NCBI GenBank assembly: GCA_021777535.1
Contig: JAJYDN010000005.1
Coordinates: 1-64,000 of the forward strand
Source of the DNA: Pseudomonadota bacterium
GTDB taxonomy: Bacteria > Pseudomonadota > Gammaproteobacteria > Acidiferrobacterales > Acidiferrobacteraceae
DNA: 64,000 bases
Direction of reading: 5' to 3'
A program made the translations under genes and the position numbers. Below are positions 1 to 64,000 of the stretch, piece after piece. The notes under the pieces were generated by a model, which did no database searches, was not told where the DNA came from, and saw nothing but the letters and a program-made list of their open reading frames with translations. Every line of letters begins with the position of its first letter. The first letter of the stretch is position 1.

Positions 1-11
1 GGGGGGCCGAT

Positions 12-1845
12 CTATCGCCCGGGGTAAAACTCGGGCGCGGATTGAAACATGATCGCCATGGCACAGGCCGGCGTGAATTTCTGTATCGCCCGGGGTAAAA
101 CTCGGGCGCGGATTGAAACGCATGTTGGTGGAATAGTGCAACGACCGGCGAACGGTATCGCCCGGGGTAAAACTCGGGCGCGGATTGAAACGATTGCCGC
201 CAGCCTGGTCTGGATCGCCGACATCCAGTATCGCCCGGGGTAAAGCTGGGGCGCGGATTGAGACTGGAGGTCGCAGTAGCATTCGGCCTCGGCATCAATG
301 TATCGCCCGGGGTAAAACTCGGGCGCGGATTGAAACGCGCTCTGGATACACGATAGAGCCGGAAGGCGAGCGTATCGCCCGGGGTAAAACTCGGGCGCGG
401 ATTGAAACACTGATGGAATTGACGCAGCCGTGAGACTGCTAAGGTATCGCCCGGGGTAAAACTCGGGCGCGGATTGAAACGACGAGCAGTGAGTTCGTGC
501 CGGTTGCGGGCGCGGGTATCGCCCGGGGTAAAACTCGGGCGCGGATTGAAACCGAACCTGACGCCAGACCAGGCATTGGGGATCTACGTATCGCCCGGGG
601 TAAAACTCGGGCGCGGATTGAAACGCGCTATATGCAGCAAAGGCGGAAAATCCGCGCACGTATCGCCCGGGGTAAAACTCGGGCGCGGATTGAAACCTTA
701 CAATTAGAATGTGGTGACGGTAGTTTTTTACGTATCGCCCGGGGTAAAACTCGGGCGCGGATTGAAACGAATTTGGCTTGATGGTTGTTAAGTTGCGTCC
801 GGGTATCGCCCGGGGTAAAACTCGGGCGCGGATTGAAACCCGACAGGTACGCCTCCATCTCCTGTAGGGAGATCGTATCGCCCGGGGTAAAACTCGGGCG
901 CGGATTGAAACACCGAAGGGGAAGGGCTCTAATCATCCCGCCGCCTGTATCGCCCGGGGTAAAACTCGGGCGCGGATTGAAACTAGTATTGCTCCTGTAT
1001 CGCGACCGAAGGCGCGGGGTATCGCCCAGGGTAAAACTCGGGCGCGGATTGAAACAGCGCAAGCGCCGTCCCATGCATCGGCACAGAAGGTATCGCCCGG
1101 GGTAAAACTCGGGCGCGGATTGAAACAGGATCACGCCGTCATGTCCGGCATTGGCCGCCTGTATCGCCCCGGGTAAAACTCGGGCGCGGATTGAAACGAA
1201 AACATAGGATCGCCTTTTGTATCCAACACAATCGTATCGCCCGGGGTAAAACTCGGGCGCGGATTGAAACTCGCAACTGCCGCCCCGACGTGTTAGAGCA
1301 CTCGGAGGTATCGCCCGGGGTAAAACTCGGGCGCGGATTGAAACTTCTGGCCGGTGCCGAATGGCGCCCTCTATCAACGTATCGCCCGGGGTAAAACTCG
1401 GGCGCGGATTGAAACTGGGAGTGGCTCATGGGGTGGCCGGACAACTGGAGTATCGCCCGGGGTAAAACTCGGGCGCGGATTGAAACGACGCTGGACGTCA
1501 ACGGCTTAGGTGCCCTGCCTGTATCGCCCGGGGTAAAACTCGGGCGCGGATTGAAACGAGTGCGGATGCGCGTGGTCCCCGGGATCGAAAATGTATCGTC
1601 CGGGGTAAAACTCGGGCGCGGATTGAAACCGCCTGTCTGTGGGCCGAGGGTCCCCGAGGTGAGGTATCGCCCGGGGTAAAACTCGGGCGCGGATTGAAAC
1701 TTGCGCAGGTAACGCGCGGTGGCCGTCAGCGCGACCGTATCGCCCGGAGTAAAACTCGGGCGCGGATTGAAACTGTACGGCTGGTTCGTGGCAGCGCAGA
1801 CCGGCCACGTATCGCCCGGGGTAAAACTCGGGCGCGGATTGAAAC
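12..1845 (+). CRISPR. CRISPR array, 26 repeats and 25 spacers
   Basis: A 37-base repeat starting GTATCGCCCGGGG and ending CGCGGATTGAAAC occurs 26 times with unique spacers of 34-37 bases. Inside the repeat CGCCCG can pair with CGGGCG around a ten-base loop. The ATTGAAAC end is the usual crRNA 5' handle of many type I and type III systems, so transcription should run left to right, with the leader left of the window or in its first bases. Most copies are identical. Variants are repeat 1 (first base C), 4 (three changes), 15, 17, 23 and 25, so most decay is in the distal half, as expected at a trailer end. No cas gene is present, so the subtype is not assigned. Confidence 0.98.
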
Positions 1846-1875
1846 ATTGATTTCGGGAAGGAGGCATTCGACATA
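1846..1875 (+). other. Array trailer or truncated last spacer, ending in TA
   Basis: These 30 bases follow the last intact repeat and end in the TA that abuts the insertion sequence. Joining this stretch to the sequence right of the element (from 2978) does not restore a repeat. The element therefore probably landed in the array trailer, or a further repeat was already lost. It resembles spacers in length but has no closing repeat. Confidence 0.5.
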
Positions 1876-2975
1876 CTAAGTGGTACATATAATATATTAG
1901 AGACTCTATCATATAATTATTAAATGCAAGTCGACGGAAGGAAGATCGATCACGCCAAGCTCGAAGAGATCCGTTTCGAGACGGTGAGTAGGGTGCAGGC
2001 GGGCGAGGCACCGACGACGGTGGCCCAAGACATGGGGTCCTACACGAACCGCATATTCATCTGGCTTGCCGCCTACCGCGCGGGCGGCTGGGACGCGCTG
2101 CGCTCGCAAAAAGCGATGGGACGGCCCAAGCGCCTCGATGCCAGGAAGATCCGCTGGCTCCACGACACCGCGACCATGAGAAGCCCCCTGCGGGTGAAGC
2201 CCCCCTTTGCGCTGTGGACGCGTGCCCAGATCCGCACCCTGATTGAGCGCCGATTCTGGGTGAAGCTCTCCCTGGTGTCGGTGGGAAGGCTTCTGGCCCA
2301 GCTCAGGCTTACCTGCCAGAAACCGCTCTTTCGCGCCTATGAGCAGGATGCTTCCCCGGTGGAGCGCTGGCTAAAAGAGGAATACCCGAAGATCCGGGCC
2401 TTGGCGAAGCGCGAGAAGGCCGGGATCTTCTTCGAGGATGAATCCGGGGTCAGGTCGGACTTCCACAGCGGCACCACCTGGGCCGCGAAGGGCGAAACGC
2501 CGGTGGTGCGGGTCACCGGGGCCCGCTTCTCCTTGAACATGATCTCGGCCGTCTCCCCGCGCGGGGAGCTGCGCTTCATGGTGGTGCGCGGGGGCGTGGG
2601 TGCCGGTATGTTCATCGAATTCCTAAAGCGCCTCGCGCAGGGCAGTCAGCGCAAGATCTTCCTCATCTGTGACGGACACCCCTCGCACCGTGCCAGGAAG
2701 GTCGCAGCGTTTGTCGAGTCGCTCGAGGGAAGGCTCCAATTGTTCTTCCCGCCACCCTATTCCCCCGAACTCAATCCGGACGAGCTCGTCTTAAATGACG
2801 TGAAGAACAATGGTGTCGCCCGCACGCTCGTGCACGGCCCCAAGGACCTGCTGCGCGCGGTCATAAGCCGGTTGCGCACCCTGCAGAAGACTCCGGAGAT
2901 GGTCCGGTCCTTCTTTCAGCATCCGGAGACGCGCTATGCTGCGCACCCATAGTCGCTAACATATGTACTGATTAG
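1876..2975 (+). mobile_element. Complete IS630-family insertion sequence (about 1.1 kb)
   Basis: The element carries one transposase gene and imperfect terminal inverted repeats: CTAAGTGGTACATAT at the left and, read inward from the right, CTAATCAGTACATAT (12 of 15 identical). TA dinucleotides flank both ends (1874-1875 and 2976-2977). IS630/Tc1-type elements characteristically insert at TA and duplicate it, so both ends look intact. The ends are AT-rich, unlike the surrounding DNA. The intact gene and ends suggest a recent insertion. Confidence 0.85.
1924..2952 (+). CDS. IS630-family transposase
   Basis: This 342-residue protein would catalyse cut-and-paste movement of the surrounding element. 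The N-terminal third is a helix-turn-helix region (about residues 10-75) followed by a second winged-helix-like segment. The DDE nuclease fold follows: Asp172 in FFEDESGVRSD, Asp250 in LICDGHPSHRAR and Glu287 in SPELNPDELVL, close to the usual IS630 spacing. The common NPIE tetrapeptide reads NPDE here. Length is normal for the family. It fills almost the whole element and reads away from the CRISPR array. There is no sign of frameshift or truncation, so it is probably functional. Confidence 0.93.
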   Translation: MQVDGRKIDHAKLEEIRFETVSRVQAGEAPTTVAQDMGSYTNRIFIWLAAYRAGGWDALRSQKAMGRPKRLDARKIRWLHDTATMRSPLRVKPPFALWTRAQIRTLIERRFWVKLSLVSVGRLLAQLRLTCQKPLFRAYEQDASPVERWLKEEYPKIRALAKREKAGIFFEDESGVRSDFHSGTTWAAKGETPVVRVTGARFSLNMISAVSPRGELRFMVVRGGVGAGMFIEFLKRLAQGSQRKIFLICDGHPSHRARKVAAFVESLEGRLQLFFPPPYSPELNPDELVLNDVKNNGVARTLVHGPKDLLRAVISRLRTLQKTPEMVRSFFQHPETRYAAHP

Positions 2976-3003
2976 TAAGTTCCACACAGAATGAAGAATT
3001 ACA

Positions 3004-3426
3004 TCAGGACGCGTCTGCCTCATCTGCGTGGAGCGCCGCGATCAACGGACAGGCCACTTTCTCTTCGCCGTGGCGGCACCGGTCGAGCAGGTTTGCCAGC
3101 GTCGCCTCGATGCGGTGCAGATCCTGTAGCCGCTTTTGCACATCGGACAGGTGTTGGGTCGCCAGTGCGGCGGCCGCGTCGCACTGCATGCCCTCATCGA
3201 GCTGCAGCAGATGCTGGATCTCATCCAGGCTGAACCCGAGCCGTTGCGCGGACTTGATGAACTTGATCCGCGCGTTATCGGCTGGCGTGTAATGCCGGAT
3301 GCCACCCGGAGGGCGCGGCGGCTCGCGCAACAGACCCCTGCGCTGATAGAAGCGGATCGTCTCCACGTTGACGCCGACCGCTGCCGCCAGCCGGCCAATG
3401 GTCCACGCGTTTTTGCCATGCTGCAT
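3004..3426 (-). CDS. merR: MerR, mercury-responsive transcription regulator
   Basis: This 140-residue MerR-family protein starts with the winged helix-turn-helix (WTIGRLAAAVGVNVETIRFY). A dimerisation helix and a C-terminal metal loop follow. The three Hg(II) ligands of canonical MerR are present at the classical positions: Cys82 (MQCDAA), Cys117 and Cys126 (CRHGEEKVAC). This separates it from the Zn, Cu and Pb members of the family. It is divergent from merC, with the operator-promoter between them. By family knowledge it represses without Hg(II) and activates by untwisting the promoter when Hg(II) binds. Confidence 0.95.
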   Translation of the reverse strand: MQHGKNAWTIGRLAAAVGVNVETIRFYQRRGLLREPPRPPGGIRHYTPADNARIKFIKSAQRLGFSLDEIQHLLQLDEGMQCDAAAALATQHLSDVQKRLQDLHRIEATLANLLDRCRHGEEKVACPLIAALHADEADAS

Positions 3427-3431
3427 AGGTC

Positions 3432-3462
3432 TTGACTCCGTACTTTAGTACGGCGGTAAGTT
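3432..3462 (+). promoter_or_regulatory. mer operator-promoter with 19-bp spacer
   Basis: A -35 element TTGACT (3432-3437) and a -10 element TAAGTT (3457-3462) are 19 bases apart, the overlong spacing typical of MerR-type promoters. Between them lies the dyad CCGTAC-TTTA-GTACGG (3438-3453), which closely resembles the known mer operator. It faces merC and sits just upstream of the merR start, so it can serve both genes. Confidence 0.9.
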
Positions 3463-3518
3463 TACCTTACCTGGAGCCATTGCGCTCTCTTGAACCGTCA
3501 CTCCGGAGGCCCGCATCC

Positions 3519-3953
3519 ATGTCTGCCATCACCCGCATCATCGACAAAACCGGCGTTGTCGGCGCCGTCGTGGGCAGCTTCAGCTGCGCTTTGTGTTTCC
3601 CGGCGGCCGCAAGCCTCGGCGCGGCGATCGGACTGGGCTTTCTGAGCCAGTGGGAAGGCCTGTTCATGCATTGGTTGATCCCGGCCTTCGCGGCCGTGGC
3701 GCTGCTGGCGAGCCTCGCGGGCTGGTTCTCGCACCGCCGGTGGCAACGCACCTTGCCGGGCGCGATCGGCCCCGTGCTCGCGCTCATCGGCGTGTTCGGG
3801 ATGACTCATCATTTCCTCGGCAAGGATCTGGCACGGGGGATTTTCTATACCGGACTGATCGTCATGGTGGTGGCCTCCATCTGGGACATGATCAATCCGG
3901 CAAATCGCCGCTGTGCGACCGACGGCTGCGAAACGCCCGCCGCGCGCGGCTAA
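3519..3953 (+). CDS. merC: MerC, inner-membrane mercuric ion transporter
   Basis: This 144-residue membrane protein matches MerC, which carries Hg(II) into the cytoplasm for reduction. Four hydrophobic segments are visible. The first carries the Cys23-x2-Cys26 pair (GSFSCALCFP) expected to bind Hg(II). The C-terminal IWDMINPANRRC stretch is also typical of MerC. The start is the ATG after CCGGAGG; in-frame codons further upstream have no ribosome site and would read through the promoter region. It is followed by merA after 21 bases. No MerT or MerP is encoded nearby, so this is probably the main Hg(II) uptake route. Confidence 0.92.
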   Translation: MSAITRIIDKTGVVGAVVGSFSCALCFPAAASLGAAIGLGFLSQWEGLFMHWLIPAFAAVALLASLAGWFSHRRWQRTLPGAIGPVLALIGVFGMTHHFLGKDLARGIFYTGLIVMVVASIWDMINPANRRCATDGCETPAARG

Positions 3954-5618
<1,665 letters not shown>

Positions 5619-5653
5619 TGTCCGGCAACACCCAAGATCCGGAGAAAGCCGCC

Positions 5654-6211
5654 ATGAATGAGCCGATCGATATACACGGCATCCGCCGGTCCCGCCCTCG
5701 AGCAATCGTCCTCGCATTGCTTCTGCTCGGACTTGGTACCTCCCTGTCCGCCGCTGCGGGCACATCGCCCCTGGCGCCGGTAGCACCGTTTACGACGGCC
5801 TCCGGACAGACGCTGTACACGACAAGCCTGAAAGGCCGCCCCACCCTGCTCTGGCTGCTGTCCACCTGGTGCGGCAGCTGTGCCGCGGGACTGCAGACAC
5901 TGGCGCGGCACGCCGACAGTCTGCAGAAGGCCGGGCTGCGCATCGTGATCTTGCGCAATTACCGCAACGACGGCTATCCCGGGATGCGCATCGCTGCGTT
6001 CACCCGCAAGGTGCTGCCCCATTTCATGCCCCCCAAGAACTGGGTATTGGGGCAAGCCTCCCAACAGCTCGGTATGCGCTACAACGCCAGCCGCTATCCG
6101 GATATCTATTTCCTGATCGGCGCCAAAGGGCACATACGGGCGGTAGACAGCGCGCCCTCGGCGACGTTTTCCCGGATACGCGCATTCGCGAAGAATCCGG
6201 CCCGCCACTGA
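5654..6211 (+). CDS. Membrane-anchored or secreted thioredoxin-like protein in the mer operon
   Basis: This 185-residue protein has a hydrophobic segment at about residues 17-35 (signal peptide or anchor). A thioredoxin/TlpA-like domain with the redox motif WCGSC (Cys73, Cys76) follows. The start at 5654 is preceded by GGAGAAAG; an earlier in-frame ATG overlaps merA and lacks a clear ribosome site. It follows merA by 35 bases and precedes a Cys-Cys membrane protein, so the three are probably co-transcribed under MerR. A periplasmic thiol oxidoreductase could deliver Hg(II) or keep transporter thiols reduced, but this is inference. It is not one of the standard mer genes. Confidence 0.75.
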   Translation: MNEPIDIHGIRRSRPRAIVLALLLLGLGTSLSAAAGTSPLAPVAPFTTASGQTLYTTSLKGRPTLLWLLSTWCGSCAAGLQTLARHADSLQKAGLRIVILRNYRNDGYPGMRIAAFTRKVLPHFMPPKNWVLGQASQQLGMRYNASRYPDIYFLIGAKGHIRAVDSAPSATFSRIRAFAKNPARH

Positions 6212-6221
6212 GAACGGATGC

Positions 6222-6734
6222 ATGGGAGACCTCCTGACCGCACTCAGGCGCCTCTGGCAGGAACCCGCCGGCCGCTGGACGGCGGGGCTCGCGTTCATCG
6301 TCCTGTTTCCGCTCTATGCGGCCACCTTGCCGGCCTCCCTGACCGGTGGGCATATCGGCTGGGTCAGCTTGCGCCTGCTCACGCCCGGACAAGCGCTGTT
6401 TTCCTTCTGTCTCGCCGCCTTGCTCGCGCTCACGCTGGCCATCATGGTGCTGCTGGTGCGGGGAGGACAAAAGGCGAGCAAGGGTTCGGCGACAGGCGGC
6501 GCGCTGGTTGCCTTCTTCGCCCCCCTGCTCTGCTGCACCCCGCTGATCCCTTTGGCCTTGGGCGCCTTGGCTGTCCTGTTCCCGGCGGCGGCGGGATTGG
6601 CACCGGGCCGGATACAGGGGTTCATCGCGACCCACGAATTCGGGATCGAACTGTTTGCCGTGGCATTGAGCTTCACGGCCCTCTGGCAGAATGCCAAAAG
6701 GCTCGCGCAGGGCCCCGCGTGCGCGACCAGATGA
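6222..6734 (+). CDS. Four-helix membrane protein with Cys-Cys-Thr-Pro motif, mer operon
   Basis: This 170-residue protein has about four hydrophobic helices (near 19-38, 57-79, 91-120 and 134-152). The third carries vicinal Cys104-Cys105 in APLLCCTPLIPLALG. That Cys-Cys followed by prolines and small residues is reminiscent of the first helix of MerT, but overall similarity to MerT is not evident, so the family is not assigned. It starts 11 bases after the thioredoxin-like gene and is the last gene of the run. Context suggests a second Hg(II) or thiol-linked membrane step. A dithiol-handling partner of the thioredoxin-like protein is an alternative. Confidence 0.6.
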   Translation: MGDLLTALRRLWQEPAGRWTAGLAFIVLFPLYAATLPASLTGGHIGWVSLRLLTPGQALFSFCLAALLALTLAIMVLLVRGGQKASKGSATGGALVAFFAPLLCCTPLIPLALGALAVLFPAAAGLAPGRIQGFIATHEFGIELFAVALSFTALWQNAKRLAQGPACATR

Positions 6735-6903
6735 GGGCGCAGGTACGCCGCGAGCAAGCCCGGCGGGCTGGCTAGGGGGCAGGCACCGGAGGGGAGCCTC
6801 TCCCCGCGCTCGGGCGGGGCCGCGCCTGCCCGCATCCATCCCCGATCCGGATTGAATCACCTTCCGCAGGCCGCTTCACGACAGGCGCGTGTAAAAGGGG
6901 CCC

Positions 6904-7578
6904 TCAGCGGCCCAGCAGCCGCAGCAGCTTGTGGGTGCGGTTTTGGAAGTAGCGGCTGCGGGTTGCGGGATTGCTGCCGGTCGGATCGGGCAGGGTCGCT
7001 GCGATCTCGGCATCCTGGCGGGTGTCCAGCGCCCAGACCGGCTTGCCGAAATAGTACTCGGCCGCCGCCTGCACGCCGTATATACCGTGGCCGAACTGGG
7101 CATTGTTCAGGTAGAGCGCAAGGACGCGCCGCTTGCTGACCGTGTGCGCGAGCACCCAGGTGAGCAAGGCCTCGTTGCCCTTGCGGAAGAAGGTCCGCGC
7201 CCGGTCGAGGAACATGTTCTTCGCCGTCTGCTGCGTAATGGTGCTGCCCCCGTAGACGATGCGGCCGGCGCGCCAGTCGTATTGCGCTGCGTTTTCGATC
7301 GCATCGAAATCGAAGCCGTCATTTTGGTAAAATGTCCCGTCTTCGCCAAGAATGACGGCCCGCTGCAGGGTGAGCGGAATGGCCCTCAAGCGAACGGGCC
7401 GCCAGCGCAGGGGGTAGCCCGGCCGCGGCCTGTGCCTGTATTCGCGCACGAAGCGTGACATGGGGATCGGTCCCCGGGCGAGGTGCGGAACCTCCATCCA
7501 GCGGATGGCGAGGAACAGGAGATCGGCCAAGGCGCAGGCCAAGACGGCGATGACGACGCGGCGGAGAATGCGGGACAC
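6904..7578 (-). CDS. mtgA: Monofunctional peptidoglycan transglycosylase MtgA
   Basis: This 224-residue GT51 enzyme polymerises lipid II glycan strands at the inner membrane. An N-terminal membrane anchor (about 8-27) is followed by the glycosyltransferase core. The core contains the catalytic-glutamate motif ILGEDGTFYQNDGFD and the conserved GGSTITQQTAKNMF, with KRRVLALYLNNAQFG further on. There is no transpeptidase domain, which distinguishes it from bifunctional PBPs. It starts with GTG. It converges on the mer operon end and diverges from the PP-loop gene. Confidence 0.93.
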   Translation of the reverse strand: MSRILRRVVIAVLACALADLLFLAIRWMEVPHLARGPIPMSRFVREYRHRPRPGYPLRWRPVRLRAIPLTLQRAVILGEDGTFYQNDGFDFDAIENAAQYDWRAGRIVYGGSTITQQTAKNMFLDRARTFFRKGNEALLTWVLAHTVSKRRVLALYLNNAQFGHGIYGVQAAAEYYFGKPVWALDTRQDAEIAATLPDPTGSNPATRSRYFQNRTHKLLRLLGR

Positions 7579-7651
7579 GGGGCAAGCGGCGCGTGAGAAC
7601 GGGCACCTATACTAGCAAATACAGGGCATGCGGGACAGTATGGAGGCAGTC

Positions 7652-8710
7652 ATGGATGTTGGGGCCGCGCCACGGGTGCAGAGAAAGGCGGTCGCCCTGC
7701 TGTCGGGCGGACTCGATTCGCTGCTGGCGGCGCGGATGATGCTCGACCAGGGCATCCATGTCGAGGGAATCAATTTTTTTACGGGATTTTGCGTCGAAGG
7801 ACACACGCACGCGGTGCGCAAAGACCGCCAGCGGCGGGTCGTGCGCAACAACGCGCTCCATGCCGCGTCCCAGCTCGGCATCCGGTTGCACATCGTCGAC
7901 GTGATCGAGGAATACAAGGATATCGTCCTGAATCCCCGCCACGGCTACGGGGCCCATCTGAACCCCTGTCTCGACTGCAAGGGTTTCATGGTGGGCAAGG
8001 CGCGTGAATGGATGGAGACTCATGGTTTCGACTTCATCGTGACCGGCGAAGTCCTGGGGCAGCGGCCCAAATCCCAGCGGCGCGACACCTTTCCGGTCAT
8101 CGCGCGCGAATCGGGGGCCTTTGACCGCCTGTTGCGTCCACTGAGTGCGCAGCTGCTGGCGCCGACTCTCCCCGAGCGCGAAGGCTGGGTCGACCGCGAA
8201 CGCCTGCTGAAACTGAGTGGCCGCAACCGCAAGCCGCAGATCGGGATGGCACGGGCGCAAGGGCTCGACTATGCCCAGCCCGCCGGCGGCTGCTGTTTTC
8301 TGACCGATGCGAATTATGCCCGCAAATTGCGGGATCTGTGGGAAAGCCGCGGCGACCGCCGCTATGACTTCGATGACATCATGCTCTTGAAGATCGGCCG
8401 CCATATCCGCCCGCGACCCCACTTCAAGCTCATCATCGGCCGGGAAGAGGGCGAGAACCGTTTTCTCGAAGGGTACCGTCACCGCTTCATCCATCTCTTT
8501 GCCGCCGACGCCAACGGGCCGATCGCGCTTTTGCAGGGCGAGGCCGCTGACGAGGACCTCATGCTGGCTGCCGCCATTACCGCCCGTTTCGGACAGGCGC
8601 GCCATGCCGAATCAGTCCGCATGACCATCGTGCGGCCAGGTGCCGATGCGCAACAGCGGATGGTGCCGCCGTGGCCGGTTGATCGGTTTCCGCGCGAGTG
8701 GTACCTGTAG
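7652..8710 (+). CDS. PP-loop (ThiI/MnmA-like) tRNA sulfurtransferase candidate
   Basis: This 352-residue protein opens with a PP-loop ATP-pyrophosphatase motif SGGLDS (residues 18-23), the adenylating site of tRNA thiolases. Cysteines suited to sulfur transfer or metal binding follow: Cys106-x2-Cys109 (NPCLDCK) and Cys214-Cys215 (PAGGCCF). The C-terminal third (about 240-352) is a separate domain, probably an RNA-binding one. It is not ordinary ThiI (no THUMP or ferredoxin-like start) nor MnmA. The start at 7652 has GGAGGCAGTC in front; two earlier ATGs lack this. The next gene, four bases on, is a TusA-like sulfur carrier, which supports a thiolation role. Confidence 0.75.
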   Translation: MDVGAAPRVQRKAVALLSGGLDSLLAARMMLDQGIHVEGINFFTGFCVEGHTHAVRKDRQRRVVRNNALHAASQLGIRLHIVDVIEEYKDIVLNPRHGYGAHLNPCLDCKGFMVGKAREWMETHGFDFIVTGEVLGQRPKSQRRDTFPVIARESGAFDRLLRPLSAQLLAPTLPEREGWVDRERLLKLSGRNRKPQIGMARAQGLDYAQPAGGCCFLTDANYARKLRDLWESRGDRRYDFDDIMLLKIGRHIRPRPHFKLIIGREEGENRFLEGYRHRFIHLFAADANGPIALLQGEAADEDLMLAAAITARFGQARHAESVRMTIVRPGADAQQRMVPPWPVDRFPREWYL

Positions 8711-8714
8711 ATCC

Positions 8715-8939
8715 ATGCCGCACCTCGACGCCCGTCACCTGCTCTGCCCCATGCCGGTCATCCGCGTAAGCGAGCAGCTGCGCGATCTCGCCGCGGGCAC
8801 GGTGCTGACGGTCGCCTGCACGGACCCCGGCGCGCTCTACGATATTCCCGCCTGGTGCCGGCTGGAGGGCCATGAGGTGATGGAAAGCCGTGTGGAACCA
8901 TCCGGAGAGATAGTGATAGTCATCAAGGTGCATGCATGA
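8715..8939 (+). CDS. TusA-family sulfur carrier protein
   Basis: This 74-residue protein has the TusA/SirA fold signature: Cys11 in the LLCPMPVIRV motif after a short beta strand, then the usual alpha-beta pattern ending in VIVIKV. The single Cys11 would carry a persulfide. It is packed between the PP-loop enzyme (4-base gap) and the CDF transporter (4-base ATGA overlap), so all three are probably one transcript. The likely partner is the upstream PP-loop enzyme, with this protein feeding it sulfur. A role in sulfur oxidation is a less favoured alternative, since no hdr or dsr genes adjoin. Confidence 0.88.
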   Translation: MPHLDARHLLCPMPVIRVSEQLRDLAAGTVLTVACTDPGALYDIPAWCRLEGHEVMESRVEPSGEIVIVIKVHA

Positions 8940-10090
8940 GTGCCATGGGCGCGACCGAATCCGGCGGCAACGAAGCGGGCCGCGTCGTCTGGCGCGGCCT
9001 CATCACGAACGTGCTGCTCGCCTGCGGGCAGGTGGGCGTGGGCATCCTCGGCCGCTCGACCGCGCTGGTGGCAGACGGCTTCCACACGCTTTCGGATCTC
9101 CTGAGCGATACCCTCGTCCTGCTGGCGTCGCGCTTTGGCGCGCGGGCCGCGGATCAGGATCACCCCTATGGACACGCCCGCATCGAGACCGCCGGCGCGT
9201 TCGGCCTGAGCCTCGTGTTGCTGGGCGCCGGTATCGGCATCGCCCTGCATGCAGCCGATATCCTGGGACATCCGGGAAGGCTTGCGCCGCCGAGTCTTTC
9301 GGCGCTGGCCATGGCGCTCGTGGCGATCGGCGTCAAGGAAGGACTGTACTGGTATACCCAGCGCGCCGCTCAGCGGTTGCGCTCGCAGCTCCTGCACGCC
9401 AATGCCTGGCATTACCGGACCGACGTGTTTTCATCGGCCGTGGTGGCCGTCGGCATCACCGGCAGTCTGCTCGGTGTCCACGACCTCGATGCGATCGCGG
9501 CCATCGGTGTCGCAATCCTCATCGTGCGCATGGGCGCCAGCATCGGATGGCAGGCCATGCGGGAACTGGTGGATACGGGTCTCGAGGCCGAAAAACTCGA
9601 GCGCATACGGCAGGTCATTCTCTCCATCGATGGCGTGCGCACCCTGCACCTGCTGCGCACGCGGCGGACGGGCGGGCTCGCACTGATCGACGTCCACATC
9701 CTCGTCGACAGCACGGTCAGCGTGTCGGAGGGGCACCAGATCGCCGAGATGGTGCGCCTGACCCTCATGAACCGCGTGGAAAACATCGCCGATGTCCTCG
9801 TCCATATCGATCCGGAGGACGACGAGCACGCGGCAGTCAACGCCCGCCTGCCGTCACGTTCGGCCCTCTTTGCGCGCCTGCAGGGCTACTTCGCGGACAT
9901 CCCGGAGGCCCGGTCGATCGCCGAGAAAAACATCGCACTCCACTATCTGGGCGGCAAGCTGCATGTCGAGATCATGCTGCCGCTCGATCTGGCACCGACC
10001 CCGCAGGCCGGCCGCGCCGTTCAGGAACGATTCCAGAAAGCGGCGAGCCCTGATCCCGACATCGCCGCGCTGACGATCTGCTTTCATTAG
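8936..10090 (+). CDS. Cation diffusion facilitator (FieF/ZitB-like) efflux transporter
   Basis: This 384-residue CDF-family protein exports divalent metals by proton antiport. Membrane helices fill about residues 15-215. Metal-site motifs are DGFHTLSDLLSD in helix 2 and HPYGHARIE at the second helical pair. A cytoplasmic ferredoxin-like domain follows, with ALIDVHILVD and VLVHIDPEDDEHA. A further 70-residue extension after the usual CDF C-terminus is present. The start codon overlaps the stop of the TusA-like gene. Substrate (Fe, Zn, Cd or Co) cannot be told from sequence alone. Confidence 0.9.
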   Translation: MSAMGATESGGNEAGRVVWRGLITNVLLACGQVGVGILGRSTALVADGFHTLSDLLSDTLVLLASRFGARAADQDHPYGHARIETAGAFGLSLVLLGAGIGIALHAADILGHPGRLAPPSLSALAMALVAIGVKEGLYWYTQRAAQRLRSQLLHANAWHYRTDVFSSAVVAVGITGSLLGVHDLDAIAAIGVAILIVRMGASIGWQAMRELVDTGLEAEKLERIRQVILSIDGVRTLHLLRTRRTGGLALIDVHILVDSTVSVSEGHQIAEMVRLTLMNRVENIADVLVHIDPEDDEHAAVNARLPSRSALFARLQGYFADIPEARSIAEKNIALHYLGGKLHVEIMLPLDLAPTPQAGRAVQERFQKAASPDPDIAALTICFH

Positions 10091-10091
10091 C

Positions 10092-10108
10092 CGCACCAAT
10101 TTGGTGCG
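10092..10108 (+). promoter_or_regulatory. NtrC-like enhancer site upstream of glnA
   Basis: CGCACCAATTTGGTGCG is a perfect palindrome (eight-base arms around one T). It closely resembles the enterobacterial NtrC site TGCACCA-N3-TGGTGCA. It lies about 80 bases upstream of the sigma-54 promoter, an appropriate enhancer distance. Confidence 0.75.
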
Positions 10109-10188
10109 TCTTTTCGCCGAATGCGCCATCGCGGGGCGCTAAAGCCGTCCAATGGCATAAAAAACAGCGGGGAATGGCGTTTTCCGCG

Positions 10189-10204
10189 TGGCATATTTCG
10201 TGCA
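10189..10204 (+). promoter_or_regulatory. Sigma-54 promoter of glnA
   Basis: TGGCATATTTCGTGCA carries the -24 GG and -12 GC dinucleotides exactly ten bases apart, as RpoN promoters require. The -24 box is TGGCA. It ends 56 bases before the glnA ATG. Together with the upstream palindrome it indicates nitrogen-regulated transcription by NtrBC. Confidence 0.75.
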
Positions 10205-10260
10205 AAATGGCGGCCACTGGAATAACCCGCGGCCGCCCATAACCGAAGCAGGAGGAAAGA

Positions 10261-11667
10261 ATGTCCGCTAGCGTTTTGAAAATGATCAAGGATAACGACG
10301 TCAAGTTCGTCGATTTCCGTTTTACCGACACCAAGGGCAAGGAGCAACACGTATCCGTTCCTTCCCATACGGTGGACGAAAACCTCTTTGAGGAGGGCAA
10401 GATGTTCGATGGCTCCTCCATCGCCGGATGGAAGGCCATCAATGAATCGGACATGATCCTGATGCCGGATGCGTCGACCGCCGTCCTCGACCCCTTCACC
10501 GAAGAGCCGACCCTGCTTTTGCGCTGCGACATCATCGAGCCGTCGACCATGAAAGGTTATGAGCGCGACCCCCGCTCGATCGCCAAGCGCGCCGAAGCCT
10601 ATTTGAAGTCGACCGGCATCGCCGATACCGCGTATTTCGGTCCGGAGCCGGAATTCTTCATCTTCGACGACATCCGCTGGGGTGCCGACATCTCCGGCGC
10701 TTTCTACAAGATCGACTCGGAAGAGGCTGGCTGGAATTCGGGCAAGGAGTACGAAGGCGGCAACATGGGCCATCGTCCGGGCATCAAGGGTGGCTATTTC
10801 CCGGTGCCGCCGGTCGATTCCTCGCAGGACATCCGCAGCGCCATGGTGCTGGCGATGGCCGAGATGGGTCTTGTCGTCGAAGCCCATCATCACGAGGTGG
10901 CGACGGCCAACCAGAACGAAATCGCCACGCAGTTTGCCACCCTGGTCCGCAAGGCCGATGAGATCCAGATCCTGAAATACTGCGTCCATAACGTCGCGCG
11001 CAACCACGGCAAGACCGCGACCTTCATGCCCAAGCCGCTCGTCGGCGACAACGGATCGGGCATGCACTGCCACCAGTCACTGGCCAAGGGCGGCAAGAAC
11101 CTCTTTTCCGGCGACAGCTATGCGGGCTTAAGCGAGACGGCGCTTTATTACATCGGCGGCATCATCAAGCACGCCCGCGCGCTGAACGCCATCACGAACC
11201 CGCTGACCAACAGCTACAAGCGTCTGGTGCCGGGCTTCGAGGCACCGGTGATGCTCGCCTACTCGGCCCGCAACCGCTCCGCTTCGATCCGTATCCCCTA
11301 CGTCGCCAACCCGAAGGCCCGGCGCATCGAGGTACGGTTCCCGGATCCGGGCGCAAACCCCTATCTCGCCTTTGCGGCGATGATGATGGCCGGTCTCGAC
11401 GGCGTCATGAACAAGATCCATCCGGGCGAGGCCGCCGATCACGACCTGTACGAGTTGTCGGCCGAGGAGGCCAGCAAGATCCCGACGGTGTGCCACGCGC
11501 TCGACATGGCGCTCGAGGCCCTGGACAAGGACCGCGCATTCCTCACCGCCGGGGGCGTGTTCACCAACGACACGATCGACGCCTACATCGCCCTGAAGAT
11601 GCAGGACGTCACGCGGCTGCGCATGACGACGCATCCGGTCGAGTTCGACATGTACTACAGCGTCTGA
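10261..11667 (+). CDS. glnA: Glutamine synthetase type I
   Basis: This 468-residue enzyme makes glutamine from glutamate, ammonia and ATP in the cytoplasm. Motifs include [18 protein letters not shown] near the N-terminus, [11 protein letters not shown] (metal ligands), [11 protein letters not shown], and [23 protein letters not shown]. The segment [14 protein letters not shown] contains the tyrosine that is adenylylated in the I-beta class, so post-translational control by GlnE is expected. A GCAGGAGGAAAGA ribosome site lies directly before the ATG. It stands alone, with the sigma-54 promoter upstream and a strong terminator downstream. Confidence 0.98.
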
Positions 11668-11705
11668 TCCCACCGCGGGCCACGGCCCGCACAGGGTGTG
11701 TTCCC

Positions 11706-11740
11706 GGCCAGGGGTGGCTTGCCGCCCCTGGCCTTTTTTT
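11706..11740 (+). terminator. Rho-independent terminator of glnA
   Basis: The nine-base arms GGCCAGGGG and CCCCTGGCC form a GC-rich stem around a TGGCTTGCCG loop, followed directly by seven T. It starts 38 bases after the glnA stop. Confidence 0.93.
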
Positions 11741-11889
11741 GGGGTGCTCCCGGCCGGGCGCGCCTGTTGGGCGGGGGAGGTCTCCCGGTACACCCGGCAA
11801 GGGGAATGGTTAACGAAGGCCGGGGGTTCCGCGGGCGACTCGAGTCCGACAGGCCATGAAGGCCCAGGCGGCCCGGGATGTCATCGGCC

Positions 11890-12542
11890 TCATGGTGGCA
11901 CCACGAAGTATGACGACATCCTGATGCCCGTAGACGGTGCGTTTGCCGCCTGCATCCCGTCGATGCGCTTCTGGTTCTTGCGCGAACGGCTGCCGTACAG
12001 GCGGGCGGAAAAGACCATGATGATCTCCAGCACGTCCTGGGCAGGATCTTCCTCGAAGGCCGTGTCTTCTCCTTGGCTCAAGATGACGGCCTCCACGTTC
12101 CTGGCCGCGCAGAGGGCGAACACCAGTTGCGCGCCGAAACGCAAAAGCCGGTCTTTGTGCGTAATGACAAGCCGGCCAACGGTTCCTTCGATAAGGGCGT
12201 CCAGTAACTGTTTGGGACCCTTCTTGTGGTAGTTCATGCCAGAGCCCAGATCGGCGATGACCTCGAACGTCCAGCCCGGCCGGGCGCAGTGGAGTGCGAG
12301 CACCTGCTTCTGCCGCTCCAGATCGTCCTTCTGGTCGTGGCTGGAGACGCGGGCGTAGGCAATGGTACGCCGTGCCCCTTCGGGCGCGTGGAACTGTTCG
12401 GGCCGCAGCCGCGCCAGGTCGTAGCGCCGCCGGCCGCCGGGCGTGCGTTCGTCGGGGGTGAGCTTGCCTTCGCACTCCCAGCGCCGCAGCGTTTTGCTGC
12501 CGCGACACCTAGGAGCCCGACGACATCATGGATGCTGACCAT
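11890..12542 (-). pseudogene. IS607-type serine recombinase (TnpA) relic, frameshifted
   Basis: Read from 12542 the product begins MVSIHDVVGLLGV, the MerR-like helix-turn-helix of IS607 TnpA. The frame is then broken near 12491-12503 by two extra bases (or one lost). In the next frame it continues as KTLRRWECEGKLTPDE, the DNA-binding wing, then AYARVSSHDQKDDLERQ with the catalytic serine. The rest of the resolvase domain follows (IADLGSGMNY, LVITHKDRLLRFG, DVLEIIMVFSARLYG). No tnpB accompanies it. It is probably a dead remnant, unless the frameshift is a sequencing error. It lies between the glnA terminator and glyQ. Confidence 0.85.
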
Positions 12543-13069
12543 CTTGCGAAACACATTCAAAACAACCATGAAAAAGCAGGACTGAGTGGCCATTGATCAA
12601 ACGCAGGAACCCTGCAGAGTGGCGCAACATGAGGGATTCGCGCTCACAAGGAACACAGGGTCGATGCGGGATGAGTCAAGACGGGCATGGCGTGCCGTTT
12701 GGCGCCACATCCGCCCTCCCCGATCGACACCATCGGCCGATCCGGTCCCGGCGAACAAGGCCTACCTTCGTGCCTCGAACAACAGCCGATATCGCATTCC
12801 CAGCGCGTGGACCGGCACACACAAGAGCGGCGCTCGCCCATCATGCCCGGACGATCCCCTTTGGGGCGGCCCTGCAGGGCGCGCGGCACCGGGAATCCCG
12901 GGCGCAGTCCCGCCCGCCACCTTGGCCCGGCCTTTCGTGGCCCTCTCCGGCGAGGGCCACATTCAGCCTGTCCGCAAAAGACTCAGGCCGCCCTTTCCGC
13001 GGCATTTGTGGCATTATAAGGGGCGTGTTGGCGGTCAGGCCCGAAGCCGCGTTCCTTTAGGGGTCCACA
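12543..13069. other. Intergenic region upstream of glyQ, no gene seen
   Basis: About 530 bases without a supportable gene. Open frames here lack family motifs and ribosome sites, and look like GC-driven chance frames. Near the right end GCATTATAAGG offers a possible -10 (TATAAG, 13015-13020), but no good -35 is visible. The rest may be decayed flank of the recombinase relic. Confidence 0.6.
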
Positions 13070-13954
13070 GTGACATTCCAAGAATTGATTCTTACCCTGC
13101 AACGCTATTGGGCGAAGCGGGGCTGCGTGATTGAGCAACCGTACGACATCGAGGTCGGCGCCGGCACATTCCATCCCGCCACCTTCCTCGGCAGTATCGG
13201 CCCCGAGCCGCTGCGCGCCGCCTACGTCCAGCCTTCGCGCCGGCCAACCGACGGCCGCTATGGCGAAAACCCGAACCGCCTGCAGCGCTACTACCAGTTC
13301 CAGGTGATCCTGAAGCCGTCACCACCCGCGATCCAGGAGCTCTATCTGGACTCGCTGCGCGCCCTCCATATCGATTTGCTCGACAACGACGTGCGCTTCG
13401 TCGAAGACAACTGGGAATCACCGACTTTGGGCGCATGGGGGCTTGGCTGGGAGGTGTGGCTAAACGGCATGGAAGTAAGCCAGTTCACCTATTTTCAGCA
13501 GGCAGGCGGGCTCGAGTGCCGGCCGGTAACAGGAGAAATCACCTACGGTCTCGAGCGCCTCGCCATGTATCTGCAGGGCGTCGACAACGTCTTCGATCTC
13601 GCATGGAACGAGCAGTTCAGCTACGGGGATCTTTATCGGCAAAACGAGGTTGAGATGTCGCATTTCAATTTCGAGCACGCCGATACCGGCGCGCTGCGCG
13701 CACGCTTTGAGCAGTATGAGGAGGAGTGCAACCGGCTCCTCGAGCTGAAGCTGCCGCTGCCTGCCTACGATCATGTGCTGCACGCATCGCACACCTTCAA
13801 CCTGCTCGATGCGCGCCACGCCCTTTCCGTCACCGAACGGACCCGTTACATCGGGCGCGTGCGCGCCCTGGCGCGGGGAGTAGCCCACAGCCACTACGAG
13901 AAGCGCAAGGAGCTGGGGTTCCCCCGCCGCGGAGCCGATCATGACAAAAACTGA
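13070..13954 (+). CDS. glyQ: Glycyl-tRNA synthetase alpha subunit
   Basis: This 294-residue catalytic subunit of the bacterial alpha2beta2 glycyl-tRNA synthetase starts with GTG. It opens with [18 protein letters not shown], followed by [17 protein letters not shown], the class II signature region. The conserved [16 protein letters not shown] and [20 protein letters not shown] are present. Length fits the family. Its 3' end overlaps the glyS start by 14 bases, as in many gammaproteobacteria, so the two subunits are translationally coupled. Confidence 0.98.
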
Positions 13955-16037
13955 CTCCCTGCTGCTCGAAATCGGCACTGAAGAACTGCCGCCCCAGGAA
14001 CTCTGGGGGGTTGCGCAGGCATTGGGGCAGGAGTTCGCGGCCGCCCTGGCCGGGGCGCGGTTACTCGCGTTCGATAGCCCGCCGCGCATATTCGCCACGC
14101 CACGGCGGCTCGCCGTGCGCGTCGATGGCGTGCTGGCACGCCAGCAGACGGAAACGATCGAGCGGCGGGGACCCGCCGTGGCGGCGGCATTCGCGCCCGA
14201 CGGCACACCCACCAGGGCCACATTGGGTTTTGCCCGATCCTGCAACGCCGACGTCAAGGATCTTGTCCGGCTGTCCACGGAGCGGGGGGAATTCCTCGGC
14301 TACCGGGAGCGCCGCGCCGGGCTGCCGCTAAAGGGCGTCATCGAGGGACTGCTGCACGAGGTGATAAAGGCGCTGCCCACCGGGCGCCGCATGCGCTGGG
14401 GCGCCGGGGAAACCGAATTCATCCGGCCTGTCCATTGGATCGTGCTGCTCTACGGCACACGCGTGGTACCGGCGACCGTGCTGGGCATACGGGCCAACCG
14501 CCGGACACGGGGCCACCGCTTTCACGGGCCCGCGTCGCTGCCGCTTGCATCGGCGCAAAGCTACGAGGATACGCTCGCGCAGCGCGGACGCGTCGTTGCG
14601 GATTTCCTGCAGCGCCAGGGCCAGATCCGCGCGCAGACCGAACATCTGGCCGCGACCACGGGCGGGCGGGCGCACATCGAGCCTGATCTGCTTGCGCTGG
14701 TCACGGCGCTCGTGGAGTGGCCGACCGCGGTGCTCGGATCTTTCGACGCAGACTTCCTCCATTTGCCGCCGGAAGTGCTGATCGCGACCATGCGCGATCA
14801 CCAGAAATATTTTCCGGTAACCGACGGGCAGGGCCATCTGCGCGCGCAATTCATCACGATCGCCAACGTGCAGGCGCAGGATGCCGCCTCGATACGGACC
14901 GGCAACGAGCGCGTGCTGGCGGCCCGTTTCGCCGACGCGCGATTCTTCTGGGAGACGGACCGGGCCCGGCGGCTCGAGGATCACGGCCGGGGACTTGCGG
15001 ATCTCGCGTTCGAGCAACGCCTGGGGAGTCTCGCCGACAAGAGCGCCCGTGTCGCAGACCTCGCGGCGGACATGGCGAAAGTACTCGGGCTCGACACCGC
15101 GCAGGCACGCCGGGCGGCAGCGCTTGCCAAGTGCGATCTCGTCACCGGCATGGTGGGCGAATTTCCGGAACTGCAGGGCGTGATGGGCGGCTATTACGCG
15201 CGCCACCAGGGTGAAGACCCGGAAGTGGCACAGGCCATCGCGGACCATTACCGCCCGCGCTTTGCCCAGGACGGCCTCCCGGCGACGCGGCTTGGGAAGG
15301 CGCTGGCGCTGGCCGACAAGCTCGACACCCTGGTCGGGATCTACACGGTGGGACTTATGCCCACGGGCGACAAGGATCCGTTCGGATTGCGGCGCGCCAC
15401 CATCGGCATCCTGCGGCTGCTCGACGAACTCGGCGCCGACCGGGATCTGCCGGAACTCGAGTTGCCGGCACTGATCGAATGGGCATTCGGCTACTACCGG
15501 CCGGGACTGTTGAAGCGCGAGCTTTTGGCGCCATTGACCGCATTCGTAACCGAGCGGCTGCGCCAATTCCTCCTCGGCGAGTTCGGCCCAGGTCCCGTGG
15601 AGGCCGCGCTCGCGCAGGGCGTGCGCCACATCCATGATCTGCGCCGGCGCGTGGAGGCGCTGCGCACCTTCGAAGCAGGCGCCGACGCCGAATCGCTGAT
15701 CGCCGCCAACAAGCGCATCCGCAATATCCTGAAGCAGGCCTCCGGAGACCTGGAGGGCGAGGGGCAACGGATCCTGCAGGAGGCGGCCGAGCATACCCTC
15801 GATACCGAACTTGCGCGCCTGCGCCCACACATCGCGGCGCTCGTCGAAGAGGGGGCCTATGGTGAAGCGCTCGCCAGGCTGAGCGGGTTGCGGCCTGCCG
15901 TCGACAGCTTTTTCGACCAGGTCCTGGTCATGACGGATGATCGCGCGCTGCGGCGCAGCCGCATCCAGTTGCTCGCCGAGCTGGCCGCGCTCTTTTCGCT
16001 GGTCGGCGATGTATCCTTGCTGAAAACGGGGGCCTGA
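13941..16037 (+). CDS. glyS: Glycyl-tRNA synthetase beta subunit
   Basis: This 698-residue beta subunit provides tRNA binding for the GlyQ-GlyS complex. It opens with [15 protein letters not shown], the family hallmark. It also contains [28 protein letters not shown] and the HD-like domain segment [21 protein letters not shown]. The C-terminal anticodon-binding-like domain ends with [11 protein letters not shown]. Full length. It overlaps glyQ and is followed immediately by the MazG-like gene, whose ATG comes right after the stop. Confidence 0.98.
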
Positions 16038-16370
16038 ATGAACCAATCCGACTCCATGCAGGCCCTGCGCGATGCCGTGCAGGCATTCCACGACAAACAC
16101 GAGTTCAGGAAAAACGGGGGCGAAGAACTGACCTACCGGATTGCGCTCATGGCCGAGGAACTCGGCGAAATCTCGGCCTGCGTGACCAAAGGCAAGAGCA
16201 AGGAGCATCTCGCCGAGGAGTGCGCCGACCTGCTGATCCTGCTCGTGGGCACCGCGATTGCCGCCGATTTCGATCTCACGGCCGCCACCTGGGCCAAGAT
16301 GGAGCGCCTGATGCAGAGAACCGGCAAGATGGTAAACGGGCGCATCCGGGTTTCGGAGTTCCGGGACTAA
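16038..16370 (+). CDS. MazG-like nucleotide pyrophosphohydrolase
   Basis: This 110-residue all-alpha protein has the MazG signature: LMAEELGEIS and EECADLLILL supply the EExxE and ExxD acidic residues that bind magnesium. Such enzymes hydrolyse NTPs or dNTPs to monophosphates, often to clean damaged nucleotides. The start directly follows the glyS stop, and one base separates its end from gmhB, so it belongs to this operon. The specific substrate cannot be told. Confidence 0.85.
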   Translation: MNQSDSMQALRDAVQAFHDKHEFRKNGGEELTYRIALMAEELGEISACVTKGKSKEHLAEECADLLILLVGTAIAADFDLTAATWAKMERLMQRTGKMVNGRIRVSEFRD

Positions 16371-16371
16371 G

Positions 16372-16920
16372 ATGCGACTTGTCATTCTCGATCGCGACGG
16401 CGTCATCAACGAAGACTCGGATGCCTACATCAAGTCGCCCGAGGAGTGGCGCGCCCTGCCCGGCAGCACGGAGGCCATTGCCCGCCTGTCGCAAGAGGGC
16501 TATCTCGTGGTGGTGGCCACGAATCAGTCCGGCGTGGGGCGCGGCCTCTTCGACATGGACATGCTGAACCGCATCAACAACAAGATGATGGACGAGGTAA
16601 ATCACAAGGGGGGGCATATCGATGCGGTGTTCTTCTGCCCGCACGCGCCCGCGGACAATTGCGAATGCCGCAAGCCGCGGCCGGGCCTCTTTCATCAGAT
16701 CGCCGCACGCCTGAAAACCAACCTGTCGGCCACTTTTGCGGTGGGTGATTCGTTTCGCGACGTGGAGGCGGCGCGGCTTGCCAATGCGCGTCCGGTTCTG
16801 GTGCTCACGGGCAAGGGTTCGCGCACGATCAGCGACGGCCGGGACCTGACGGGCGTGCCGATCTTCGCGGATCTCGCCGCCTTCACGGATGCGCTGCTCA
16901 GCAGGCGCCTCGTGCCATGA
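16372..16920 (+). CDS. gmhB: D-glycero-D-manno-heptose 1,7-bisphosphate 7-phosphatase
   Basis: This 182-residue HAD phosphatase acts in ADP-heptose synthesis for LPS inner core. The nucleophile motif LDRDGVINEDS is followed by ATNQSGVGRG, the zinc-binding loop CPHAPADNCECRKPRPG and the GDSFRDVEAA motif. Length is that of GmhB. The last four bases (ATGA) overlap the next gene. Gene order glyS-gmhB-plsC is common in gammaproteobacteria. Confidence 0.95.
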   Translation: MRLVILDRDGVINEDSDAYIKSPEEWRALPGSTEAIARLSQEGYLVVVATNQSGVGRGLFDMDMLNRINNKMMDEVNHKGGHIDAVFFCPHAPADNCECRKPRPGLFHQIAARLKTNLSATFAVGDSFRDVEAARLANARPVLVLTGKGSRTISDGRDLTGVPIFADLAAFTDALLSRRLVP

Positions 16921-17651
16921 TTTACCTGCGCGCGCTTCTCTTCCAGATCGGCTTCGTGCTGTCGGTTCTCATCTGGGCACCGGTCTGCATCATGCTGTTC
17001 TGGCTGCCCTCCATTCCGCGCTTTCGCGTCATCAGCCAGTGGGGGCGCTTCAACGTCTGGTGGTGCAAGGTCACCTGCGGGCTTTCCTACCGGGTGGTGG
17101 GCTGGGAGCATGTGCCGCAGACACCTTGCGTGATCCTCGCCAAGCACCAGTCCACATGGGAAACCTTGTGCTTTTTGTATCTTTTCCCGCCCCATGCATG
17201 GGTGTTGAAGCGCGAGCTGCTGTGGATCCCCCTCTTTGGCTGGGCCATGGCGCTGTCCGAGCCCATCGGCATTGCCCGCGAGAAGCGCCGGCGCGCACTG
17301 GAACAGGTGCTCGCGCAGGGACGCGAGCGGCTCGCAAGCGGCCGGTGCGTCATCATCTTCCCCGAAGGAACACGCATGCCCCCGGGGCAGACCGGCCGCT
17401 TCCAGACAGGGGGCGTCAAGCTGGCGCAGTCCGCCGGATGCCCGATCCTGCCGGTCGCGCACAATGCCGGCAGCTTCTGGCGCCGCCGCGAATTCGTGAA
17501 GCGTCCCGGCGTCATCACAGTCGAGATCGGCGCGCCCATCGATCCACGCAGTGACTCCCTGGAAGCCATCAACGAGCGCGTCCGCTCCTGGGTGGCGGAC
17601 ACGACGGCGCGTCTCGAGGAGGGCGTTCGCGCGCCTTCGCATTCGCGCTAG
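16917..17651 (+). CDS. plsC: 1-acyl-sn-glycerol-3-phosphate acyltransferase
   Basis: This 244-residue membrane acyltransferase makes phosphatidic acid. An N-terminal hydrophobic stretch (about 5-30) anchors it. The catalytic block reads KHQSTWETL, so the classic H-x4-D motif appears as H-x4-E. The substrate-binding block is FPEGTRMPPG. Further conserved parts are PVAHNAG and the VEIGAPI region. The Glu for Asp variant is seen in some relatives and need not abolish activity. It is coupled to gmhB by an ATGA overlap. Confidence 0.9.
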   Translation: MIYLRALLFQIGFVLSVLIWAPVCIMLFWLPSIPRFRVISQWGRFNVWWCKVTCGLSYRVVGWEHVPQTPCVILAKHQSTWETLCFLYLFPPHAWVLKRELLWIPLFGWAMALSEPIGIAREKRRRALEQVLAQGRERLASGRCVIIFPEGTRMPPGQTGRFQTGGVKLAQSAGCPILPVAHNAGSFWRRREFVKRPGVITVEIGAPIDPRSDSLEAINERVRSWVADTTARLEEGVRAPSHSR

Positions 17652-17660
17652 AATGAGGGC

Positions 17661-18320
17661 ATGGCCACGCCTGATCACCGCATGCTCTCATTGCCGGAGA
17701 GCGCCGGCAGACTGCTTCTGCACAGCTGCTGTGCGCCTTGCTGCGCGGACATCATGAACGGGCTCTCCCGCTCGCAGATCGATTACACGCTTCTTTTCTA
17801 CAACCCGAACATCCACCCGGCGCGCGAATACGCCTTGCGCAAGGACGAAAACAAGCGCTACGCGGACAAGCTGCGCATTCCCTTCGTGGATCTCGATTAC
17901 GACACGGACAACTGGTTTGCACGCGTGCGCGGACTCGAGAACGAACCGGAACGCGGTGTGCGCTGCACGGCCTGCTTCGACATGCGGTTCGAGCGCAGCG
18001 CGCTCTATGCGGCCGAACACGGGTTCCCCGTCTTCACGAGCTCGCTTGGCATTTCGCGCTGGAAAGACCTGAAACAGGTCAACGGCTGCGGACAACGCGC
18101 CGCCGCCCGTCATCCGGATCTCGTCTACTGGACCTTCAACTGGCGCAAAGGCGGCGGCAGCCAGAGGATGGTCGACACCGCCAAGCTGGAGCAATTCTAT
18201 CAACAGGAATACTGCGGCTGCGTGTACTCGTTGCGCGACACCAACCGCCAGCGCAAAGAGAAGGGGCTTCAAAAGATCCGTTTCGGGGTCCGCTACTACG
18301 GCCAGGACACGGAGGCCTGA
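17661..18320 (+). CDS. queH: Epoxyqueuosine reductase QueH
   Basis: This 219-residue enzyme performs the last step of queuosine synthesis in tRNA, reducing epoxyqueuosine, and is a non-homologous alternative to QueG. It has the QueH cysteine signature: CCAPCC near the N-terminus ([14 protein letters not shown]), the [11 protein letters not shown] pair in the middle and EYCGCVYS near the end, which together bind an iron-sulfur cluster. [11 protein letters not shown] and FNWRKGGG are also typical. It lies ten bases after plsC and converges on rsmA. Confidence 0.92.
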
Positions 18321-18387
18321 AGCCCCTCGCGGCGCGCGGCCCCCTGGAAGCGGCCGCCCGGTTCCGGCAGGGGCGGCCGGCCTGGGT

Positions 18388-19155
18388 CTATGACCGTCCC
18401 GCGTGCGCCAGGGTCTGGTCGGCTATCTGCGCGAACTCCTCAAGGGTGAGGGTCTCTGCGCGGCGGGTGCTGTCGATCCCGAGCGCCTGCCAGTCGGTTG
18501 CGGTACACCAGGCCTTCAGGCTTTGGCGGAGCATCTTGCGCCGCTGCGCGAAGGCGGCACTGACGATCCGCCCGAAGTGCGCGGCATCCGCGACCCGCAG
18601 GGGCGGTGCCGGGACGAGATGGACCAGGCGCGAATCCACCTTGGGCGGCGGAGTGAACGCGCCAGGGGGGACCGTAAAGAGCGGCGTGACGGCACAACGC
18701 GCCTGCACCATGACCGACAGGCGCCCGTAGGCGGCATCGCCAGGGCCCGCAGCCAGGCGGTCGACCACTTCCTTCTGCAGCAAAAAGACCATCGCCTGGA
18801 CGCAGGGCTGCTCGATCAGGTGAAAAAGAAGCGGCGTCGAGATGTTATAGGGGAGATTGCCCACGACGCGCAGGGACGAACCGAGCGTACAGAAGTCAAA
18901 CCGGAGCGCGTCTTCCTGATGGACGACTAAGCGCTCGCCAAAACGCGCAGACAGGGGTCCCGTAAGCTCCCGATCGATCTCGACGGCATGAAGCCGGTCG
19001 ACCGATCTGAGCAGATACGCCGTCAGGGCGCCTTCGCCCGGGCCGATCTCCACGGTTGTTTCGCCCGGCGCGGCGGCACACACGCCGGCAATCCGCTCCA
19101 GGATCTGCCGATCCCGCAGAAAGTGCTGCCCAAAACGCTTCTTAGGCGTGGACAC
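18388..19155 (-). CDS. rsmA: 16S rRNA dimethyladenosine transferase RsmA/KsgA
   Basis: This 255-residue methyltransferase dimethylates two adenines near the 3' end of 16S rRNA. The GTG start gives VSTPKKRFGQHFL, the invariant N-terminus. VEIGPGEGALT binds SAM and NLPYNIST is the catalytic motif. Codons further upstream would add a 50-residue extension that is only the pdxA gene read in another frame. The start overlaps the pdxA end by 14 bases. It is the last gene of lptD-surA-pdxA-rsmA, the same order as in Escherichia coli. Confidence 0.96.
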   Translation of the reverse strand: MSTPKKRFGQHFLRDRQILERIAGVCAAAPGETTVEIGPGEGALTAYLLRSVDRLHAVEIDRELTGPLSARFGERLVVHQEDALRFDFCTLGSSLRVVGNLPYNISTPLLFHLIEQPCVQAMVFLLQKEVVDRLAAGPGDAAYGRLSVMVQARCAVTPLFTVPPGAFTPPPKVDSRLVHLVPAPPLRVADAAHFGRIVSAAFAQRRKMLRQSLKAWCTATDWQALGIDSTRRAETLTLEEFAQIADQTLAHAGRS

Positions 19156-20116
19156 GGCGGGCGCCGAGGCGGGCGGCCAGCAACAGCGCCTCGCGGGTAC
19201 TGCCGGTATCGATTGCGTGGGTGCCGGCACGATCGAGCGCCGTGCCGTGATCGACCGAGGTGCGGATGAAGGGAAGACCGAGGGTGATGTTGACGCCGAT
19301 GCCAAAGCCTTGCGCCTTCAGAACGGGGAGCCCCTGGTCGTGATACATGGCGAGCACGGCGTCGACCCCGTTCAGATGCGCCGGCACGAACGCGGTGTCG
19401 GCAGGTACCGGACCCACCCACTCCACGCCGTGACTGCCGGCGCGCGCAAGGGCGGGCGTAATGAGGTCGATCTCCTCGCGGCCCATGTGCCCCTGCTCTC
19501 CGGCATGGGGATTTAAGCCCAGCACCACGATGCGCGGACGCGCCAGACCAAAATCCTGGCGCAAGGCCCCTGCCATGATGCGCAGGGCGGCATCGAGGCG
19601 CTCCGCGGTGATCGCCGCAGGAACCTCCCGCAAAGGCAAGTGGGTGGTCACCAGTCCCACCCGGAGCGGACCTGCGGCAAGCATCATCACCACGTCGCGC
19701 ACACCCGCCGCGGCTGCCAGGAACTCCGTGTGACCCGTAAACGGGACACCGCTTGCGGCAATGACACCCTTGTGCACGGGGCCCGTCACCATGGCGTCGA
19801 ATTCGCCTGACTGGCATCCGGCTATCGCACGCCGCAGACAGGCCAGCACATAAGGCGCGTTGGCGGCATCCGGGATACCGGGTGTGGCGGGCTTTGCCGC
19901 CGGTACAGCCAGAACCGCGTGGCCTAACCGTGCGGGATCGTAATCCGGATAGGGGAAGGGCCGTCCCAGGCGGCGGGCGCGCGCACGCAGGATCCCGGGG
20001 TCTGCGATCATGATGACGTCGGCCTCGATGCCGGCCAGGTCAAAAAGGACGGCGAGGTCGGGACCGATGCCGGCGGGCTCGCCTGGCGTAAAGGCCAGCC
20101 GCGGGCGTCTAGTCAT
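19142..20116 (-). CDS. pdxA: 4-hydroxythreonine-4-phosphate dehydrogenase
   Basis: This 324-residue enzyme oxidises 4-phosphohydroxy-L-threonine in pyridoxal phosphate synthesis. The ATG at 20116 gives MTRRPRLAFTPGEPAGIGPDL, the expected N-terminus. Metal-binding histidines are in VTGPVHKGVI, FTGHTEFLA and LAMYHDQGLPVLK. VNITLGLPFIRTSVDHGTA is also conserved. It overlaps surA by eight bases upstream and rsmA by 14 bases downstream, which indicates tight translational coupling. Confidence 0.96.
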   Translation of the reverse strand: MTRRPRLAFTPGEPAGIGPDLAVLFDLAGIEADVIMIADPGILRARARRLGRPFPYPDYDPARLGHAVLAVPAAKPATPGIPDAANAPYVLACLRRAIAGCQSGEFDAMVTGPVHKGVIAASGVPFTGHTEFLAAAAGVRDVVMMLAAGPLRVGLVTTHLPLREVPAAITAERLDAALRIMAGALRQDFGLARPRIVVLGLNPHAGEQGHMGREEIDLITPALARAGSHGVEWVGPVPADTAFVPAHLNGVDAVLAMYHDQGLPVLKAQGFGIGVNITLGLPFIRTSVDHGTALDRAGTHAIDTGSTREALLLAARLGARRVHA

Positions 20117-21347
20117 GATGGATGTAGCGGATATAGGCGTCGTCCCGCAGGGTCTGCAGCCAGCGCACATACAAGGCACTGCCCTTGCGCATGCGCAGCA
20201 GGCGTTCGGCCGTCGCGCGGGTGAGCCCGTGGCGCAGCCGCCGGTCGAGCACGCGGATTATCATCTGGCCCTGACCCATGGCGTAGGGGCCACCCAGCTT
20301 GCCAACCGGCAGGGATTGGGCGGCCTGCTCGAGGGCGGGCGGCAGCGACGTCACCGTCAGCCAATCGGTCTTCCCTCCCTCCATGGCGGAAGCCGCCTCG
20401 GAATACGCGCGCGCGACGACCGAGAACTTTTCTCCGCGCTCAATGCGTGCCTTCAGGTGCTTTAGCTTCTCGGGCAGGATACTGGCCGGTGCCGCCGCAC
20501 TCGGCTGCAGGAGGATCTCCTGCAGGCGTACCTGCAACGTCGCAGGCTGGGGCTTGCCCTTCTTCCTGTTGTCGAGCTTCAGGAGATAGACCGCATCGTG
20601 TCCCGCGAGCACGCGGACTTCGCCGACCCGCATCCCGGTCAAGGCGTGCACGAAGATCGGCCGCAGATGGTCGGCGGCCCGCCAGCCCAGTTGTCCGCCT
20701 TCCAGGGCATGCTGATCATCGGAGTGCGCGATGGCGGCCTGGCCGAATGACTCGCCGGCGGCGATGTGCGCCGCGATCTGGCGGCCGCGGGCGAGGATAC
20801 GCGCGCGCTCGGCCTGCCCCGCGGTCCCCGGCACGCTGAGCGTGATCTCGGACACCTTGTAGCGGCTGCCGGCCGCCGCCCGCTCCTCCGCCATGAAGCG
20901 CTCCACACTGGTCTTGGATACCGTCACACCGCGGCTGATGCGGCGCTCTATCAGGTCACGGATGATGAGTTCGCGCTCAAGACGCCGGTGAAACGCATGC
21001 GGCGTGAACCCCTCGGTCGCGAGGGCGTGCTCGAACTGCGCGACCGACATGTGATTGCGGTGGGCAAGCGTCGCCTCGGCGGCCGCTACTTCGGCTGCGG
21101 TGACGCGGATGCCGATGCGCTTGGCGTACTGGAGTTCCAGGCGCTCCATGATCATCTGGTTCAAGACCCGGCGCCGCAAAAGCCGCTCGGGCGGCGGCGC
21201 CATGTTCTGGGCGGAGAGGCGCTCGGCCAGCAATTTCACGCGCCGGTCGAGGTGCGTTTGCGTGATGATGCCGTTGTTGACTATGGCCACGATCTTGTCG
21301 ATGGTCACAGGCTGAACACTGATGAACGGCGGAAGCGCGGATGACAT
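20109..21347 (-). CDS. surA: SurA-like periplasmic peptidyl-prolyl isomerase, no clear signal peptide
   Basis: This 412-residue protein matches SurA, the chaperone for outer-membrane proteins. It has the N-terminal domain (VTIDKIVAIVNNGIITQTHLDRR), then two parvulin domains at about residues 165-270 and 280-380, the first with LGWRAADHLRPIF and the second with KTDWLTV. The odd point is the start. Only 13 residues (MSSALPPFISVQP) precede the mature domain, with no hydrophobic core, and the frame is closed upstream by the lptD region. A GGAGAG ribosome site sits just before this ATG. Position after lptD is canonical. Confidence 0.88.
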   Translation of the reverse strand: MSSALPPFISVQPVTIDKIVAIVNNGIITQTHLDRRVKLLAERLSAQNMAPPPERLLRRRVLNQMIMERLELQYAKRIGIRVTAAEVAAAEATLAHRNHMSVAQFEHALATEGFTPHAFHRRLERELIIRDLIERRISRGVTVSKTSVERFMAEERAAAGSRYKVSEITLSVPGTAGQAERARILARGRQIAAHIAAGESFGQAAIAHSDDQHALEGGQLGWRAADHLRPIFVHALTGMRVGEVRVLAGHDAVYLLKLDNRKKGKPQPATLQVRLQEILLQPSAAAPASILPEKLKHLKARIERGEKFSVVARAYSEAASAMEGGKTDWLTVTSLPPALEQAAQSLPVGKLGGPYAMGQGQMIIRVLDRRLRHGLTRATAERLLRMRKGSALYVRWLQTLRDDAYIRYIHHD

Positions 21348-21356
21348 CTTCTCTCC

Positions 21357-23513
21357 TCAAGAGCCCAACATGAACCCGTGCTGGCTGAGCGGCGCGATCG
21401 GTATCGTGCCGAGGCTGCCCAGCCCATTCAGGGTGAATGCGAGCATGGCGGTTGTAAGTTGCGTATTGTTCAGCCCGAGGCGCTGACCGACATAAAAGCT
21501 GACGCCCCAGCAGCAGGTATTGTATTGGATGCCGAGATAGGATTCCAAACTCGCTGATTGCATGAGTGAATAACTGGTTTCGGCGAGCCCGGACCAGTGG
21601 CCGAACAGGGGCCACTGGACGCTGAAGTCGACCTGCTCCTGCACGCCCCGCACGAAACGGTGGCCTACCGTGATGATCTTGTTCGGCGCCGGGTGATACT
21701 CGACATACGCCTCGCCCTCATCCGTGTAATGGGTGACCGGATTCCAGTCGAGCGTGCCGCGCGTATACCAGTGGCGCGCAAGCCGCGCATAGAGCTCGGC
21801 GGCGATGTCGGATGTGCGGTCCAGTATCTGGGTGGCGGGCGGCAGATAGATCGACGGCGGGTGAAAATAGTGGACGACACCGGCACTCGCACGGAAACGC
21901 TCGCGCCCGCTTGCGGAATAGATGCGCGTGGTCAGCGCGGCCGTCAGCTGGTTTGCATCGATGATCCGGTCGGGCCCGAAAAAGGCGTTGGTCCGGAATA
22001 GATTGTCGTAGTTGAAATCGGCCGGCGCCGTATCGAACACGGGAATATTCTGCTGGTTCCGGTACGGGATGTAGAGATAGTAGAGTTCGGGCTCGAGGGT
22101 TTGGTGGCCGCCATTGGCGAGACTGCGGTCGAGATACAGTCCGCCTTTCAGGCTCGTCGTCGGCGTCGTCCGGTGGATGCTCCGAGACGAGCCCAGCCAG
22201 TAATCGGTTTCCCGCTCGCCGAAACTCGGCGTAAGAAAGCCCGCGGGCCAGCGCAGGGGGTAGCTTATGGCCGCATGCGTATCCACACGGTCGGCCGGCG
22301 GACCACCGCCTGCTATGAAGCGGATGACGCTCGCGGCCGCCCGGTAATGGATACGGTTTGGCGCCGAATTGCCGCGTACGGTGACGCGCGCGCCCGGCAG
22401 TTCTTCGTAGGGCTGATAGCCTGACGCGATCGCCGTGTCGAGCAACTCATAGGTGGAACCGAACACCCGCAGGCGCACGCGGCGGCCCGAATAGCCAGTC
22501 TCGGCCAGCTGGGGCAGGTCGATCTGGCTCGCAAGCGTGAGCGAGGTGCTGAAATCGGTATAGAAAGCCGGATCCGAGGTCCGGTTGTAGTTGATCTTTG
22601 CCCACCAGTAGGGATTGAAAGTCTGCTGGTGAATGAGGCTGAAGGCATAGCGGGATTTGCCGTAGATCCGGTCGAACGGGATATAGTCGAGATGGACAGA
22701 CCCGCTATAGCTGGCGCCGAGATAACGGAAACGGTTGCGCAGCAGGATGCCGCGCCGTGTCAGGATCTGCGGCGTCGTGATGAGATCGTAATTGGGTGCG
22801 ATATTCCAGTAATAGGGAATGGAGACCGAGACCCCCGAATTCCCGAGAACGCCGTAGCGCGGCGGCAGGAATCCCGACTTGCGCTTGTTGGAGATCGGGA
22901 AGCTGAGGTAGGGCCAGTAAAAGATGGGCACCCCCTTGAAGACGACAAGCGCATTGGTTGCCACACCCGAATCCGCCCGGTAGTCGAGGTGCAACGTCCC
23001 GGCGCTGATATACCAGACCTTGGTACCCTCCGGGCACATGGTATAACGCGTGCGGTGCAACAGTGCGTGATGCCGGCCACGGAGAATGACGATGACGGAA
23101 TTGCCGCGGGCGTTGCTTCCCGGCAGCTGAAAATGCACATCGCGTGCGACGCCGTGGCCGGTGGTCCGGTTCAGGTGGAGATAGTGCGCCCGCAGCTGTC
23201 CCCCTTTGGCATTGGTCACATGGACGTGGCCCAGGGCCGTAAAGGTATTGGTCAGGCGGTTGAAGCGGACCGTGTCGGCCCGTATGGTCTCGGTGCCGTA
23301 GACCAGCACGACGTGGCCGCTGAAAATACTGATGCCGTCGCGCCAGGCGCGTGCCTTGTCGGCGACGACATGCACGGCGCGGTGCCGCGTGCTCGGGCCC
23401 ATGAACGTAACGGGATGGGGGGTGACGGGCGTGCACGCCCCGTAAGCGGAGACAGCAGCCAGGGATGAGATCAACAACCCCGCCCATGAGCGCGCGGCAA
23501 CGGTCCGGGGCAT
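21357..23513 (-). CDS. lptD: LPS-assembly protein LptD
   Basis: This 718-residue outer-membrane protein inserts LPS in the outer leaflet with LptE. A signal peptide (MPRTVAARSWAGLLISSLAA) is followed by an OstA/LptA-like periplasmic domain (about 40-170) and a large beta-barrel rich in alternating aromatic strands. The disulfide cysteines seem conserved: one near the mature N-terminus (GACTPV), one in MCPEGTKVW and the vicinal pair in YNTCCWGVSF. The start at 23513 is chosen for its signal peptide; 20 codons further upstream are open. The surA gene follows after nine bases. Confidence 0.93.
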   Translation of the reverse strand: MPRTVAARSWAGLLISSLAAVSAYGACTPVTPHPVTFMGPSTRHRAVHVVADKARAWRDGISIFSGHVVLVYGTETIRADTVRFNRLTNTFTALGHVHVTNAKGGQLRAHYLHLNRTTGHGVARDVHFQLPGSNARGNSVIVILRGRHHALLHRTRYTMCPEGTKVWYISAGTLHLDYRADSGVATNALVVFKGVPIFYWPYLSFPISNKRKSGFLPPRYGVLGNSGVSVSIPYYWNIAPNYDLITTPQILTRRGILLRNRFRYLGASYSGSVHLDYIPFDRIYGKSRYAFSLIHQQTFNPYWWAKINYNRTSDPAFYTDFSTSLTLASQIDLPQLAETGYSGRRVRLRVFGSTYELLDTAIASGYQPYEELPGARVTVRGNSAPNRIHYRAAASVIRFIAGGGPPADRVDTHAAISYPLRWPAGFLTPSFGERETDYWLGSSRSIHRTTPTTSLKGGLYLDRSLANGGHQTLEPELYYLYIPYRNQQNIPVFDTAPADFNYDNLFRTNAFFGPDRIIDANQLTAALTTRIYSASGRERFRASAGVVHYFHPPSIYLPPATQILDRTSDIAAELYARLARHWYTRGTLDWNPVTHYTDEGEAYVEYHPAPNKIITVGHRFVRGVQEQVDFSVQWPLFGHWSGLAETSYSLMQSASLESYLGIQYNTCCWGVSFYVGQRLGLNNTQLTTAMLAFTLNGLGSLGTIPIAPLSQHGFMLGS

Positions 23514-23605
23514 GACAGGATCGGTCAAATGTATGTGGCCGCTAAAATCGCATACAATCGGTCCCCTGCGCAAGGGTCCGATCGAGTAAAAAAAGGAGAC
23601 GTTTC

Positions 23606-24589
23606 GTGAGCACGGACAGGATGGCCGCCCTACAGGGGTTCAGCAGCCAGGTTCTTGGGCACGACCGCTTTGCGGTAACGCCCGCCTCCACCGATGCGAG
23701 CTTTCGCCGCTACTTCCGCCTGACAGGCGACAAGGGGAGCTGGATCGTCATGGACGCGCCGCCCGACAAGGAAAAGATCGAGCCGTTCGTCCGCATCGCC
23801 ACCAAACTCGGGGAGATCGGCCTCAACGTACCCGGCATCATGGGCTGCGATCTCGCCCAGGGCTTTTGCCTGCTCACCGACCTCGGGCAGCGGCTTTACT
23901 TGAGCGAACTGCGTGCCGACACGGTCGAGCGGCTCTACGGCGATGCCATGGGCGCCCTGATCGTCCTGCAGACCGGCACGTTTCTCGATCCCGGGTTTCT
24001 GCCCCCTTACAGCCGCGACATGCTGCTCGCCGAAATGGAACTCTTCCCGACCTGGTACCTTGGGCACCATCTCGGCATCCGGCTGGCAGCTGAGGAGACG
24101 GCGATGCTGAAGACCGCCTTCGCCTCTCTGGTGGATACCGCCCTGGAACAGCCGCAGGTCTGGGTCCACCGCGATTTTCATTCGCGCAACCTCATGATCG
24201 ATCCGCGCCATAACCCCGGGATCCTGGATTTTCAGGACGCCGTGCGGGGCCCCATCACCTACGATCTGGTGTCACTTCTGCGGGACTGTTACGTGTCGTG
24301 GCCGCGCGAACTGGTAGTGGACTGGGTCAAGGGTTATTGCGCACTGTCGCGCGAATCCGGCCTCCATGACAGCGAGGACGAGGAACTCTTCGTGGAGTGG
24401 TTCGACCGCATGGGCGTACAGCGCCACCTCAAGGTCGCCGGCATCTTCGCGCGCCTCCACCACCGGGATGGCAAATCCGGGTACCTGGCTGATTTGCCGC
24501 TTACCATGCGGTACCTGCAGGAGACCACGGCCCTCTACGCTGATCTGCGGCCGCTGCATGATTTTCTGCTGACGCTCCCGCGCCGATGA
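23606..24589 (+). CDS. amgK: N-acetylmuramate/N-acetylglucosamine kinase AmgK
   Basis: This 327-residue aminoglycoside phosphotransferase-like kinase phosphorylates sugar C1 in the peptidoglycan recycling bypass. Brenner's motif appears as VWVHRDFHSRNLMID, and ILDFQDAVRGPITYDL supplies the metal-binding Asp. It starts with GTG behind AAAAGGAGA. Its end overlaps murU by four bases (ATGA). The pair lying divergently from lptD is the arrangement known from Pseudomonas, which supports the assignment. This route gives intrinsic fosfomycin tolerance in other species. Confidence 0.92.
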   Translation: MSTDRMAALQGFSSQVLGHDRFAVTPASTDASFRRYFRLTGDKGSWIVMDAPPDKEKIEPFVRIATKLGEIGLNVPGIMGCDLAQGFCLLTDLGQRLYLSELRADTVERLYGDAMGALIVLQTGTFLDPGFLPPYSRDMLLAEMELFPTWYLGHHLGIRLAAEETAMLKTAFASLVDTALEQPQVWVHRDFHSRNLMIDPRHNPGILDFQDAVRGPITYDLVSLLRDCYVSWPRELVVDWVKGYCALSRESGLHDSEDEELFVEWFDRMGVQRHLKVAGIFARLHHRDGKSGYLADLPLTMRYLQETTALYADLRPLHDFLLTLPRR

Positions 24590-25248
24590 ACGCCATGATT
24601 CTGAGCGCAGGCCGGGGCGAACGCATGCGGCCACTGACCGACCGGGTGCCAAAACCGCTGCTCACGGTGAACGGCAAACCGCTGATCGCGCATCTCATCG
24701 AGGCGCTGGTCCGCGGCGGAATCCTCGACATCGTCATCAACATCGCCTATCTCGGCAACCTGATCCGCACGCAGCTCGGCGACGGGACAAGTTTTGGCGC
24801 ACAGTTGCGTTACTCGGACGAGGGGGTCGCGGGTCTCGAAACAGGCGGCGGCATCCTGCGCGCCCTTCCGCTCCTGGACAGCGACCCCTTCCTGGTCGTC
24901 AACGGCGACATCTTCACCGACTACGCCTTTGCGGCACTGCCGGAAACGATACCGGGACTTGCGCATATCGTGCTCGCAGACAACCCCGCCCACCATCCGG
25001 AAGGCGACTTCGGCCTCAACGGAAACATCGTCACCAACGCGGGGCGGCGGCTCACCTTCGCCGGCATCGGCCTGTACCGCAAGGCCCTCTTCGCCGATCC
25101 GCCAGGAGAGCGCTTCCCGCTCGCCCCCTTGCTGCGCAAGGCGGCTGACGCAGGCCTCGTTACCGGCGAATACACCAGGGGTGCGTGGACCGATGTCGGC
25201 ACGCCGGAGCGGCTTGCCAGCCTGAACGCGGGGGATGCATGGGATTGA
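24586..25248 (+). CDS. murU: N-acetylmuramate alpha-1-phosphate uridylyltransferase MurU
   Basis: This 220-residue nucleotidyltransferase makes UDP-MurNAc from MurNAc-1-P and UTP. The N-terminal motif LSAGRGERMRPLTDRVPKPL is the sugar-nucleotide transferase signature. VNGDIFTDY holds a metal-binding Asp and WTDVGTPERL is the C-terminal sugar site. Glucose-1-phosphate thymidylyltransferase-like enzymes look similar, but the amgK partner decides for MurU. Translationally coupled to amgK. Confidence 0.92.
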   Translation: MNAMILSAGRGERMRPLTDRVPKPLLTVNGKPLIAHLIEALVRGGILDIVINIAYLGNLIRTQLGDGTSFGAQLRYSDEGVAGLETGGGILRALPLLDSDPFLVVNGDIFTDYAFAALPETIPGLAHIVLADNPAHHPEGDFGLNGNIVTNAGRRLTFAGIGLYRKALFADPPGERFPLAPLLRKAADAGLVTGEYTRGAWTDVGTPERLASLNAGDAWD

Positions 25249-25673
25249 CCGGCGCGGCGCCCCAACCCGATCCGCGGCTTGTCGGGGCACTGCGCGCACA
25301 CTGGCTCGCCCTCATGGAGCTCGCGGTATGGGGCGACATCAGGAGCGACCGGCTAGGCGCCCTGCCCAAATTGCGCAAACGCGTCTTGGAGCTTGGCGAA
25401 CGCCTGCGGTCCGTCGCCGCGGACAGAACCTGGATACCGAAATCGCGGGAACGCCTGAAAAACGCCCTCGGGTCCTGCCTGAGCCTGCGGGACACACTGG
25501 TCCTCGTGGACCGCGCCGCACAGGAACTCTCGGGAGGGGAAGACTTGGCCGTTTTTTCCAGGGAATTGGCGGCCTTTCACTGTCTCGTGGAGACAGATCT
25601 CGCAGTTGCCGAAACCGCCTGGGCGACAGCGCTCGAACACATCAACAAAGAAGCGCTGGGCGGCGGGGACTAG
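25239..25673 (+). CDS. Hypothetical helical protein downstream of murU
   Basis: This 144-residue protein is not recognised. It overlaps the end of murU by ten bases and so is probably in the amgK-murU operon. Composition suggests an all-alpha cytoplasmic protein, rich in Leu, Ala, Arg and Glu with heptad-like spacing (PKLRKRVLELGERLRS) and no membrane segment or catalytic motif. The ATG at 25239 has a GGGGG upstream. An earlier in-frame start would overlap murU further. Confidence 0.6.
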   Translation: MGLTGAAPQPDPRLVGALRAHWLALMELAVWGDIRSDRLGALPKLRKRVLELGERLRSVAADRTWIPKSRERLKNALGSCLSLRDTLVLVDRAAQELSGGEDLAVFSRELAAFHCLVETDLAVAETAWATALEHINKEALGGGD

Positions 25674-25715
25674 ACCGCAGACCGCCGGTAGCGGCCCGCG
25701 GTCTGGGGCAACGCA

Positions 25716-25967
25716 CTACCGCTTGGCTGCCGTCCTGCGCTTTGGCGCAGTCTTCCTCACTGCCTTCTTGGCAACGCTCTTCACCGTTGCCTTCTTGGTC
25801 GCCACCTTCTTCTTGGTCGCCACCTTCTTGACCGCGACCTTCTTGACGGCAGTCTTTCTCACCGCCTTCTTGGCAACGCTCTTCACCGTTGCCTTCTTGA
25901 CTGCAGCCTTGGTCGACACCGCGCGCGCTTTCTTCTTCGTGGTCGTCGCCTTCTTCTTTATTGCCAT
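25716..25967 (-). CDS. Histone H1-like lysine/alanine-rich DNA-binding protein
   Basis: This 83-residue protein is almost wholly Lys, Ala, Val, Thr and Arg. It starts MAIKKKATTTKKKARAV and repeats KKATVKSVAKKAVRKTA at residues 24-40 and 58-74. Such proteins (AlgP/Hc1-like, resembling eukaryotic H1 tails) bind DNA without sequence specificity and compact the nucleoid. The ATG at 25967 is preceded by GAGGAGTGAGAG; a longer frame upstream is non-repetitive and ignored. It converges on the murU operon. A similar tail is fused to adenylate kinase elsewhere in this window. Confidence 0.85.
   Translation of the reverse strand: MAIKKKATTTKKKARAVSTKAAVKKATVKSVAKKAVRKTAVKKVAVKKVATKKKVATKKATVKSVAKKAVRKTAPKRRTAAKR
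25762..25899 (-). repeat. Direct repeat inside the H1-like gene
   Basis: A 36-base sequence at 25762-25797 recurs exactly at 25864-25899, 102 bases apart and in frame, with further near-identity on the left side of each copy. It encodes the duplicated KKATVKSVAKKAVRKTA protein repeat and shows that the gene grew by internal duplication. Confidence 0.85.
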
Positions 25968-26651
25968 GCTCTCACTCCTCAAATTGACAGTCTTAGAGTC
26001 GCTCTCCCCTGCACAACTCTCCGCCTCCCTGAGCAAGGACGTCGAGGCAAGGATGCCCGGCCACCATGGCCATGGGCGACGACGTGGTTATTTTGAGGCT
26101 GGACTGACAAGCTCCACTCTTCATCGCCGTGGGCGATACGCCTAGCGTGAATTGCCGCATCGTCAAACCTAACTGTATCAGCGATATCGACGTTTGCAAA
26201 CAATTTCACTATGCGTGGATCTTTTTTTCGACGAAAACGGCTCGTCATGCACGTGCGCAGAGGCGTAATCGATGTTTCTGACGCTTCCGCAGGTCGGCAA
26301 GGGGGCTGGATTGGCAATGTGGGTGCACGGAAAATCACGTCACATCGACTGCGCGGTGCACGTGCATGGTGTGCGTGCGGATTCTGGTGAGCGCCCGCGG
26401 TCATACAGGGTCTGGCCCGCGCCGGTGCCGCGCAGCACACGGCGAACGCGGGCACAAAACGGCCAATTCCAGGACGCGCACGCCCGCTTCGGGAACGGCC
26501 CCGCACCGGAACGACAGTCCGGCGACAAAAAGCGGGGGGCTGCGCATACTGCCATTCGGCCTGCATGTCCGGAAGATAAGGGAGTGCGCCGCCAGCAGGG
26601 AACGAAAGGGGCGGCATGCCGGATTTCGCGCAGGCCCTGGAGGATATCATC
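25968..26651. other. Intergenic region between H1-like gene and DksA-like gene
   Basis: About 680 bases with no gene I can support. Several open frames exist on both strands, but none has a family motif or good ribosome site. The segment 26160-26260 is AT-richer than its surroundings and could hold the promoters of the two divergent flanking genes; no clear -35/-10 pair was found. Confidence 0.5.
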
Positions 26652-27050
26652 ATGGTGAAGATCAACTCCGAACAGCGCAGGACGCTCGAGCACCACCTTA
26701 CGGAACGGCGTGCCGAACTGGTGCGCAAGGTGCGGGCGGCGACCGAATCCGCAAAAACCGACAACATGGCGCGAGTCGCCGGCGAAGTGGGCGACCCGGG
26801 CGATGAATCAATGGCGGCGCAGTTGGTGGATTTGAATCTGACCGAGGTGCAAAAGGAATTGCGGGAACTGCGCGCGATCGAGGGAGCCTTCAGCCGGCTC
26901 GCCGATGACACCTATGGCTATTGCATAGAGTGCGGCGGCGAAATCCCGTACGCGCGCCTCGCGGCATACCCGACCGCAGAGCGCTGCACCGAATGCCAGG
27001 CGCGCCATGAACGCGTCTACGGGGGGCGCGACGTGACGCCGTCGCTATGA
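26652..27050 (+). CDS. DksA/TraR-family zinc-finger protein
   Basis: This 132-residue protein has the DksA layout: an N-terminal coiled coil (about 5-80, rich in Glu, Arg and Leu) and a C-terminal zinc finger CIECGGEIPYARLAAYPTAERC followed by TECQ (C-x2-C, 17 residues, C-x2-C). Family members bind the RNA polymerase secondary channel. The coiled-coil tip reads VAGEVGDPGDESMAAQ, so the DksA Asp-x2-Asp-Ala tip is not obvious and this is more likely a DksA-like paralogue. The start at MVKINSEQ is preferred over an ATG 36 bases upstream. Confidence 0.85.
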   Translation: MVKINSEQRRTLEHHLTERRAELVRKVRAATESAKTDNMARVAGEVGDPGDESMAAQLVDLNLTEVQKELRELRAIEGAFSRLADDTYGYCIECGGEIPYARLAAYPTAERCTECQARHERVYGGRDVTPSL

Positions 27051-27260
27051 CGCCCGGCAGAGAACACGCAAGCCCATCTGGCGCCGCGGGCAGGGAAGCC
27101 TCGGCCGGCGCCCGGACTGGCAAGATGCCAGAAGGCGGCGGACCGCGATGAACGGACCAGCCGCGGCGCCGTCGCACCGGTACCGCGGTTGGAGCCACCC
27201 AGGCCCTTTGATAGAATGCGGGCCGCGGCAGGCTGCCGCGCCTTTAAAAGGTTTGCGACC

Positions 27261-28649
<1,389 letters not shown>

Positions 28650-28675
28650 GGTCGGCAAAAACCAGGAGGGGATCC

Positions 28676-29611
28676 ATGGCCCGCAGCCTTAGCGAGATCG
28701 AGGCGCTCTTCGATCGGCCGTTTTTCGATTTGCTGTACGAAGCCCACGGCGTGCATCGCCGGCATTTCGACCCGGCGGACATCCAGATAAGCACCCTGTT
28801 GTCGATCAAGACCGGCGGGTGCCCGGAGGATTGCGGCTACTGTCCGCAATCCCGGCGCCATGATGGCGGCGTCGAGGAATCGCCGTTGCTGACCACGGCA
28901 GAAGTGGTCGCGGCAGCGAAAGAGGCGAAAGCGCGCGGCGCGAGCCGCTTCTGCATGGGCGCTGCCTGGCGCGGACCCAAGGACGCCGATGTAAAGGCGG
29001 TCGCCGACATGGTGCGGGCGATATCCGACCTCGGCCTGGAAACCTGTGCCACGCTCGGACTTTTGCGCGAAGGCCAGGCCGAGGCGCTGGCCGATGCCGG
29101 TCTCGATTATTACAATCACAACATCGACACCAGCCGTGAATACTATGGGGACGTCATCCACACCCGCGACTTCGATGACCGGCTGAAAACCTTGTCGCGC
29201 GTGCGCAAAGCGGGGCTGAAGGTGTGCTGTGGCGGGATCGTCGGCATGGGCGAGTCGCGCCGCGACCGCGCCGCCCTCATCGCCGAACTGGCCGCCATGG
29301 ACCCGCCGCCCGAGAGCGTGCCGATCAATCTTCTCGTGCGCATAAAGGGCACACCGCTTGCCGATCAGCCCCGCATCGAGCCGCTCGAGTTCGTGCGCAC
29401 CATTGCCGTGGCACGTCTGTGCCTGCCGGCAAGCCGGGTACGGTTGGCGGCCGGCCGGGAAGGGATGACCGACGAACTGCAGACACTGTGCTTCTTCGCC
29501 GGCGCCAATTCCTTGTTTGCCGGCGAGAAGCTCCTGACGGCCCCCAACGCGGACGCCATGGCCGACAGCGCCTTGTTCAGGAGCCTCGGCCTGCGCGCCC
29601 TACCGGCGTAG
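28676..29611 (+). CDS. bioB: Biotin synthase
   Basis: This 311-residue radical-SAM enzyme inserts sulfur into dethiobiotin. The cluster motif CPEDCGYC lies near residue 55. [29 protein letters not shown] and the C-terminal [14 protein letters not shown] block are all conserved and supply [2Fe-2S] and substrate ligands. Ribosome site AGGAGGGGATCC precedes the ATG. No other bio gene is in the window. Its 3' end overlaps the convergent hrpB end by 12 bases. Confidence 0.97.
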
Positions 29612-32029
29612 AGGCGGAGGATCCAGCGGATTTTCCGGCCACACGTGGCGCGGATAGCGCGCTGCGAGCTGGCGGCGCAAGGCCGGGTACCCCGTCTTCC
29701 AGAAACCGGCGAGATCGTCGGTCGTCTGCACCGGCCGGCCGGCCGGTGACAACAACTCGAGGGTCAGGGGCACACCCCCGACGCGCGGGGTTTCCTGCAT
29801 CCCGAAAAAATCCTGAATGGGGGCCGCAAGCACCGCTGGCCCACCCGGTTGATACCGGATGGGCCGCAGGCGGCGCGCACGCAGCGGCAACGCCTGGGGG
29901 GCATCCTGATCCAGGCGCCGGCGCTGATCGGCGCGCAGAAGGCCATGGAGCAGTCCACGCACGACGTCGACCGGTGATGCGCCCGCCGCCTGTCCGATCG
30001 CGGCCGGCAACCAGAGATCGCATGCGGCCACGAGCGCCTCGGCAGACAGGTCGGGCCAGCCTGCATCCGGCTGCCAGTGCGCGAGGCTGCGCACGCGGGC
30101 CCGGATTCGTTCCGCCTCGTCCGGCCACGGCAACGCACTGAGACCATAGCGCCTCAGGGCCTCGCACACCACCGGAACCAGGGCAGATGCCGGTGGAGCG
30201 GCCACCGGAATGGAGCGCAGGGCGATCTCCCCGAAACGCCGCTCGCGCCGCGCGATCACGCGATGCGCGCGCTCGTCCCAGGTTACGGCGAGACTCTCGG
30301 CCGCACACTGCTCCATCCACGCATCGAGCAAGGCGGCCGGCACGGGTGCGCCGAGACGGACGAAGGCGCCTTGCGGGGATTCCTCGACCGTGAGCGCAAA
30401 CAGTGCCGGTGCCGCCGCCAGCGGATCATCGGCGCGCACCTGGACGCGCGTGCCGCTCACGAGCTTGAAGCTCCCGCGCGCCCCCGCCGCTACCGCGAGA
30501 CGATCCCGGTAGCCCGCCCAAAGGATCCGCGCCTGCGCATCGAAGTCGCCTATTCCCTCTCCCTTCCAGCGGGAGTCTATGCCCAGGCGGCGGCCGAAAC
30601 CCTCAAGCAGCGGGAAAAACCCCGTATCGCGATGGGCAAGCACCCAGCGCAGCCGCGCGTCGATCCCCGCTTCCTCCAGGTCGCGCGCCGGATCACGGTC
30701 CGCCAGCAAAACCGCGATGGCCAGCGCGAGGGCGGGACAGGGTACCTGGGCGAGGGCGACTGCGGCCGACCGCGGGGCGATCCCCGCCTCCGTGGCGGCG
30801 CGCCCCGATGGCGTCAGGCTGCGATCCTTGTTCACCAGCCCGAGCGACTCGAGGACACTGAAGGCCGCCGCGAGCGCCGGTGCCGGCGGCGGTGTAAGCC
30901 AGCCGAGACCACCGCCGGTAGACGTGCCCCACGCCGCAAGATCAAGGGCCAGCATGGTGAGGTCGGCGGTCTCTATCTCGGGAGGCGCGAAGCGCGGACG
31001 GCCGGCCTGCTCGGCCACAGTCCACAGGCGGAAGCAGTGGCCGGGCCGCACGCGGCCCGACCGGCCCGCACGCTGCAGTGTGACGTCCTGGCTCGCGGGC
31101 AGCGTCACGAGCCGCGTAAAGCCCGTGACCCGATCGTGGCGGGCGACACGCATGAGACCGGAATCGATCACCGCGTCGACGGACGGCAGCGTAAGGCTCG
31201 TCTGCGCGATCGCCGTGGCCAGGATGACCCGGCGGCCCGGTTGCGGCCGCAGGACCTCGTCTTGTTCGGCGGCCTGCATGTCGCCATGCAGCCGACAGAG
31301 GGCAAGCCCCAGTGCGCGCGCGGGAGCGGCGAGTGCCGCCTGGCAGGCACGGATCTCGGCGGCGCCGGGCAAGAACACGAGGACATCCCCCTGCGTGCGC
31401 GGCATCAGCGCCACGAGCGCCTCGCGAACCTGGTCTGTGAGTGGCGCGCGGGAAGGCCTCTCCAGGTACATGAAGGTGATCGGATGCTCGCGCCCTTCCG
31501 ACACGATGAAGGGCGCGCTCGCGAACTGCTGGCGCAGGCCCTGCTGGTCGAGGGTCGCCGACATCAAGAGGATGCGCAGGTCGGGACGCAACGCCTGCTG
31601 GACGTCGCGGATCAGCGCAAGGCCGAGATCCGTATGCAGATGGCGCTCGTGCACCTCGTCGAAGATCACGAGGCCGACACCGTCCAGCGCCGGGTTGCGC
31701 TGCACCTGGCGCGTCAGGATGCCTTCCGTGATGATCTCGATCCGCGTGCGCCCCGACACGGCCCGCGCGTGGCGGGTTCGGTAGCCTATGGTATCGCCCG
31801 CCTGCTCGCCGCGGCTTGCCGCCATCCAGACGCAGGCAGCGCGCGCTGCGGCACGCCGCGGCTCCAGCATCAGGATCTTGCGATGGCGGAGCCAGTCTTC
31901 GTCGAGCAGGGCGGGGGGCACGACGGTGGTTTTGCCGCTGCCCGGTGGCGCTGAAAGGATGACAGCCGGATGCGCCGACAGGGCCGCACGCAGATCCGCA
32001 AGGCAGGCATCGACCGGGTGTTCAGCCAC
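29600..32029 (-). CDS. hrpB: ATP-dependent RNA helicase HrpB
   Basis: This 809-residue DEAH-box-type helicase has Walker A in [17 protein letters not shown], the [14 protein letters not shown] motif II, LMSATLD motif III and the [18 protein letters not shown] motif VI. The HrpB-specific C-terminal domain ends [17 protein letters not shown]. Its cellular role in bacteria is poorly defined. The GTG start overlaps the arnD stop by eight bases, so hrpB appears to be translated as the tail of the arn operon. A start 20 codons upstream lies inside arnD and is less likely. Confidence 0.92.
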
Positions 32030-32957
32030 CGGCCTGTGCGGTCTGCGCAAGGACGCTTCCTTGCACGGCAAGGGTCCCCGAACGGCCATCTATTTCGGCC
32101 GTCACGAGCTCGCAGACCGGAATCGCCGCGGGCGCCTGCAACGCGTTCCGCGCCACTTCGCCAAGCGTCACGAACCGCATGCCCATGGAGACCGCACGGG
32201 CGAGAAATTCGCGGAACCAGTCATACTTCACCATGCCCTCGATCTCGGCATGGACGGTAAGGACATTGGGTTCGTTGCGCCGCAGCAACGACAGATAATG
32301 GTCGATGAGGCGATCATCCGGATAGTCCGGGCGCCCCATCAGTTCGTCCAGAGTCGGCAGCGTGGTCGGGATCTGCAGCGTACGGAAGGTCTGCCCGGCA
32401 ACGCTTGGAAAGAACGGTGCGGTGCCACGCGCATCGCTGCCGTACAGGAGGCCGGCCTCGTCGTACACCGTGAGACTGTCTGCATTCGCCTGCCAGCCAG
32501 CGGCAGCGGCGGCGCGCGCCGGCTCCTCGAATGCCCACTCGAACTCGGCGCGGGCGCGGGCAAATTCGCGCCGCACCTCGCCGACCCGCATCCCCCGCAG
32601 GCCATCCTGCCAGCGGATGTGATCGTAACAGTGGATGCCCACCTCGTGTTCGTGCGCACGCGTCATGCGCAGGATCTCGCGATTGCGGCGCGCCACGCGG
32701 GGGCCCGGCCAGAGGACACCGTTTAGCAAGGTGCGCCACCCGTATGTGCTGATTACGCTCGTGCGGCGCACCTTGCCCAGAAAGCCGGGCCGGAAGATGC
32801 GGCGCAAGGCCCGCCCCGTGTTGTCGGGGCCTAAGGAAAAATAAAAGCTGCCCCGGATGCCGAACTCGTCGAGCAGGTGGACCAGACGGGGGACACCGAT
32901 ATGCGTACCCCGATCGGTATCGACATCGATCTTGATCGCCAGGACGATGTCAGGCAT
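32022..32957 (-). CDS. arnD: ArnD, undecaprenyl-P-L-Ara4FN deformylase
   Basis: This 311-residue NodB-type polysaccharide deacetylase removes the formyl group from the lipid-linked aminoarabinose at the inner membrane. It starts MPDIVLAIKIDVDTDRGTHIGVP, where the DVD acidic residues are in the metal site, and has EHEVGIHCYDHIRWQDG with the metal-binding histidines. Its place at the end of an arn operon fixes the assignment over general deacetylases. It starts three bases after the arnA dehydrogenase-domain gene ends. Confidence 0.93.
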   Translation of the reverse strand: MPDIVLAIKIDVDTDRGTHIGVPRLVHLLDEFGIRGSFYFSLGPDNTGRALRRIFRPGFLGKVRRTSVISTYGWRTLLNGVLWPGPRVARRNREILRMTRAHEHEVGIHCYDHIRWQDGLRGMRVGEVRREFARARAEFEWAFEEPARAAAAAGWQANADSLTVYDEAGLLYGSDARGTAPFFPSVAGQTFRTLQIPTTLPTLDELMGRPDYPDDRLIDHYLSLLRRNEPNVLTVHAEIEGMVKYDWFREFLARAVSMGMRFVTLGEVARNALQAPAAIPVCELVTAEIDGRSGTLAVQGSVLAQTAQAGG

Positions 32958-32960
32958 GCC

Positions 32961-33998
32961 CTACTGGAGCTCCTGGGATGGCCGTGCCAGATGGTAATCC
33001 AGCGTCTTGCGCAGGGCGGTCTGCAGATCCGTGGTCGGCCGCCAGCCAAGATGCCGCGCCGCGTTGTCGATGGAGGGCACGCGCGTCAGGATGTCCTGGT
33101 ACCCGTTGCCGTAGTATTCCTTCGAGCCGACCGTGACAATCCGCACCTTTTCGGCGAGCCCGGCGTAGCGGGGATAGGATTTTACGAGCGCCACGAGCTG
33201 CTCGGCGAGATCCTTGATCGAACAGTCGTTGGCGGGATTGCCGATGTTGAAGATACGGCCGTCGGCACAGTTGTTCGCGTTTTCGATGATGCGCAAAAGC
33301 GCGTCGATGCCGTCATCGATGTACGTGAAGCTGCGGCGCTGATTGCCGCCATCGACAAGCTGGATATCCTTGCCGCGCAGAATGTTGCCGATGAACTGCG
33401 TGAGCACCCGCGAACTGCCTTCCTTGGGCTCCAGGATGTTGTCGAGCTTCGGACCGATCCAGTTGAAAGGCCTGAACAGCGTGAACCGCAGTCCCTCTTT
33501 CTGCCCATAGGCATAGATGACACGATCGAGGAGCTGTTTCGAGCAGGAGTAGATCCACCGCTGCTTGTGGATGGGCCCAAGGACAAGACTGCTGTTCTCC
33601 TCATCGAATGGCGTATCCATGCTCATCCCGTAGACTTCCGAGGTGGACGGAAAGAGGACACGGCGCTTGTACCGCACGCATTTGCGCACGATGTCGAGAT
33701 TGGCCTCGAAGTCGAGCTCGAAGACGCGCAGGGGATCGGTGACATAGGTTGCGGGTGTGGCAATGGCGACAAGCGGCAAGACGACGTCGCACTTCTTGAT
33801 GTGGTATTCGATCCACTCGCGATTGACGGTGATGTCCCCCTCGACGAAATGGAAGCGATTGTTGCCGAGAGAGGCCTCCAGCTTGTCGTTGTTCATGTCC
33901 ATGCCGTAGACCTCCCAGTCCTTCTGCTCGAGGATGTGCTGGGTGAGGCTATTGCCGATAAATCCATTGACGCCAAGGATCAGGACTTTCAAGGGCAT
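32961..33998 (-). CDS. UDP-glucuronate oxidative decarboxylase (ArnA C-terminal domain as separate gene)
   Basis: This 345-residue short-chain dehydrogenase corresponds to the C-terminal half of ArnA, which oxidises and decarboxylates UDP-glucuronate to UDP-4-keto-pentose. GVNGFIGN is the NAD site. The catalytic triad lies in STSEVYG and YSCSKQ (Tyr-x3-Lys). [13 protein letters not shown] and the R in [10 protein letters not shown] are typical of this enzyme. In Escherichia coli this is fused to the formyltransferase; here the two are distinct genes about 40 bases apart. Confidence 0.93.
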
Positions 33999-34036
33999 TT
34001 GGTGTTTCTCCTAGTAAACGGACAGTCCCGGCCCCG

Positions 34037-34954
34037 TCAGGCGCCGAGAACCTCGAATCGAACGAACTCGCCCGGTGCTGCGGCCTCGCCATGTGCCCAC
34101 TGGGCACGGTCGATCCGGAACGCACCGTCACCCGTGGCGACGATCAGGGGCTGCGTCGAGAGAATCTCGCCCGCCTGGGCCTCCCCGACAGGCGGCCGCT
34201 CCACCGGACGGCCCCACCAGATCAGCAGGGTGCGGCCCCCCGTCGTGGTAAAGGCGCCCGGATAGGGCTCGGTGAGGGCCCTCACAAAATCGAAAATCGC
34301 CTGCGATGACCAGTTCCAGTCGATCCGCCCGTCCTCGGGCCGCCGCCCGCTGAACGTGGTCGCCTGGCCCTCGTCCTGCGGACGACGGGGGGCGCGCCCT
34401 GCCTTCAGGGCGGCCAGATTGCGGTCGAGGATCGCGACCGCCGCCTCCGTGACCTTGTAAAAAACATCCTGCGCGCTATCCAGGGGGCCGACGGGTACCG
34501 CCTGCTGGTCGACGATGTCGCCGGCGTCGGCGCGGCGCACCATGTGGTGCAATGTGGCCCCGGTCTCCGTTTCCCCGTGAATGATCGCCCAGTTGATCGG
34601 CACCCGGCCGCGGTAGCGCGGCAACAGGGAACCGTGCATGTTGAAGGCACCCAGACGCGGCACCCGCAGGACGTCGGGGGGAATCATATACCGGTAGTAG
34701 AAGGAAAAGACGAGGTCGGGCGCAAGCGCCCGTATCTCATCGACGACCGCGCCCTTGAGACTGACCGGCGTGTGCACCGGGATCCCGTGGCGGCGGGCAA
34801 GCTCGGCGACCGAGCGGAACCAGATGCGCTCGCCCGGCGCGTCTTCGTGCGTGAAGACGGCCACCACGCGCTCCTTGCGCGCAATGAGCAGATCGAGGCA
34901 CCGGTACCCGACCTCGTGGTAGGCAAAAACCAGTATCGGGCAGTCAGTCGTCAT
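34037..34954 (-). CDS. UDP-L-Ara4N formyltransferase (ArnA N-terminal domain as separate gene)
   Basis: This 305-residue enzyme formylates UDP-aminoarabinose with formyltetrahydrofolate. The catalytic residues are in FNMHGSLLPRYRG (Asn and His) and VRRADAGDIVDQ (Asp). A C-terminal OB-like domain follows (FSGRRPEDGRIDWNW). It matches the N-terminal half of ArnA. A stop codon and about 40 bases separate it from the dehydrogenase gene, with a fresh ribosome site there, so the split looks genuine rather than a frameshift. Its start overlaps the arnC end by 11 bases. Confidence 0.93.
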   Translation of the reverse strand: MTTDCPILVFAYHEVGYRCLDLLIARKERVVAVFTHEDAPGERIWFRSVAELARRHGIPVHTPVSLKGAVVDEIRALAPDLVFSFYYRYMIPPDVLRVPRLGAFNMHGSLLPRYRGRVPINWAIIHGETETGATLHHMVRRADAGDIVDQQAVPVGPLDSAQDVFYKVTEAAVAILDRNLAALKAGRAPRRPQDEGQATTFSGRRPEDGRIDWNWSSQAIFDFVRALTEPYPGAFTTTGGRTLLIWWGRPVERPPVGEAQAGEILSTQPLIVATGDGAFRIDRAQWAHGEAAAPGEFVRFEVLGA

Positions 34955-35888
34955 GGGAAATCTGCACGATTTCGCGGATCACGAAACGGGGACGCTTGCG
35001 GACCTCCAGGTAGATCCGCCCGATGTATTCGCCGATGATGCCAAGCCCGAAGATACCAAGGCCCACCAGAAAGTACATGATGCCAAAAAGGGTGAAAACG
35101 CCCTGCACCTCGGGTCCGATGAAGATCCGCTGCAAAATGAGATAGATGACGAGAAGCGCACTGAAAAAGGAGACCGCAAAACCCAGCATCGTGAAGACCT
35201 GGAGCGGAACGAGCGAGAAACCCGTCATCAGGTCGAAATTCAGGCGCAAGAGATCATATAAACGGTACTTGGAACGGCCTGCCGCCCGCGGCGCGTGCTG
35301 CACCTCGATTTCGGTCGGCTTCGTCGCGAAGCTGTAGGCGAGCGCCGGGATGAAGGTCGAGACCTCGCCGCTTGTGGCGATATTGTCGACCACGCTGCGG
35401 CGGTAGGCGCGCAGCATGCACCCCTGGTCGCGCATCTCGATGTGGGTGATGCGCGCCCTTATCATGTTGATGAGGCGCGACGCCGAGCGCCGGAACCAGG
35501 TGTCCTGGCGGTCCTTGCGGTAGCCGCCCACGACGTCATGGCCCGCTTCGACCGCCGCCACGAGGCGGGGGATGTCCTCGGGCGGGTTCTGCAAATCGGC
35601 ATCGAGGGTGACGACGATCTCGCCGCGCACATATTCGAAAGCGGCCATGATGGCCATGTGCTGGCCGAAATTGCCATTGAAATCGATCACCCGCACCTGA
35701 TCGGGACGGGCTTTATGAAATTCCCGCAGGATCTCGCCCGAGCGGTCCATGCTGCCGTCGTTGGTAAAAACGATCTCGTAGGGGCGACCCATGCCATCGA
35801 GGACCGCCGTAAGGCGCGCGAAAAGCGGCCGAAGATTTTCCTCTTCGTTGTAGACGGGAATCACCACGCTGAGATAAGGCTGCATCAT
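34944..35888 (-). CDS. arnC: ArnC, undecaprenyl-phosphate L-Ara4FN transferase
   Basis: This 314-residue GT2 glycosyltransferase moves formyl-aminoarabinose from UDP to undecaprenyl phosphate. The N-terminal domain has VVIPVYNEEENLRPLF and VTLDADLQNPPEDIPRL (metal-binding acidic motif). Two C-terminal membrane helices (about 228-250 and 265-290) anchor it in the inner membrane. Both ends overlap neighbours: arnB upstream by four bases and the formyltransferase downstream by 11. Confidence 0.94.
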   Translation of the reverse strand: MMQPYLSVVIPVYNEEENLRPLFARLTAVLDGMGRPYEIVFTNDGSMDRSGEILREFHKARPDQVRVIDFNGNFGQHMAIMAAFEYVRGEIVVTLDADLQNPPEDIPRLVAAVEAGHDVVGGYRKDRQDTWFRRSASRLINMIRARITHIEMRDQGCMLRAYRRSVVDNIATSGEVSTFIPALAYSFATKPTEIEVQHAPRAAGRSKYRLYDLLRLNFDLMTGFSLVPLQVFTMLGFAVSFFSALLVIYLILQRIFIGPEVQGVFTLFGIMYFLVGLGIFGLGIIGEYIGRIYLEVRKRPRFVIREIVQISHDD

Positions 35889-37054
35889 CTCCCCTTGGCA
35901 AAAACGTCCGCCATGGCCGCAACAACGCGATCCTGGGCGTCATCGGTCATGAGCGGGAACAGGGGCAGGCTTACGATACGCTCGGATACGGACTCGGCGC
36001 GCGGGAAGTCCCCCTGCCGGTAGCCATAGCGCTCGCGATAATAAGGATAAAGATGCGCTGCCCGATAGTGAATGCCGGTGCCGATATTACGCGCCTTCAT
36101 GGCCGCCATAAAGGCATCGCGGTCCATCCCCGCAGCCTCCGGATTCAAAAGCGGCGCAAAGAGATGCCACGCCGGCCGGTGCGCATAGGACGGTGCACCG
36201 GGCAGCGTCCACTGCGGCCAGTCCGCCAGCCTCTCCAGGTAGCGCCGCGCGAGCACCGTGCGCCGTTCGATGAAACCATCGAGCGCCGGCAGCTGATGGA
36301 TACCGAGCGCCGCCTGAATGTCCATCATGTTGTACTTGTAGCCGGGCGCGATGATTTCGTAATGCGGACTGCCGGCCTTGCCAAACCGGTTCCAGGCCTC
36401 CCGGTCCATGCCGTGGAAACGCGTGAGCGCCACATCGGCGGCAAGCTTCTCGTCATGGGTGGTGACGGCGCCGCCTTCGCCCGTCGTGATGTTCTTGTTG
36501 GGGTGGAAGCTGAAAACCTGGACATCACCGAAGGCGCCGATGCGGCGGCCCTTGTATTCGGTCCCAATGGCGTGCGCGGCGTCTTCGATGACGCGCAGGC
36601 CGTGCTTTTCAGCGAGCGCGTAGAGCGGATCGAGATCGACGGGCACGCCGGCGAAGTGGACGGGTACGATGGCCCGCGTGCGGGGGGTGATGGCCGCAGC
36701 GACCAGCCCGACATCCAGGTTGTAGGTGTTTTTCTCGATGTCGACCAGGACCGGGCGGCCGCCTGCGACCACGATCATGTTCAGCGTGGCGGCAAAGGTC
36801 ATCGGGGTCGTGATGACCTCGTCACCTGGATTCATGCGCAGCGCGGCCAGCGCGAGATGGAGGCCTGCGGTGGCCGACGACAGAGCGAGCGCGAAGGGTG
36901 CCCCGAGATAGGCCCGCAGGGCTTCTTCGAACTGCTTGACACGGGGGCCTGTGGTGATCCAGCCGGAACGCAGGCAGGCAACCACCTCGGCGATGGCTTC
37001 TTCGCTGAGAGCGGGCCGCGAGAAAGGCAGGAATTCCTCGGCAAAGTCGGTCAT
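35885..37054 (-). CDS. arnB: ArnB, UDP-L-Ara4O aminotransferase
   Basis: This 389-residue PLP enzyme of the DegT/DnrJ/EryC1 family transaminates UDP-4-keto-arabinose. The PLP lysine is in FSFHPNKNITTGEGG, with AHAIGTEYKGR upstream. Substrate-loop segments PGYKYNMMDIQAALG and IGTGIHYRAAHLYP agree with ArnB. Its ATG start lies one base from the end of the SMR gene, and its 3' end overlaps arnC, so the arn genes are a tightly coupled run. Confidence 0.95.
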   Translation of the reverse strand: MTDFAEEFLPFSRPALSEEAIAEVVACLRSGWITTGPRVKQFEEALRAYLGAPFALALSSATAGLHLALAALRMNPGDEVITTPMTFAATLNMIVVAGGRPVLVDIEKNTYNLDVGLVAAAITPRTRAIVPVHFAGVPVDLDPLYALAEKHGLRVIEDAAHAIGTEYKGRRIGAFGDVQVFSFHPNKNITTGEGGAVTTHDEKLAADVALTRFHGMDREAWNRFGKAGSPHYEIIAPGYKYNMMDIQAALGIHQLPALDGFIERRTVLARRYLERLADWPQWTLPGAPSYAHRPAWHLFAPLLNPEAAGMDRDAFMAAMKARNIGTGIHYRAAHLYPYYRERYGYRQGDFPRAESVSERIVSLPLFPLMTDDAQDRVVAAMADVFAKGR

Positions 37055-37055
37055 G

Positions 37056-37421
37056 TCAGGTTCTCGTAATCAGATAGGTGCCGAGCACGATGACGCAGAT
37101 CCCGGCAAATCGCGTGAGCGACACGTTTTCATTGAACAGGTAATAGGCGGCGACGGCATTGAAGATATAGCCAAGGCTCAGCATCGGGTACGCAAAGCTC
37201 ACCGCTACGCGCGACAGCACCAGCAGCCAGACGACGAAGCTCACGACATAGATGACGAGGCCGCCGATCACGAATGGATTGGCCGCGACCCGCAGGCCAA
37301 TGGGGATGATGTTGTCCCAATGGAAGGCGAAATAGCCGATGCGGCGCATGCCTTCTTTCAAAAGCAGCTGCGCAACGGCGTTCAAAAGCACGCCAAAGAT
37401 GATGATGGGGAGATAGCGCAT
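37056..37421 (-). CDS. SMR-type ArnE/ArnF-like flippase subunit
   Basis: This 121-residue protein has four membrane helices (about 2-18, 38-58, 66-86 and 97-117) and the EamA/SMR pattern seen in ArnE and ArnF. Those proteins together flip undecaprenyl-phosphate-aminoarabinose to the periplasmic face. Only one such gene is present, whereas Escherichia coli has two, so it probably works as a homodimer. The start MRYLPIII is used; an upstream start in the same frame falls within the arnT gene. Confidence 0.85.
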   Translation of the reverse strand: MRYLPIIIFGVLLNAVAQLLLKEGMRRIGYFAFHWDNIIPIGLRVAANPFVIGGLVIYVVSFVVWLLVLSRVAVSFAYPMLSLGYIFNAVAAYYLFNENVSLTRFAGICVIVLGTYLITRT

Positions 37422-37425
37422 GAGG

Positions 37426-39099
37426 CTACCCTTTGTTGCAGACGATGACATGAAAAGGATTCTCCGCCACCATATGCATCCGGATATGACGTTTTTCCAG
37501 ACGTCTGTAGGTGGGGCGGTTGGTCACGAGATAGACGGTGCGGCCACTGTTCCACTGGCGCCAGAAACGGCGGCCATCCATGACCCAGGGCGTCTTCTCC
37601 AGTGTCGTGCCGTAGCCCAGTTCACCCTTGAAATCGACGATCTCGACGCGCCGCCTGAGATAGACCGGCAGATCCTGATTGTAGCCGCCGTAGCAGGCGA
37701 CGATGGAGGCCGGCGTGAGGCGCGGCGCGAGCGTCAAGGCGAGCGGCTTGATGCTGCGCGTATCGAGATAGTGGGCGCCGGCATTGACCCCCCAGAGGAA
37801 CACCGTAAACCCGCAAGCGAGGACGATGACGCCGGGCGCCATGCCCTTGCGCAGACCGGTTGCGGCCGCCGCCACGCCGGCGAGGGCAAGCGCCGCGCCG
37901 ACACAGGCCATCACGATCGGCATGGTGTGCGGCTGCAGGCTTGGGCGAGTGGCCGGCACGACGATCGCAACGGCAAGACCGAGGAGGACGCCGATGACGC
38001 CCACCGCGTAAAAGGCGATGCGGTCGGCGCGGGACAGCGGGGCAGTCCAGCGGTCGGCGAGATAACGGCCGATCAGGATGGCAGCGGCCGGGAACACCGG
38101 CAGGATGTAGGGAATGAGCTTGGAATCGGATACCGAGAAGAACACGAAAATGGAGGCGACCCAGATGACGAGCAGCATCGTGGACCGGTGCGCCCCCCGC
38201 TCCGCAAAGCGAAAGCGCAGGCTGAAGCGGGCCGCCTGCGCAAAGAAGACGCTCCACGGCAGCAGGCCGGCCAGAAGAATGGGCACGAAGTACCAGAAGG
38301 GCTGATAGCGGTGCGCCACATGCGTGAGATAGCGCTCAAAATGCTGGCGGATGAAGTAGTAGTGCAGAAAGGTCGGGTGATGCAGCTGCATCATGATGTG
38401 CCAGGGCGCCGCGATCAGCAGGTAGAGCACCGTGTTCTGGCCGAGGTACATGCGCCGCAACTGCTGCCAGTCCCAATAGAACATGATCCACAGGCCGATC
38501 GCCATCATCGGGAACACGATGCCTATCAGGCCCTTGGTCAGCGTCGCCAGGGCGGCGAAGACAAAGGCGAGCCCCATCCCGAAGCGCCGCTCAAGGCCCA
38601 TGGGCCGGCCTTCGGCCCACACGAAGGCAAAGAGGCTGAGGGACAGAAGGACCGACACCGTCATGTCGAGCGTGATGATGTGACCCAGCGCGAAGTAGAG
38701 GAGCGAGGTGCCGAGGACGAGCGCCGACAGCAGTCCCGCGCGGCGCCCGTAGAGATGGCGGCCGAGGGCATAGACGGCAACACAACCGGAGACCGCAAAG
38801 AAGGCGGTCCACAGGCGCATCGACCACTGGTTCAGGCCAAACAGATGGATCGAGACGGTCTGCAGCCAGTAAAACAGGGGCGGCTTCTCGAAATACAGGA
38901 CACCATCGAGCCGCGGTGTCAGGTAGTGGCCGCTCGCGACCATTTCGCGCGGGATCTCGCAGTAGCGCGCCTCGTCAGGCACCCCGAATTCGCGGCTGCC
39001 CAGCATGAAGGCGTATACGATGGCCGCGATCAGGCCAACGGTGAAGATGTCGCGGGACCAGGAGGCGGTATCAGGGTTTTTCGTGCGCGTGAAAGACAT
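37426..39099 (-). CDS. arnT: ArnT, lipid A 4-amino-4-deoxy-L-arabinosyltransferase
   Basis: This 557-residue GT83 enzyme transfers aminoarabinose onto lipid A at the periplasmic face, lowering negative charge. The first periplasmic loop has the signature FGVPDEARYCEIPREM with the catalytic aspartate and GVLYFEKPPLFYWL. About 12 hydrophobic helices follow, and a C-terminal periplasmic domain. It is the first gene of the reverse arn run. The start at MSFTRTK is preferred over a codon 45 bases upstream. The modification gives polymyxin resistance and can stabilise the envelope against acid and metals. Confidence 0.94.
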   Translation of the reverse strand: MSFTRTKNPDTASWSRDIFTVGLIAAIVYAFMLGSREFGVPDEARYCEIPREMVASGHYLTPRLDGVLYFEKPPLFYWLQTVSIHLFGLNQWSMRLWTAFFAVSGCVAVYALGRHLYGRRAGLLSALVLGTSLLYFALGHIITLDMTVSVLLSLSLFAFVWAEGRPMGLERRFGMGLAFVFAALATLTKGLIGIVFPMMAIGLWIMFYWDWQQLRRMYLGQNTVLYLLIAAPWHIMMQLHHPTFLHYYFIRQHFERYLTHVAHRYQPFWYFVPILLAGLLPWSVFFAQAARFSLRFRFAERGAHRSTMLLVIWVASIFVFFSVSDSKLIPYILPVFPAAAILIGRYLADRWTAPLSRADRIAFYAVGVIGVLLGLAVAIVVPATRPSLQPHTMPIVMACVGAALALAGVAAAATGLRKGMAPGVIVLACGFTVFLWGVNAGAHYLDTRSIKPLALTLAPRLTPASIVACYGGYNQDLPVYLRRRVEIVDFKGELGYGTTLEKTPWVMDGRRFWRQWNSGRTVYLVTNRPTYRRLEKRHIRMHMVAENPFHVIVCNKG

Positions 39100-39262
39100 G
39101 TCGGACCGTATGATTTGGGAGGAAGCGTAGCATAAATGGCACACCGACGGCCATAAGAACGGCGCCTGGCGCGAGGGTGGCGGAAGCCGCCGTCCGTACG
39201 GTTGCGCCGCTCGTCGGCGGTGATTACATTAAGGGGGGAAAAATCAGACGGATGGAGACTCC

Positions 39263-39715
39263 ATGGATAAGAAAATTGCGGTGGCAGTAACGGCTTTGTG
39301 CACGTGCCTCGGCACCTTGCCAGCCCACGCAGCACCCCGCGCGAACACCTTCCCGGCAGCGGTGAAGGCGGGCCGGCACATTTTCATGACCGACACTTTT
39401 GGCAGCAGGGAACGCTCGAACAAAGGCGTGAAGATGACGTGCGACAGCTGCCATATCAACGGCGGGACGACCATGGGCCGGCTGCCCAATGGCAAACGGT
39501 TCCCGAGCCTCGTGAACGCGGTCGCGATCTTCCCCCGCTATAACCCGCGCATGCATAAGGTCATCACCCTGGAAACACAGATCCGGGCCTGCATCCAAAA
39601 TGGCCTGATGGGGCATGCGCCGGCATACGGCAGCCAGACGATGACCGACCTCGTAAGCTATCTCGCATCGATCGCCCACGGTCAGCCGGTCACGCCCAAC
39701 GGCATGCCGCGCTAG
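39263..39715 (+). CDS. Single-heme c-type cytochrome, exported
   Basis: This 150-residue protein has a signal peptide (residues 1-23, cut after AHA). One CDSCH heme site is at 60-64 and a later Met-rich region (GLMGHAPAYGSQTM) can offer the axial methionine. The MTCDSCHINGGTTMGRLPNGKRF segment resembles one domain of SoxX- or TsdA-like sulfur-oxidation cytochromes, but no sox gene adjoins, so its partner is unknown. It is divergent from arnT and overlaps the convergent phosphoesterase by four bases. Confidence 0.88.
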   Translation: MDKKIAVAVTALCTCLGTLPAHAAPRANTFPAAVKAGRHIFMTDTFGSRERSNKGVKMTCDSCHINGGTTMGRLPNGKRFPSLVNAVAIFPRYNPRMHKVITLETQIRACIQNGLMGHAPAYGSQTMTDLVSYLASIAHGQPVTPNGMPR

Positions 39716-40221
39716 GCGGGCGTCCGGATCTCGAATGTCCAGGCGGCCAGATCGGCGAGCACGTAGGTAGCGGGGGCACCGATGCCGCCGATCGTACCCG
39801 GGTTCACCAGCATGGTCTGGCCGCCCTTGACGTTCGCGACACTCCTGACTGCGGCCACGTGATCGTGGCCGCAGCAGACCACATCCCAATCCCCCGTACA
39901 GGCCATCGCGTACGCGTAGTGGGGATAATGGACCAGAAAAACCCGCCGCCCGCCGAGCTCGATGTCCGCGTCCTGGCCATGGTAGTGCACGAAGGTATCG
40001 TGCTCATGCGCAAGCCGGGTCATGGAATAGGTGTCGCCCGTGTTGTTGCCATGAATGGCGTGCACAGGAAGGCCGTGACGCCGCAGGGTTCGCAACGTGC
40101 CCGGGGCAACGATATCACCACAGTGGAGAACCGCCTCGGCGCCTAGGGCCTTGGCTTCCGCGACCGCAGCATTCAGGGGGTCACGGTTGTCGTGACTATC
40201 GGAGACTATGCAGAGTTTCAC
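39712..40221 (-). CDS. YfcE/MJ0936-type metallophosphoesterase
   Basis: This 169-residue calcineurin-like phosphoesterase shows the motif series SDSHDN, HCGDIV, GNNTGD, LVHYPHY and CCGHDHV that binds two metals. Related small enzymes hydrolyse phosphodiesters, but the physiological substrate is unknown. The GTG start gives VKLCIVSDSHD; an earlier start would add 13 non-conserved residues. No operon partner is evident. Confidence 0.85.
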   Translation of the reverse strand: MKLCIVSDSHDNRDPLNAAVAEAKALGAEAVLHCGDIVAPGTLRTLRRHGLPVHAIHGNNTGDTYSMTRLAHEHDTFVHYHGQDADIELGGRRVFLVHYPHYAYAMACTGDWDVVCCGHDHVAAVRSVANVKGGQTMLVNPGTIGGIGAPATYVLADLAAWTFEIRTPA

Positions 40222-40279
40222 GCGGCGTAGTGTAGCAACAGAGCCGCCATTTGAGCACAACTGGGCACAACTTTTTTTA

Positions 40280-40325
40280 GCGGAAAAGCACCCAGCCAGG
40301 GGGGCGTTACATCCCCCCCTGGCTG
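40280..40325 (-). terminator. Terminator downstream of hppA
   Basis: On the reverse strand CAGCCAGGGGGG pairs with CCCCCCTGGCTG around a TATGTAACG-like loop, followed by GGTGCTTTTCC and then a run of A and T. The stem begins nine bases after the hppA stop. Confidence 0.8.
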
Positions 40326-40333
40326 AGCCGTTC

Positions 40334-42379
40334 TTAGTGGACGAGAGTGACGATCAAGAGCGCCACGATATTGATGATCTTGATCAGCGGATTGACGGCC
40401 GGTCCGGCCGTGTCCTTGTACGGGTCGCCGACGGTGTCACCGGTGACCGCCGCCTTGTGGGCATCCGAACCCTTGCCACCAAAGTGGTTGTCTTCGATGT
40501 ACTTCTTGGCGTTATCCCAGGCACCACCGCCCGTTGTCATCGAGATCGCCACGAAGATACCGGTCACGATGCTGCCCATCAGCACACCGCCCAGGGCCTG
40601 CGCGCCGAGGAACACGCCGACCACGACCGGCACCAGCACCGGCAGCAGCGACGGCACCACCATCTCGCGGATCGCGGCCTTGGTCAGCATGTCGACCGCG
40701 CGCGAGTAGTCGGGCTTGGCCGTGCCTTCCATGATGCCGGCGATCTCCTTGAACTGGCGCCGCACCTCGACGACCACTGAACCGGCCGCGCGACCCACCG
40801 CCTCCATGGCCATGGCGCCAAAGAGGTAGGGAACGAGACCGCCCAGGAAGAGGCCGATGATGACCATGTGGTTGGACAGGTCGAACGTCAGCCCCTGATG
40901 CCCGCTCTGCTTGAGCTTGTCGGTGAAGTCCGCAAACAACACCAGCGCCGCGAGTCCCGCCGAACCAATGGCGTAGCCCTTGGTAACCGCCTTCGTGGTG
41001 TTGCCGACCGCATCCAGCGGATCGGTGACCGCCCGGACGCTCGCCGGAAGGTCTGCCATCTCGGCGATACCGCCGGCGTTGTCCGTGATGGGGCCGTAGG
41101 CGTCCAGCGCGACGATCATCCCCGCAAGCGACAGCATCGCCGTCGCCGCGATGGCGATTCCGTACAGGCCGGCAAAATAATAGCTGAGCGCGATGCCAAG
41201 GCAGATCGCCAGCACCGGAGCCGCGGTGGCCTTCATGGATACCGCAAGACCGGCGATGACGTTGGTGCCATGGCCCGTCGTCGACGCCTGCGCGATGGAG
41301 CGCACGGGCGCAAACTCGGTGGCCGTGTAGTATTCGGTGATGACGACCAGAAGCCCGGTGACGAGGAGACCGGTCAGCGCCGAATAATAGAGGTCCATCA
41401 TCGTGTAGTGGTGGCCATTGATGGCGACCTGACTCAGGCCGGCCATCATGTAGTGCGTGACCGGATAGAAGAGGGCAGCCGCGAGGACACCCGCCACGAT
41501 GAGGCCGCGGTAGAGCGCGCTCATGATGCGCTGGCCCGGCTTTACCCGGACGAACTGCGCACCGACGATGGTCGCGATGATCGACGCCGCACCCAGCATC
41601 AGGGGATACAGAAGAGCGTGATGCATGCCCTGATAATCCATGTGGCCAAGCACCATGCTCGCGACCACCGTCACCGCATAGGTCTCGAACAGGTCGGCCG
41701 CCATGCCGGCGCAGTCACCGACGTTGTCACCGACGTTGTCGGCGATGACCGCCGGATTACGCGGATCATCCTCGGGAATGCCTGCCTCGACCTTGCCGAC
41801 CAGGTCCGCACCGACATCGGCGCCCTTGGTGAAGATACCGCCCCCAAGCCGCGCGAAAATCGAGATGAGCGACCCGCCGAATGCCAGCCCCACGAGGGGT
41901 GCCACATGCACCGGCTGACCTGCCGGAGTCATATGGACCAGGATCGTGTAATAGCCGGCAATACCGAGGAGGCCAAGACCCACCACCAGAAGACCCGTGA
42001 TCGCGCCGCCGCGGAACGCCACCCGCAGTGCCTGGGTCAACCCCTCACTGGCCGCCTGCGTGGTGCGGACGTTGGCCCGTACCGACACGTTCATGCCGAT
42101 GTAGCCGGCTGCCGCCGACAGGATGGCGCCGGTCAGGAAACCGAACGCCGTGGTTGCGCCGATGAAATAGTAGAGCAGGGCAAACACCACCACACCGACC
42201 ATGCCGATGGTGCTGTACTGGCGGTTCAGATAGGCAGATGCGCCCACCTGAACCGCCTTGGCAATCTCCATCATGCGCGGAGACCCCGTGGACTGCTTCA
42301 GAACCCACCCTATCGACACGGCACCATAGACAAGCGCCGCTGCCGCACAGGCAAAAATAATGACCAGACTATCAGACAT
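40334..42379 (-). CDS. hppA: K+-insensitive membrane H+-translocating pyrophosphatase
   Basis: This 681-residue membrane enzyme pumps protons by hydrolysing pyrophosphate. About 15-16 hydrophobic helices are visible. The catalytic acidic motif is [19 protein letters not shown], with [18 protein letters not shown] before it. The motif [10 protein letters not shown] has Lys where K+-dependent enzymes have Ala, so this is the K+-independent class. It follows pfp and a small gene in one run. Together they conserve energy from pyrophosphate, and the pump may run in either direction. Confidence 0.96.
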
Positions 42380-42423
42380 ACCTTTCCTCCCTATCGCTAA
42401 ATATCGGTCGCCCCAACACCCGG

Positions 42424-42636
42424 CTAATCTTTCAGTGCTACTCCCCCTTCAAAGCGCGTGCCCGGCTCGAACCCAAAAACACGATCCAGGCCCGTCTCAC
42501 GGATCAGCGCGTCCACTGCCGCCTGCCCGTGCTCCCGAAAGACTTCGGACAGGATGAGCTTCGCGGCGTTACCGTTGTAAAAGCCGCCGAAGCCAGCCTG
42601 GACCAAAAGGAGCTCACGCGCCTTGTCGATAGTCAT
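42424..42636 (-). CDS. Unknown 70-residue protein between pfp and hppA
   Basis: This small protein ([15 protein letters not shown], then [17 protein letters not shown], ending FEGGVALKD) is not assigned to a family. It looks soluble and helical: a first helix to about residue 13, a Gly-rich turn with [11 protein letters not shown], and a second amphipathic helix. Its ATG is two bases after the pfp stop and hppA begins 44 bases later, so it is co-transcribed with both. Its place suggests a regulator or subunit linked to pyrophosphate metabolism; this is inference from location only. Confidence 0.75.
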
Positions 42637-42638
42637 CC

Positions 42639-43904
42639 CTAGACCTTGAAAGTGCCGCCCAGCTTCTTTTTGACCGCCGCGTTCTTCAGGGTGACATATT
42701 GCGGCAGGCCATTCTTGTAGGGCGGATAATCCTCGCCCTGGATGAGCGGCTCGAGATAGGTACGGCACTTCTTGGTGATACCGAACCCGTCGGCCGTGAT
42801 GTAATCGGCGGGCATTTTCTTCTCGACATTGGCCACATCCGCCAGATCCGCCTCGCCGACCGTCCATTTATAGGGCTTGTTCGACTGCCGGACGATGACC
42901 GGCATGACGGCGTTGCGGCCCTTCAGGGCCAGCTCCACGGCCTTCTTGCCGAGCGCATAGGCCTGTTCGACATCGGTCTTCGAGGCGATATGGCGCGCGG
43001 CCCGCTGCAGATAATCGGCAACGGCCCAATGATACTTGTAACCCAGCTTGTCCTTGATGAGCTGCGCAATCACCGGCGCCACACCACCCAGCTGGGCATG
43101 ACCAAAGGCGTCTTTCGTGCCGCTTTCGGCCAGGAAGCGCCCTGCCTTGTCACGCACACCCTCGGACACCACGATGGCGCAGTAGCCTTGGGCCTTGACG
43201 GTCTTGCCGACCTTGGCCAGAAAGGCTTCCTCGTCGAATTCACGCTCCGGGAACAGGATCACGTGCGGCGCATCCCCGGCCTTTTCCGCCGCAAGCCCCG
43301 CTGCCGCCGCGATCCATCCGGCGTGACGGCCCATGACCTCCATGACGAAGATCTTGGTCGAGGTCTTGGCCATGCTTGCCACGTCGAAGGCGGCTTCCCG
43401 GATCGAAACGGCCACATATTTGGCAACCGATCCGAAGCCCGGCGAACAGTCCGTGATGGGCAGATCGTTGTCGACGGTCTTTGGCACGCCCACGCAGATG
43501 ACCGGGTACCCGAGCCGCTCGCCGATCTGGGATACCTTATAGGCGGTATCCTGCGAATCACCACCCCCGTTGTAGAAGAAGTAGCCGATGTTGTGCGCCT
43601 TGAAAACCTCGATCAACCGCTCGTATTGGGCCCTGTTTTCCTCTAGGCCCTTCAGCTTGTAACGGCATGACCCGAAGGCACCGGCAGGCGTATGGCGCAA
43701 GGCCCGAATGGCCGCTGCCGACTCCTTGCTGGTGTCGATCAAGTCTTCCGTCAGCGCGCCAATGATGCCGTTGCGCCCCGCGTAGACCTTGCCGATCTTG
43801 GTTTTGTGCTTGCGCGCGGTCTCGATGACACCGCATGCCGACGCATTGATGACGGCTGTCACACCGCCAGACTGGGCGTAAAACGCATTTTTCGGTCTTG
43901 CCAT
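42639..43904 (-). CDS. pfp: Pyrophosphate-dependent 6-phosphofructokinase
   Basis: This 421-residue enzyme phosphorylates fructose-6-phosphate reversibly with pyrophosphate. Both diagnostic positions are of the pyrophosphate type: Asp in NGGGDSQDTA (ATP enzymes have Gly there) and Lys in PKTVDNDLPITD (ATP enzymes have Gly). MEVMGRHAGWIA and the C-terminal QRAARHIASKTD are also conserved. The ATG at 43904 has GAGATAGG eight bases before it; a GTG three codons upstream is the alternative. Pairing with an H+-pyrophosphatase gene is known from methanotrophs. Confidence 0.94.
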   Translation of the reverse strand: MARPKNAFYAQSGGVTAVINASACGVIETARKHKTKIGKVYAGRNGIIGALTEDLIDTSKESAAAIRALRHTPAGAFGSCRYKLKGLEENRAQYERLIEVFKAHNIGYFFYNGGGDSQDTAYKVSQIGERLGYPVICVGVPKTVDNDLPITDCSPGFGSVAKYVAVSIREAAFDVASMAKTSTKIFVMEVMGRHAGWIAAAAGLAAEKAGDAPHVILFPEREFDEEAFLAKVGKTVKAQGYCAIVVSEGVRDKAGRFLAESGTKDAFGHAQLGGVAPVIAQLIKDKLGYKYHWAVADYLQRAARHIASKTDVEQAYALGKKAVELALKGRNAVMPVIVRQSNKPYKWTVGEADLADVANVEKKMPADYITADGFGITKKCRTYLEPLIQGEDYPPYKNGLPQYVTLKNAAVKKKLGGTFKV

Positions 43905-43953
43905 GTGTTGCACCTATCTCAGTAAAAGAAAAACCTGCCGGCACCGCCCCGCC

Positions 43954-44316
43954 CTACCGCCGGGGCGGCACTTCGGCCGACAATCCACGCTGCCGCTCGT
44001 GATCGGCCTGCAGCTGCAATACGTGCGTCACGCACTCCCCGAGGTCGTCATAGACATCACGGCCCGTCCCGTACTGTTCATTGGGGGAGTAGAAGAACTG
44101 GCATTTGTAGCGGCTTTCGCCGACCTTGAATATGACGAAACTGGTGCCGCGCTCAGTCCAGAATAGCGTCGGGCAGAAGGTGAGAGTGGTGGATTCGGGG
44201 TCGAGGCGCAGTTCGCTGTCAGCTAACTCGATGGATACCGATTTGCCGTAACGTTCCTGTACGGTCGTGCGCGCCACCCAGAGTTCGGTGTCGGTAAAGT
44301 CCTGTATAGGTTTCAT
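43954..44316 (-). CDS. Conserved-looking hypothetical protein
   Basis: This 120-residue soluble protein is not recognised. It has charged beta-like stretches (TTLTFCPTLFWTERGTSF, ESRYKCQFFYSP) and three cysteines, with no signal peptide or membrane helix. It lies 50 bases upstream of pfp on the same strand and may share its transcript. An inverted repeat sits just upstream of its start. Codon use and frame length favour a real gene. Confidence 0.6.
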   Translation of the reverse strand: MKPIQDFTDTELWVARTTVQERYGKSVSIELADSELRLDPESTTLTFCPTLFWTERGTSFVIFKVGESRYKCQFFYSPNEQYGTGRDVYDDLGECVTHVLQLQADHERQRGLSAEVPPRR

Positions 44317-44332
44317 CAGGTCACATCAATTT

Positions 44333-44357
44333 TTGGTATCGCCTCATAACGATACAA
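44333..44357. repeat. Inverted repeat TTGGTATCG-N8-CGATACAA
   Basis: The arms TTGGTATCG and CGATACAA pair over eight bases with one unmatched G, 16 bases upstream of the reverse-strand hypothetical gene. This is the size and position of an operator for a dimeric repressor; no matching regulator is known here. Confidence 0.4.
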
Positions 44358-44660
44358 CTAGGTTAACCGTAAAAGCCCGTTCTTGTATATGCGCCGGAAG
44401 CGGCAGCGCCACTTTTTTTCACGGGCGGCGCGCGCTTGGCATCGGTGCGTCATGGAGCGAGTCCAAAAGCTGCGCCCGCACGAAGCGCGGCGCAGCCGCC
44501 GCCACCGGGAGGTCGCGCGGACTCGTTTTAAGGGTGCACAGACCCTGCGGCGCCGAGGACGCGGGGTCGTCTTGCCTGCCCCGTGGCGCCATGGATCGTC
44601 CGGGCGACCGCATCACACCGGCATCGTGAACAGAAAAATGCGTCGACTGCCAATAAAATA

Positions 44661-44689
44661 TTGACGCGAAAAAAATAGGAAGGTAGCTT
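44661..44689 (+). promoter_or_regulatory. Possible sigma-70 promoter of adk
   Basis: TTGACG (44661-44666) and TAGCTT (44684-44689) are 17 bases apart in an AT-rich stretch about 70 bases before the adk start. A second -10-like TATAAC lies further downstream. Confidence 0.4.
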
Positions 44690-44762
44690 AGGCACGGGAC
44701 CGCCCTCGGGCACAATATAACGAATCTCTAATAGGTCACTAAGCACCTAAAGCGAGCACACC

Positions 44763-45851
44763 ATGCGAATCGTGTTATTGGGAGCGCCTGGATCTGGAAA
44801 AGGGACCCAGGCGAAATTGTTGGTTGAGAAGTACAAGATCCCGCAGATCTCCACCGGCGATCTGCTGCGGGCAGCGGTCAGCGCGGGCACGGAACTCGGG
44901 CGCCGCGCAAAGGCCGCCATGGACGCGGGCCAGCTGGTGTCAGACGACATCGTGCTGGGCATGATCCAGGACCGGTTAAGCCAGCCCGACGCCAAAAACG
45001 GCTTTATCCTGGATGGGTTTCCGCGCAGCAACCCCCAGGCCCAGGCACTGGATTCCCTGCTGGCACGTCTCGGCCAGCCGCTGCAGCTCGCCCTGCTCGT
45101 CGATGTCGATTCCTCGGAACTGATGAAGCGCCTCACGGGCCGCCGTACTTGCGAAAAATGCGGTCAGATGTACAACGTCTACTTCTCGCCACCCAAGGTG
45201 AGCGGCGTGTGCGACAAGTGCGGCGGCAAACTCATGCAGCGCTCGGACGACAATGAGGAGACCATCGGCAAGCGCCTGAAGGTCTACGAAGAGCAGACGG
45301 CGCCGCTCATCAGCTACTACCGCATGCAGAACAAGCTGCGGAAGGTGGCGGGCGTCGGCAGCATGCAGGATATTTTCCGCTCGATCACCAACCTGATCGA
45401 ACAGCACATCCATCCCCTGTCGGCCCTGAAGCCGGCCGCCACACCGCCTGCACCATCGGCCAGCAAGCCCCGGCTCGTGGCGCAGAACAAGGCGGCGCCG
45501 CAGCCGGCAGCCGGGTTGGCCACGGGCGGACGCGTAGCCCTGGCAACCAGCGCGGGCGAAGCCGCCAAGAAGGCAGCGGCAAAGAAGAAGGCAGCGGCAA
45601 AGAAGAAGGCGGCCCCCAAGAAGGCTGCGGCAAAGAAGGCGGCCCCCAAGAAGAAGGCTGCCGTAAAGAAGAAGGCGGCGCCGAAAGCCGCCGCGAAGAA
45701 GAAAGTGGCCGCCAAAAAGAAGGCCGCACCGAAGGCTGTCGTGAAGAAGAAAGTCGCCGTAAAGAAAAAGACGGTTGCCAAGAAGAAAGGCACCGCCAAA
45801 AAGGCCGCGACAAAGAAAGCGATCCGCAAGGGCGCGCGCAGCCGTCGTTAG
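44763..45851 (+). CDS. adk: Adenylate kinase fused to a histone H1-like C-terminal tail
   Basis: Residues 1-214 are a complete adenylate kinase (ATP + AMP to 2 ADP). The P-loop GAPGSGKGTQ is at 7-16, ISTGDLLR binds AMP, and FILDGFPRS follows. The LID carries four cysteines (130, 133, 150, 153) that can bind zinc. A Pro/Ala-rich linker (about 222-262) leads to a 100-residue tail built almost only of Lys, Ala, Val and Pro (AAKKKAAPKKAAAKK type), ending GARSRR. The frame runs on without a stop to a proper terminator, so the fusion seems genuine. Normal Adk has about 215 residues. The tail resembles nucleoid H1-like proteins and should bind DNA or RNA. Confidence 0.93.
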   Translation: MRIVLLGAPGSGKGTQAKLLVEKYKIPQISTGDLLRAAVSAGTELGRRAKAAMDAGQLVSDDIVLGMIQDRLSQPDAKNGFILDGFPRSNPQAQALDSLLARLGQPLQLALLVDVDSSELMKRLTGRRTCEKCGQMYNVYFSPPKVSGVCDKCGGKLMQRSDDNEETIGKRLKVYEEQTAPLISYYRMQNKLRKVAGVGSMQDIFRSITNLIEQHIHPLSALKPAATPPAPSASKPRLVAQNKAAPQPAAGLATGGRVALATSAGEAAKKAAAKKKAAAKKKAAPKKAAAKKAAPKKKAAVKKKAAPKAAAKKKVAAKKKAAPKAVVKKKVAVKKKTVAKKKGTAKKAATKKAIRKGARSRR

Positions 45852-45857
45852 CCGGAA

Positions 45858-45892
45858 GGACGCCACCCTCGGGTGGCGTCCTCTTCTTTTTT
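45858..45892 (+). terminator. Rho-independent terminator of adk
   Basis: GGACGCCACCC and GGGTGGCGTCC form an 11-base-pair stem with a two-base loop, followed by TCTTCTTTTTTG. It starts seven bases after the adk stop, which confirms that the long tail is the real gene end. Confidence 0.93.
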
Positions 45893-47336
<1,444 letters not shown>

Positions 47337-47344
47337 GGGAATAC

Positions 47345-48082
47345 TTACAAAGGCTTGGAGTCGACGGCTGCCCGGCCGAGGATCTCCGTCTCGATCTGCT
47401 CGAGACTCGTGTGGCGAACGTCTTTGCCCTTGACCAGATAAATCACGTATTCACAGATATTGCGGGCATGGTCGCCGATACGCTCCAGCGCGCGCATTGC
47501 CCAGATGACGTTCAGGACCCGCGAGATCGTGCGCGGATCTTCCATCATGAAGGTGATCATCTGGCGCATCAGACCGTCATACTGCTTGTCCACCCGCCGG
47601 TCCTCGCGCGCAACCCGCACGGCGGCCTCCATATCGAGGCGGGCGAAGGCATCCAGGGCGTCGTGCACCATCTGGCGGACGTGGTCGCCGAGCGACTGCA
47701 CTTCGACATAGCCATCCTTGGGACGTTCTTCAACGGCAAGCCGCACCGCCATCCGGCCGATCTTCTCCGCCTCGTCGCCTATGCGCTCGAGGTCGGTAAT
47801 GGTCTTGATGACCGCCATGACGAGGCGCAGGTCGCTCGCCGTCGGCTGGCGCCGGGCGATGATCTGGTTGCATTCCTCGTCGATGGTGACATCCATCTTG
47901 TTGACCTTGATGTCGTTCTTGATGACCTCGTCACCGAGGACGGCGTCGCCTTTGACGAGCGCTGTCATGGCGTCGACGATCTGCTGTTCCACGAGGCCGC
48001 CCATATGGAGCACGCGGGTACGGATATCCTCGAGCTCGGCATTGTAGCGCCGTGAAATGTGTGGGCTAACGTGCAGCTCCAT
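47345..48082 (-). CDS. phoU: Phosphate transport system regulator PhoU
   Basis: This 245-residue all-helical protein has the two PhoU repeats, each a three-helix bundle with acidic metal-cluster residues (segments [15 protein letters not shown] and [16 protein letters not shown]). It dampens PhoR signalling by contacting PhoR and PstB. It lies 17 bases after pstB on the same strand. The usual pst-phoU linkage is kept, but the other pst genes are missing nearby. Confidence 0.96.
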
Positions 48083-48099
48083 CTGTCCTCCTCACTCCC

Positions 48100-48870
48100 T
48101 CAGCCGTAACGGCCGGTGATGTAATCTTCCGTCTGCTTCATGCTCGGATTTGTGAAAATCTTGTTCGTGTCGCCAAACTCGACGACGCGGCCCAAGTACA
48201 TGAATGCAGTATAGTCGGAAACACGTGCAGCCTGTTGCATGTTGTGCGTGACGATTACGATCGTGTAATTCTGTTTTAGTTCATAAATGAGCTCTTCGAT
48301 CTTCAGTGTCGAGATCGGGTCGAGTGCGGAGGCGGGTTCATCGAGAAGGAGGACTTCCGGTTTCAGGGCGACGGCCCGCGCCATGCACAGACGCTGCTGC
48401 TGGCCGCCGGACAGGCTCATTCCGCTTTGGTGCAGCTTGCCGCTCACCTCGTCCCAGAGCGCCACCTGCCGCAGCGCCTCCTCGACGCGGTCGTCGAGTT
48501 CCGCCTTGGGCATGCGCTCATAGAGACGGATCCCGAAGGCCACGTTCTCGTGGATCGACATCGGGAACGGCGTCGGCTTCTGGAAGACCATGCCGATACG
48601 TGACCGCAGGCGGTAGAGATCCTCGCCCGGCAGCAGCACGTTGCGATCATCAAGCCACACCTCGCCTTCCGCGCGCTGATCCGGATAGAGTTCGTACATG
48701 CGGTTGAACGTGCGCAGCAAGGTGGACTTGCCGCAGCCTGACGGGCCAATGAAGGCCGTCACCATGCTGGTCGCGACGTCCAGGCTGATGTCATGCAGCG
48801 CGGCTTCCTTGCCGTAGTAGAAATGCAAATTGCGAACCTTGATCTTGATGCCGTTCTGCGCAGAGTCCAT
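48100..48870 (-). CDS. pstB: Phosphate ABC transporter ATP-binding protein PstB
   Basis: This 256-residue ATPase powers high-affinity phosphate import. Walker [15 protein letters not shown], the signature [14 protein letters not shown] and Walker [13 protein letters not shown] are intact. [16 protein letters not shown] at the N-terminus is typical of PstB. The ATG at 48870 is chosen; a longer frame upstream adds 40 unrelated residues. It is followed by phoU. The permease genes pstC and pstA and the binding protein pstS are absent from the window. Confidence 0.96.
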
Positions 48871-49085
48871 GGGGGAATCCAGACCATCTCCGAAAGAAGG
48901 TAATTGCTGCCAGCCAGGGGCAGCGAGCCGCCGCTCCGGATTATGCCACAGCAACCCCGGTCCGCCCATTGCGCACCCCTCGCCGTCCATTCTGGCCCCC
49001 CACGCAGCACCTTCCGGTCCCGTGCAACCGGCCGGTCATCGCGGCAAACCGACCCTGACGGGGTGACGGCCGCGTGACGGGCCGC

Positions 49086-49397
49086 TCAGCGGACAGGGGG
49101 CGGGCTTTTGTCCATGGCGGCCAGCAGACGCATGCCGCCAACGAGGCCCGCCACGCGCTGGCGGATGTCTTCGGCACGCGGGGCACCGATCGGCCAGTGC
49201 TTGTGGGGAACGGCGATGGCCGGCAGCCCGCGGGCGGCATCGTCATCCAGGGTGACAACGAGATCGATCGGGGTGTCTCTGGCATCGGCGGCGGCTTCCG
49301 CCCACCGGGCGCCGCACGCGCCGATCGCCGCCTGCGCGCAGGCAACATCGGCGGGATCGGTCGCCACAAACAGGATGCGCGCGCGCCGCTTGTACAT
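49086..49397 (-). CDS. Decayed low-molecular-weight phosphatase/ArsC-like protein
   Basis: This 103-residue protein keeps the outline of the low-molecular-weight tyrosine phosphatase/arsenate reductase fold: RILFVATDPADVAC at the N-terminus where the catalytic loop should be, DLVVTLDDDA, and HWPIGAPRAEDIRQRV near the end, as in ArsC-like proteins. The CX5R catalytic loop is missing, so it is probably not a phosphatase. It begins about a dozen bases after the DUF481 gene ends and lies upstream of pstB, so it may be a non-catalytic sensor. Low certainty. Confidence 0.5.
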   Translation of the reverse strand: MYKRRARILFVATDPADVACAQAAIGACGARWAEAAADARDTPIDLVVTLDDDAARGLPAIAVPHKHWPIGAPRAEDIRQRVAGLVGGMRLLAAMDKSPPPVR

Positions 49398-49408
49398 GGA
49401 AGTTGCGG

Positions 49409-50167
49409 TCAAGGGAAATGGTAGAGAAGGTTGATGGTACTAAAAGTGCTGGTCCGGGGAAACCCGGCGGGGGCGCTCGTGTACCGGTCCACGACCTCCG
49501 ACAGCTTAAGCGCGAGGGCGCCAGCCAGGGGCGCACTGAGGCTCGTATCCGTGGAATACAAGGTGCCGGTACGGGCGACGAGCACGCCGAGACGCTCCGT
49601 AAAGACACTCTGACCCGAAAGATCCCAGCGATAGTCGAGGGCTGCGCGCAGGGCCGGCACATCGGCGTAGGCGCCGTTCACGTAATGGTTCTGCCGCATG
49701 CCGGCACCGCCCTCGATCTTCAGGCCCATGCGGGGGCTGTGGAAGATGCGGTGACCGGCGCCGACCGCCTCGACCATGTAGTGGGCATAGCCGCTCGCGG
49801 GGTTGCGATCGAACCGGACCGAAACGAGCAGGAAATTCGCTTTTCCGCGCGACAGGAAACGCTCGGCGCTGCTGTCCAGCACGAGCCGGTTGGCGCTCAC
49901 GCGGGCGGCGGCCGACACGTAGTTGTAGCTGAAGCGGCCCGCGTACCGCCACAGGCCATCTTCATAGAACGCTTCGTCCTGGCTGTCGACGGTTCGCGTG
50001 GCGGTGAGGCCGGTGGTAGCCGAGTAGCCCAGCCCCACGGACGCCCCGAAAGGTTTGCCGTGCGAGACCGGCTTCATCAGGAAGGCGGCAGACGGCAACC
50101 AGGAATCCGCGATCGTCTCTGCGGATACTGCCCGCAGAAACCACAAGGTACGGAGCACTTCGTGCAT
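49409..50167 (-). CDS. DUF481-like outer-membrane protein
   Basis: This 252-residue protein has alternating polar and hydrophobic strands typical of a small beta-barrel and ends YHFP, aromatic-terminated as outer-membrane proteins are. Segments GASVGLGYSATTG, AGRFSYNYVSA and LKIEGGAGMRQNHY match the DUF481/YdiY type. The N-terminus (MHEVLRTLWFLRAVSA) is only weakly hydrophobic, so the signal peptide is uncertain. It sits between phoR and pstB, which suggests phosphate-regulated expression, although no Pho box was seen directly upstream. Confidence 0.65.
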   Translation of the reverse strand: MHEVLRTLWFLRAVSAETIADSWLPSAAFLMKPVSHGKPFGASVGLGYSATTGLTATRTVDSQDEAFYEDGLWRYAGRFSYNYVSAAARVSANRLVLDSSAERFLSRGKANFLLVSVRFDRNPASGYAHYMVEAVGAGHRIFHSPRMGLKIEGGAGMRQNHYVNGAYADVPALRAALDYRWDLSGQSVFTERLGVLVARTGTLYSTDTSLSAPLAGALALKLSEVVDRYTSAPAGFPRTSTFSTINLLYHFP

Positions 50168-50370
50168 GGACCTCCTTTGCGGTCCGCGGGGCGGACGCGT
50201 GCTGGCCTGCGGCAATCAGGGGCCCATGCATTTCCCCAGGGGACCGGGGCAGGCCCGGGCGCTGACATGCGGCGGCAAGCCGGGCCGTTCCGGGACCCGA
50301 ACCGTCTGGCGGGCGGGCCTGCCACGATACCACGGCGCATCCCGGGCAAATCCACGCGCCCGGGCGGGGT

Positions 50371-51678
50371 TCAGGCGCCGGCTTGCGCCCGCTGCGTGCG
50401 CGACAACGGAAAGAGACAGGTGAACGTGCTGCCGGATCCGAGGGCACTGTCCACCAGCAGCCGCGCGTCATGCCGGACCAGCACCTGTTTGACGATCGAC
50501 AGCCCAAGGCCGGTGCCCCCCGATGCCCGCGAACGGCCGCTGTCGACGCGGTAGAAGCGCTCGGTGAGATAAGGGATATGGCGCGCCGCGATCCCTTCGC
50601 CATGATCTTCCACGGAAAAACGGCCACCATCGTCGGCGATGTGCCAGCGGATGGTGATGAGGCCCCCCGCCGGGGTGTGACGCACGGCATTGTGCACCAG
50701 ATTGGTGAAGGCGCTGCGCAGTTCTTCGCGATTGCCGATCAGGAACCCCCCCCCGGGATCGATCTCGATCCGGTGGCGCCGCTCGCCCGACAGCGCCGTG
50801 GCGAGATCCCGGAGACTCAGGGCGAGCGCACCGACATCGACCATTTCGTCGTGGCTGCGTGGCGGCGTGGTCTCCAGGCGCGCAAGGGCCAGCAGGTCTT
50901 CGATCAGCCGCTGCATCCGCTCGGCCTGTTCCTGCATGAGCGCCAGGTTGCCGTGGACGTCCTCGATGGTGACCCGGCTGTCCTGCAGGGTTTCGAGGAA
51001 GCCGCGCAAGACGGTGAGCGGCGTGCGCAACTCGTGCGAAACATCGGCAACGAAATGGCTGCGCATCTCCTCGAGACGGACGAGATGGGTGATGTCGCGC
51101 CCGATCACGAGCTTCTGGCTGTCCCCAAACGGAATGATCTGCACCTCGACCACATGGCCACCGCTCAGATCCTTCAGGACGAGCGGCTCGTGATAGTGGC
51201 CGGCACCGAGATAAGCCGACAGGGCGGGATTGCGCACGAGATGGACGAGCCGCATGCCGACGTCGCGCCGGACGTCGAGACCCAGAAGCCGCGCGGCCTG
51301 CGCGTTGCTCCATTCGATCAGGCCGTATTGCGACAACACGACCATGGCATCCGGCATGGCGGCAGCCGCCGCCTGCAGGCGCTCGAAGAGACTGCTGATG
51401 AGGTCCTTGTGGCGGGCCTTGGCCCGGTCGGCACGGTGAATCTCGCGGATCATTTCATCCCATAGCCCGCCGAGCTCGGGGATGCGGCTCTCGGGGTGCG
51501 CGAGCCACCGGTACAAAAGGCGCGACTTGTTCAGGTGCCAGGCGAGGATGAGGGCGAGCGCGGCGGCCAGGCCGGCCCAGGGGTACCCAAAGAGACCGCC
51601 GGCGCCGAGACCCGCGACGGCAAGCGCCAAAGCCGACCACAGCTCGCGCCGGACAGCGGCGTCGGTGCTAAGCGTCAC
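50371..51678 (-). CDS. phoR: PhoR, phosphate-regulon sensor histidine kinase
   Basis: This 435-residue kinase has two N-terminal membrane segments (about 12-45), a PAS domain (about 85-185), the HisKA block [19 protein letters not shown] with the phospho-accepting histidine, and an HATPase domain with [27 protein letters not shown] and [13 protein letters not shown]. The GTG at 51678 overlaps the end of phoB by 11 bases; an open frame continues upstream but is the phoB gene read in another frame. No large periplasmic domain is present, as in PhoR. Confidence 0.93.
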
Positions 51679-52357
51679 CGGAGAATCGGTAACCCACGCC
51701 ACGCACCGTTTGAATAAATCGGTCATAGCCACTGACCGTCAAGGCCTTGCGGAGACGACGGATATGGACATCCACCGTCCGCTCATCGATATACGCATTA
51801 TTTCCCCACACCGCATCGAGCACGCGCTCGCGACTGTAAACGCGCTCCGGGTGGGTCATGAAGAAGTGCAACAGCCGAAACTCCGTCGGACCAAGACTCA
51901 GCCGCTCATCGTTCGCGAGCACCTTGTGCGTGGAAGGATCCAGCACCAGACCCTCGGACACGACGACCTCGTCGACCGCCATCGGCACCATGCGGCGCAA
52001 CACCGCCTTGACCCGCGCCACGAGCTCCCGTGGCGAAAACGGCTTGGTGATGAAATCATCCGCACCCGTGTTGAGGCCGCGTATCTTGTCCTCTTCATCC
52101 ACCCGAGCGGTCAGCATGATGATCGGGATATTCTGCGTCAAGCGTTCCCGCCGCAGGCGGCGCGCATAGTCGATGCCACTCAGGCCTGGCAGCATCCAGT
52201 CGAGCAGGATGAGATCCGGGGTGTCAGCCGTTACGAGCGCCTGCGCCTCGGTGGCATCACCGGCCTCGCTGCAGGTATACTCTGCCTGCTTTAGCGCGAA
52301 CCGCACCATGGCGCGGATCGCGGGTTCATCATCGACAACAAGGATTTTTCCAGGCAT
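51668..52357 (-). CDS. phoB: PhoB, phosphate-regulon response regulator
   Basis: This 229-residue OmpR-type regulator has a receiver domain (DDEP near the start, phospho-accepting Asp in [10 protein letters not shown], Lys in [13 protein letters not shown]) and a winged-helix DNA-binding domain with [12 protein letters not shown] and TVRGVGYRF. It activates pst and phosphatase genes from Pho boxes under phosphate limitation. A Pho box precedes it, so it is probably autoregulated. It is coupled to phoR. Confidence 0.97.
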
Positions 52358-52395
52358 TATGGCCCTCCGCTGTCACCCATTACACCACAGACACT

Positions 52396-52413
52396 ATGAC
52401 GATTTTGTGACGG
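52396..52413 (-). promoter_or_regulatory. Pho box upstream of phoB
   Basis: On the reverse strand CCGTCAC-AAAA-TCGTCAT matches the PhoB site CTGTCAT-N4-CTGTCAT, with two GTCA cores 11 bases apart. It lies about 40 bases before the phoB ATG and also faces the divergent DUF971 gene. Confidence 0.7.
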
Positions 52414-52438
52414 GTGCAACGAGGGCGGAGAGCAGCCC

Positions 52439-52801
52439 ATGCGTAAGAATACCCTGCGACCAACCGACATCAAGTTACATCAGAAATCCCGCATTCTGGA
52501 GATCACCTTCGAGGATGGCAGCCATTTCCGGCTCCCGGCGGAGTATCTGCGCGTCTATTCACCATCGGCTGAAGTACGCGGCCATGGCCCCGGCCAGGAG
52601 GTGCTGCAGACCGGCAAGGAGAACGTCAACATCGCAGGTATCGAGCCGGTAGGAACCTACGCGATCGTGCTGCGCTTCGATGACGGCCACGATACCGGGA
52701 TTTATTCCTGGGATTTGCTTTATAATCTCGGTATACGCCAGACAGAGCTTTGGAACGAATACCTGAGCCGGCTCGAGCAGGCGGGCCACAAGAGAACGTA
52801 A
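52439..52801 (+). CDS. DUF971 protein
   Basis: This 120-residue protein has the DUF971 domain (also the N-terminal part of gamma-butyrobetaine hydroxylases): LEITFEDGSHFRLPAEYLRVYSP, NIAGIEPVGTYAIVLRFDDGHDTGIYSW and LWNEYLSRL. Function as a stand-alone protein is not clear; roles in iron-sulfur handling have been suggested. It lies nine bases upstream of ubiE, as is common in beta- and gammaproteobacteria. Confidence 0.88.
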   Translation: MRKNTLRPTDIKLHQKSRILEITFEDGSHFRLPAEYLRVYSPSAEVRGHGPGQEVLQTGKENVNIAGIEPVGTYAIVLRFDDGHDTGIYSWDLLYNLGIRQTELWNEYLSRLEQAGHKRT

Positions 52802-52810
52802 GGGACGATC

Positions 52811-53572
52811 ATGACCGACACGGCGCCCGACTCCGGACTGACGCATTTCGGCTATAAGGACGTCGATCCAGCCACCAAGACGCGGCTGGTGGAAGACGTG
52901 TTCCGGTCGGTGGCCAACCGTTACGACCTCATGAATGACCTGATGTCCGGCGGGCTGCACCGGGCGTGGAAGCGGTTCGCGATGAGCATCGCCACCCCGC
53001 ATGCCGGCGAACGGGTCCTGGACCTCGCGGGCGGAACCGGGGACCTGTCCTACCTGCTCAGCCGGCGGGTGGGACCCACGGGCCAGGTCGTGCTGAGTGA
53101 CATCAACGGATCGATGCTCGCCGTCGGACGGGATCGCCTGCTGAATCGTGGCGTGTCCGCCAATCTCCTGATCGCGCAGGCCAACGCCGAATGCCTGCCG
53201 TTTCCCGATAATTCCTTCGACCTCGTCACCATCGGCTTTGGCCTGCGCAACGTCACCTTCAAGGAGCGCGCGCTGAAGGCCATGTTCCGTGTGCTAAGGC
53301 CCGGCGGGCGGCTCGTGATTCTCGAGTTTTCCAAACCCCGGTCGGCGATGTTCGGGCGCATCTACGACACCTATTCGTTCAAGATCGTACCCAAGATCGG
53401 GCGGCTGGTGACGGGAGACGAGGACAGCTATCAGTATCTGGTCGAATCCATCCGGCGCCATCCGGACCAGGAAACGCTCAAAGGCATGATGGCGGACGCC
53501 GGTTTCTGCCGCATCGACTACTGGAACCTGACGGACGGCATTGTCGCCGTCCACAGAGGCTACAAGTTTTAA
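52811..53572 (+). CDS. ubiE: UbiE, ubiquinone/menaquinone C-methyltransferase
   Basis: This 253-residue SAM-dependent methyltransferase acts in ubiquinone ring modification. The family start [21 protein letters not shown] and [18 protein letters not shown] is followed by the SAM motif [29 protein letters not shown] and [20 protein letters not shown] confirm UbiE. The stop overlaps the next gene by one base. It heads the ubiE-RDD-ubiJ-ubiB run. Confidence 0.97.
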
Positions 53573-54084
53573 TGGCACAGGCCGCCCCATCGGTCCGTAC
53601 AGGGAATCCGTCCCCTGTACGCTACGCCGGTTTCTGGCGGCGGCTCGGCGCCGATATCGTCGACAACATCATCCTGTTTCCGTTGCTGTCGGGAACGATG
53701 CCGGCGCTTACCGCAGTGCGCGCCGGCATGACCGCCGACGAGCTTGTCCGGCAGCTGGTGCGGGCGCTCGCGGCCCACGCCGGGGCGCAACTTCTGGCGC
53801 TGGTCGTCGGTGTCGCCTACTCCGTGTTTTTCTGGATGCGCTACCTGGGGACCCCCGGCAAGCTGCTCTTCCGTTGCCGGGTGGTGGATGCCGACACCCA
53901 TGCCGCCCTGACGTTCTCCCAGTCTCTTTTGCGCAGTCTGGGGTACATCGTGTCGACGCTGCCGTGCATGCTGGGTTTTTTGTGGATCGCCTGGGATCCG
54001 CGCAAGCAGGGATTTCATGACAAGATCGCCGGCTCGGTAGTGCTCTATGCCGAACGGGCGCCTATCCGACAGAGGGCCTCGTGA
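53572..54084 (+). CDS. RDD-family membrane protein
   Basis: This 170-residue protein has the RDD signature YAGFWRRLGADIVDNIILF, then membrane segments at about 28-48, 75-95 and 115-140, with the RYLGTPGKLLFRCRVVD motif between. RDD proteins are of mostly unknown function; some act as ion antiporters. It is wedged between ubiE (one-base overlap) and ubiJ (four-base overlap), where most relatives have ubiE and ubiJ adjacent. Confidence 0.85.
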   Translation: MAQAAPSVRTGNPSPVRYAGFWRRLGADIVDNIILFPLLSGTMPALTAVRAGMTADELVRQLVRALAAHAGAQLLALVVGVAYSVFFWMRYLGTPGKLLFRCRVVDADTHAALTFSQSLLRSLGYIVSTLPCMLGFLWIAWDPRKQGFHDKIAGSVVLYAERAPIRQRAS

Positions 54085-54677
54085 GCTTCATTCTGCGCAC
54101 GCTCGAGCAGGGCGTGAACCTGCCTTTTCAGATCCATCCCGCCGCCCGCGATGGATTGGCAGCGGTTTCCGGCCGCTCCATGCGGGTGGTCGTGACAGCA
54201 CCCGTGTTCACGTTCGATCTTGTCTTCGCGGCAGACAGGGTCCATGTGCGCGAACCCGCCGATAACTGCGACGTGCAGCTCACGGGAACGGCCGGCGCCT
54301 TTGCGGCGCTGCTGCGCGCCGACCAGCAGAACATGCAGGCGGCCGCCCAGGGCGTCCGCATGGAGGGCGACATCGACTGCGCGCTCGCCATCCGCAAGGC
54401 GCTCGCAGGAATCCGCCTCGATTGGGAGGAAGTCCTCGCCCGGGCCCTGGGGGACATCCCGGGCCACTGGCTCGCAGTCGGCCTCACCCAGTTGACGACG
54501 GGGTTTCGCCAGGCGGCGTGGCGGCTTGCGCGCAATGGCGCGGAATATCTTCAGGAAGAGCGCGCGGTGCTGGCGCGCACGGAAGATGTCGAAGGTTTCC
54601 TTGGCGCCGTGGACACGTTGCGCCATGATGTCGAGCGGCTGAGCAAGCGGATCGAACGGCTGGAAGCCCGCACATGA
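54081..54677 (+). CDS. ubiJ: UbiJ, ubiquinone biosynthesis accessory factor
   Basis: This 198-residue protein has an SCP2-like lipid-binding domain in the N-terminal half (about 10-110; LTGTAGAFAALLRAD, VRMEGDIDCALAIRK) and a C-terminal coiled coil (VDTLRHDVERLSKRIERLEAR). UbiJ helps the cytosolic complex that modifies the hydrophobic ubiquinone precursor. Both ends overlap neighbours by four bases. Confidence 0.93.
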   Translation: MSFILRTLEQGVNLPFQIHPAARDGLAAVSGRSMRVVVTAPVFTFDLVFAADRVHVREPADNCDVQLTGTAGAFAALLRADQQNMQAAAQGVRMEGDIDCALAIRKALAGIRLDWEEVLARALGDIPGHWLAVGLTQLTTGFRQAAWRLARNGAEYLQEERAVLARTEDVEGFLGAVDTLRHDVERLSKRIERLEART

Positions 54678-56341
54678 CGTCGGCATACGGGCGATTCATC
54701 CGGCTGCTCACCATCACGCGGGTATTCATTCGGCACGATCTCGACGAGTTCGTGACCGCGCTGCACCTCTTTCGTTTCTACCGCATCGCCTTCCGCCTGC
54801 TGCCATGGCGCTGGCGGCGCCGCAAGCTCGCTCCCCGCGGCGAGCGGCTGCGGCTTGCGCTGGAGGCGCTCGGACCGATCTTCGTCAAATTTGGCCAGAT
54901 GCTGTCGACCAGGCCCGACCTGGTGCCCGAGGACATCCTCGTCGAGCTGAACAAGCTGCAGGACCGGGTACCGCCGTTTGCTCCCGGAAAGGTCGTTGCG
55001 CGGCTGGAGGAGGCCTACAAGGCACCGCTGGCCGGCGTGTTCCGCCAGTTTGACACGACACCGGTCGCCTCGGCGTCCGTCGCGCAAGTCCATTTCGCGG
55101 TACTGCATGACGGCACCGAAGTGGCGGTCAAGATCCTGCGTCCGGACATAGATGTCGTTCTCGAGCGGGACCTCGGACTGTTGCGTGTCCTGGCGCAACT
55201 GGCCGTGCGCTATTGGCCGGATGCGCGGCGTCTGCGGCCGGTTGACGTCGTCAACGAGTACGACAAGGTGCTCCACGACGAGATGGACCTGAACCACGAG
55301 GCCGCCAACGCAAGCCAGATCAAGGCGAATTTCGCGGGATCCGATCTGCTCTACGTACCGAAGGTGTACTGGGACTACACGCGCAAGACCGTCATGGTCA
55401 TGGAGCGCATCAGCGGTATCCCCATCTCGAACGTGGAAGCACTGCACGCCCACGGCGTCGACATGCGGCGGCTGGCCCATAACGGCGTGGAGATCTTCTT
55501 CACGCAGGCCTTCCGGCACGGTTTTTTCCATGCCGACATGCATCCGGGAAACATCTTCGTGTCCCCGGAAGGACAATACCGCGCGGTGGATTTCGGGATC
55601 GTCGGGACGCTGTGCGCCGAGGACAAATACTATCTTGCCCAGAACATACTGGGATTCCTGAACCGCGACTACCACGCTATCGCCGAAGCGCATGTGCGCG
55701 CCGGATGGGTCCCGCACGACACCCGTGTCGACGAACTGGAGGGTGCGATCCGCACTGTCTGTGAGCCGATTTTCGCGCGGCCGATCAAGGATATTTCCTT
55801 CGGGCGGTTGCTGTTGAACCTGTTTCAGACGGCGCGGCGCTTCAACATGGAGGTCCAGCCGCAGCTGGTACTCCTGCAGAAGACGCTTTTCAACATCGAA
55901 GGCCTTGGCCGGCGCCTCTATCCCGATCTTGATCTATGGGTCACAGCCAAGCCGTTCCTGGAACGCTGGATGCGCGAGCAGCTTGGGCCCCAGGCGCTGT
56001 GGGCGATCGCCCGGCGCGAGTACCCGACGTGGGTGAAGATCCTGCCGGACATGCCGCGCTATCTCCATGCCGTCCTCAAACAGGCGCAAGACGGGCGTTT
56101 GAGCGTAACGGGTCGTTCGGCGGAGATCCAGGGGCTCGCCCTGGACATGCGCCGCCGGCACCGGCGCATCATGGTGGGATTGCTCGGCGGTCTGCTGGCA
56201 AGCACCGCCGTCCTGCTCTTCGGTCTCGAGCACCCCGCGGCCACCCTGAGTCACCTCGGCCTCATCGAGGCGGCCCTCGGCGTACCGGGCCTGGCGCTGG
56301 TCGGCTGGTCGCTCATCGACCTGGTGCGCCGCGACGCCTGA
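54674..56341 (+). CDS. ubiB: UbiB, atypical protein kinase-like ubiquinone factor
   Basis: This 555-residue ABC1/ADCK-type protein has the KxGQ-like motif IFVKFGQMLSTRPDLVP, the Ala-rich loop VASASVAQVHFAV, HADMHPGNIFVS (catalytic loop) and VDFGIVGTL. Two C-terminal membrane helices (about 500-550) anchor it. Such proteins have ATPase activity needed for ubiquinone synthesis. Translationally coupled to ubiJ and the last gene of the run. Confidence 0.97.
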   Translation: MTSAYGRFIRLLTITRVFIRHDLDEFVTALHLFRFYRIAFRLLPWRWRRRKLAPRGERLRLALEALGPIFVKFGQMLSTRPDLVPEDILVELNKLQDRVPPFAPGKVVARLEEAYKAPLAGVFRQFDTTPVASASVAQVHFAVLHDGTEVAVKILRPDIDVVLERDLGLLRVLAQLAVRYWPDARRLRPVDVVNEYDKVLHDEMDLNHEAANASQIKANFAGSDLLYVPKVYWDYTRKTVMVMERISGIPISNVEALHAHGVDMRRLAHNGVEIFFTQAFRHGFFHADMHPGNIFVSPEGQYRAVDFGIVGTLCAEDKYYLAQNILGFLNRDYHAIAEAHVRAGWVPHDTRVDELEGAIRTVCEPIFARPIKDISFGRLLLNLFQTARRFNMEVQPQLVLLQKTLFNIEGLGRRLYPDLDLWVTAKPFLERWMREQLGPQALWAIARREYPTWVKILPDMPRYLHAVLKQAQDGRLSVTGRSAEIQGLALDMRRRHRRIMVGLLGGLLASTAVLLFGLEHPAATLSHLGLIEAALGVPGLALVGWSLIDLVRRDA

Positions 56342-56436
56342 AGGCGGGCGTGCCGGCGATGACGGGAATGCGGGCGAGACTGGCTGGGCGGTAAAGCCGG
56401 AACGGGCCGGAACGGCTCAGGAGGTGACTCCATGCC

Positions 56437-56454
56437 CCGCCTGCGCGCAGGCGG
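56437..56454. repeat. Perfect palindrome between ubiB and the GNAT gene
   Basis: CCGCCTGCGCGCAGGCGG is an 18-base perfect palindrome, with GACTCC and GGAGTC also pairing outside it on the two sides. It lies between two convergent genes, so it could act as a bidirectional terminator-like hairpin, but no T-run follows. Confidence 0.4.
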
Positions 56455-56489
56455 AGTCTTCGGCATCCGGGCCGGGGCGGGTGGCAAAC

Positions 56490-56963
56490 CTAGCCCCAGT
56501 CGAGCCTTTTCGTGAAATTCGCGACGTTGGGGCGCTCGCCATAGCCGAGTGCCGGGTAGAAACCCCGCTTGTAGGATTCCCGTTCACGGCCGTTCAGGAC
56601 GCTGATACGGAAACATTTGCGCTCGGCGGCTTCGCGCTCTATCGCGGCCATCAGCGCCGAACCCACCCCCCGGCCGCGCGCCGCTTCCACGACGAAGAGT
56701 TCGCTTATCAGAAGCTCGCGCCCGGCAAACAGGAGATGGGTGACGATCTCGCCATGCACATAGCCGACCACCGTCCCGTCATGCAGCGCCACGAGCAGCA
56801 GGGCGCTTTCCTCGGTGATGAGGGCGGCGAGCCGCTGGCCCAGGGTACTGCCGTCGGCCTTGAACGCGGGATTCCAGCCGAGCTCGCGATGGAGCTGCAT
56901 GATGCCCGGCAGATCGCTGCGCTGCAGCGGACGGATGGTGACGTTCAAGCGGTCCTTCGCCAT
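56490..56963 (-). CDS. GNAT-family N-acetyltransferase
   Basis: This 157-residue acetyltransferase has the acetyl-CoA site ISELFVVEAARGRGVGSALM (V-x-x-x-R-G-x-G motif) and ends RGFYPALGYGERPNVANF-like, typical of the family. Its substrate is unknown. It follows ctpA by three bases on the same strand and so may share its transcript. Confidence 0.88.
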   Translation of the reverse strand: MAKDRLNVTIRPLQRSDLPGIMQLHRELGWNPAFKADGSTLGQRLAALITEESALLLVALHDGTVVGYVHGEIVTHLLFAGRELLISELFVVEAARGRGVGSALMAAIEREAAERKCFRISVLNGRERESYKRGFYPALGYGERPNVANFTKRLDWG

Positions 56964-56966
56964 GCG

Positions 56967-58313
56967 TTACCCCTTGAAGCGGTGGAACACCGCGATGCCC
57001 TGCAGGAGATCAAAGGCTTGGCGCAATTGATAATCCTCGTCGACCAGACGCTGCGCACGGGCGGAAAGAGGCGCCTCTTTGGCTGCGGTCTTCGGCGGAT
57101 TGCTGTTGTTCAGATGGCCCGGCAGGTTGATCTCCCGCACGAAGGGTTTCTGATGGTCCACGGTGATCTCGGCCTGATGCACGACGACGTTCGGGGTGAT
57201 GCCGAGATCCTGGATCGAGTGGCCGTTGGGTGTGAAATAACGCGCCGTGGTGAGGCGCAGCGCGCCGCCATTGCCCATCGGCATGATGGTCTGCACGGAA
57301 CCCTTGCCGAAGGTGCGCGTACCCATGATGAGCGCCCGGCGGTTGTCCTGGAGGGCACCGGCGACGATTTCGGCAGCCGATGCCGATCCGCCGTTCACGA
57401 GGACGACCATGGGCGCGCCATGGAGCAGATCCGGTCCATGCGCGCGAAACACCATGTTGGCGCCCTGCGCGCGGCCGCGGGTACTGACGATGACGCCTGT
57501 GTTCAGGAAATCGTCGCACACCGACACGGCGGCATTCAGCACGCCGCCTGGATTGTTGCGCAGATCGAGGACCAGGCCCTTGAGCGGTCCGTGGTTGCGC
57601 GCGGCAAGCGATTGCAGGGCGCGCGTCACGCCCTGACCGGTGCGCGCCTGGAATTCGGAGATGCGCACATAGCCATAACCACGCCCGAGCAGATGGCTGC
57701 TCACGCTGTGCACCTTGATGATGCGGCGGTGCAGAACGACCTGCAGGGGATGGCTGACGCCCTTGCGGATGACCGTCAGATCGACGGCCGTCCCCGGCTG
57801 GCCGCGCAAGAGCCGCACCGACTTGCGTAGCGACAGGCCCTGGATGAAGGTCTTGTTGATCCGCACGATCAAATCCCCCGGCCGCAAGTCATGGCGCGCA
57901 GCCGGCGTCCCCGCAAGCGGCGTCACGACACGCAAAAAGCCCTGCGATTCGGTCACCTCAAGACCGATGCCACCGAATTCGCCCGTGGTATCGACCTGGA
58001 GGCGCGCGTACTGGTGGGGATCGAGATACTGCGAATGCGGATCGAGATTGTCGACCATGCCGCGAATGGCATCGTCGATCAGCTTGTGGCTGCTGACGGG
58101 CGCCACGTAGTCCGCCTTGACGATATTGTAGACCTCGGCAAAGGTACGCAGACCCTTCAAGGGGAGAGCGGCAAGGCTGCTGCCGGACTGGCCCGCCGTT
58201 GCCTGCGCCTGGACGGCATGCTCGACCGTGAGCCCGGCCCCGATGAATACGCCCGTCAGCAAGATGCTGGCATAGCGCAGGATATGTCGTTTCTTGCCCA
58301 TCTGTCCTCGCAT
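56967..58313 (-). CDS. CtpA-type C-terminal processing protease (S41)
   Basis: This 448-residue periplasmic serine protease has an N-terminal signal anchor (MGKKRHILRYASILLTGVFI), a PDZ domain (about 95-175; GIGLEVTESQGFLRVVTPL) and the S41 core. The catalytic Ser is in NGGSASAAEIVAGAL and the Lys in GTRTFGKGSVQTI, forming the Ser-Lys dyad. The start could also be four codons later. It follows envC after seven bases, a standard pairing near gpmI. Confidence 0.95.
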   Translation of the reverse strand: MRGQMGKKRHILRYASILLTGVFIGAGLTVEHAVQAQATAGQSGSSLAALPLKGLRTFAEVYNIVKADYVAPVSSHKLIDDAIRGMVDNLDPHSQYLDPHQYARLQVDTTGEFGGIGLEVTESQGFLRVVTPLAGTPAARHDLRPGDLIVRINKTFIQGLSLRKSVRLLRGQPGTAVDLTVIRKGVSHPLQVVLHRRIIKVHSVSSHLLGRGYGYVRISEFQARTGQGVTRALQSLAARNHGPLKGLVLDLRNNPGGVLNAAVSVCDDFLNTGVIVSTRGRAQGANMVFRAHGPDLLHGAPMVVLVNGGSASAAEIVAGALQDNRRALIMGTRTFGKGSVQTIMPMGNGGALRLTTARYFTPNGHSIQDLGITPNVVVHQAEITVDHQKPFVREINLPGHLNNSNPPKTAAKEAPLSARAQRLVDEDYQLRQAFDLLQGIAVFHRFKG

Positions 58314-58320
58314 CGCCCCT

Positions 58321-59472
58321 CTAGTGTGCAAGCCAGGCCAGCGGGTTCACTGGCCGGCCATCATGGCTGATATCGAAATAAAGACCGGTACGGCCGAAAC
58401 CGCCACTGTTGCCGACCGTGGCGATTGGCTGCCCCCCTTGCACGTAACTGCCCACCGTTTCGAGCAATGTCTCACAATGGCCGTACAAGGTCATATAGCC
58501 ATCGCCGTTTTGCAGTATCAACAACAATCCGTAACCGCGCAACCAATTAGCATACACAACCCGCCCCGGAAAGACGGCGTAGACCGCTTGTCCCGGACGG
58601 CCAGGCATGAATACGCCCGCCCACCGCTGCAGCCCCTGCGGGCCTTGTTTGAGGCGGATCGGCCCGGATGTGGCGCGCAGAGGCAGGGGCAGATGACCCC
58701 GGTGGGCGGCAAAGGCCCCATGCAGGCTCGGCACCGGCGGTCCCACGTGCGGCAACTGGCGCAACCGGGCCAGCAGACGCTCGAGACGGTGCGCCCGTGC
58801 CTTGAGCGCCGCCAGCTGGACGTGCTTGCTCTGCACGGCACGATTCAGCCGCGCAAGCACCGTTCGGCGCCGGGCAAGCGCCTGCTCGAGCCGTCTCTGC
58901 TGGCGGGCGACATGGACGGCGGAGGCGGTCAGGCGCGCACGGGCGGCCGCGGCCGCCTGCGCGGCCGCCCGTGCCTGCGCAAGAACCCCCTGGACCGCCC
59001 GCACGGCGCCGATCCGCGCGGAGACGATATAACGGTAATACTCGAGCATCCGATCGACCGTCGTCGGCTGCTCCTGGCTCAGAAAAATCTGCAGCCCCCC
59101 GGCCCGGCCGGCCATGTAGGCGGCAACCACCTGACGGCGGAGGACGGTCTCCTCCTGTGCGAGGCGGCCCTGCAAGACGGCCTCGCGATGGCGCAGGCGG
59201 GTCAGCTTGTCCTGGTTTAGCCGTTCACGGTCCTTCAGGGTAACGAGCCGCGCACCCTCGCGGGCGACCCGGTCTTCGACGAGACGCAGTGCGTTCAGGG
59301 TGTGGTCGCGCCGGCGCAGGTTGCGGTCCAGCCGCCCCTGCAAGGCGGCCTCTTGCTGCTTCAAAAGCGCGAGGTCATGGGTCACCGACGCATGGGCGGG
59401 CGGCACCTGTGCCGCCACAAGGAGGGCGCCACCGACAAGTGCGTACAACCCCACCTTGCCGGCGCCCCGCAT
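58321..59472 (-). CDS. EnvC-like murein hydrolase activator
   Basis: This 383-residue periplasmic protein has a signal peptide (cut after AHA, about residue 28), a long coiled coil (about 30-240) and a C-terminal LytM domain. The domain is degenerate at metal-binding positions: GYMTLYGHCETLLETVGSYV and GLYFDISHDGRPVNPLAWL lack the HxH pair, as in EnvC, which activates amidases rather than cutting itself. The gene order gpmI-envC-ctpA is widely conserved. Confidence 0.92.
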   Translation of the reverse strand: MRGAGKVGLYALVGGALLVAAQVPPAHASVTHDLALLKQQEAALQGRLDRNLRRRDHTLNALRLVEDRVAREGARLVTLKDRERLNQDKLTRLRHREAVLQGRLAQEETVLRRQVVAAYMAGRAGGLQIFLSQEQPTTVDRMLEYYRYIVSARIGAVRAVQGVLAQARAAAQAAAAARARLTASAVHVARQQRRLEQALARRRTVLARLNRAVQSKHVQLAALKARAHRLERLLARLRQLPHVGPPVPSLHGAFAAHRGHLPLPLRATSGPIRLKQGPQGLQRWAGVFMPGRPGQAVYAVFPGRVVYANWLRGYGLLLILQNGDGYMTLYGHCETLLETVGSYVQGGQPIATVGNSGGFGRTGLYFDISHDGRPVNPLAWLAH

Positions 59473-59475
59473 GCG

Positions 59476-61026
59476 CTATTCCTTCAATTCTATCAGGGGA
59501 TGGCCCGTCATTTCCGAGGGTATGGGCAGGCCGGCCACACGCAGGAGCGTCGGCGCCACATCCTCGAGCGAGCCGGTGGGCGCCATCTGGGCGCGCCGGC
59601 CGATATAAAGGAGCGGCACGGGATTGGTCGTGTGCGCGGTATGCGGCTGGCCGCTTTCCTCGTCTTGCATCTGCTCGGCGTTGCCGTGATCGGCCGTGAT
59701 GAGCATTTCTCCGCCCTGCGCGCGTACCGCGTCCGCCAGCATCCCCAAAAGGCCGTCGAGTACCTCGATGGCGCGCACGGTAGCGGCAAAATCACCTGTA
59801 TGGCCGACCATGTCCGGATTGGCGAAATTGCAGATGATGACATCGTGACGGCCGCCGCGGATCGCCTGCAAAACGGCCGCGGTTACCTGTTGCGCGCTCA
59901 TCTCGGGCTTGCGGTTATACGTCGGCACATCGGTCGGCGAGGGGATCAGTATCCGCTCTTCCCCCTCAAAAGGCGTCTCTTCGCCGCCGTTGAAGAAGAA
60001 CGTGACATGCGCGTATTTTTCCGTCTCGGCGATACGCAACTGGCGCTGGCCGAGGCTTGCCAGATGCGCGCCCAGGACATTGCGCAGCCGTGCCGAGGGA
60101 AAGGCGACCGGCACATCGAAATCGGCCTGATATTCGGTGAGGCTCACGAAGCGGGCGAGTTGCGGGTGCGCTTGCCGCTGAAACCCGTCGAAATCGGCCT
60201 CGATGAACGGCCGGGTGATCTGCCGCGCCCGGTCCGACCGGAAGTTCATGAAAACCACCACATCACCATCGCGAATCGGCCGGGCCGGCCTGCTGGCGGA
60301 ACGGATCAGCGTGGGCCGCACGAACTCGTCGGTCTCGCCGCGCGCATAGGCCGCCTCCAGCGCCGCCGCCGCCGTTGGCGACTCGAATTCGGCCCGGGCG
60401 GCGGTCATCAGATCGTAGGCCGCCTGGATCCGTAGCCACCGGTGGTCCCTGTCCATCGCGTAATAGCGGCCGATGACAGAGGCGAACCGGCCATGGCCGA
60501 GAGCTCCGAACTTCGCCTCCATGGAGGCGATCGAGGCGCTGGCACTCTGGGGCAAGGTGTCGCGGCCGTCCAGGAAGGCATGCAGGCAGACATCGGTGAG
60601 ACCGCGGCTTACGGCGAGCTCGACCAGGGCGTGGATGTGATCCTCGTGGCTGTGCACGCCGCCCTGCGACAGCAACCCCATGATATGCAAGGCTTTGTGG
60701 CTGTCACGGGCAAGGTCGACCGCATCCGTGAGGGTCTTGTTGGTAAAAAACGCCCCCGAGGCGATGGCCCGGTTGATGCGGGTATATTCCTGATACACGA
60801 CCCGGCCGGCGCCGAGGTTCAGGTGGCCCACCTCGGAATTGCCCATCTGCCGGGACGGCAGCCCGACTGCGGCCTCCGAGGCTTGAATGAGTCCATGTGG
60901 CGAAACGCTCCAGGCGTGATCCCACCAGGGCGTATGGGCCGCGGCAATCGCATTATACTCAGTCTGCTCGCGGTATCCCCAGCCATCCAGAATTACGAGC
61001 ACCAAGGGTCTTGGGGTCGACGACAT
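59476..61026 (-). CDS. gpmI: 2,3-bisphosphoglycerate-independent phosphoglycerate mutase
   Basis: This 516-residue glycolytic enzyme uses two manganese ions. The phospho-accepting serine is in MGNSEVGHLNLGAGR; LVILDGWGYRE is the first metal site and ADHGNAEQM with HTTNPVPLLYIG the later ones. Length fits the family. It stops three bases before the envC start. It is divergent from the ArsR-type repressor gene across an AT-rich gap. Confidence 0.97.
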   Translation of the reverse strand: MSSTPRPLVLVILDGWGYREQTEYNAIAAAHTPWWDHAWSVSPHGLIQASEAAVGLPSRQMGNSEVGHLNLGAGRVVYQEYTRINRAIASGAFFTNKTLTDAVDLARDSHKALHIMGLLSQGGVHSHEDHIHALVELAVSRGLTDVCLHAFLDGRDTLPQSASASIASMEAKFGALGHGRFASVIGRYYAMDRDHRWLRIQAAYDLMTAARAEFESPTAAAALEAAYARGETDEFVRPTLIRSASRPARPIRDGDVVVFMNFRSDRARQITRPFIEADFDGFQRQAHPQLARFVSLTEYQADFDVPVAFPSARLRNVLGAHLASLGQRQLRIAETEKYAHVTFFFNGGEETPFEGEERILIPSPTDVPTYNRKPEMSAQQVTAAVLQAIRGGRHDVIICNFANPDMVGHTGDFAATVRAIEVLDGLLGMLADAVRAQGGEMLITADHGNAEQMQDEESGQPHTAHTTNPVPLLYIGRRAQMAPTGSLEDVAPTLLRVAGLPIPSEMTGHPLIELKE

Positions 61027-61050
61027 CGTTTGCTTCTGTATATCCGTCAG

Positions 61051-61100
61051 GTTCTTTAGTTTTTTAAAATTGACTTATTGTATAATCTTTTTTCATCGGG
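61051..61100. promoter_or_regulatory. AT-rich divergent promoter/operator region
   Basis: This 50-base stretch between gpmI and the ArsR gene is strikingly AT-rich for this DNA, with TATAAT at 61080-61085 in the forward direction. No well-spaced -35 was found. ArsR-family repressors of the persulfide type bind AT-rich inverted repeats, so this is the likely site of autoregulation. Confidence 0.4.
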
Positions 61101-61160
61101 GGGCAGCTAGCATAAATGCATAGCAACCCGCCTTCGGCCGTAACCTTGACAGGAGTTGCC

Positions 61161-61502
61161 ATGGTGTCCAACGAGACGATCCGTTCCCTCGACGAGATCC
61201 TCATCACCAACGAAGATGACATTGATGTCGCGTCGCGCTCGCTGAAGGCGATCGCCCATCCGTTGAGGCTCAAGATCCTCTGCATCCTCGGGGCCGCCTC
61301 AGAGGTGAGTGTACAAGATATCGTCGCGCAAGTGGGGACTTCACAAAGCAACATATCCCAGCATCTGTCGATCCTGCGCGACAAAGGGATCCTGGCCTCG
61401 CGCAAGCATGCCAACAAGGTCTTCTACCGGATTGCGGATCCGCGGATCCTGCAGCTGATCGGGGCCATGCGCATGGCCTTCTGCACCCTTCCCGGAAATT
61501 GA
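61161..61502 (+). CDS. ArsR-family repressor, probable dithiol persulfide sensor (BigR/SqrR-like)
   Basis: This 113-residue winged-helix protein starts with MVSNETIRS behind AGGAG. Its recognition region is TSQSNISQHLSILRDKGIL. The metal motif of ArsR (ELCVCDL type) is absent. There are exactly two cysteines: Cys41 in LRLKILCIL (second helix) and Cys108 in MRMAFCTL (last helix). Those positions match the two cysteines of BigR and SqrR, which form a tetrasulfide link on sensing persulfide. A rhodanese gene follows after nine bases, which fits sulfur sensing. Function is inferred by position and context. Confidence 0.8.
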   Translation: MVSNETIRSLDEILITNEDDIDVASRSLKAIAHPLRLKILCILGAASEVSVQDIVAQVGTSQSNISQHLSILRDKGILASRKHANKVFYRIADPRILQLIGAMRMAFCTLPGN

Positions 61503-61511
61503 GGGCAGCCT

Positions 61512-61925
61512 GTGGAAAGCTTTGTCATCGCGCATTGGTATCTGTTTCTGGCGCTTGTCATCGTGATCGCGGCGCTCATCGCGCCTTCGGTGATGAACGC
61601 CGCGTCCGGCATCCCGCGGATCACGCCCACGGAGGCGGTGCAGCTCATCAACCACCAGGGCGGCATCGTCATCGACGTGCGGGAGGCAAGCGAATTCAAG
61701 AGCGGCCACATCGCACGCGCCGTCAACATCCCCCTGGGTGAAATGAAGACCCGCGCCCAGGAACTGAAGAAATACAAGGACAAGCCCGTCATTTTCTGCT
61801 GCGCGAGCGGTGCGCGCTCGGCCCGCGCCGCCGGTGTCTTGCGCCAGCAGGGATTCGGCAAGCCCCACAATCTCGCCGGCGGCCTGCATGCATGGCAATC
61901 GCAAAACCTGCCCCTGGAGTCCTGA
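61512..61925 (+). CDS. Membrane-anchored rhodanese-like sulfurtransferase
   Basis: This 137-residue protein has an N-terminal membrane helix (about 7-29) and a single rhodanese domain. DVREASEFKSGHIARAVNIPL is the conserved N-terminal part. The catalytic loop is CCASGARSA, with the active Cys in CASGAR. It would carry a persulfide at the membrane face. It starts with GTG nine bases after the repressor and ends six bases before grxC. Confidence 0.92.
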   Translation: MESFVIAHWYLFLALVIVIAALIAPSVMNAASGIPRITPTEAVQLINHQGGIVIDVREASEFKSGHIARAVNIPLGEMKTRAQELKKYKDKPVIFCCASGARSARAAGVLRQQGFGKPHNLAGGLHAWQSQNLPLES

Positions 61926-61931
61926 CACACC

Positions 61932-62189
61932 ATGGCAAGAGTCCTGATGTACACTACGCGCGTCTGTCCATACTGCCAGATGGCGCAGAAGCTCCTGGAA
62001 AAAAAGGGCGTCGCCATCGAGAAGATCGCGGTTGACGAGATGCCCGAACGGCGCCGCGAGATGACGGAACGCGCCGGCGGGGCGACCACCGTCCCGCAGA
62101 TATTCATCGGCGACCATCATGTCGGAGGCTACCGGGAACTGGCGCAGCTCGAAACGAAGGGCGAACTGGACAGCCTGCTGGCGCAATAG
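61932..62189 (+). CDS. grxC: Glutaredoxin 3
   Basis: This 85-residue dithiol glutaredoxin has the CPYC active site in TTRVCPYCQMAQ, TVPQIFIGDHHVGG with the cis-proline and glutathione site, and ends in a short helix. It reduces protein or glutathione disulfides and can also resolve persulfides made by the upstream rhodanese. Order rhodanese-grxC-secB-gpsA is conserved in gammaproteobacteria. Confidence 0.95.
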   Translation: MARVLMYTTRVCPYCQMAQKLLEKKGVAIEKIAVDEMPERRREMTERAGGATTVPQIFIGDHHVGGYRELAQLETKGELDSLLAQ

Positions 62190-62223
62190 ATAACCCATAC
62201 ACAATTTTCCAAGGAGCATAGGC

Positions 62224-62691
62224 GTGGCCGAACCCAGTCCCGAGCAGGAAGTCGTTTTCAGCCTTGAAAAGATCTATGTAAAAGACATCTCCTACGAGGC
62301 GCCCCACGTTCCCCAGGTGTTCCTGGAAAAGGCGGCGATGGAAGTGGACCTGCAACTCGGCATCGAACATAAGCCGGTGGAGGCGGCCGAGGGCCTGCAT
62401 GAGGTCGTACTGACCGTGACCGTAACGGCCCGCGTCGAGAAGCGCACCGCGTTCCTCACCGAGGCCAAGCAGGCCGGCATCTTCCGGATCGTCGGCGTCC
62501 CCGGCGAAGAAATGGCCAAGGTCCTCGAGATTGCCTGCCCGAACATACTCCTGCCGTTTTCCCGCGAAGTGATCAATGATCTGGTGTCCAAGGGCGGATT
62601 CCCGCAGCTGCTCATCAATCCGGTCAATTTCGAAGCGCTCTACCAGCAAAAGATGAGCAGCGAGCAGCCCAATGGGCAGTCTGCCCACTGA
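62224..62691 (+). CDS. secB: Protein-export chaperone SecB
   Basis: This 155-residue cytosolic tetrameric chaperone holds preproteins unfolded and passes them to SecA. FSLEKIYVKDISYEAPHVP and the FPQLLINPVNFEALYQQK C-terminal part are family hallmarks. It starts with GTG behind AAGGAG. Its end overlaps gpsA by 20 bases. Confidence 0.96.
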   Translation: MAEPSPEQEVVFSLEKIYVKDISYEAPHVPQVFLEKAAMEVDLQLGIEHKPVEAAEGLHEVVLTVTVTARVEKRTAFLTEAKQAGIFRIVGVPGEEMAKVLEIACPNILLPFSREVINDLVSKGGFPQLLINPVNFEALYQQKMSSEQPNGQSAH

Positions 62692-63706
62692 CAATCCTCG
62701 CCGCATCGCGGTACTGGGAGCCGGCGCATGGGGCACGACGCTCGCGGTGGTGCTCGCCCGGCAAGGTTACGCGGTAGAGCTATGGGGCGCCGACGAGGCG
62801 CGCATGGCGCGCATGGCGCACGAGCGCTGCAATGCAACCTATCTCCCCGGCATCGCGTTCCCGGCAGGGCTCAGCATCGAGCCGGATCTGGCCGCACTGA
62901 GCGGCTGTAAGCGCATCCTGGTGGCCGTGCCGAGCGGCGGTTTCCGCGCCGTCCTGCGGGCCATCGCGCCGGCTTTGCGCCAGGACACCGTGCTCGCCTG
63001 GGCCACCAAGGGACTCGAGGCGGGCAGCGGGCGGCGCATGAGCGAGATCGCCGCCGAACTCGTTCCCGGGCACCCGGGAGCGCTCATCACGGGGCCGAGT
63101 TTCGCCCGCGAGGTCGCGGCCGGCCTGCCCACTGCGCTGACCGTGGTATCGCCGCGGCCTGCGGTCGCCGATGAGGTGGCGCGCTGGCTGCGTCACGAGC
63201 GGTTGCGCGTCTACACGGGCAACGACATGCTGGGCGCGGAATTGTGCGGCGCCATCAAAAATGTACTCGCCATTGCGGTCGGCATCAGCGACGGCCTCGG
63301 ATTCGGCGCCAACGCCCGCGCCGCCCTCATTACCCGGGGACTTGCGGAGCTGACCCGCTTCACCAGCACGCTGGGCGGACAGCTGGAAACGGTGATGGGA
63401 CTTGCCGGCGTCGGCGATCTCGTGCTGACCTGCACAGACAACCTCTCGCGCAACCGGCGCGTGGGTCTTGCCCTGGGACAGGGGCGTACCCTCGGCGACA
63501 TCGTAGGCGAGCTCGGACAGGCGGTGGAGGGTGTGGCGAGCGCGCGGGAAGTCTATGTGCGGGCGCGCGAACACAACGTGGAGATGCCGATCGTCGAGCA
63601 GGTCCATGCCGTGCTGTTCGAGGGCCAGACACCCGATCGCGCGGTAACGGCGCTATTGAACCGGCAGCCACGCGCAGAAGACCCGCTCGCAGGTGACGGC
63701 GGCTAG
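62672..63706 (+). CDS. gpsA: Glycerol-3-phosphate dehydrogenase [NAD(P)+]
   Basis: This 344-residue enzyme makes sn-glycerol-3-phosphate for phospholipids from dihydroxyacetone phosphate. The NAD site is AVLGAGAWGTTLAVVLA. The catalytic lysines lie in WATKGLEAGSG and CGAIKNVLAIAVGI, and LAGVGDLVLTCTDNLSRNRR is the substrate region. The start overlaps secB by 20 bases; MGSLPTDN is the first plausible codon. Confidence 0.97.
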   Translation: MGSLPTDNPRRIAVLGAGAWGTTLAVVLARQGYAVELWGADEARMARMAHERCNATYLPGIAFPAGLSIEPDLAALSGCKRILVAVPSGGFRAVLRAIAPALRQDTVLAWATKGLEAGSGRRMSEIAAELVPGHPGALITGPSFAREVAAGLPTALTVVSPRPAVADEVARWLRHERLRVYTGNDMLGAELCGAIKNVLAIAVGISDGLGFGANARAALITRGLAELTRFTSTLGGQLETVMGLAGVGDLVLTCTDNLSRNRRVGLALGQGRTLGDIVGELGQAVEGVASAREVYVRAREHNVEMPIVEQVHAVLFEGQTPDRAVTALLNRQPRAEDPLAGDGG

Positions 63707-63734
63707 GGCGGTCCTTCCTGCCCGGTGCCGCAAC

Positions 63735-64000
63735 TCATTCCGCGAGGCTCGACGGCTCGGCCGGTGGCGCAAGCTCGGGCGCCGGCACGGCGTAACCGCA
63801 CTCCTTGCGCGGACATACCTTCTCGGTACCACGGCGCTTCGTGGTCTTTACGGTCAGTACGGGGTAGCCGCACTGCGGACAAGGCTCGGCCAAGGGCGGA
63901 TTCCAGACCGCGCACTTGCATTCAGGGTAACGTGAACACGAGTAGAAGATCTTGCCGTAGCGGGAACGGCGCTTCAAGAGTGTGCCCTGCTTGCACTCCG
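63735..64000 (-). CDS. topA: DNA topoisomerase I, C-terminal zinc-ribbon end (partial)
   Basis: This reverse-strand frame enters from the right edge of the window. The visible 88 residues hold the end of one topoisomerase zinc ribbon (YSCSRYPECKCAVWNPP) and another (CPQCGYPVLTVKTTKRRGTEKVC followed by PRKECGYAVP), typical of the C-terminus of bacterial TopA. The start and the catalytic domain lie outside. It is convergent with gpsA, 28 bases away. Confidence 0.9.
   Translation of the reverse strand, partial: ECKQGTLLKRRSRYGKIFYSCSRYPECKCAVWNPPLAEPCPQCGYPVLTVKTTKRRGTEKVCPRKECGYAVPAPELAPPAEPSSLAE

Follow-up and report, generated by a model that had tools for sequence, protein, structure and literature searches.

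An adenylate kinase gene (adk) in the 64,000-nucleotide stretch of gammaproteobacterial DNA that we analysed (hereafter the window) encodes a complete enzyme domain followed in frame by a long C-terminal tail rich in lysine and alanine. Tails of this kind are a real, widespread and apparently undescribed feature of adenylate kinase (Adk). The enzyme, which balances AMP, ADP and ATP, is essential; the usual view of it is that of a soluble housekeeping enzyme, and it serves as a model of enzyme dynamics. On balance we think it probable that the disordered, lysine-specific tail is a polycationic tether that docks a functional Adk on a polyanion inside the cell, with nucleic acid as the likeliest one.

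The adenylate kinase gene and its tail

The adk open reading frame (44763-45851, + strand) runs from ATG to stop, encodes 362 amino acids, and is present as given in the preliminary description of this DNA. Residues 1-214 (44763..45404, +) had been read there as a complete Adk with a zinc-type LID, and profile searches agree: this region scores 307 bits against the full-length bacterial Adk model NF001380 (cut-off 251) and 256 against TIGR01351 (cut-off 168), and it matches PF00406 and PF05191. The P-loop lysine and five substrate arginines are all there (K13, R36, R88, R123, R160 and R171), and the set of four LID zinc cysteines is complete (C130, C133, C150 and C153). Judging from this intact active site, the window protein is presumably a functional adenylate kinase. 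It has domain 1-214, with all the catalytic and zinc residues, in common with zinc-LID bacterial Adks (NF001380; PDB 5g3y and 1zin), but the solved structures nearest to the window domain (for example 5g3y) stop near residue 217 and are tail-less. The source genome (2.30 Mb, 99.6% complete) has no Adk match other than the tailed gene, a closed relative (G007) likewise has one Adk match, and within the window's family we found the tailed gene only, with no second Adk.

The tail comprises residues 215-362 (148 aa). A Pro/Ala-rich linker of about 50 aa (45405..45556, +), starting HIHPLSALKPA, leads into a Lys/Ala repeat of 96–97 residues (45557..45848, +) that is of the KKAAAKKKAAPKK type and ends RKGARSRR, in line with the earlier reading of a Pro/Ala linker running in frame into a repeat of about 100 residues. 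The tail contains 43 lysines, 6 arginines and a single acidic residue; its charge is calculated as about +48 (+43 for the repeat part), and its DNA contains tandem repeats of 18, 33, 48 and 66 bp. In the AF2 model, pLDDT drops from 70 to below 50 in the linker and is about 45 in the tail, which has no modelled structure, compared to values above 90 in the domain (91–97); the tail is predicted to be disordered. The TAG stop codon (45849..45851, +) is followed by an intrinsic-terminator-like element (45856..45888, +) consisting of a GC-rich hairpin of −22.3 kcal/mol and then the T-rich run TCTTCTTTTTTG, as expected from the earlier statement that a terminator lies right after the stop. A search for structured RNA near adk gave no Rfam match in 42000-48500.

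The window also contains an H1-like Lys/Ala protein (25716-25967, − strand), which we used for comparison only. Its resemblance to the tail had led to the suggestion that an ancestral gene fusion is plausible. This protein is a real ORF of 83 aa from its ATG; however, repeat growth inside the adk gene accounts for the tail's tandem-repeat DNA as well as fusion with the H1-like protein does. On the tree of Adk domains described below, the tail is older than the order Acidiferrobacterales. A genome-wide habit of making Lys/Ala sequences is rejected as the source of the tail, because 9 of the 13 KK[AV][AV]xKK sites in the genome are within the Adk tail; three others are in the H1-like ORF. A phmmer search with the tail against its own genome matched only the tail itself and is uninformative about the tail's relatives. 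The remaining KK[AV][AV]xKK site of the genome is in an ArsR-like regulator that bears a short K/A tail (G000:C61, about 20919-21365; L201:919-1365, − strand).

Tailed adenylate kinases are widespread in Gammaproteobacteria

A survey of adk in relatives had been proposed as a check on the tail. The source genome groups with Acidiferrobacteraceae, the closest named hits being records of Acidiferrobacteraceae and Sulfuricaulis, from which we take its order to be Acidiferrobacterales. We read the adk locus in 30 other genomes of the order Acidiferrobacterales, and all 30 have a K/A tail on Adk, with lengths of 80–177 aa (two of the tails contain masked stretches). Both genomes from the same genus share the architecture of the window gene, and a linker start of IHPL or I/MRPL is common to Adk tails across the order. 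A class-wide gammaproteobacterial sample of 60 loci yielded 49 with a K-rich tail (89–317 aa), from 31 further families; the remaining 11 are tailless, a number that is not a rate because it includes loci picked for looking short. The tail is present in nearly all of the top 80 named loci; a few are cut by contig ends, and only two (L137 and L172) clearly lack it. Thiohalophilus thiocyanatoxydans DSM 16326 (L128) and Thiohalobacter thiocyanaticus Hrh1 (L136) are examples of named isolates with the tail.

Chance, misassembly and frameshift can be ruled out, because the same architecture is found in the two same-genus genomes and at every other same-order locus read, and also in closed genomes and named isolates. 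The tail is therefore a natural fusion to Adk, as the preliminary description had proposed, and its conservation extends from same-genus and same-order loci to further gammaproteobacterial ones. The accompanying claim that such a tail is absent from common Adks was wrong, given its presence in all 30 order relatives and in 31 other families. We found no description of a tail of this type on Adk in the open PMC papers searched.

The tailed-Adk architecture is already in databases, at least as PRK13808 (NF010381), a 335-aa model that resembles the window protein in having an Adk followed by a Lys/Ala tail. However, the Adk of PRK13808 has a short LID with no zinc module, whereas the window protein has a zinc-type LID. 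The window protein scores 212.6 bits against this model, below its cut-off of 426, and none of six order genomes passes the cut-off, which is exceeded in only one Bradyrhizobium-like genus. The loci in that genus (L241-L245) code for a short-LID Adk whose own K/A tail ends in KKVTKKRAKR; this suggests that the Bradyrhizobium-like protein likely had a separate origin and is a case of convergence. Core metabolic enzymes can thus bear grafted H1-like tails, with this genus as a second, apparently separate case.

Evolution of the tail

We mapped the presence of the tail onto a tree of 130 Adk domains (97 tailed and 33 tailless), a quick tree with many weak branches. Only 4 changes are needed, compared to a mean of 29.3 when the tail labels were shuffled, and none of 500 shuffles gave a number as low. 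Because so few changes are required, the pattern looks like one old gain of the tail, which would then have been kept. The tree also fits loss of the tail in one group (L191-L193), and a separate origin for the tail of L069, which is unlike the others.

We counted differences in 18 disjoint pairs of relatives, in which 24.5% of amino acids differ in the tail but 4% in the domain, at about equal silent difference. Summed over the pairs, lysine faces lysine at 833 aligned tail positions and the codons differ silently at 226 of these, versus 50 changes from K to R and 10 from K to E, whereas non-Lys residues change freely; an earlier codon count over all pairs agrees. The ratio K/(K+R) is 0.91 in tails but 0.41 in domains. 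Most acidic residues lie in the linker third; outside it they make up 1% of the tail. Since lysine is conserved through silent change, is preferred to arginine, and is accompanied by few acidic residues, the tail is kept as a lysine polycation: selection acts on positive charge in the form of lysine and leaves the sequence otherwise free.

Similarity to other H1-like tails

The C-terminal domains of the Pseudomonas proteins AlgP and PhaF are H1-like, consisting of a long disordered Lys/Ala/Pro repeat. They provide a precedent for tethering to DNA and to granules, and fragments of the AlgP KPAA tail bind DNA (PMC9239181). The window tail is like them in its predicted disorder and in being rich in Lys and Ala, as seen from its pLDDT and composition. 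It differs in that the AlgP/PhaF unit KPAA is repeated in tandem but occurs only once in the Adk tail, and in that AlgP and PhaF are granule-associated proteins and not enzymes, whereas the carrier here is Adk. The histone H1-like family HC2 (PF07382) gives a weak composition match to residues 240-361, at 15.4 bits against a cut-off of 40, so the tail does not belong to this family.

A candidate polycationic tether

A disordered tether that works by electrostatics would be expected to be just such a lysine polycation with free sequence. Through electrostatic contacts the tail would keep Adk attached to a polyanion inside the cell, for which nucleic acid (nucleoid DNA or RNA) is the likeliest candidate, much as H1, AlgP and PhaF use their Lys/Ala/Pro tails, and exchange among AMP, ADP and ATP would thereby be kept at the docking site. 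We infer binding of a polyanion by the tail, with nucleic acid as the main ligand because it is the polyanion that all these bacteria share, and a benefit that lies in localisation and not in catalytic tuning. Docking to DNA, RNA or ribosomes had been suggested before for a tail thought to be unique; the uniqueness is gone, but a conserved tail under selection for positive charge is consistent with polyanion docking.

Some observations weigh against a tether. Tail length ranges from 81 to 317 aa across the tailed set and the sequence is also highly variable, which does not point to any specific docking site. Many tailed genomes, including the closed genome G023, have a second, E. coli-like Adk that is about 50–55% identical to the query, and those that were read are tailless; because some relatives keep this ordinary second Adk besides the tailed one, the housekeeping role of Adk does not depend on the tail. 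The tail has apparently been lost in some clades (L191/L192), and the linkage to pyrophosphate (PPi) genes described below might indicate a metabolic partner instead of nucleic acid.

If a widespread, selected H1-like tail on Adk does act in this way, nucleotide exchange would be placed at a charged polymer in many bacteria. A wider possibility, about which we are doubtful, is that Adk is bound to nucleic acid across a large part of Gammaproteobacteria, residing at the nucleoid or ribosome by means of an old H1-like tail, perhaps with a pyrophosphate-based energy module, and so couples the state of chromatin or RNA to the AMP/ADP/ATP balance. The tail can be cleanly removed at about residue 215, which makes its role directly testable.

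Gene neighborhood and other explanations for the tail

The divergent neighbor of adk is a gene for PPi-dependent phosphofructokinase (PPi-PFK; 42639..43913, − strand; NF010675, 667.7 bits, cut-off 273). A conserved 120-aa ORF with no Pfam or NCBIfam match lies between the two (43954..44316, −), and a membrane H+/Na+-translocating pyrophosphatase gene lies beyond them (40334..42379, −; PF03030, 889 bits). PPi-PFK adjoins adk at 57 of 74 tailed loci but only 3 of 22 tailless ones, and H+-pyrophosphatase is within 10 kb at 54 of 74 and 2 of 22, respectively; the difference is much smaller for the control neighbor hemB (40/74 versus 7/22). The 120-aa ORF is present next to adk at 41 of 75 tailed loci and at none of the tailless ones. 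However, these counts contain only 2–3 independent contrasts and a sign test is not significant, so the linkage of the tail to PPi genes may reflect shared descent.

This neighborhood would fit a PPi/AMP metabolon, in which the tail would assemble Adk with PPi enzymes or attach it via acidic lipids to the membrane next to the H+-pyrophosphatase. We regard this as unlikely, in view of the few contrasts, the 17 of 74 tailed loci where PPi-PFK does not adjoin adk while it does so at 3 tailless loci, and the tail itself, in which no amphipathic or membrane segment is predicted.

Targeting of Adk to polyphosphate (polyP) or its granules, which would link AMP phosphorylation to polyP/PPi chemistry, is a distinctly unlikely general role. 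The adk locus of the source genome is a PPi-metabolism cluster beside phoU/pstB/phoR, and this genome has both polyphosphate kinases, PPK1 and PPK2. AlgP, which has a similar tail, is located on polyP granules (PMC9239181), and in E. coli polyP is bound by lysine-rich disordered regions (PMC12345225). The Adk tail is not a PASK motif, defined as at least 75% D/E/S/K in 20 residues (PMC12345225), because it reaches at most 55% and has one acidic residue. Among 70 tailed genomes that are at least 90% complete, PPK1 is missing from 26, and both PPK1 and PPK2 are missing from 21, including the closed genomes G023 and G170. We therefore reject polyP as a universal ligand of the tail. The earlier suggestion of polyP binding is weakened to this extent, but polyP may be one ligand in the source genome, where both kinases exist.

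It is quite improbable that the tail is instead a second function, an H1-like DNA-compacting domain carried on Adk and perhaps released by cleavage or internal initiation. Its composition is that of H1-like proteins, and four loci of family f64 and its relatives (L067, L081, L175 and L179) have an in-frame ATG preceded by AAGGAG(G) exactly at the start of the tail. But the window gene has no internal start, and an H1-like protein is separately encoded in the source genome. Internal starts are also rejected as a property of the tails in general, because ATGs preceded by a Shine-Dalgarno sequence number 5 over all tails compared to 3.3 in synonymous-codon shuffles, which is no excess. The tails of L067, L081, L175 and L179 start MTAKKK or MAVKKK, and each could be a separately translated H1-like protein; the site in L177 is weaker.

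A near-neutral origin by slippage of a GC-rich repeat would account for the tandem repeats and for the length differences between relatives, but is very improbable given the strong constraint on lysine amid free silent change, the exclusion of acidic residues outside the linker, and the keeping of the tail in many families after what looks like one old gain. We also consider it highly unlikely that the tail tunes the stability, solubility or oligomerisation of Adk in acid habitats: the window organism's family is rich in acidophiles, but Thiohalophilus and Thiohalobacter, which are not acidophiles, have the tail too. Elsewhere in the window, positions 300-1845 contain a CRISPR-like array with the 37-bp repeat GTATCGCCCGGGGTAAAACTCGGGCGCGGATTGAAAC.
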